From positions 1 through 29,199 of the IMG/VR virus record IMGVR_UViG_3300045971_001051: a stretch of DNA of 29,199 nt; one strand, written 5' to 3'. The stretch is from a virus. The number at the start of each line of letters is the position of its first letter. The stretch's first letter is position 1. Position numbers and translations under genes: made by a program. A model generated the notes under the pieces. It did no database searches. It saw only the letters and a program-made list of their open reading frames with translations, and was not told where the DNA came from. Shown here piece by piece: positions 1 to 29,199 of the stretch.

Positions 1-1
1 G

Positions 2-1174
2 GCATTGCGGTTGAATAAAAACCGTGGCCATGATGACGAAGCCCTGCTTAAAAAGTTCTTTAACTCGGAGGATTTGAAAGACTGGGGTTTTGGCGAGGAT
101 GAATTGAATGAGATATTTAGCGAAGCTGATATGGAAAAGTTTGAGCCGCAAAGCCTGCAGGAAAAATTTATCATTCCTCCATTCTCCATTTTTGATACAA
201 GGCAGGGATATTGGCAGGATAGGAAAAAACAGTGGCTATCACTTGGATTTAATAGCCAGGAAACCCGGGAAGACGTGGAGCTGGTGGCTAAGAGTGGACA
301 GAGCCCGGCGATTTATGAGTTGCGAAATAAAATGCGGGATAAACTGAAGCGTGAACCAGAGTGGGATGAAATTATTGAGGATGCTAAGCGGAAAGGAATG
401 CATATTTATGAAGGCGCCAGCATATTTGATCCGGTACTGGCTGAAATTTGCTATAAATGGTTTTGCCCGGAAGGAGGAACAATATTGGATCCATTTGCAG
501 GCGGATCTGTTAGAGGAATAGTAGCAAATAAACTTGGCTTTGACTACTATGGAATTGATTTAAGAGAAGACCAGGTTAGTGCCAATATCAAACAGGCTGA
601 AAAGTTGTGCCTGGAAGATAAATTCCCTATCTGGATAAAGGGAGATAGCAACGACGTATTGGATAAAAATTTTGTTCCGGATAACGTGGATTTTATTTTC
701 TCCTGTCCACCCTACCACGACCTGGAGCAATACAGCGATGATCCTGCAGACTTAAGCAATATGGATTATCCCACATTCTGTGATATCTATTGGTCCATCA
801 TTCAAAAATCCATAAAGAAATTAAAACCCAATCGCTTTGCCTGCTTTGTTGTTGGTGATATTCGGGATAAGGATGGCTTTTATAGAAACTTTGTGAGTGA
901 AACGATTGAAGCTTTTACCATGCAGCCAGCAGATAATGAGGTGATGCATTTATACAATGAAATTATCTTGATCAATGTTGCGGGCTCACTTCCCATCCGT
1001 GTTGGTAGACAGTTTGAAAATAGCCGAAAAGTAGGAAAGATGCATCAAAATGTACTGGTGTTTTACAAAGGTGATCCGAAGAAAATAAAAGAAGAATTTC
1101 CAGAAATAAAGGTGGTGGAATACTTGCAGGAGTTGAATTATCAACCCAATATTGCCTTGTCGGTTATTGATTAA
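2..1174 (+). CDS. ParB-type DNA methyltransferase, 5' end missing
   Basis: This is the C-terminal part of a DNA methyltransferase; the frame is open to the left edge, so the true start lies upstream. The first 40 residues resemble the linker that follows a ParB-like nuclease domain in phage ParB-methylase fusions. The catalytic part has the S-adenosylmethionine motif DPFAGGS at about residues 162-168 of the visible protein and the catalytic SCPPY motif at 233-237, which points to N4-cytosine or N6-adenine methylation. The SAM motif precedes the catalytic motif. The likely role is to modify phage DNA against restriction, or to mark DNA before packaging. It ends 151 bp before the terminase genes on the same strand. 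The methyltransferase call is firm; the target base and the missing ParB domain are inferred. Confidence 0.88.
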   Translation, partial: ALRLNKNRGHDDEALLKKFFNSEDLKDWGFGEDELNEIFSEADMEKFEPQSLQEKFIIPPFSIFDTRQGYWQDRKKQWLSLGFNSQETREDVELVAKSGQSPAIYELRNKMRDKLKREPEWDEIIEDAKRKGMHIYEGASIFDPVLAEICYKWFCPEGGTILDPFAGGSVRGIVANKLGFDYYGIDLREDQVSANIKQAEKLCLEDKFPIWIKGDSNDVLDKNFVPDNVDFIFSCPPYHDLEQYSDDPADLSNMDYPTFCDIYWSIIQKSIKKLKPNRFACFVVGDIRDKDGFYRNFVSETIEAFTMQPADNEVMHLYNEIILINVAGSLPIRVGRQFENSRKVGKMHQNVLVFYKGDPKKIKEEFPEIKVVEYLQELNYQPNIALSVID

Positions 1175-1264
1175 CAGACAGGTTTTATGCTATATTTTCT
1201 GCCATGCAAATGGTTCTTTTGAGACGAGTTTTTGACCTGAATAAAAACCACTGAAAAGATTTTT

Positions 1265-1292
1265 CACGGTGCAACCAAACAGTTGCACCGTG
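1265..1292. repeat. 11-bp perfect inverted repeat before the terminase genes
   Basis: CACGGTGCAAC (1265-1275) and its exact reverse complement GTTGCACCGTG (1282-1292) flank a 6-base spacer. No T-run follows on either strand, so an intrinsic terminator is unlikely. It lies 33 bp before the chosen start of the small terminase gene. An operator, or a terminase recognition site near terS, is more plausible, but this is inferred from position only. Confidence 0.6.
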
Positions 1293-1325
1293 CCGGTTGA
1301 ATCACTATCAACAATACTGTTACTC

Positions 1326-1781
1326 ATGGCTACAAACAAGAAACCAGTCGCTAAGAAGAAGGCTGCTCCAAAAAAGAAGGCTGCCACCAAAAAGAAGCCG
1401 CAGCGGAAACCAACAAAAGTAGATGCAGCGGAAAAGAAACGGCGGGATTGGGAGATCCACAATGACCTGATCAGCGAGGCTTTCTTTACTTCCATTCTCA
1501 AGAACAAAAAATTCCCCACCTATCAATCGATTGCCAACCAGCTGGACCTGGATGTAAAAACAGTTCAACGCCATCTGAAGGATGATGAAATGTTTGAGGA
1601 TTTAAAAGTAAAACTGAATGCTTTGAAAAGTAAGGCGCTGCTTACCCTGGCCATGAAAGCAATTAAAGGTGATAGCCACCACTGGACCAGGTTATTCTTT
1701 GAAGTTACCGAGGAAGTAAAAGGCAAGGATAATAATATTACCATCTTCATAAACGGCAAACCTGCAGGTGCCGGTAGTTAA
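1326..1781 (+). CDS. terS: terminase small subunit (DNA-recognition subunit)
   Basis: This 151-residue protein is the likely small terminase subunit, which binds the packaging site and delivers phage DNA to the large subunit. Residues 63-86 form a clear helix-turn-helix (YQSIANQLDLDVKTVQRHL). Residues 4-40 are an unusual Lys/Ala/Pro tail with KKAAPKKK-type repeats, like the basic tails of histone H1-type proteins, probably giving extra non-specific DNA binding. The ATG at 1326 is chosen because the upstream in-frame start at 1269 would lie inside the 11-bp palindrome. The gene overlaps the start of terL by 14 bp. The call rests on the helix-turn-helix, size and position beside terL. Confidence 0.8.
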   Translation: MATNKKPVAKKKAAPKKKAATKKKPQRKPTKVDAAEKKRRDWEIHNDLISEAFFTSILKNKKFPTYQSIANQLDLDVKTVQRHLKDDEMFEDLKVKLNALKSKALLTLAMKAIKGDSHHWTRLFFEVTEEVKGKDNNITIFINGKPAGAGS

Positions 1782-3411
1782 TATCAATATTGACTATGAC
1801 AGTGTATTTCTACCTGTTTATAAGCCGCTCAGAACTACTGATGCCCGGCTAAAATTTGTGTATGGTGGCCGTGATAGCGGTAAAAGTCGCGACCGTGCCC
1901 AACAGAAAATATTGGACTGCCTTCAAAATAAATACTTCCGGTGTATTCTAATTAAGAAAACAGCCAATTCAATTAAGGATAGCCAATGGCAGCTGATAAA
2001 AGATATTTGCGAGGAATGGCATATTGATCATTTATTCCAGTTTAATACCAGCCCATTAGAAATTAAATGCAAGGTGAACGGCAATAAGTTCATTTGCCGG
2101 GGGATGGATGATCCGGCAAAAATTAAATCTATTAATGAGCCCAGCGATGCATGGATTGAAGAAGGTAACCAGCTAACCATTGAAGACTGGATCTATATCA
2201 TTACCACATTAAGGAGTAACCGTGGACCAGTTGGTATTGATATGACTTTCAATACTGAAACCCGGGGCGATTATGAAGACTTCTGGTTGTATAAAGAATA
2301 CTTTAGTCATACATCAGAGAAAAGCTTTACCCATACTAAAACCATCAGCTTTGGCAATGAAAAGGTAGATCTTAAATACATTGCTGTTCATAGTACCTAC
2401 CATGATAATCCATATGTAAGCATTGAAAGGAAGGCGTATCATGAGGGCTTACAGACTTTAAATTATTACTGGTACCGGGTATTTACGCAGGGCCTTTGGG
2501 GAAATGAAGAAAACAATAGTCCATGGTTGTTTGCATTTGCAAGGAATAAGCATGTAAGCCCGGTGGAACTATTTGCCAAACGATCGGAAACACTTTATTT
2601 ATCCTTTGACTTTAATAGAAACCCGCATGCATGCAGCATTATTCAATGGTTTGATGAGACTGTTTGGATTATTGAAGTGCTGAAAATTCCCAATGTTGGA
2701 ACAGAAGGAATTTGCGAGATTGTCCGGGAAAAATATCCGGGCTATCTGTACATGATTACCGGGGATTATTCCGGCGATACAGTTTCATCACTATTTAAAG
2801 AGCATGTTACCAATTATACCATCATCAAAAAAGTATTGAAATTAAATGAAGGTCAGGTAAAAATAACTCCAAATCCAAGGCTGGAGAAAAACCAAACACT
2901 GGTAAACATGATATTCCAGAAATACAAAGTGCTGATGTGTCCGGTAAAAGCGAAGGCTGCTATTTATGATGCTGAGAAAGTAAAGACCCGGGCCGATGGC
3001 ACAATCGTGAAGGTTGATAGAAATGATCCGGCCCAACAGGCGGATGTACTGGATACAATGCGTTATTGGTTCAACCAGTTTATGGGATGGTTTATTAAAA
3101 AGAATGAGACGGTATCTTACACCAAAGCCGGTGAAGCCGAAGCAAAAGAAGAAGCTTTTAAAGAAAAAGTAAAGGCATACCATGAAATAATTGCGAATGC
3201 TACCAAAGGCGTGGATGTGATAGATGACGCCATCATTGCCATATCGAACGGTAACCTGGTGATCTGCACAAAACCAGAATATGAAAAAATGGTTCGCAAT
3301 GCCATCCTCACCCAGGCCGGTAAATGGATTGAAAAAAATGATAGCATAAGAGCAGAAATAGCCCTCAATGAAATTAAACGCCTGGATAAACGATTTAAGA
3401 ATGGCAAATAA
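1768..3411 (+). CDS. terL: terminase large subunit (packaging ATPase and nuclease)
   Basis: The large terminase subunit pumps DNA into the prohead and cuts it. The ATPase part has Walker A GGRDSGKS at residues 33-40 and Walker B AWIEE at 128-132. The RNase H-like nuclease part has SFDFNRNP at 279-286, GDYSGDT at 332-338 and ADVLDTMRYW at 425-434, which supply the metal-binding acidic residues. This matches the PBSX/Terminase_3 type. Residues after about 440 add some 105 residues, rich in Lys and Glu, beyond the last nuclease motif. Start is GTG at 1768, inside the end of terS, which suggests translational coupling. The 3' end overlaps the glycosyltransferase start by 11 bp. The protein looks complete. 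Confidence 0.95.
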   Translation: MPVVNINIDYDSVFLPVYKPLRTTDARLKFVYGGRDSGKSRDRAQQKILDCLQNKYFRCILIKKTANSIKDSQWQLIKDICEEWHIDHLFQFNTSPLEIKCKVNGNKFICRGMDDPAKIKSINEPSDAWIEEGNQLTIEDWIYIITTLRSNRGPVGIDMTFNTETRGDYEDFWLYKEYFSHTSEKSFTHTKTISFGNEKVDLKYIAVHSTYHDNPYVSIERKAYHEGLQTLNYYWYRVFTQGLWGNEENNSPWLFAFARNKHVSPVELFAKRSETLYLSFDFNRNPHACSIIQWFDETVWIIEVLKIPNVGTEGICEIVREKYPGYLYMITGDYSGDTVSSLFKEHVTNYTIIKKVLKLNEGQVKITPNPRLEKNQTLVNMIFQKYKVLMCPVKAKAAIYDAEKVKTRADGTIVKVDRNDPAQQADVLDTMRYWFNQFMGWFIKKNETVSYTKAGEAEAKEEAFKEKVKAYHEIIANATKGVDVIDDAIIAISNGNLVICTKPEYEKMVRNAILTQAGKWIEKNDSIRAEIALNEIKRLDKRFKNGK

Positions 3412-4003
3412 AATATTCTGCATCAACCTGGATAGAAGGCCCGACCGATGGTTGCATGCGCAGGAACAATTTAATAAGCATGGTTTGATGGTGGAACGTT
3501 TTGCGGCTATTGATGGCAATGATTTTATCAGAAGCTACCCGGCAGACAATGCCAATAACGGCTGCACCCTCTCCCACTATTTTATCATTGAACGGGCAAA
3601 GCTGCTGGGTTATGAATCTGTGATGATTTTTGAGGATGACATTGTATTGCATGATCAGTTTAAAGAACTACTAGCTGAATGCCTGAATGATTTACCGGCA
3701 GATTGGGATATGTTATATTTCGGAGGCAGCCACCGTGAGAAGCCTTCGCCGGTTAATGAGCATATTCTACGGGTAAATAAAACGCTTACAACGCATGGTT
3801 ATATCGTCCGAAATACAATGTTTGATAAGGTGATTGATAATTTTAAAAACCTGGATAACCCGGTAGACTGCTTTTATGCGGCCTGGCAGCAGGAGTTTAA
3901 TATTTATATTACCAATCCGCCAATAGCCTGGCAAAAAGGAGGATACTCCGATATCTGCAATAGAGAAATGTATTATGATTGGATAAAGACCAATGATCAG
4001 TGA
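3401..4003 (+). CDS. glycosyltransferase family 25 (LPS-type)
   Basis: A 200-residue family 25 glycosyltransferase of the kind that adds sugars to lipopolysaccharide. It shows the family's opening strand KIFCINLDRRPDRW (residues 4-17), ERFAAIDG (32-39), the GCTLSHY segment (54-60) and the metal/sugar-nucleotide EDD at 78-80, and ends with the usual Q-x3-YSDI region. ATG 3401 is chosen over the in-frame ATG at 3368 because the family motif begins only three residues later. It overlaps terL by 11 bp, so it is part of the packaging operon and not a loose insertion. It may glycosylate a virion protein or alter host surface sugars; the acceptor cannot be read from sequence. The family call is strong. 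Confidence 0.9.
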   Translation: MANKIFCINLDRRPDRWLHAQEQFNKHGLMVERFAAIDGNDFIRSYPADNANNGCTLSHYFIIERAKLLGYESVMIFEDDIVLHDQFKELLAECLNDLPADWDMLYFGGSHREKPSPVNEHILRVNKTLTTHGYIVRNTMFDKVIDNFKNLDNPVDCFYAAWQQEFNIYITNPPIAWQKGGYSDICNREMYYDWIKTNDQ

Positions 4004-4004
4004 T

Positions 4005-4253
4005 TTAAGTCAGGTATCCATCTGCACTGATTACGCCAAATGTTGCATTCAGACCGTCACGTACCGTATCATAATCCAACAAAATAATGGCACTCGTTCC
4101 AAAAATAAAGAAGAATTCTACGCATGGTGTACTTACTGCACCCGGATCAACCGGAACATCGGCATGATGTGCTACCCGTTCAATGTGATCGCTGTTGATG
4201 ATATTTCTTTCGCTTTCCAGCGCTGCATTGTAGACCGGGTAATCGAAGTACAT
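4005..4253 (-). CDS. small protein of unknown function, minus strand
   Basis: An 82-residue protein not recognised from any family. Codon use on this strand is like the neighbouring genes, the stop lies one base from the end of the converging glycosyltransferase gene, and the start is 16 bases from a TAnnTTTG promoter box on the minus strand (4270-4277). These points favour it over the plus-strand open frame that covers the same DNA. It has no signal peptide or clear membrane segment, although its middle is rich in Phe and Ile. It is transcribed away from the tail block, from the shared 35-bp palindrome. It could be a minor virion protein or a regulator; nothing decides. Confidence 0.65.
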   Translation of the reverse strand: MYFDYPVYNAALESERNIINSDHIERVAHHADVPVDPGAVSTPCVEFFFIFGTSAIILLDYDTVRDGLNATFGVISADGYLT

Positions 4254-4263
4254 AAAATTATTT

Positions 4264-4298
4264 TAGTCTCAAAGATAAATATTTTATCAATTAGACTA
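4264..4298. promoter_or_regulatory. 35-bp palindromic operator, copy A
   Basis: The site reads TAGTCT-N4-GATAAA-N3-TTTATC-N4-AGACTA, two nested perfect inverted repeats centred on 4281. It lies between divergent genes, and its edges overlap both promoter boxes. A second copy with the same architecture is at 28907-28941. The two-fold symmetry fits a dimeric or tetrameric regulator. Because it covers the -33 region of both promoters, and neither has a good -33 TTG, the regulator may be an activator; a repressor is also possible. Confidence 0.75.
4270..4277 (-). promoter_or_regulatory. minus-strand -7 box TATCTTTG
   Basis: On the minus strand the sequence is TATCTTTG, an exact match to the Bacteroidota -7 consensus TAnnTTTG. 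It lies 16 bases before the ATG of the gene at 4253, inside the 35-bp palindrome. No -33 TTG is seen at the usual distance. Confidence 0.5.
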
Positions 4299-4304
4299 CA
4301 TTTG
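4297..4304 (+). promoter_or_regulatory. plus-strand -7 box TACATTTG
   Basis: TACATTTG matches the Bacteroidota TAnnTTTG box and lies 16 bases before the ATG at 4321, mirroring the minus-strand box. The same TACATTTGTTAA string follows the palindrome in copy B. It probably drives the long tail block. Confidence 0.6.
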
Positions 4305-4320
4305 TTAAAAATACTTTCGA

Positions 4321-4917
4321 ATGAGTTGCGAAACCGGATGTTTTGAGGCTGAAATTGAAAGCTGCAATGACATTGTAGTAAGGGCTGGATTTCCGGCTAA
4401 TTTCCCTCTATACTGGCTGCTGCAGCGTGCATTTAGCCATAACATTCACCAATGCATTACCCTTACTAACTCTGATGGTGACCTAATCATTCCAAAGGCT
4501 GATTTACCAGCCGGCCTACTTATAAAAGGTGGACAATATAAAATACGGATCAAGAACGGTAATGATTATCTGCAACCGGTTACTTTTCTTTTTGGTGGTA
4601 CTCAATACTCCTGCATCATGGCTGAGTTGAATAGTGTGAATCGGGATGAATCGGACAATAGTGAGACGAATGTTATTCAGTTTAAAGAATCAATTATTCC
4701 TGGTGATGCTCCTTCAGCACCCAATTCTATCGTGTACCCATTTGCGAATGAAACGGAGTTTACCTACAATCATAACCTGGGAAGGATCGTTGATGTGAGT
4801 ATTTATAACCTGGCCGGAAATCCATTAATTGCTACTGTAACGGATGATACCGTTAATCATAATTATATCACTGTAAGCTTTACTTCTGCTACCAGCGGAA
4901 GACTGCTTATTCAGTAA
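4321..4917 (+). CDS. putative tail or appendage protein, first gene of the tail block
   Basis: A 198-residue protein of unknown family, first in the long plus-strand block. Residues 1-110 form a Cys-containing, mostly beta-type region; the last 65 residues (PFANETEFTYNHNLGRIVDV onward) look like a small beta-sandwich of the kind that ends phage fibre proteins. A related HGFGTRDVEVVV-type ending is present in the next gene. Start ATG 4321 follows the TACATTTG box by 16 bases, leaving a very short leader. No enzyme motif is visible. The role as a virion appendage is inferred from context and composition. Confidence 0.6.
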   Translation: MSCETGCFEAEIESCNDIVVRAGFPANFPLYWLLQRAFSHNIHQCITLTNSDGDLIIPKADLPAGLLIKGGQYKIRIKNGNDYLQPVTFLFGGTQYSCIMAELNSVNRDESDNSETNVIQFKESIIPGDAPSAPNSIVYPFANETEFTYNHNLGRIVDVSIYNLAGNPLIATVTDDTVNHNYITVSFTSATSGRLLIQ

Positions 4918-4927
4918 ATTTTCATAA

Positions 4928-5725
4928 ATGGCACATCAAGTTAAAACCACCTTCGATTTTGTAAATGAAGGTAAAATTGTCAATCTGCCTGATGGTATCA
5001 ATCCGCAAGATGCGGCTACCGTGGCGCAATTGAATGCTGCTATTGAGGGCCTTTCGCCAAAGGATAGTTGCCGGGTGAGTACAGTAAGCAATATCAGCAT
5101 TGCCTCACCGGGAGCTACTATTGATGGAATTACTATGGTAAGCGGAGATCGGGTATTGGTAAAATCTCAAACTACTACCTCCGAGAATGGTATCTACAAC
5201 TGGAATGGATCAGTAGTGCCAATGACCAGGTCTGCAGATGCCAGTACGGCCAATGAGTTGGAAGCAGCAATAACCGCCGTGGAAGAAGGCACGAATGCCA
5301 ATACCAGCTGGAGGCAAACAACGGTAAACTTTACGTTGGGAAGTGGAGCAGTGGCATGGATACAATTTGGCACAGGATCATCCGCTGCTTCGGAAACCAG
5401 CCAGGGTATTGCAGAGATTGCTACACAGGCAGAAACGGATGCCGGTGTGGATGATGCCCGATTTATTACGCCATTGAAATTAAAGACGGCTTCTTTTACA
5501 GCAAAGATGGCCAGCGCCCTGATTGGAGATGGAAGTGCTACACAGTATGATCTTGCTCATGGTTTTGGAACCCGTGATGTAGAAGTTGTAGTTCGCCGCA
5601 ACTCTTCGCCCTGGGATAAAGTAATTGTAGATGATGAAGCGCCCGATGCCAATACGGTGAGAGTTCGTTTTAATGTAGCACCTGCTTCCAACGCTTATAA
5701 AGTAACAGTATTTGCCAAGCAATAA
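4928..5725 (+). CDS. tail fibre-like protein, paralogue of the gene at 7936
   Basis: A 265-residue fibre-like protein. Residues 10-35 carry the motif DF-x-N-x-G-x-I-x-NLPDG-x2-PQDAATVAQL, a form of the phage fibre linker in which NLP and DAAT recur. Residues 45-150 repeat a module with VLVKSQTT-x-SENGIY also present in the protein at 7936, so the two are paralogues. The C-terminal 70 residues (DLAHGFGTRDVEVVVRR) form a beta-type tip domain. It starts 10 bases after the preceding gene and ends in a TAATG overlap with the next. It probably forms part of a receptor-contacting appendage; binding specificity cannot be inferred. Confidence 0.7.
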   Translation: MAHQVKTTFDFVNEGKIVNLPDGINPQDAATVAQLNAAIEGLSPKDSCRVSTVSNISIASPGATIDGITMVSGDRVLVKSQTTTSENGIYNWNGSVVPMTRSADASTANELEAAITAVEEGTNANTSWRQTTVNFTLGSGAVAWIQFGTGSSAASETSQGIAEIATQAETDAGVDDARFITPLKLKTASFTAKMASALIGDGSATQYDLAHGFGTRDVEVVVRRNSSPWDKVIVDDEAPDANTVRVRFNVAPASNAYKVTVFAKQ

Positions 5726-5934
5726 TGGCGGTTGAAATAAAAACCATATTGAGTCACGAAGTATTAAGTGCTTCTCCTGCAGGTAGCCCGCCTGCTGGTT
5801 TTTTGTGGCAATATGCACTGGCTGATGGCTTTTACGAAAAGAATAGCAGCGGAGTAGAAACGAAAATTACCAATGTTTCCGGGGCTGGAATATCAGCAGA
5901 GGAGTCAATTATCAACGCATTAATTTTTGGTTAA
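5725..5934 (+). CDS. small virion-block protein, unknown
   Basis: A 69-residue protein whose ATG overlaps the preceding stop codon (TAATG), a sign of translational coupling. The centre is rich in Pro, Gly and Ala (SPAGSPPAGFLW) followed by YALADGFYEKNSSG, which resembles short capping or fibre-associated proteins, but no family is recognised. The next gene begins right after its stop. Confidence 0.6.
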   Translation: MAVEIKTILSHEVLSASPAGSPPAGFLWQYALADGFYEKNSSGVETKITNVSGAGISAEESIINALIFG

Positions 5935-6468
5935 ATGAAAATAGCAGTAACACCCAATTATACGTTTATTCCTGCCAGTAATTCAATCGTTACCGGCATT
6001 ACTAATTTTAGTGTAAAGCGGTTGTATGCGATCATTAATTTAACAACCGATACCATCATCATGGCTACGGCCACCTCTGGAAAAGGTACTTCCAGCTACA
6101 ATTCAGCTACCGATACGCTGGTATTGGATTATAATACCAGCGCAATGAATGCAACTGATATTTTGCAGTTTTTTTATGATGATGAATCGGTGGAGGTAAA
6201 CAATGCGCAAATAGTTGCGGTACTTGACAGGATGCTTGCGATGTGGAGCAATTTGCGAGATATAACCGCAGGCTTGCGGGTATCCATTCAGAATATTCCA
6301 CAGGTAACTATAAATAGTGGAACACTTACCCAGGTAACAACAGTACCAACTGTAGCCAGTGTAACCAATCAGGTTCAAATGGGCGGTTACCAGGCAGCAC
6401 AACAGGTGCCGGCGCTGCAAAACATGGCAGCCGTTCAAAGCAATATTAATAATATTCAAATTACATAG
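5935..6468 (+). CDS. putative tail appendage protein
   Basis: A 177-residue protein of unknown family. The first 95 residues look like a compact beta domain (YTFIPASNSIVTGI, then LQFFYDDESVEVNN). Residues 95-120 are predicted helical (LDRMLAMWSNLRDITAGLRV), and the rest is a Gln/Asn/Thr/Val-rich low-complexity tail with PQVTIN and QVPALQN. Such an order, globular head, helix and flexible tail, suits a small trimeric appendage, but that is inference. It abuts its upstream neighbour directly. Confidence 0.6.
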   Translation: MKIAVTPNYTFIPASNSIVTGITNFSVKRLYAIINLTTDTIIMATATSGKGTSSYNSATDTLVLDYNTSAMNATDILQFFYDDESVEVNNAQIVAVLDRMLAMWSNLRDITAGLRVSIQNIPQVTINSGTLTQVTTVPTVASVTNQVQMGGYQAAQQVPALQNMAAVQSNINNIQIT

Positions 6469-6471
6469 TTT

Positions 6472-7899
6472 ATGCCTACTGCAACGAATCTTAATATTCC
6501 GCTTATACACAGAAAGGAGTGGCAAATGATGACACCTGCACCTATCACAACAGCTGCGGGCGCATTTGTGATAACAGATGTTAAAGAGCTGGATAACCTG
6601 GCTTTGTTCATGAGCAGTGCAACAGTACATTACCTGTATCATCATGATGAGGATGCATTTGTACAGATACCATCAGGTGCGCTAGCAGGAACTTTTGGAG
6701 CTGGTTCCTGCGGGTGTCGCAGTAGATGGAGCGGTACTTTAACAGCGAATGGAGGAAGTACAACTACAGCAACAACAACGGCTTTGATAAGTGGTATTGC
6801 TATTGGGAAAACAGTACGGTTTTTAACCGGCTTGAATGCGGGCAAAGAAGCAGTAATTACCGGGGCATTAATAGTTCCGGCTGGTACCAGTACCATTCAA
6901 TTTGCAGCATTGGGTAGTGCTGTGGCAAACACCGATACTTTTATTATTGATACCGGCAGATTTTATGTTGTGAATGCTGGTACACTGGCTGCTGGATCAT
7001 TTAAAAGCTATGATCCATTGTTAGGCACCTGGGCTACTTTGGTTAATACCAATTTACCCGCAACCATTGGTACTGATGGCAGATTGGTAGCTACTCCTTC
7101 AAATGATGTATTTGTTACTGGTACTGCAACAGCTGGTGCGGCATCCACTATCACAAATGGTGCAAAAACATGGACAGTAAACCAATGGACTAATTACCAG
7201 ATCAGGATTACAGCAGGAACCGGAATTGGGCAGATCAGAACCATTGCAAGCAATACAGGTACAGTAATTACCACTTCAGCGGCCTGGACAACGAACCCGG
7301 ATGCTACTTCTGTGTATGAGATTACTGGTAATGATGATTTCCTTTATTTTATTGGCAATAATGCCATTACAATGTACCGGTATTCTATCAGTGCAAATAC
7401 CTGGACAGTAATGGCACCCACTACTGCGAGGGGCAGTGCACCTTCAACAGGAATGAGTGCCAATTGGGTTGGTATTACAGGCGATGCTAACTGGGCCAAT
7501 GAAAGTAATATTCAGGATGGCAGGTATATCTTTTCTTTCAGGGGTGGTGCTGGTGCTTTAGTGGATAGATTTGATATAGCCGGCGGTACGGCTGGAGCTG
7601 GTGTATGGGCAGCTATTACTTATATCAACCAGGTAGAAACATTTACTACCGGCAGCTCATACGCTGTGAATGGCCGGTATATTTTCATCCGTAAAGATGC
7701 AACACATCGTTATTTTAAATTTAGCGTGAGAGGGAATTATTTGGAGCCACTTAGTACAAACTTATACCCGGATGGAGCTGCTTTACTTGGTGATAAATTA
7801 TGGATTAAAAATTATGCCGAATCGGGTACTGTAAAATTATCCTGGTTGTATAGTTTGCGAAATACCGGAACTGAATTGCACAGAATGCTTTTGTACTAA
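6472..7899 (+). CDS. tail appendage protein with Kelch-like and GTGxGQxR repeats
   Basis: A 475-residue beta-rich protein. Two related modules occupy about residues 88-160 and 216-285; the second has the pattern W-x2-YQIRI-x2-GTGIGQIRTIASN and ends with AAWTTNPDATSVYEI, a repeat I recognise from other phage and bacterial surface proteins. Between and after them are Kelch-like strands (YDPLLGTWATL near 180, YRYSISANTWTVMAP near 302), so the fold may include a propeller. It has no catalytic motif. It probably forms an outer part of the tail fibre or host-binding device. Confidence 0.65.
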   Translation: MPTATNLNIPLIHRKEWQMMTPAPITTAAGAFVITDVKELDNLALFMSSATVHYLYHHDEDAFVQIPSGALAGTFGAGSCGCRSRWSGTLTANGGSTTTATTTALISGIAIGKTVRFLTGLNAGKEAVITGALIVPAGTSTIQFAALGSAVANTDTFIIDTGRFYVVNAGTLAAGSFKSYDPLLGTWATLVNTNLPATIGTDGRLVATPSNDVFVTGTATAGAASTITNGAKTWTVNQWTNYQIRITAGTGIGQIRTIASNTGTVITTSAAWTTNPDATSVYEITGNDDFLYFIGNNAITMYRYSISANTWTVMAPTTARGSAPSTGMSANWVGITGDANWANESNIQDGRYIFSFRGGAGALVDRFDIAGGTAGAGVWAAITYINQVETFTTGSSYAVNGRYIFIRKDATHRYFKFSVRGNYLEPLSTNLYPDGAALLGDKLWIKNYAESGTVKLSWLYSLRNTGTELHRMLLY

Positions 7900-7935
7900 T
7901 GTTTAAATTAAACTGATAAAAGGAAGATTTATTTA

Positions 7936-8994
7936 ATGAGCCAGGGAATTAAAATACCATTGGATTTTATGAATACCGGCAGGATCATCAACCTACCGGA
8001 TGGCGTTGATCCACAGGATGCAGCTACTGTGGCGCAGTTAGGCGGCGGCGGAGGTGGTGCAGTAACGTCTGTAAATGGAGCTACTGGTGTAGTAGTACTT
8101 GATACCGATGATATCAACGAAGCCACTAATCTTTATTTTACTCAGGCAAGGGTTTTATCTACTATTCTTGCTGGCCTGTCTGCTACAAATAGTACCATAT
8201 TGGCTACGGATACCATATTGCAGGCATTTAATAAGGCACAGGGCCAAATCAGTGATATCATTGCCAACTACCTTCCGCTATCTGGTGGAACGTTGAGCGG
8301 ATTTTTAAACCTGCATGCCGACCCAACCAATGCCCTGCATGCAGCAACAAAATCGTATATCGACAATCTGCTAACTGGCATTACCTGGAAACAGGAAGTA
8401 AGAGCAGCCACTACCGGTAACATCACTTTATCAGGCTTGCAAACTATTGATGGTATTAGCTCTTTAGCAGATGCCCGCTACCTGGTTAAAAACCAAACAA
8501 CACAAACAGAGAATGGCATTTATTTAATGAAGTCTGGCGCCTGGGTACGTACTGATGATGCAAATACCACGCTTGAAATTGAAACAGCTACCGTATTGGT
8601 TAGGCTGGGAACATTGAACCACGATACGCAATGGACCTGCACCAATGCCAATGAACCGGTTATTGGAACTGATGCCATAACATTTGGACAAATTTCGGCT
8701 GGAGGAACTTATACCAATGGCACTTATTTAAAACTGGTAGGAAACGTTTTCGATATTGATTTTACAACCTTTACTACTGCCAATGTAGTTGAGGGATCCA
8801 GTTTATATTTTACCAATGCCAGGGCTATTGCTGCTACTTTAACCGGGTATGTTTCTGGTGCTGGTGCAATCACTTCGGCAGATTCTATTTTATCGGCCAT
8901 TCAAAAACTGGATGGTACATCTAATGTACTAGCCACACAGATCGGTACCATACAGGTAGGGAACAATCTTTTTAACTATTATAATTTTCGATAA
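7936..8994 (+). CDS. tail fibre-like protein with repeated YFTxAR units
   Basis: A 352-residue fibre-like protein, paralogue of the protein at 4928: it shares the NLPDG-x2-PQDAATVAQL linker (residues 19-35) and the YLVKNQTTQTENGIYL module. It adds a Gly stretch (36-41), two YFT-x-AR units (near 67 and 290), each followed by a Dxxl-x-A-x2-K segment, and a second fibre linker (ALHAATKSYIDN) typical of phage tail fibres. The paralogue's C-terminal tip domain is absent; instead it ends after YYNFR. A 36-bp AT-rich gap precedes it, and its stop overlaps the next ATG. Confidence 0.75.
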   Translation: MSQGIKIPLDFMNTGRIINLPDGVDPQDAATVAQLGGGGGGAVTSVNGATGVVVLDTDDINEATNLYFTQARVLSTILAGLSATNSTILATDTILQAFNKAQGQISDIIANYLPLSGGTLSGFLNLHADPTNALHAATKSYIDNLLTGITWKQEVRAATTGNITLSGLQTIDGISSLADARYLVKNQTTQTENGIYLMKSGAWVRTDDANTTLEIETATVLVRLGTLNHDTQWTCTNANEPVIGTDAITFGQISAGGTYTNGTYLKLVGNVFDIDFTTFTTANVVEGSSLYFTNARAIAATLTGYVSGAGAITSADSILSAIQKLDGTSNVLATQIGTIQVGNNLFNYYNFR

Positions 8995-9419
8995 TGGCCA
9001 TCAATACCAGCCCGATATTTACAAGAATACCAAACTGCCCCGGCGTAGTCATCAACGCTGCAAATACTGCCGGAGATGGAAGCGGTGCACTGTTTACAGT
9101 TTTTACCGCAGCTAGCGATAATTCATTGCTGCTAAAAGTGGTATTTACTGCAGCACAGGCTACCGTTGGCGCAAGTGCATTAAAGGTTATGCGTGTTTAC
9201 ATGACTGATACATCCGGAGCCAACCCAATTAAAATTGGTGAAATATTACTCCCGTTAATTACTGGAAGTAACACAGTAATCGGTGCGACAGCCACATTCA
9301 CATTTACCGATGGATTGCCCTTGAAATCCGGGCAAATAATTAAAGTTTCACAAAGCATTTATGCTTCTGCAGCTGATCAAACGCACGCCTACGCAGTTGG
9401 AGGCGATTACACAGTTTAA
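8994..9419 (+). CDS. small beta-rich virion protein
   Basis: A 141-residue protein that starts within the preceding stop (TAATG). It is rich in Ala, Thr and Val with regular beta-strand spacing (LLKVVFTAAQATVGASALKV, TFTFTDGLPLKSGQIIKVSQ), resembling small virion decoration or fibre-tip domains, but no family is certain. It ends one base before the 848-residue repeat protein, so the two are likely made together. Confidence 0.6.
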   Translation: MAINTSPIFTRIPNCPGVVINAANTAGDGSGALFTVFTAASDNSLLLKVVFTAAQATVGASALKVMRVYMTDTSGANPIKIGEILLPLITGSNTVIGATATFTFTDGLPLKSGQIIKVSQSIYASAADQTHAYAVGGDYTV

Positions 9420-9420
9420 T

Positions 9421-11967
9421 ATGAATAAAGGCTTTAAATTTTTCCCTCAAAAACTGTTTACCAAACCGGTAAAAATGCTCAATATTTCGGGCAGTTTTTT
9501 CGGCATGTCCAAACCGTCGGAAATTTTTTACAGCGTGAAAGACGGCAGCTGGAACGACGTATCTGTTTGGGAAACGGTAAGTGGTAGAGTTGGAAAAATA
9601 CCCTCTCTGAATGACGATGTGTACATCCACACAATGATAAACTGTGTAGTCGGGTTTCCATTTAAGTGTAACAATCTGTTCATAACCACAACTGGGGTGT
9701 TTTCAGGGAATAGTGTAACAGGAATAGCAGATACCTCTACCGTCTTTGGGAATCTAAAATGTGATGGCAGGCTATTAGCAACAAACAACATAGAGCTGGG
9801 CGGTTTGGATAACTACATAGACATGTCTAAAACTCAGAGTTTAGGCGTACTTAGCTATAATCGGTTTGGGGATCAGCCTATAATGCCAATAACCCATAAT
9901 GTGCTAAGAATAGCTGGCCCATCGGCTGGAAGTGGTAAGAAGTACTTAACAGCAAATACCACTTGTGCATCTTTTAGCACGGGAGTATCCAATAGCTACT
10001 TTGAAATTGGGCCCTATGATTTTACTTGCTTAGGCACTTTTAGCAACCAGGCGTACACTTCGTGTACTGGTAATGGTAAGATAACATTTGTGGGAGCTGC
10101 TACTTTTATTCAAACAATGGTAATAAGCGGAGCCCCCGACATAGAGTTTAGAGGCGGCATAACACAACACCCCGCGCCGGTAGCTTACGCAATAATATTT
10201 GCAGGGCAATTAGTAGATTCATCTAAGTGGTCGCAATCCGGTTTTGGGCAGATACGATTTACAACCAACAACCAAAATATAACACTCACCAATTTTATAG
10301 CACATTGCCCAATCATTGTGGATGCAGGCATAACGGTAACACTTACAGCAGGATCTTTACTACAGCTAAATGACTCCCTCAATGGAGTACATGCAACTAC
10401 CAGCCAGTTTATCAATAAAGGCACGGTGTATTTCAACAATGTTAGCAACTTCACGATGGCGACCGGAGTGTTTGACAAGGACACATTCGCTAATGTGGTA
10501 GGGTATATATTCAACGGAAGCATCACACTGCCCTATACTACCTACCAAGGGCTGTACATAGCTGGCACCGGTATAAAAACTCAGGCCAGCGGAACAAATA
10601 CGATCGCAACTACATTGAATATCGTTACTGGTGCAACTCTTACAAGTGCCGGGAATACTTCAGTAGGAGGTGTAACAACTTTGAATGGTACGCTAAATTT
10701 AACTTCCTTTGACTGGCAATTCAATGGAATTAATGCCACAGCAGGTTCACCACTTTTAACCAAAACTGGAGCAGGTAATATTTTATGGACTGGCACAATC
10801 AACTTTCTAAATGGAGGCATATCATTTACAGGTAACCCGAATGTAGAAGTAAGGAATGGCTTTACACTTGCAAATTTCACCAATGTAAGCGGTACAGGAA
10901 CATGGAATTTTACCACAAATAGCCAGACCATAACCCTTGCAAGCATACTTTATGCCATCCAAGACATGGTAATCACCGGAGCTATAACCATTACAAATGC
11001 TTCTTCAACAGGCACATGGCAGATCAATAATTCACTTGATGGAACGGCAGCTGGTAGTTCCTTTATCAACAAGGGTAGATTATACTTTAATACAACGAAT
11101 GCACCTTTCGCAACAGCAGGAAGCCTCGATTATCTTACTTTTAATACTAACACCATTGGATATGTAATGGATGCAAATTTTACATTGCCGTCTACTTCAT
11201 ATTGGGGATTATACATCAGTGGTAAAGGGGCGTTCACAAAAACTCTATCGGGGAATACTACCATTCAAGGCGTATTTACAATGGCTCATACCGGCACAAA
11301 CTCCGTATTAACAGTATTCGATTTAAGCACATACGATTTTACTGTAAATGGCACCTCTTCCATCTCTGGTAATGGTTTCATTAGAAAAGCTTCAGCCGGA
11401 AACATCCTGTTTCTTAGCAATGTTGCATACTTAGTGTCCACTTTTACAGTAGACTTTAGCGGTGCTGTTAATACCGAATATAGAAATGGGCTTCAATTAT
11501 TGGGAACAAGCGGAGGGGCACCAGCATTTACAGGAACAAATACCATAGTGTTCAGTACAAATAATCAGGCCATATTTGTCTCTAACCTGATAACCGCAAA
11601 CTTTGGAAGCAACAATCTTCTCATATCAGGAGCGATAACCTTATCACATACATTTACGAGTAATGATCTGCTAACCCTGAACGGAACAATTACAGGAAAC
11701 AACGCTGCCAGTAAATTCGACAATCAGGGTACTACAAACTACAAAAACGCAGCACAACCAATGTTAACTGGATTACTTGAATGTAATGCAGCAGCAAATA
11801 CATGGATATATGGCAACGGAAATCAGGCTGTAAAAGGTGGTACATACAGAACGCTGACATTGAACGGAACAGGTGTTAAAACATTGCAGGGTAATGTGGT
11901 GGTAGCAACTCTTTATACACTAACAGCGCCGGCAACTTTAAACTTAAACGGATTTACTAGAACATAA
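9421..11967 (+). CDS. large repeat beta-solenoid-like tail protein
   Basis: An 848-residue protein. ATG 9421 is chosen over the in-frame ATG at 9361 because it sits one base after the preceding stop. Residues 41-70 hold a motif recurrent in Bacteroidota surface proteins (GSWNDVSVWE, then PSLNDDVYI). From about residue 240 the chain holds three diverged copies of a roughly 215-residue unit: F-x-TN-x-Q-x-I recurs near 280, 497 and 711, and the E-x-RNG strand near 241, 475 and 685. The last copy is shorter. Units of this kind usually form stacked beta coils. Codon use is richer in ATA, ACA and AAC than in its neighbours, which hints at separate acquisition. It is probably a receptor-binding or surface-degrading spike, but no catalytic residues can be identified. 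Confidence 0.65.
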   Translation: MNKGFKFFPQKLFTKPVKMLNISGSFFGMSKPSEIFYSVKDGSWNDVSVWETVSGRVGKIPSLNDDVYIHTMINCVVGFPFKCNNLFITTTGVFSGNSVTGIADTSTVFGNLKCDGRLLATNNIELGGLDNYIDMSKTQSLGVLSYNRFGDQPIMPITHNVLRIAGPSAGSGKKYLTANTTCASFSTGVSNSYFEIGPYDFTCLGTFSNQAYTSCTGNGKITFVGAATFIQTMVISGAPDIEFRGGITQHPAPVAYAIIFAGQLVDSSKWSQSGFGQIRFTTNNQNITLTNFIAHCPIIVDAGITVTLTAGSLLQLNDSLNGVHATTSQFINKGTVYFNNVSNFTMATGVFDKDTFANVVGYIFNGSITLPYTTYQGLYIAGTGIKTQASGTNTIATTLNIVTGATLTSAGNTSVGGVTTLNGTLNLTSFDWQFNGINATAGSPLLTKTGAGNILWTGTINFLNGGISFTGNPNVEVRNGFTLANFTNVSGTGTWNFTTNSQTITLASILYAIQDMVITGAITITNASSTGTWQINNSLDGTAAGSSFINKGRLYFNTTNAPFATAGSLDYLTFNTNTIGYVMDANFTLPSTSYWGLYISGKGAFTKTLSGNTTIQGVFTMAHTGTNSVLTVFDLSTYDFTVNGTSSISGNGFIRKASAGNILFLSNVAYLVSTFTVDFSGAVNTEYRNGLQLLGTSGGAPAFTGTNTIVFSTNNQAIFVSNLITANFGSNNLLISGAITLSHTFTSNDLLTLNGTITGNNAASKFDNQGTTNYKNAAQPMLTGLLECNAAANTWIYGNGNQAVKGGTYRTLTLNGTGVKTLQGNVVVATLYTLTAPATLNLNGFTRT

Positions 11968-11978
11968 AATTTAAAACC

Positions 11979-12407
11979 ATGGCAGCAAACACGACAGTAA
12001 ATATCGGCTTACAAGCAAGAGATTGGGAACTTTTATTTGGTATCATATTCAATACCGGAGATATAGACATGCTTGAATTGCAATATGCCCTGAGTGCAGT
12101 TTATCGAAACCCGGCAACAAAACCAACCGTAAATACCCAGGTTGTAACTGTTGCAACCATTGAAAGCACCTTAATAAGAATTGCAGAATTTCTTAACGGC
12201 AATACGGTTAAACAAGTTGATAAGGATTTGGGAGCTGCATCACCGTATTTAAGAATTATGACTGCTGTAAGGGCTGCAAATAATGTAGCAGACAACTATA
12301 TCTCTAATACATTAGCTACTGCAGACAATAATTACCAGGGCATCAAAGATGCATTAAGAGCAAATGGTAGAAAATACATTATGATAGCTCAATATGATGG
12401 TCAATAA
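11979..12407 (+). CDS. unknown helical protein of the tail block
   Basis: A 142-residue protein that, unlike its upstream neighbours, looks mainly alpha-helical (ARDWELLFGIIFNTGDIDML, STLIRIAEFLNGN). No family recognised and no membrane or signal segment. It starts 11 bases after the repeat protein, and its end overlaps the alternative starts of the next membrane protein. It marks the change from fibre genes to small accessory genes. Confidence 0.6.
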   Translation: MAANTTVNIGLQARDWELLFGIIFNTGDIDMLELQYALSAVYRNPATKPTVNTQVVTVATIESTLIRIAEFLNGNTVKQVDKDLGAASPYLRIMTAVRAANNVADNYISNTLATADNNYQGIKDALRANGRKYIMIAQYDGQ

Positions 12408-12408
12408 A

Positions 12409-12690
12409 ATGTTAGTCCAGGCCATCATATTATCTCTTCAAATAACTGCTGTTTACATCGTGTTTCAGCAGGGCATGCTGTTGGGTGATGTGAAGATAAA
12501 GGCAGCTAATTATTTCGATAAATATTTGGGGCCAACCAAAAGCCGGTACGTGCAAAAACCGATTTGGGATTGCCTTATGTGCATGGCCAGTGTATGGACC
12601 ATTATTTTAACGCTGTCGTTTAATATTCCACTGATGCTGCTGGTATGTGGGATTAATACTTTAATTGATAAAATCATTCATCATGAATAA
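12409..12690 (+). CDS. small membrane protein with CxxC-x3-W motif
   Basis: A protein of about 93 residues with a hydrophobic segment at the N-terminus (AIILSLQITAVYIVF) and another near the C-terminus (VWTIILTLSFNIPLMLLVCG), separated by a polar stretch. DCLMCMASVW gives a C-x2-C-x3-W signature before the second segment, as in DUF1360-like membrane proteins. ATG 12409 is chosen because it gives the same TAAAATG junction seen at 20374 and 23156; ATGs at 12394 and 12397 are alternatives overlapping the upstream gene. It overlaps the next small gene by 8 bp. A holin-like or superinfection role is possible but unproven. Confidence 0.6.
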   Translation: MLVQAIILSLQITAVYIVFQQGMLLGDVKIKAANYFDKYLGPTKSRYVQKPIWDCLMCMASVWTIILTLSFNIPLMLLVCGINTLIDKIIHHE

Positions 12691-12823
12691 AATCATTGAA
12701 TTTTTAAAGCAGCGGGAAAATATAATCTCTCTTAAAAGTGAGGTATTGAACTTTAAAATCAGTATCTCAAACGGGGAAACCGCCATCCTGATAATACTGG
12801 CCATTATAACAATTATTTTATGA
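12683..12823 (+). CDS. 46-residue single-pass membrane protein
   Basis: A short gene with a charged helix at the N-terminus (KIIEFLKQRENI) and a strongly hydrophobic C-terminus (AILIILAIITIIL) predicted to cross the membrane. It begins inside the end of the upstream membrane protein gene, and its TGA overlaps the next ATG (ATGA), so it is flanked by two coupled junctions, which supports it as real. The tail-anchored layout could suit a small holin, antiholin or tail-linked membrane protein; no family recognised. Confidence 0.6.
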   Translation: MNKIIEFLKQRENIISLKSEVLNFKISISNGETAILIILAIITIIL

Positions 12824-13038
12824 GAGAGATATTGGAAACTGCGGGCTGGGTGATGTATTATAACTGCAATACCTGCGGTGGAAACAAGCAGTATTTTAAT
12901 AACCTGTCCAAGCCTGGATATGAAATAAGGACCAGGCCAAAGAATAACACTTTTAGCGTCGTGCTAAATAACCGGATAGTTGCCGGACCTTTTTGGGGCT
13001 ATCAGCTGGAGCAAAAAATAACTGAGTATGTGCCTTAA
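12820..13038 (+). CDS. small CxxC protein, unknown
   Basis: A 72-residue soluble protein with a C-x2-C pair (CNTCGG at about 16-21) that could bind metal with other ligands, though only one pair is present. The rest looks like a small beta domain (FSVVLNNRIVAGPFWGY). It is coupled to both neighbours: ATGA with the gene before and an 11-bp overlap with the gene after. Function unknown. Confidence 0.6.
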   Translation: MREILETAGWVMYYNCNTCGGNKQYFNNLSKPGYEIRTRPKNNTFSVVLNNRIVAGPFWGYQLEQKITEYVP

Positions 13039-13240
13039 AGTATACAAATGCGGCAGCCGGGTAATTACAAAGTTGAATGCCATTGAGGCGATTATAACTG
13101 GTGTTACCATTCGCTTTGCGGCCGTGCAATATGAGCTGAGTTATTTTGACAATAAGGAATACAAAACTGCCTGGCTGAATGAAAATGAATTTGATGTAAA
13201 GGATGAATATGCGACTCAAAAAATCGGATTTAATAAATAA
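13028..13240 (+). CDS. small beta-barrel-like protein, unknown
   Basis: A 70-residue protein with the strand pattern of a short SH3-like barrel: CGSRVITKL, AIITGVTIRFAAVQYELSYF, then TAWLNENEFDV. Such small proteins occur in many phage accessory cassettes, but no specific family is claimed. It overlaps the preceding gene by 11 bp and stops 3 bp before the next start. Confidence 0.6.
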   Translation: MCLKVYKCGSRVITKLNAIEAIITGVTIRFAAVQYELSYFDNKEYKTAWLNENEFDVKDEYATQKIGFNK

Positions 13241-13243
13241 TAT

Positions 13244-13552
13244 ATGGCAAAAAAGCTAAGTAAGGACGATGAAAAGACACTGAGAATATTTGCCAGTGAT
13301 TTACCGATGGTGATGAATGCCACCATGGAGACGCATGTTTATACCGGTGCTGAGCTGATTGAAATGGAACTGGTGGAAAAAGGTGTGAAGGTGGATCCTG
13401 ATCAGTTGTATCCTTACAATATGCCGGTGCAAATTGCAAGCAACCATTACCGGCAGCTTAAACGTGCCTGGCTAAAACATGGGCAGGATGGATTGACCTG
13501 TTATTTAAAAGGGATACGGAAACTGATTGAGGAACAAAATATAGAGGTATAG
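13244..13552 (+). CDS. unknown protein before the tail chaperone gene
   Basis: A 102-residue, mostly helical, charged protein (LSKDDEKTLRIFASDLP, then YRQLKRAWLKHGQDGL). No known motif or membrane segment. It is the last gene of the small accessory group; a 66-bp gap holding a direct repeat follows before the tail chaperone gene. Confidence 0.6.
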   Translation: MAKKLSKDDEKTLRIFASDLPMVMNATMETHVYTGAELIEMELVEKGVKVDPDQLYPYNMPVQIASNHYRQLKRAWLKHGQDGLTCYLKGIRKLIEEQNIEV

Positions 13553-13556
13553 CGGT

Positions 13557-13583
13557 ACTGAATTTCTGAAGAACTGAATTTCT
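13557..13583 (+). repeat. direct repeat ACTGAATTTCT, two copies
   Basis: ACTGAATTTCT occurs at 13557-13567 and again at 13573-13583, a 16-base period, in one of the few gaps of the tail block. It could be a regulator half-site pair for the downstream chaperone and tape measure genes, or a leftover of a local duplication. Confidence 0.45.
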
Positions 13584-13618
13584 AAAACAAACATTTTTTA
13601 CAGTTATAAAAATCGATT

Positions 13619-14239
13619 ATGCATAAAGTAGAAATTAAAGAAGGCATCAATCCAAAGGATTTTTTCCCGGATGCGAAACATATCATCATCTATGCGTTTA
13701 CGATTGGTAACCGGCATTACTTCCGCTTTGATGATCCGTTGAATACGCCTTATGACCGAGCGCTTAAATGCCTGGTATATTATAAGGAGCTGGACATGAA
13801 CTGCGACCGGGTATTTTTAAAGGCGCATACCGAAGCCATTGACAATATGCTAATGAAAGGTAAGTTTTCGCTGGCTGATCTGATGACGGTGAAAACTTTG
13901 AATGAACAATTAAAGCAACGCCTTGAACTACCAAAAGAGCCGGATTTAATGTACAAACTGGCCAGCGTAGTTTTCTTTGATCAGTTTGAGAAGCCGACTG
14001 TGTACGAATTTAAATACGGTGAAAGCAAGATTCATTTTTGGAAGAAAAACACCAGCCTGACAGATTTTTTTTTGAGCAGTCCTTTGAGGGAATTGATACC
14101 TTATTTAGAATATGCAGAGAGCAGTTTAACTACGTTTTCCCAGATGACAGAAAAGGTATCGCAACAGCAATTGGATTATCTATTGCCACTGCTATCGGAA
14201 ACACAGAAAATGGCCTTATCAAACAAAGAAATATTGTAG
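13619..14239 (+). CDS. tail assembly chaperone, frame-0 product
   Basis: A 206-residue protein just upstream of the tape measure gene, the standard place for tail assembly chaperones (lambda gpG/gpGT type), which load onto the tape measure during tail assembly. The first 150 residues (YAFTIGNRHYFRFDDP, then MLMKGKFSLADLM) look like one folded domain. After the nine-T run at 14065-14073 this frame continues for 55 residues to TAG at 14237-14239, while the -1 frame opens a better-looking C-terminus. Both products may be made, the longer through frameshifting, as known for this protein class. Function is inferred from position and frame structure, not from sequence identity. Confidence 0.7.
   Translation: MHKVEIKEGINPKDFFPDAKHIIIYAFTIGNRHYFRFDDPLNTPYDRALKCLVYYKELDMNCDRVFLKAHTEAIDNMLMKGKFSLADLMTVKTLNEQLKQRLELPKEPDLMYKLASVVFFDQFEKPTVYEFKYGESKIHFWKKNTSLTDFFLSSPLRELIPYLEYAESSLTTFSQMTEKVSQQQLDYLLPLLSETQKMALSNKEIL
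14065..14073 (+). other. T9 slippery run, candidate -1 frameshift site
   Basis: Nine T residues place the heptamer T TTT TTT in the frame of the chaperone gene (codons TTT 14066-14068 and TTT 14069-14071). A -1 slip gives a further TTT and then GAG, entering the frame open to 14346. This is the canonical X-XXY-YYZ form. Transcriptional slippage on the T-run, or an undercalled T in the assembly, would give the same fusion. Confidence 0.65.
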
Positions 14240-14346
14240 CGGCAAGTTTGAATGGACTGAACATTCAGGACTTTACTATTTATGAATTTTACTGGCATTT
14301 AAATGAGCTGATAAAACAAGCTGTAAAGGCCAAGAATAAAAAATAG
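14071..14346 (+). CDS. -1 frame extension of the tail chaperone
   Basis: This frame is the -1 continuation of the chaperone gene after the T9 run; the fused product would be about 242 residues. Its 91 codons look coding, especially the end (LNIQDFTIYEFYWHLNELI). An ATG at 14038 could start it alone, but that would place 11 codons inside the upstream domain in another frame and is less likely. It is followed by an A6 run (14338-14343) and TAG at 14344-14346, after which the reading seems to shift again. Confidence 0.6.
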   Translation, partial: FEQSFEGIDTLFRICREQFNYVFPDDRKGIATAIGLSIATAIGNTENGLIKQRNIVAASLNGLNIQDFTIYEFYWHLNELIKQAVKAKNKK

Positions 14347-14450
14347 ACTTTTTAAAATATATTCCTATTGATAAAGAAATTATCTTTGAGAATACAACAC
14401 AATACCTGGCACCTTCATCTGTGCAATACTTTCTCCCAACTGGCAAATGA
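14343..14450 (+). other. open coding-like stretch without a start; possible further -1 extension
   Basis: Reading from 14343 gives 35 protein-like codons (IDFLKYIPIDKEIIFENT, later YLAPSSVQYFLPTGK) that end in TGA at 14448-14450, only 6 bases before the tape measure ATG. No ATG, GTG or TTG opens this frame after its upstream stop at 14337. A -1 shift at the A6 run would attach it to the preceding segment and give a 277-residue protein. This would also remove the otherwise unusual 110-bp gap before the tape measure gene. One missing A in the assembly would look the same. Confidence 0.5.
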
Positions 14451-14456
14451 ATTTCA

Positions 14457-17400
14457 ATGCCAAACGAAGATGATGTTTTAATAAACTTTATTGGTGACAC
14501 CAGCGGCCTACAGCCGGTAGAGAATGCATTGGAAGGCATCATTGCGCAAAGTGGTGAGGTGGGCACTGCGTGGGAGAAAGCCAGTACTGCTATGAATACC
14601 AAAACCAAGGGTACGGTTGAAAGTACCAATAAACTGGTGAAAGGGATGCAGGATCTGGCCACTGCTGCGAAAAGCATGGATAAGGTGGTTATTGGTGCCG
14701 CTTATGGCAAATACCTGAAAGATATACAGCAGCAATTGGGGCTTACCAATAAAGAAGTAATTGCCTTTGTGCAGAATGCCCGCCTGAGTACACAGCAACA
14801 AATATTTGCCGCTAAAACAGATGCGGAGGTAGATGAGATAACAATGTCTATTGAGGCTATGAATGAGCAGCTGGTATTATTGGGTGCCGCTGAGGACGAA
14901 GCCGGAGGAAAAACACAAACATTAAAGGCCAGGCTACGAGAAGCCAAGGAAGAATTGGTGGCCATGGCTGAGGCAGGGTTGCAGGGAACACCCGCTTTTG
15001 CAGAATTGCAGAAGAAAGCTGGTGAATTGGATGACCAGATGAGGGATTTGAATGCTACGGTGAAGAACGTAGGATCTGATACCAAAAATATTGAGGGATT
15101 AATTTCTTTGGCCAGTGGGCTTGCCGGAGGATTTGCTGTTGCACAAGGAGCAGCTGCGTTATTTGGCAACGGTGAAGAAGAAATTCAAAAAGCATTGCTG
15201 AAAGTAAATGCTGCTATGAGCATTTTGCAAGGATTGCAGCAGATACAAAATGTATTGCAAAAGGAAAGTGCTGCTATGCTATTGCTAGCCGATTTGAGAA
15301 CCAAGGCGTTGGCAGCGGGACAACAGTTTTTAGCTGTTACAACCCTGGAAAGTGCTGCGGCTACCGGAGTTTTACGGGGTGCTTTACTTGCTTCTGGTAT
15401 TGGAGCCATAGTTGTTTTGCTGGGGCTTGCTGCCACTGCATTCAGCAATATGAATACTGAGATTGAGTCTTCTACTGACAGGATGGAACGGCTGACTAAA
15501 AAAGCAGATGCCGTTTATGAAGCTTTACAAAAAGTAAGTAAGGTGAATCAATTTGCTGTTGACAGAGAAGTTGACATCACAAAAAATAAAGAACTGGTAA
15601 GTACCCTGGAAGCACAGGGAGCATCAATTGCTACCATCAATGCTGCAAAGAAAATAGGAATAGGACTTGATAACGACAAGCTGAAAACTGAGTTGATGAA
15701 TATTGAGTCTGCCAAGGAAATTGCCGCAGACAAAAATCAGTTTGTTGAAAAGGAGCTGGAAGTAAAATCAAAGATCTACTCCAATGATCAACAGCAGCTG
15801 ATTTTAGATATTGAAACAAACAAAGTTTTAAGCGAAAGGGCTTTAAAATCAGCCGCTGGTTTTGCTGATGCTGAAGTAGCCCGGAAGAAGCTGGCTATCG
15901 TTACCAATCAAATTGATTCCATCGCTTCGATCAAGGCTGTAAGTGATGCCGAAATAAATGCCATCCGCAGAAAACAGGCTGAAGAATTGCGACCTGGCAA
16001 TGGCCTTACTCCGGGAGAGATTGCCAAAATTAATGCAGATGCTGAACTCGCCATTTCAGAGAATAAAAAAACGCTTCAGCAAGACTTATTAAAAATTGAA
16101 ACTGCAGGCATAGAAGCCCGGGTTTTGCTATCTAAAAAAGGCAGTGAGGAAGAATATAATAATAAATTGGCATTGCTGGAAAAAGAAAGGACAAGTGCCC
16201 TGGCAAATAATAAAGTAACGGCCGATGATAAATTAAGACTGGAGGCAGATTTCACCGTTAAAAAAAGAGACCTGGACCGGGCCTATGATGAGCAAAAATT
16301 GCAGGATGAAATAAGTTACTTCAATACATACATAGATGAATTTGGCATTACAGAAGACAGGAAGCTTGAACTTACCCTTCGCCGGCTTAATAAGCAGCGG
16401 GATCTTGAAATATCGCAGGCAGAAGGTAATGCGGCAAAAATTAAGGAGATCAATGCCAGGTTTGATGCCCAGGAACGGGAAACCAAAAAGGCATCAATAG
16501 TTGCAGAACTAGAAGACCGTTTGAAAACCATTGACGCATACGGAGCGATAACGAATGCTACCAATGAACGCATATTAGCTGCAGAAAAATCAACTTTTCA
16601 AGAGCGGAAAAATGCCAGTTTAGACTTGCTGGATACAGAATTAAACCGGTTGGATTTGGAAGAAAGGGCTGAGACAAAAAAGTTTGAGCAAGGTTTGATT
16701 TTAGAGAAGGATTATTTAGTTGCTATACAGCTGATCAATAACCAACGTTCTGCTGCAAGTATAAAAAGCGAGGAAGAAATTACAGCCGCTACACTGAGAG
16801 AAATTGAGAAGCGGGCAACAACGATAAAGGGTGTTTTTAGTCTGTTTCAAAAAGGTTTATCTGCGACAATGGATGTAAGCGGACTTACTGTTGCATTGAC
16901 TGAGTTACAGAATTTTGGAGCAACGGCCGAGAACATATTTGCAAAAATAAAAGCTGGTACCATTACCAGTGCCGAAGGAATGAAAGAGTTGGCAGGGGCT
17001 GCTATTGGTGCAATGCAATCGGTGGTTAACCAGGTATTTGCTGACAATGCAGCTGCAAGGCAACAGGCTTTATCAGAAATGATCACTGCACTGGAGGATC
17101 AGAAAACCAAAGAACTTGACAATAAGAATTTAACTGAAGAGCAGAAAGCAGCTATTAATAAAAAGTTTGCTGATAAGGAACGCCAGGTAAAAATTGAAGC
17201 TTTTAAAGCAGATAAGGAAGCAAAAAAAGAACAAGCGATCATCAATGGATTTCTAGCTGTAACGCAGGCTTTTGCAACAAACCCTTTTCCTTATAGTGCA
17301 ATTGTTGCCGGCATTGTTGCTTTATCGGTTGCACTTCAGGTAAGTGCCATTAACAGAGCCAAGACTCCTAAATTCAGACATGGTAAAGTTGATATTGATG

Positions 17401-17771
17401 GACCAGGTACCACTACCAGTGATAGCATTCCGGCTATGATCAGCCGTGGGGAAAGTGTGATCAATGCGGATGCAACTGCTAAATGGAAGGATGCGCTGGA
17501 GGCCATCAACAGCAATAAGTTTGAGCATTATTTATTAGGTAAAATACCTGAGTTTATTATTCCTCAATTGCCGGAAGGATTTAAGGCGCCTTCTAATAAT
17601 CAGCAGATTGATTATAAAATGTTGGCAAAAGAAATTGCCAATGAAATAAGAGGGATCATTCCGGGCGATAAATCTGTACATGTAAATATTGATAAAAACG
17701 GCATTCATACAATTGCGAAAGAAGGTAATTCCAGAACAGAATATAAAAATAAAAGGTACTCGATGACCTAG
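14457..17771 (+). CDS. tail tape measure protein
   Basis: This 1104-residue protein sets tail length by spanning the tail tube. It has the expected layout: an N-terminal region ending in coiled coil (about 120-215), hydrophobic segments at about 216-237 (ISLASGLAGGFAVAQGAA) and 304-329 (LLASGIGAIVVLLGLAATAF), long Lys/Glu coiled coils through about 850, and a hydrophobic helix near 950 followed by the typical ending with GPGTTTSDSIPAMISRGES and VINADAT. It lies directly after the frameshifted chaperone gene. Its length implies a tail of well over 100 nm if the usual 0.15 nm per residue holds. Start ATG 14457 is the first in the frame and follows the preceding open frame by 6 bases. Confidence 0.92.
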   Translation: MPNEDDVLINFIGDTSGLQPVENALEGIIAQSGEVGTAWEKASTAMNTKTKGTVESTNKLVKGMQDLATAAKSMDKVVIGAAYGKYLKDIQQQLGLTNKEVIAFVQNARLSTQQQIFAAKTDAEVDEITMSIEAMNEQLVLLGAAEDEAGGKTQTLKARLREAKEELVAMAEAGLQGTPAFAELQKKAGELDDQMRDLNATVKNVGSDTKNIEGLISLASGLAGGFAVAQGAAALFGNGEEEIQKALLKVNAAMSILQGLQQIQNVLQKESAAMLLLADLRTKALAAGQQFLAVTTLESAAATGVLRGALLASGIGAIVVLLGLAATAFSNMNTEIESSTDRMERLTKKADAVYEALQKVSKVNQFAVDREVDITKNKELVSTLEAQGASIATINAAKKIGIGLDNDKLKTELMNIESAKEIAADKNQFVEKELEVKSKIYSNDQQQLILDIETNKVLSERALKSAAGFADAEVARKKLAIVTNQIDSIASIKAVSDAEINAIRRKQAEELRPGNGLTPGEIAKINADAELAISENKKTLQQDLLKIETAGIEARVLLSKKGSEEEYNNKLALLEKERTSALANNKVTADDKLRLEADFTVKKRDLDRAYDEQKLQDEISYFNTYIDEFGITEDRKLELTLRRLNKQRDLEISQAEGNAAKIKEINARFDAQERETKKASIVAELEDRLKTIDAYGAITNATNERILAAEKSTFQERKNASLDLLDTELNRLDLEERAETKKFEQGLILEKDYLVAIQLINNQRSAASIKSEEEITAATLREIEKRATTIKGVFSLFQKGLSATMDVSGLTVALTELQNFGATAENIFAKIKAGTITSAEGMKELAGAAIGAMQSVVNQVFADNAAARQQALSEMITALEDQKTKELDNKNLTEEQKAAINKKFADKERQVKIEAFKADKEAKKEQAIINGFLAVTQAFATNPFPYSAIVAGIVALSVALQVSAINRAKTPKFRHGKVDIDGPGTTTSDSIPAMISRGESVINADATAKWKDALEAINSNKFEHYLLGKIPEFIIPQLPEGFKAPSNNQQIDYKMLAKEIANEIRGIIPGDKSVHVNIDKNGIHTIAKEGNSRTEYKNKRYSMT

Positions 17772-17777
17772 TAAACT

Positions 17778-20372
17778 ATGCTTTGGAAATTTGAAATATT
17801 AAACAGGGATAATATTGCTACGGTTATTGAAGAACCAGTGGGCTGGGAAAATAATGCCTCCGAAATAAAACGGGATCCGGATTATCATGGTGTGTTTTTT
17901 AGTAACCAGGGAGAAACATTTGAATTTTATAACGATGCCATGCGGATTATAAAAGATGAGTATGATCAGTATGGATTTGAAGGAAACATGACGCTCATCA
18001 TGTCGGAAAATTGTGGCACCGGATATGAAGAGTTTAGCCGTGGCAGGTTTGATTTTAATAAGTATGAATATTATTGTGGCGATAGTTGTTATGTAAAGAT
18101 CCCGGTAGAAAAAACCGGTGAAATCGTGGAGCTCCGTAACCGGCTCAATCAAAAAGTAAACCTGGAAGCGCTGAAAGCATTTGATGGCATTACCGATTTG
18201 CCGGCATATAGCAAACTTCCGTTTGAAATGGATTTTCCAAGTAAAGGGATCAAAGTTCAAAATAATGCTGCCTGGCAAACTGCGCAAACAACAACCGTTA
18301 GCTTATCGGAGGTGCCAAAGATAGAGCGCTTTGCCCCGGATCATTACAACAGGGCATGGTTTCAAATAGTACCTCAGTTTGAAAATATTACGCTTTCAGA
18401 ATTTGGCAGGTTTACAACAGCTGCAATACCAGAGCATCAATATATCAAATCAGGTTTTTACCCAGTAAATGTTGATCCAGCTTTAGAATGCGTTGTTAAT
18501 GGCACAGCTGCTACAGCACCTGATACCCAGCGGGTTTATTTTGACTGGTCTTTGGCTTCTCCATTGCTGGTAAATGAGGCCAATGCAAGCAATTTTGATG
18601 CGATTAAAACTTTTAGTTGCAGCCTGAATTATTCGTTCACCATGTCGCTAACGTTTGGGCATGTGATAGCCCTATATAATATCCTGGTGATACGCAGAAA
18701 GGGCGGCACATTTGAATACCTGGATAAGCAGCGAATATTTGCCCCAACATTTGGAGGCGGTCCAGGCGGGTATAATTCAGGTAGTATCTGGCTTTCCGGC
18801 ACGACTCATACTGTTAGTTTTTCAACAACCAGAACTGGGATAAAATTAAATGATGGAGATTATTTATTTACTGCAGTAGTTGGGTTTTCATTGTATGCTA
18901 CTTCACAGGCTGTGTCAGGATTAGAGGCTTACAAAATTACTTCTGTAAGTGGCAGCGTTGAAATGACGGCATTATCATACGTTACGCCAACAGCAAGTAA
19001 AGTATTTGCCATCAATGAAACTATCAGCCGTATTGCAGAAAGCATTACCAACAATAAATTAAAGGCTTACAGCGAGTATTTTGGCAGAACAGATAGTGAA
19101 CCTTATGCATTGCCGGCTGATGGTTGCGGTTCGCTGGAGATAGTTACCGATGGCATCCGGCTACGTAGACAGGAAAATAAAATACCTGGCAATACCAGTA
19201 TTTTTTCGCTGAGCATTCAGGATATTTTTGAGGGTATTTCTCCCATTCATAATATCGGAATGGGGCTGGAAATCGATACCAACAGGATTGGATTTAACCG
19301 CTTACGAATAGAGCCATGGAAATATTTTTACAACGATTCGGTAATTATGAGTTGCACTGGTATTAAGCAACTTTCCAGGAAAAGCAATGATAAAGAAGTG
19401 TACAGCACTTTTCAATTTGGATATGGTAAATGGGAGGCAGAGGAGTACAATGGGCTGGATGAATTTCTGACAAAAAGAATTGGCCGTACAACACTTAGCC
19501 AAGTTAAAAATGACCTCATAAAACTGAGTAAATGGATTGGAAGCGGATATGCCATTGAGGTTACCAGGCGCAAAGGAAATGATAATACAAAGGATTGGCG
19601 CTATGATAAGGAAACATTTATCATATGCTGCAAGCGTGGTGCTACCAGTTTTTCAGCACAATGTTCTTTCCATGCGGCATTGCATACACTTAGTTATGAT
19701 GGCACTTTAAACCCGGTATTTTTTAAAGTGGGTCATGTTTATTCGGTATCTGGTACCGCCTTGAATAACGTAACATTTACTGTTTCAGGAATTGTAAATC
19801 CGAATACAACGTTTACTGAAATAATTGCGGACAGAATTTTTAGCAGCGAATTTGTAATGGCCACATTTACGGATATCACAGCCGATTTACTAAGTGTGGA
19901 AACCGGTAACATTATTTCTCCGGTAAATATAATTGATCCTGATACGCTTTATAATTACCGGATAAGCCCGGTAAGAAATGCCATGCGTTGGATGAACCGC
20001 ATATTTGAAAGCTACCGGCAATTTGGTATTGATTGCAAACTGATTTTTACAGATGGCGATGGCAATTATTTTGCTTCCGGAGAAATGGAATCAGCTAATT
20101 GTAAAATTGAGTCTGGTGTATTGATAGAAAACCAAACCATTGATGTAGCGGCCTTCAATGATCCTGAAGATTGCAAGCCTTTTCTGATTCCTGAAAGAAT
20201 TGTATTTGATTATCCGATGAGTAGCCGGGAATATAAGTTGCTGGAAGCAAACCCATATGGCCAGATCTATTTTGAAAGTGATTGTGAAGAAGGATATGGA
20301 TATATAGATACCGTCAATTATAAAATGGAAGAAGGAATGGCCACTTTTAATTTAATACCAAAAGCCTTGTAA
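17778..20372 (+). CDS. large tail-tip or baseplate protein
   Basis: An 864-residue protein directly after the tape measure, the usual place of distal tail and tail-tip proteins. The N-terminal 130 residues (MLWKFEILNRDNIATVIEEP, then YDQYGFEGNMTLIM) look like a baseplate-joining domain with several Cys (CGTGYEEF, YYCGDSCYV). The middle (150-430) is beta-rich with aromatic strands and the C-terminal third has mixed folds ending in GYIDTVNYKMEEGMATFNLI. No peptidase or lysozyme motif is seen. It ends in the TAAAATG junction with the next gene. The role is inferred from order and size. Confidence 0.65.
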   Translation: MLWKFEILNRDNIATVIEEPVGWENNASEIKRDPDYHGVFFSNQGETFEFYNDAMRIIKDEYDQYGFEGNMTLIMSENCGTGYEEFSRGRFDFNKYEYYCGDSCYVKIPVEKTGEIVELRNRLNQKVNLEALKAFDGITDLPAYSKLPFEMDFPSKGIKVQNNAAWQTAQTTTVSLSEVPKIERFAPDHYNRAWFQIVPQFENITLSEFGRFTTAAIPEHQYIKSGFYPVNVDPALECVVNGTAATAPDTQRVYFDWSLASPLLVNEANASNFDAIKTFSCSLNYSFTMSLTFGHVIALYNILVIRRKGGTFEYLDKQRIFAPTFGGGPGGYNSGSIWLSGTTHTVSFSTTRTGIKLNDGDYLFTAVVGFSLYATSQAVSGLEAYKITSVSGSVEMTALSYVTPTASKVFAINETISRIAESITNNKLKAYSEYFGRTDSEPYALPADGCGSLEIVTDGIRLRRQENKIPGNTSIFSLSIQDIFEGISPIHNIGMGLEIDTNRIGFNRLRIEPWKYFYNDSVIMSCTGIKQLSRKSNDKEVYSTFQFGYGKWEAEEYNGLDEFLTKRIGRTTLSQVKNDLIKLSKWIGSGYAIEVTRRKGNDNTKDWRYDKETFIICCKRGATSFSAQCSFHAALHTLSYDGTLNPVFFKVGHVYSVSGTALNNVTFTVSGIVNPNTTFTEIIADRIFSSEFVMATFTDITADLLSVETGNIISPVNIIDPDTLYNYRISPVRNAMRWMNRIFESYRQFGIDCKLIFTDGDGNYFASGEMESANCKIESGVLIENQTIDVAAFNDPEDCKPFLIPERIVFDYPMSSREYKLLEANPYGQIYFESDCEEGYGYIDTVNYKMEEGMATFNLIPKAL

Positions 20373-20373
20373 A

Positions 20374-22308
20374 ATGCAGATAGTAAATCCAACATATAGT
20401 TTTGTAAAGTTTGGCAGCGCTCCGGTTGTAAACAACTACTGCGATGGTGTACAGGATTTTTGCATTCCCGTTATTGAGGAAACTGATACTTATTTTCAGT
20501 TTAAAATAACCAGTGCTGTTTATGCGGAAATACAGGCGTTGATGAGCGCACCGGCTGATGATCTGCAGTTGGTATTGTTAAGTGGATCCGGGAATACCTC
20601 AGCCAGCATTGCGGCCAATACCTTAAGAAATTGGACCGTAGCAGATGGATTGACTTTTGAGCGCTACCGAACCGGGCTTTATGAAGTAACATTTCTATGG
20701 AAGCGGGCATTTAAGGATATTAAAACATTGCTGGCCTGCGACGGTTGTTTTCAACTTGCTATTATCAAGGGGGCCGTGACAACCGGAGGCGGTGAATTAT
20801 CAGATGAATTTTCAGATGAATTTAGTACCGATGCCGGAGTAACTATTTACGATCTTTCTGCCATTTCAAATTGCTTTAAAAGATTTTGTGATGATTGTTA
20901 TACCTCTATATTAGAATATTACAATGACGATGATTATGCAGATTTTGGTTACTGCAATATTGTATCGGCCGTTAACCGGGTGAGGCTTCCATTTTATTTA
21001 AGTAAACCAAAGCCTGTGGAGGATAAGGTCATTTATAGAAAAAGTAATGGAGTCATCAAGCAAACAAAATCATTGCTTACAAAAGAGTATCAGGGTGAGA
21101 CAGAGCACCTGCCAGAGTGGGTACATGATAATATTACTGTGGCGCTTGCACATGATGAAGTAAATGTTATTTCAGAAAGCTATACCGGTGGCATTAGTAA
21201 GAACAGCGATTATGCAATAGAGTGGACAGATAATATTTGCATTGCACCGGCTACATTTAAGGCCCTGGCATCGCCTTATGCCATTCGAAATAACAATTGC
21301 CAGGAATGTGCCGTGATAGATATCTGCAATCCGGTTGTTGTGCCTTCTTTTACCTTACCAGATGCAACACAAGGCGTTGCTTATTCACATACCGAAACTT
21401 TAACGGGCGACCAGCCATTTGCATTAAGCAGTATCGTTAAGCCATCGTGGATGACCATTAGCATTGCTGCCAATATTTTCACATTTGCAGGCACGCCGGG
21501 ATCAGGTGATGACGGTACCGGAATTACGGTATCCTTTCATGTAACAAATGCCTGTGGAGATGTTGCTGTTGCAAAAACAATTGACGTAACAGCTGTTGCC
21601 TGTTCTCCTGTTGGAATAACCGGAAGTCCGGTATTGCCAGATGGACAGATTGGAGTGGTATATACTTACAGTTTTGCCATTACTGGCACTGCACCGTTTA
21701 CTTTAGCTGGTATTACCAAGCCTTCCTGGATGACCATTGCAGTGGTGGGATCTAACATTCAGTTTACCGGAACTCCAACAGTAGAAGCCACCGGAATAAG
21801 TGTTGCTTTTGACATTGATAACTGTGATACTGACAGTGTTCATTTTTCAGATACGATTGATATCACTTGCGTACCTGTTGCAATTGTAGGCGCTCCGGTA
21901 CTACCTGATGGTACCATTGATGTTCCATATTCTTATTCATTTGCAATTACCGGCACTGCTCCATTCACTTTAACCGGAGCAACCAAGCCTTCCTGGATGA
22001 CCATTACCGTGGTTGGTAATAATATTGTTTTCTCAGGAACACCGGATGCCACAGATACCGGGTTAACTGTTTCATTTACGATTGAGAATTGCACTACTGT
22101 AAATTTTACAGATACCATCGATGTGAATGAGCAATGCGAAGAATATTATAACAACACCGGGTTAACACTGACAAATATCAATTATACCAGTTGTTCCGGA
22201 TCGGTTCATACGCATAGCAGTGTATTGCCCGGACAGAGTATTTGTGTTCAACCGGGTTCAATTTACGGAGGAGGATCGGGCTATTTAATATTGATTGGAA
22301 ACTGTTAA
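20374..22308 (+). CDS. tail protein with three Ig-like repeats
   Basis: A 644-residue protein in two parts. Residues 1-315 are a Cys-rich domain (CFQLAIIKGA near 125, FCDDCYTSI near 171, CQECAVIDIC near 309) likely to join the tail tip. Residues 322-585 are three tandem Ig-like modules of the bacterial He_PIG type, each with LPD near its start, KPSWMT (at 356, 449 and 538) and a GTP turn; copies two and three are nearly the same (YSFAITGTAPFTL in both). The last 60 residues form a Cys/Gly-rich cap. Ig-like domains on virions commonly bind host surface sugars. The glycosyltransferase gene directly downstream suggests that these domains may themselves be modified; this is inference. Confidence 0.8.
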   Translation: MQIVNPTYSFVKFGSAPVVNNYCDGVQDFCIPVIEETDTYFQFKITSAVYAEIQALMSAPADDLQLVLLSGSGNTSASIAANTLRNWTVADGLTFERYRTGLYEVTFLWKRAFKDIKTLLACDGCFQLAIIKGAVTTGGGELSDEFSDEFSTDAGVTIYDLSAISNCFKRFCDDCYTSILEYYNDDDYADFGYCNIVSAVNRVRLPFYLSKPKPVEDKVIYRKSNGVIKQTKSLLTKEYQGETEHLPEWVHDNITVALAHDEVNVISESYTGGISKNSDYAIEWTDNICIAPATFKALASPYAIRNNNCQECAVIDICNPVVVPSFTLPDATQGVAYSHTETLTGDQPFALSSIVKPSWMTISIAANIFTFAGTPGSGDDGTGITVSFHVTNACGDVAVAKTIDVTAVACSPVGITGSPVLPDGQIGVVYTYSFAITGTAPFTLAGITKPSWMTIAVVGSNIQFTGTPTVEATGISVAFDIDNCDTDSVHFSDTIDITCVPVAIVGAPVLPDGTIDVPYSYSFAITGTAPFTLTGATKPSWMTITVVGNNIVFSGTPDATDTGLTVSFTIENCTTVNFTDTIDVNEQCEEYYNNTGLTLTNINYTSCSGSVHTHSSVLPGQSICVQPGSIYGGGSGYLILIGNC

Positions 22309-22314
22309 AAAATA

Positions 22315-23154
22315 ATGATGACAAAAGGAATATTATTGATTGCATTGGGACATACCAATTATTACAGGATGGCTGCTGTATTGGCTGCCAGCATTAAAGT
22401 AAATGATGCATTACCAGTTTGCCTGATCACAGATTGCGAACCATTACCGGAGCATGCCGGATTATTTAAAATAGTAAAGGCTCCTACCAAAAAAAGCATC
22501 TACAATGGTGATAAAATTGAGTACATCAAAGCAAAGTTGTTTATGTACGATTACTCTCCTTTTGATGAAACTATTTTTTTGGATGTGGACCAGGTGATGA
22601 TTTCAGGGCGAAAATTATCACCGGTTTTTGATGAGCTAAAGGATATTGATATTACGTTCAGCAATACCGGGCTGGCGGAAGAAAGTGTGTGGGCAGATAT
22701 TGATCAGGTACAGCAGATTTATGGTAAAAAACCTTTCTGGAATTACCATTCTGAGTTTGTTTATTTTAAAAAAGGTAAAACTACCCGGACTTATTTTGAA
22801 GCCGCAAAAAAGGTTTATATCGAGGACAAAATTAATTCAGCAACCCGTTTTTCAGGATCTACCATGGCGGATGAATTGGCTTTCCAGGTAGCTGCAATGG
22901 TAACTGATGTTTATCCTCATAAAGCAAACTGGCTGCCTAATTTTTGGTTTGACAGAAGCCCAAAAGATGCAACAAAATATCCTTACCAACTTACTGAATA
23001 TATAACTTATTCGATTGGAGGTAAAACTACCCCGCAACGGGTGAAGGATAATTACAATAACCTGGCGAAGCACTACTTCGCATTACTTGGTTTGTCATTC
23101 CCTTATCAGGTGGTTGACAAACGTTCCTTTTTACCTGAAAGAAAATTGTATTAA
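22315..23154 (+). CDS. GT-A fold glycosyltransferase, GT8-like
   Basis: A 279-residue putative glycosyltransferase. It opens with a Rossmann-like strand (KGILLIALGHTNYYRMAAVL), has a nucleotide-side CLITDCEP segment and the metal-binding TIFLDVDQVM at 87-96, with DVD in the place of the DxD motif, and later W-x-YHSEFVYFKKGK and DELAFQVA segments as in GT8-type enzymes. It lies between the Ig-repeat tail protein and the portal, so it is co-expressed with virion genes. It is unrelated in sequence to the GT25 enzyme at 3401. The two start ATGs (22315 and 22318) are adjacent. The fold call is good; sugar and acceptor are unknown. Confidence 0.78.
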   Translation: MMTKGILLIALGHTNYYRMAAVLAASIKVNDALPVCLITDCEPLPEHAGLFKIVKAPTKKSIYNGDKIEYIKAKLFMYDYSPFDETIFLDVDQVMISGRKLSPVFDELKDIDITFSNTGLAEESVWADIDQVQQIYGKKPFWNYHSEFVYFKKGKTTRTYFEAAKKVYIEDKINSATRFSGSTMADELAFQVAAMVTDVYPHKANWLPNFWFDRSPKDATKYPYQLTEYITYSIGGKTTPQRVKDNYNNLAKHYFALLGLSFPYQVVDKRSFLPERKLY

Positions 23155-23155
23155 A

Positions 23156-24982
23156 ATGCCAAAAATTAGCAATGAAAAATTACAGATGTACTTTACCAGT
23201 GGTGGGGTATACTATCCGCTTTTTGTAGAATCGGTAAAATTATACAATGACTTAAAGGTGCATGCTGATGGAGTATTTCCAAGTAGCCTGATTGAGAAAC
23301 AGCGGCCAAATGAAAGCGAGGAGATTCTTAAATACAGAAAAGATATTTATGAGCCTATTACCAAACTTCCACTGAGTAAGGTTATCAATTGCTATAGTAA
23401 AATAAGGCGCTCACCAGATTGGATGATCAACTTCCCGGCCGAGAAAGTATCCTCAAAAATTGTGGATGAAGAAACGCTGGAAGATTATTGCAATGAAAAG
23501 TTGCCGGGCTTTGGTAGTATTACCAATTGGGCATTTGACATCCTTTTGCCACAGAACTTAATTGATGCCAATGCTGTAATTGCTGTAATTCCTGTAAAAA
23601 ATATTGTATCTGATTCATTTGCTGAGCCAGCTCCTATTTTGTTTAACAGCGACCTGGTGATGATATTGAATGAGCAGGAAAAATACTGCATTCTTAAGAG
23701 CCGGATAAAAGTGAATTATCTTGATAAGAACAATGTATTTCAGGCAGGTGAACGGTTTTACTACATTGATGAAAATGAAATAGCGATTTATGAGCAAACA
23801 GAAAATGGCTATGCACAGGTATTTTACCAGGTGAATACAATCGCTCAGTTTCCGGTATTTAAGGTGAAGTCTGAAAGCTTTATGCAGTTTGAAAATATGA
23901 CGCTCCACCGTAGCCGGCTTCATGCGATGGTGCCATTTTTAAACAAAGCTGCCTCCGGAGATAGTGATCTGGATGGTAGCAAGATTCAGCATTTAAATCC
24001 GCTGTTCTGGTATTTTCAGAATAAGTCATGCAACAGTTGCGAGGGAACTGGTAAAACTGCAACCGAAAATGGTGCAGTAGAATGTAAAACATGCTCCGGA
24101 ACCGGTAAAGTAAAGTTTTCTCCTTTCGCACATATTCAAGTAGATCCTGCCGGGCTTGGTAACCAGGCTAACCCAATACCACCTGCAGGTTATGTTGTTC
24201 GTGATACGGCTATTCTGGAACTACAGGAAAAGACGGTTGAGAAAAATAATTATAAGGCGCTTGCTGCGATGAACATGCAGTTTCTTGACCAAACACCACT
24301 TGCCATCAGCGGCACCGCCAAACAGGTGGATCGGGAGGAATTGAACAACACTGTATTTAATACTGCGGAGGACCTTGTTTATGCAATTGACAAAGTGATA
24401 TTCTTCATCAATGAATGGCGGTACATCTATGTTGTTCCTGATAAAAATACCCGCCGGGAAATGTTGCCCAACATACCGGTACCACAAAACTATGATTTGC
24501 TGCCAGAGGATTATTTGATGAAGGAAGTAACGGATGCAAGAACTGCCAAGGTGAACCCGCTATTGATTGCAACCCTGGAACAGCAGCTGGCGGCAAAGAA
24601 ATTTTATAACCAGCCGGAATTGGCCTGCAACATCAAATTGTATTTTGATCTGGATCCTCTTCCCGGTTTATCGGTTGATGAAAAAATGAGTCTGATCAGT
24701 AACCAGGCCATTACCAAAGAAGATTTTGTGATCAGTAGCTATATGGCATCATTCATAAAAAGGGCCCTGAGAGAAGACAGCGAATTTGATAAAAAGGACT
24801 ATAGCCAGCAAATATCGGTATTGAGTAAATATGCGGCTGAAAAAATGAAGGCCAATGATACAGCAGCGCAGATGATTGATGCACAGAAACAGGCGGTACT
24901 ATTGGAGATACAGGCTAACGGGGGCCAGCAACCAGCAGGCCAATCAGCAGCCAAACAAGTTGGGCAGCCAGCAGGGCAATAA
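23156..24982 (+). CDS. portal protein with an inserted DnaJ-type zinc motif
   Basis: A 608-residue protein I call the portal: the ring through which DNA enters the capsid and to which terminase docks. Support: size, position immediately before the Mu gpF-like gene, an N-terminal region of portal type (KYRKDIYEPITKLPLSKVIN), and a helical C-terminus ending in a Gln/Ala/Gly tail. Start ATG 23156 gives the TAAAATG junction; an in-frame start at 23087 would lie deep in the upstream gene. At residues 292-299 and 310-317 are two C-x2-C-x-G-x-G motifs (CNSCEGTG, CKTCSGTG), the DnaJ zinc-binding pattern, which I do not know from portals. Portal is the best reading but rests partly on context. Confidence 0.75.
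   Translation: MPKISNEKLQMYFTSGGVYYPLFVESVKLYNDLKVHADGVFPSSLIEKQRPNESEEILKYRKDIYEPITKLPLSKVINCYSKIRRSPDWMINFPAEKVSSKIVDEETLEDYCNEKLPGFGSITNWAFDILLPQNLIDANAVIAVIPVKNIVSDSFAEPAPILFNSDLVMILNEQEKYCILKSRIKVNYLDKNNVFQAGERFYYIDENEIAIYEQTENGYAQVFYQVNTIAQFPVFKVKSESFMQFENMTLHRSRLHAMVPFLNKAASGDSDLDGSKIQHLNPLFWYFQNKSCNSCEGTGKTATENGAVECKTCSGTGKVKFSPFAHIQVDPAGLGNQANPIPPAGYVVRDTAILELQEKTVEKNNYKALAAMNMQFLDQTPLAISGTAKQVDREELNNTVFNTAEDLVYAIDKVIFFINEWRYIYVVPDKNTRREMLPNIPVPQNYDLLPEDYLMKEVTDARTAKVNPLLIATLEQQLAAKKFYNQPELACNIKLYFDLDPLPGLSVDEKMSLISNQAITKEDFVISSYMASFIKRALREDSEFDKKDYSQQISVLSKYAAEKMKANDTAAQMIDAQKQAVLLEIQANGGQQPAGQSAAKQVGQPAGQ
24029..24106 (+). other. DnaJ-type CxxCxGxG pair inside the portal gene
   Basis: Codons 292-317 of the portal gene encode CNSCEGTG and CKTCSGTG separated by ten residues. 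In DnaJ, two such motifs hold one zinc ion. All four Cys and the Gly positions are kept, so zinc binding is likely. Confidence 0.75.
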
Positions 24983-25034
24983 TTATTTTTCCGATATCCG
25001 ATAAAAAGGATTTCATGTTTTAAAAGTAATAATC

Positions 25035-26327
25035 TTGGAGCAATCAATCAAGCAGATATTATCCACCATTGATGAGGCTATTGGTAAGTTTCAGAGTTCC
25101 ATACCCGGTATTCAAAAACTGGTATATGACGAACTGCAGCCAATGCTTAAAGAAATTAAAATTAAGGATGGAAAAATATTGAATAATGTAGATAATTTAA
25201 GGCTCATTGGTAACCTGAAAAATAAGCTGGAAAAAATAATTGTAAGTACTGAGTATAAAAAATCGGTACAAAGTTTTATTGATAGTTTTGGAGTAGTAAG
25301 TAACCTGCAACAGGATTATTTTGCACAGTTCAATGATAAATTCAAGGCAGGTAAAACGCTACCAATCATAAAACAGCTGGCTGTTGAAAGTACTATCAAT
25401 GGTTTGATCGGCCAGGGTATGGTAGTTAACATCGTTGATCCAATACAGAAGATTTTAAACCAGAACATTACCACTGGTGGGGATTATGCAAACTTTCAGG
25501 ATCAGCTTAGAAATCATATCCTAAGTAATGATACTGGTGATGGCAGCCTGGTAAAATACACTAAGCAAATATCTACTGACGCCATCAACCAGTTTAATGC
25601 GCAATATCATAAAACCATTGCAGAAGATCTGCAATTTAACTGGTGCCGGTACGTAGGTAGCAATATTACTACCAGCCGGGAATTTTGTATTTATCTGACT
25701 AAAAAACAATGGATCCACAGAAGCGAATTTCCTGAAGTGCTGCGGGGAATTATTGATGATCATAAATGTAAACTGAGCAATACTACGGGTTTGCCATTGG
25801 GAATGATACCTGGTACCAATGTTGATAATTTCAATGTTCTGCGTGGGGGCTATACTTGTGGCCATCAGGCTTTTTGGGTACCGGATAGTGCGGTGCCGGA
25901 GGATTTGAAGGCTAAGTTTAGTGATTCAAAAAAGGAAATTGCTAATGTAAATAATAGTAATTTTGAAACAAAAAAGGAGTTGAACCCAGAAGATATTTTA
26001 AATAAAGTTGTTAATAAAGATGAATTTATAAATATTCAAAAAGAAGCAGATAAAAATTTGATGGACTTTATTGATAATGATTGGACATGGGTGACTGAAT
26101 TAAAGATTGGTCAAAAAATAAAAATTCCTGCAAATGCTATTGCGCCAGATACTATTGGAGAATGGAACGATGCAAAGGTTAATGCTTCTTTTTCAGATCA
26201 ACCAATAAAAGTACATATTGGGTGGGGGGATATTTTAAGTGTAAGAGATGGGCATAATCGTTTAAAGACTGCCTTGCAAAAAGACCCTTCAAAGCTAATT
26301 GAAGTTATTTTTGTTGGTAAAAGATAG
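25035..26327 (+). CDS. Mu gpF-like head morphogenesis protein with ParB-like C-terminal extension
   Basis: A 430-residue protein. Residues 170-285 match the Mu gpF family: REFCIYLTKKQW (215-226), IPGTN (258-262) and the signature GGYTCGHQAFWVP (271-283). This minor head protein usually follows the portal gene, as here. After a Lys/Asn-rich linker (about 295-340), residues 345-430 form a separate domain with IKVHIGWGDI and DGHNRLKTAL, which resembles the DGHxR core of ParB-like folds. DNA coding for the linker and this domain is visibly more AT-rich than the part before, suggesting later addition. gpF-like proteins are known to carry exchangeable toxin domains at this end. No ATG suits the start; TTG 25035 is the first usable codon. 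Confidence 0.8.
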   Translation: MEQSIKQILSTIDEAIGKFQSSIPGIQKLVYDELQPMLKEIKIKDGKILNNVDNLRLIGNLKNKLEKIIVSTEYKKSVQSFIDSFGVVSNLQQDYFAQFNDKFKAGKTLPIIKQLAVESTINGLIGQGMVVNIVDPIQKILNQNITTGGDYANFQDQLRNHILSNDTGDGSLVKYTKQISTDAINQFNAQYHKTIAEDLQFNWCRYVGSNITTSREFCIYLTKKQWIHRSEFPEVLRGIIDDHKCKLSNTTGLPLGMIPGTNVDNFNVLRGGYTCGHQAFWVPDSAVPEDLKAKFSDSKKEIANVNNSNFETKKELNPEDILNKVVNKDEFINIQKEADKNLMDFIDNDWTWVTELKIGQKIKIPANAIAPDTIGEWNDAKVNASFSDQPIKVHIGWGDILSVRDGHNRLKTALQKDPSKLIEVIFVGKR

Positions 26328-26365
26328 TCCGTAATATTGACCGGTCATTTTTAAATATTTTTCAG

Positions 26366-26401
26366 TATTATTCATTTTATTATTCATTTTATTATTCAAT
26401 T
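26366..26401 (+). repeat. three 12-bp tandem repeats
   Basis: TATTATTCATTT occurs twice exactly and a third time as TATTATTCAATT, in tandem, just after the last head gene. AT-rich iterons of this sort can mark a DNA unwinding or protein-binding site, but low-complexity drift is equally possible. Confidence 0.5.
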
Positions 26402-26456
26402 ATTTCGTTTTTAATTATTTCCATTTGCAATATTTTTTTTAACACTAATTAAATAT

Positions 26457-26482
26457 AAAACCCTCCATCACAGAAGGGTTTT
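26457..26482 (+). terminator. intrinsic terminator of the virion block
   Basis: AAAACCCT (26457-26464) pairs exactly with AGGGTTTT (26475-26482) across a 10-base loop, followed by a T-rich stretch (GCTTTT). It lies 130 bp after the stop of the gpF-like gene. The A-run before the stem also lets it work in the opposite direction. Confidence 0.7.
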
Positions 26483-26532
26483 GCTTTTCGATCATTTCGT
26501 CAAATGATTATATGCCAATTTTCCAACACAGA

Positions 26533-26626
26533 GGCAGAGTAAGAATGTAGCGCCCGCTCGTAAGTTACTATAGGAAGGTATCTTTCTAGTTAATGTTGGC
26601 TTTGCCTTCCGGGCTAACGATTCTGC
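26533..26626. ncRNA. candidate structured RNA element
   Basis: Nested pairings: AGAAT (26542-26546) with ATTCT (26620-26624), GCCC (26552-26555) with GGGC (26611-26614), and GGAAGG (26573-26578) with CCTTCC (26605-26610), the last two stacking directly. A symmetrical 5-by-5 internal loop separates the outer two. No known RNA family is recognised and the strand is unknown. Each helix is short, so chance is not excluded. Confidence 0.35.
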
Positions 26627-26672
26627 TTGACGCAATATTAATACATAAATCAATACAAAAATCACGCAATTT

Positions 26673-26687
26673 GTAAGTTTTACTTAC
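26673..26687. repeat. short palindrome GTAAGT-TTT-ACTTAC
   Basis: A perfect 6-bp inverted repeat with a 3-base centre, in the non-coding region. It could be a small operator; no adjacent gene start supports this. Confidence 0.4.
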
Positions 26688-26817
26688 CTGCATTTACCTT
26701 TACTACCCTTTATCAATTTATTTGTAAAACCCTGCTTACCGGCAACAAGGAATTACCGTATTCGTATAACTAAATTTTATGATAAACAGGCGCACAAGCT
26801 ACGCTGCTCCTGACTTC

Positions 26818-26835
26818 CTTTGATTTTTTTCTTTG
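26818..26835. repeat. 18-bp repeat, inverted copy at 27185-27202
   Basis: The 18-base sequence CTTTGATTTTTTTCTTTG recurs in reverse orientation at 27185-27202 with one mismatch. A 10-bp direct repeat CGCACAAGCT (26791-26800 and 27209-27218) lies beside both copies. The pair brackets the small gene and its terminators, perhaps as borders of a small element. Confidence 0.45.
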
Positions 26836-26882
26836 GCCTTCGCTCGCATTATTTGTCAAGTACATAGAGTATATTGCAAATG

Positions 26883-26912
26883 AAAAAGCCTTCATGCTTG
26901 TAACATGAAGGC
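26883..26912 (-). terminator. intrinsic terminator for leftward transcription
   Basis: GCCTTCATG (26888-26896) pairs exactly with CATGAAGGC (26904-26912) across 7 bases. On the minus strand the stem is followed by five T residues. It would stop leftward transcripts, possibly those of the minus-strand operon ending at 27450, before they enter the virion block. Confidence 0.75.
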
Positions 26913-27013
26913 CTAATTCAACGGGGTGATACAGCACCCAAAAAGCGGTTGACTAACTGTATAGTCTGAAAAGTCAGCAAAACTTTCTCTTCACCATTTC
27001 AAATTTCACAACC

Positions 27014-27103
27014 ATGAAAAAATTTGAAAAATGGGCGAAACTAACACTTTCGGCCCTGAAGGTTTTGTATGCAACTATCCGCATATGTAAAGAACTATTC
27101 TAA
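27014..27103 (+). CDS. 29-residue small protein gene with structured leader
   Basis: An open frame encoding 29 residues: a basic start (MKKFEKWAKL) followed by an amphipathic to hydrophobic helix (ALKVLYATIRI) and a short charged end. It is followed within 6 bases by a strong terminator, which makes a dedicated short transcript likely. The ATG lies in the 13-base loop of a hairpin (26994-27034) whose 7-bp core, CAAATTT with AAATTTG, would hold the region around the start. Size and composition resemble small membrane-acting peptides; a short host-type peptide such as the Bacteroides smalltalk proteins is another comparison by size only. Translation is not proven. Confidence 0.5.
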   Translation: MKKFEKWAKLTLSALKVLYATIRICKELF

Positions 27104-27108
27104 ATTTT

Positions 27109-27135
27109 AAGCCTCGTTAAAAGCGAGGCTTTTTT
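27109..27135 (+). terminator. strong intrinsic terminator after the small gene
   Basis: AAGCCTCG (27109-27116) pairs exactly with CGAGGCTT (27124-27131) across 7 bases and is followed by further T residues to 27135. It directly follows the 29-residue gene. Confidence 0.85.
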
Positions 27136-27366
27136 CATTACAATATTTGGATATTCGCTAAGGCGAATTAAAAGGGCTCCGCATCAAAGAAAAAAAGCAA
27201 AGACCTACCGCACAAGCTCGAACACCCACGCAAGCCGCCACGCTACATAAAGAAAGTTAGGCTAAGCAAAAATTAACTTTCTTCCCTTCCCACAGGCTAA
27301 CCTGTTTAGTCATAATATAAGTTATACAAATACAGTAATGTTCTATCTACAGCAACTAAGGTTGCC

Positions 27367-27423
27367 GGTATTGCGATTTTTATTTATTCTATTGTCCGTT
27401 GGACGAATAAAAATCGCAATACC
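27367..27423. repeat. 18-bp perfect inverted repeat forming a long hairpin
   Basis: GGTATTGCGATTTTTATT (27367-27384) has an exact reverse complement at 27406-27423. Between them GTCC (27394-27397) pairs with GGAC (27401-27404) around a GTT loop. No T-run follows on either strand. It lies just past the end of the minus-strand operon and could be a bidirectional transcript end, an RNA-stabilising hairpin or a small mobile repeat. Confidence 0.7.
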
Positions 27424-27449
27424 AAAGGCAGATTGTAAATGTAGTTATT

Positions 27450-27791
27450 TTATTCAAAACTGATTTTACACCAAACACAAAATTTATTACCCGGATTATT
27501 TGGCTTGTTACATTCCGGGCAATATAATTGCAAATTACTTTGGGCTATAGCTACCTCATGTTTAATGGCATTGTGAATTGCCATCAGGCTTCCATTATTT
27601 TCCCGCCAGTAGTTGCAGCAAAAATAGGCTTCAGTATAAAGTATTGTTTTATCATTAATTGTCGTCTCCCGGTCCTGGACTATTTTAGAAGGAGCAATTA
27701 CATCATGACAGGCTCCAAACTTTTCACCTACCCGGGTAAAAATATCGGCTTCCCAATGGATGCAGGTGCAACAGAATTTTGCTTGCGACAT
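27450..27791 (-). CDS. double zinc-binding-site protein
   Basis: A 113-residue protein, last gene of the minus-strand operon. Its C-terminal end is a typical zinc ribbon, CPECNKPNNPGNKFCVWC (about 92-109). The N-terminal half has a second Cys set, CCTCIHW near residue 7, GACHD near 27 and FCCNYW near 57, which could form another metal site. Such ribbons bind nucleic acid or proteins. No enzyme motif is seen. It follows the gene at 27806 by 14 bases. An anti-defence or regulatory role is possible, but only by location. Confidence 0.7.
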   Translation of the reverse strand: MSQAKFCCTCIHWEADIFTRVGEKFGACHDVIAPSKIVQDRETTINDKTILYTEAYFCCNYWRENNGSLMAIHNAIKHEVAIAQSNLQLYCPECNKPNNPGNKFCVWCKISFE

Positions 27792-27805
27792 AAATTATCA
27801 GATTG

Positions 27806-28162
27806 TTATACGAAAACTTTACAACTGTCTAATTGTTCTTGCCAATATGAAACAGTATCTTTTACTTCCTGCAATCTTCTTGTTGAAACATCAAAGAAGT
27901 ATTTCGAGAATATTGCAAAAGCCTTCTGAATGTTATAATCATTAGAGAATACCATCACAGCCTCATTTCGTAATGCTTGGACTGAGTAATTATCTACGCA
28001 ATCCGCTTTCAAATAAGCAGGTTTATTTTTATAATTAATTTTTATTGAACCGGTCTTAGATAAGCACAACAACTTTTGCAGGTCTTCATCTTCATGTACC
28101 ACAGATTTTTTATCTTTATAATCAAACCTTATTACTAATACTTTAAATAAATTCTGACTCAT
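27806..28162 (-). CDS. unknown accessory protein
   Basis: A 118-residue soluble protein with mixed helix and strand (NLFKVLVIRFDYKDKK, then YNIQKAFAIFSKYFFDVST). No recognised motif. Its start overlaps the end of the upstream gene by 20 bp, a coupling typical of an operon. AT-rich like the rest of the group. Confidence 0.65.
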   Translation of the reverse strand: MSQNLFKVLVIRFDYKDKKSVVHEDEDLQKLLCLSKTGSIKINYKNKPAYLKADCVDNYSVQALRNEAVMVFSNDYNIQKAFAIFSKYFFDVSTRRLQEVKDTVSYWQEQLDSCKVFV

Positions 28163-28406
28163 CGATTGAATATTTATTATTTTTAAATGTTTGCCATGTA
28201 GCTTCAGTGCCTCTTATAATCTGACCATCTTTTTCAATCTTATTGTAAACATGATAGTTTATAATTTTATTTGTATTTTCTTCGCATACCAAATAAATAC
28301 AATACCCATCATTCGTTAATTGGCTAATAATTAAGCATTCTTGCTCTGTCAATCCTGAATGAAATTTTGTAAGTATTTCAAAGTGGTTAATTTCGACTAT
28401 TCCCAT
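28143..28406 (-). CDS. unknown accessory protein
   Basis: An 87-residue protein with Leu/Ile-rich helix and strands (LTEQECLIISQLTNDGYCIY, then KIINYHVYNKIEKDG). No family recognised; the acidic C-terminus (SIDESEFI) overlaps the next gene by 20 bp. It belongs to the minus-strand operon. Confidence 0.65.
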   Translation of the reverse strand: MGIVEINHFEILTKFHSGLTEQECLIISQLTNDGYCIYLVCEENTNKIINYHVYNKIEKDGQIIRGTEATWQTFKNNKYSIDESEFI

Positions 28407-28432
28407 TTTGGTAATTATTTAAAGTTTAAAAT

Positions 28433-28705
28433 TTACTTCGTATAATCCGTTATTTTCGTTCCGGTTGTAAAATACAATCCGGAAAATTCCCACCCGATAG
28501 GTAATCCATTTTCAAAAATCTTAATAAATTCAACTTCATAGTAAGGTGAGGTTACCGGGATTTCCGGAGCACTCATATTTCGTGAAATCAGTTCTTCATT
28601 TTTATTTATCTGGATAATACGAATCCTGTTTGCCTCATGATACCTTGGATCAGGCAAACTTAATTTCGCATCCTCAATCAGCTCTAATTTTTCAAGATGG
28701 TTCAT
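28433..28705 (-). CDS. unknown accessory protein
   Basis: A protein of 90 residues. The start at 28705 is chosen over an upstream in-frame ATG at 28744 because it overlaps the preceding stop as ATGA. The chain looks like a small beta-rich fold (ANRIRIIQINKNEELISRNM, YYEVEFIKIFENGLPIGWEF). No family recognised. Confidence 0.65.
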   Translation of the reverse strand: MNHLEKLELIEDAKLSLPDPRYHEANRIRIIQINKNEELISRNMSAPEIPVTSPYYEVEFIKIFENGLPIGWEFSGLYFTTGTKITDYTK

Positions 28706-28863
28706 CGTTCCTTTTTTAAGTAAGCGTCCTTTATCAATCTGCAAACAGTTTTCTCCAGACTTACTTTCATTCCTTTCTCTTTTGTAAACTCAAGCTGCTT
28801 ATCATACACCAGATCAAGGACAGATTTATCAATGTTCTTTGACTTCAATAGTATCGACGCCAT
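28702..28863 (-). CDS. 53-residue protein, possible ribbon-helix-helix regulator
   Basis: First gene of the minus-strand operon. The 53 residues are highly charged; the C-terminal half (GMKVSLEKTVCRLIKDAYLK) has a short strand followed by a helix, as in ribbon-helix-helix DNA-binding proteins, but the match is weak. It ends in an ATGA overlap with the next gene. Its start lies 43 bp from palindrome copy B, so an autoregulator of that site is an attractive guess. The TAAATTTG box at 28890-28897 is 26 bases upstream. Confidence 0.6.
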   Translation of the reverse strand: MASILLKSKNIDKSVLDLVYDKQLEFTKEKGMKVSLEKTVCRLIKDAYLKKER

Positions 28864-28889
28864 AAAGCTAATTTTTAATATTGGTTTAT

Positions 28890-28897
28890 CAAATTTA
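28890..28897 (-). promoter_or_regulatory. minus-strand -7 box TAAATTTG
   Basis: On the minus strand this reads TAAATTTG, matching TAnnTTTG, 26 bases before the ATG of the five-gene operon. No -33 TTG is visible at the usual distance; palindrome copy B begins 9 bases upstream of the box. Confidence 0.5.
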
Positions 28898-28906
28898 GCA
28901 CTATTT

Positions 28907-28941
28907 TAGTCTCTATGATAATTATTTTATCTTTCAGACTA
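28907..28941. promoter_or_regulatory. 35-bp palindromic operator, copy B
   Basis: TAGTCT-N4-GATAAT-N3-TTTATC-N4-AGACTA, the same length, arm spacing and outer arms as copy A at 4264-4298, differing by one base in the inner arms. The spacers differ, so the conserved part is just what a protein would contact. It again sits between divergent genes. Confidence 0.75.
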
Positions 28942-28947
28942 CATTTG
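28940..28947 (+). promoter_or_regulatory. plus-strand -7 box TACATTTG
   Basis: The same TACATTTG box as in copy A, again overlapping the last two bases of the palindrome, 33 bases before the ATG at 28981. It probably drives the next plus-strand block. Confidence 0.55.
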
Positions 28948-28980
28948 TTAAGCAAAACACTCACAATAATTAGCAATACC

Positions 28981-29199
28981 ATGGCAAAAGTTCTAGTAAT
29001 CCGCAAAACAGATAAAACCATTCATAAATCGGCCATTGAAAATAAGGCTGCTTTAATGGCTCATAACAACCGTTTACCGCAATCGCAGAAATGGAAAATT
29101 GAGGAAATGGACGAGGAAGAAGCGGACCAACTGCCCTTTATTGATACCAGTTATGTGACTGCATTTGAGGCTCAAAATAAAGTGAAGGAACTGGAAGGC
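28981..29199 (+). CDS. unknown protein, cut off by the window end
   Basis: The first 73 residues of a protein that continues beyond the window. It starts with ATG after the palindrome and promoter box. The visible part is charged and helical (KSAIENKAALMAHNNRLPQ, then KIEEMDEEEADQL). No family recognised. As first gene of a second plus-strand block following portal and gpF-like genes, it may lead the remaining head genes (protease, scaffold, capsid); this is inferred from what is missing in the window. Confidence 0.65.
   Translation, partial: MAKVLVIRKTDKTIHKSAIENKAALMAHNNRLPQSQKWKIEEMDEEEADQLPFIDTSYVTAFEAQNKVKELEG

Follow-up and report, generated by a model that had tools for sequence, protein, structure and literature searches.

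In phage lambda, the tail assembly chaperone gene lies before the tape measure gene, and one N-terminus receives two C-termini by a -1 shift (PMC5009743). In phage P2, E and E+E' arise from the tail operon through a -1 frameshift at T TTT TTG, as described by Christie et al. 2002 in the accounts given by PMC3931495 and PMC3091744, and as far as these accounts go, P2 E/E+E' is the closest precedent for the mechanism considered here. It is established that transcription in bacteria can slip on nine consecutive As or Ts (PMC5009743), and the section of the same source on Thermus thermophilus dnaX describes slippage of RNA polymerase on nine Ts. In this study, we analysed a virus record of 29,199 bases (the window), and we believe that the gene directly upstream of its tape measure gene, which is the position expected of a chaperone, is very probably a tail assembly chaperone of the G/GT type, in which the reading frame is changed once, by -1 and in a programmed way, at a conserved T9G site (Table 1). 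Most reading would stay in frame 0 and give G, whose last ~57 residues would form its own conserved C-terminus. A minority, entering the -1 frame at T TTT TTT/T TTT TTG, would give GT, 242 aa long and ending in 91 residues that differ from the C-terminus of G; this excess of G over GT is our presumption.

Table 1. Positions of the features discussed, numbered along the window
Feature	Position	Strand	Basis
Second dyad copy (TAGTCT...AGACTA)	4264-4298		Motif match
Frame-0 ORF, unshifted "G" product, 206 aa	13619-14239	+	56-83% identity, same ORF in 7/7 relatives
Slip site T9G (GAT TTT TTT TTG)	14065-14074	+	8/8 identical, alignment gap-free
-1 frame ORF ("T" part), 91 codons + TAG	14071-14346	+	Conserved in 8/8
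Overlap, read as protein-coding in both frame 0 and frame -1	14075-14236	+	Codon-position divergence flattened
Window-specific insert between -1 ORF stop and tape measure start, read as non-coding	14344-14456	+	In 7/7 relatives the stop touches or overlaps the start
Dyad element copy TATTCC-N4-GATAA-N5-TTATC-N4-AGAATA, diverged	14360-14394		Lineage-specific, intergenic
28-nt putative relic of T-domain coding sequence as kept in relatives	14408-14435	+	24/28 to L004
Tape measure protein (predicted), 1104 aa	14457-17771	+	~30% identity to annotated tape-measure proteins
Third dyad copy, between divergent ORFs	28907-28941		Motif match

When the joined protein was used as a query, five viral contigs were found, and aligning these with the window gave two more. 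The seven relatives (L003-L007, L022 and L023) come from seven different metagenome data sets, and their best-segment identity to the window is 64-86% for six and 57% for the seventh. No relative of G was found by peptide patterns in the GTDB genomes. The more distant tape-measure relatives L011 and L012 have terminase close upstream, without a comparable gene, and are hence uninformative. T9G is present in 7/7 relatives, and the slip-site sequence TTTTTTTTTG, with T9 at 14065-14073, is identical in all eight contigs. The overlap aligns at the nucleotide level with zero gaps. The first-pass annotation of this DNA had correctly placed the frame-0 ATG (13619), T9, the -1 TAG, the A6 run, the third-frame TGA and the tape measure ATG, and the relatives support its reading of a gene of tail-chaperone type that precedes the tape measure and shifts once to the -1 frame, at T9. 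It had also described frame 0 as open to T9, which is the case, but had missed that frame 0 continues beyond this run: it goes on to TAG 14237-14239, and this extension is kept in 7/7 relatives, reaching 54-65 codons past T9 across the eight contigs. The -1 frame of the window is open from T9 to TAG 14344-14346, beside A6 (14338-14343), and a single frame change joins G to this ORF, whose counterparts in the relatives have 91-97 codons.

The two ORFs are thus joined by a conserved slippery site, and the second lacks a start of its own, as expected of a chaperone of this type. One might suppose instead that the -1 ORF is a separate gene that starts by itself without any frame change, and a TTG does lie 11 codons upstream in the -1 frame of the window, L005 and L022. 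However, the -1 frame is closed by a stop codon immediately ahead of the T run in L003, L004, L006 and L007, and none of the four has an early start in it. L003 has only two ATGs in this frame, both near its end, and the -1 frame of L004, L006 and L007 is free of ATG, GTG and TTG throughout. Because these three have no start codon in frame, we consider that the -1 ORF is entered by a frame change, and a self-starting gene is highly improbable. The X XXY YYZ heptamer expected of programmed -1 ribosomal frameshifting is conserved in the zero-frame phase in 8/8 contigs, where T9 offers T TTT TTT as well as T TTT TTG in that phase, and all eight also have an A/T run of about nine or more, conserved in length, as expected for transcriptional slippage.

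The codon-position pattern of divergence was used to evaluate coding in the two frames. Upstream of T9, where only frame 0 is read, the mean pairwise difference at frame-0 codon positions 1, 2 and 3 is.234,.149 and.505; past the frame-0 stop, where only the -1 frame is read, it is.245,.501 and.302 by the same numbering, in which frame-0 position 2 is the third position of the -1 frame. In the overlap the values are.239,.243 and.340, lower at the wobble position of either frame than where that frame is read alone. The -1 wobble differs between the overlap and the -1-only region with a Mann-Whitney p of 2e-5, and the frame-0 wobble between the overlap and the upstream region with a p of 8e-5, both values being indicative, as the sequences compared are related. 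Up to the first frame-0 stop, frame 0 and the -1 frame contain no stops in 8/8 contigs, and the third frame has many stops in the overlap. When synonymous sequences were redrawn to keep the frame-0 protein, the -1 frame stayed open in only 0.04-1.8% of draws; when the -1 protein was kept, frame 0 stayed open in 1-44% per sequence, which is less improbable. Support for frame-0 coding would therefore come mainly from the substitution pattern together with the extension past T9, in which the sequence PLxELIPYL..A...L is conserved. These results indicate that both frames of the overlap are under purifying selection. Because the wobble is held down in each frame, the substitution evidence also indicates that the unshifted and the shifted protein have different, conserved C-termini and that both are real. 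About 51-54 codons after T9 would be read in two frames.

It had been proposed that bases were missing from the homopolymers, an assembly error that would break one continuous gene, and homopolymers are indeed classic error sites. This proposal is not supported, given the identity of T9 in eight independent contigs, the relatives being drawn from seven metagenome data sets, and the conserved proteins found in both frames behind it; T10 instead of T9 would lose the conserved frame-0 extension. We regard the chance of such an error as close to negligible.

The first-pass annotation had also proposed a second -1 shift. In that reading, a shift at T9 is followed by another at A6-TAG (14338-14346), giving a protein of 277 residues. 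The third frame is open from 14340 to 14447, and six bases separate its stop, TGA 14448-14450, from the tape measure ATG (14457); in principle, a Lys codon ahead of the TAG might also allow slippage. However, the third stretch is absent in 7/7 relatives, in which the -1 stop touches or overlaps the tape measure ATG or GTG. Their -1 frame ends at or near the alignment column of the window's own end, and in a six-sequence alignment their stop occupies the same column as the window TAG 14344. The A6 before the stop is not conserved among the relatives. The stretch 14343-14450 has no similarity to homologues in the claimed frame, which removes the ground for the second shift. Nor does its coding-like appearance count for much: a stop-free run of 35 codons arises by chance at like composition in 7.5% of cases in a given frame and in 22% in any frame, and no relative carries the stretch. 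A search with the third-stretch peptide gave nothing convincing in relatives or phages, where no match went beyond E = 0.4, a chance match, and the only chaperone-like similarity lay in another frame. Two candidates were rejected in this connection. The 277-residue double-shift protein was tried as a query, and no relative gave a match to its last ~36 residues; a phage hit to the third stretch (E = 3 and 0.4) falls in a bacterial ORF resembling a TonB-dependent receptor and was judged to be chance. Two successive shifts are extremely unlikely. TAG 14344 reads, on the alignment, as the natural end of the gene, and the double frameshift is an intergenic insert read as coding. At the level of sequence, comparison shows a single shift site, coding in both frames and relatives that lack a second shift. 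The products can be told apart by peptides, for example ELIPYLEYAESSLTTFSQMTEK, which is private to the G C-terminus, EQFNYVFPDDR in the GT C-terminus and DFLKYIPIDK in the third stretch.

The insert of ~113 nt between the -1 stop (included) and the tape measure ATG occurs in the window alone, and the third stretch contains within it a dyad element and, in another frame, a relic of the T domain, both of which speak against its being coding. The dyad has the form TASTCT-N4-GATAA-N5-TTATC-N4-AGASTA, with five pattern matches in the window and 0 in 100 shuffles. In the insert copy, the outer arms are changed (TATTC/GAATA) and the pairing is kept. Looser copies occur in 6/7 relatives, mostly in intergenic gaps, and the exact pattern was found among 2.9 million viral contigs in only three of the relatives. 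Palindromes in the window are not significant as such (14/20 pairs, within the resampled range), and the case for the dyad is made because the motif recurs, not by symmetry alone. Because several copies end in a TAnnTTTG-like sequence, which we take to be the Bacteroidetes -7 box, the element is likely to be a promoter or operator. Further dyad loci were noted beyond the window in L025 and L028-L031. The relic site scores best among all windows of the seven relative loci, and its homologous frame is in the phase of frame 0, not in that of the third frame proposed earlier. The exact insert piece GAATACAACACAATACCTGGCACC was found in no viral contig. In the simplest history, insertion or recombination would have brought the dyad element and left a scrap of the older gene end. 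Apart from these elements, a perfect 18-bp inverted repeat (GGTATTGCGATTTTTATT/AATAAAAATCGCAATACC) with 21 nt between its arms was observed at 27367-27423, just past the end of the minus-strand ORF 27450-27791; it may be a terminator or a recombination site.

The frame change at T9 could be made by the ribosome or by RNA polymerase. We lean slightly towards a ribosomal slip. In the other reading, RNA polymerase slips on T9 and an mRNA with an extra U gives GT by ordinary translation, which we rate as a serious possibility, a little below an even chance. The run has exactly nine Ts in 8/8 contigs, though the ribosomal heptamer needs only seven, and nine-A/T runs are established slippage sites in bacteria (PMC5009743). 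On the other hand, T9 is largely forced by the coding of Phe-Phe-Leu and Phe-Phe-Phe in the two frames, so that its exact length is weak evidence. Polymerase slippage would also suit the finding that no stimulatory RNA structure is conserved after T9: folds were not consistent among the relatives (z-scores -1.84 to +0.55), and the consensus fold had no pair with changes on both sides. Such a structure is not obligatory for programmed -1 ribosomal frameshifting. Moreover, the ribosomal site reported for P2 is T TTT TTG, which is present here in the right phase, and in the accounts cited above P2 has no downstream hairpin either.

A further point in favour of RNA polymerase comes from distant Bacteroidetes phages: the gene in the same place has a run of A9-A11 in 27/27 sequences, and in nearly all of them either of the out-of-frame readings soon meets a stop. 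These 27 sequences of the gene before the tape measure (L036:2419, L037:1974, L038:1919, L058-L063 and L039-L056) include some that are near-identical and are not 27 independent cases. In the isolate phages PDS1, B40-8, P2559Y, TCUEAP2, FpV9 and others, the gene is one unbroken ORF of ~255 codons, and some of these records annotate it as "tail assembly chaperone". The run lies at about codon 131-134 and is A10 in 25/27; it is followed by TAG in the +1 frame in 20/27, and the -1 frame also closes soon. It is retained in genes of 52-58% G+C and an AAG-rich lysine usage. Croceibacter phage P2559S (L057) has A8 and a split ORF, so that the long product needs a frame change. The A10 gene encodes its long product in frame, and a short form would arise by slippage; because the ORF is not interrupted, this form is invisible to ordinary annotation.

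The PDS1/B40-8-type gene resembles the window gene in its place before the tape measure, in a long homopolymer at about mid-gene and in the last ~30 residues (TVLEYYNAFE... vs TIYEFYWHLN...), and differs from it in having A10 rather than T9 and a long product in frame 0. When the window protein was aligned with the A10 family by hhalign, about the last 30-32 residues only were matched, with a probability of 16% and P = 0.0015, by which homology is not established. It looks like the same task solved with the roles of the frames reversed. We tentatively suggest that Bacteroidetes phage tail chaperones could use RNA-polymerase slippage on homopolymers of fixed length, T9 here and A10 in the PDS1/B40-8 family, an idea that we hold to be somewhat doubtful. 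If it is true, frame 0 and the shifted frame swap roles between phage groups, and the question is raised whether the G:GT ratio in these phages is set at transcription rather than at translation. A full-text search of open-licence papers found none on transcriptional slippage and Bacteroides phage tails.

Known G/GT chaperones are often dissimilar in sequence. The window gene has no Pfam match and no match to a solved structure in the PDB, its PHROG matches are weak and belong to families without an assigned function, and AlphaFold models of G and T are of low confidence (pLDDT 50 and 54), too poor to use. We therefore infer the chaperone function from position and architecture. The tape measure assignment is supported by residues 23-303, which resemble proteins of Parabacteroides and Bacteroides phages that are annotated as tape measures, at the ~30% identity given in Table 1. 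Elsewhere in the window, a portal-like protein (23087-24979; portal PHROG E = 1e-9) carries at residues ~309-345 a DnaJ-type CxxCxGxG zinc-binding motif pair (CNSCEGTGK...CKTCSGTGKVKF), for which the Pfam family DnaJ_CXXCXGXG gives E = 1e-4, below its cut-off. An ORF at 3368-4003, among structural genes, reads in translation like a glycosyltransferase.

If G and GT behave like their counterparts in lambda and P2, G would form a coat on the tape measure, and recruitment of the tail tube protein would fall to GT. With lambda G/GT, the window gene shares the position before the tape measure and the single N-terminus with two C-termini. In lambda, the shift lies near the 3' end of G and little follows it in unshifted G, whereas in the window gene unshifted G gains 54-65 conserved residues; the shift is thus not near the 3' end of G, a placement that is typical of lambda and P2 and not strictly defining. 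Thermus thermophilus dnaX, as far as the section cited describes it, is alike in having a homopolymer of nine and products in more than one frame; it is an unrelated gene, and slippage at the window T9 is a candidate mechanism. According to the accounts of P2 cited above, E/E+E' has the same gene position, a T-run slip site, a -1 ORF that has no ordinary start of its own and runs up to the start of the tape measure gene that follows, and no hairpin downstream. Between P2 E and the window gene, neither a family link nor a sequence link was found. In those accounts the run is T6 in P2, in contrast to T9 here, and the P2 -1 ORF extends 37 nt back into E, whereas in the window gene two conserved frames share roughly 165-200 nt downstream of T9. 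The window gene is therefore a variant rather than a textbook G/GT layout. A false "double frameshift" is replaced by a clean, testable case in which the same DNA would encode two different conserved C-termini, and the frame change is of a well-known kind, as in lambda and P2, the long dual-coded overlap being what sets this variant apart.
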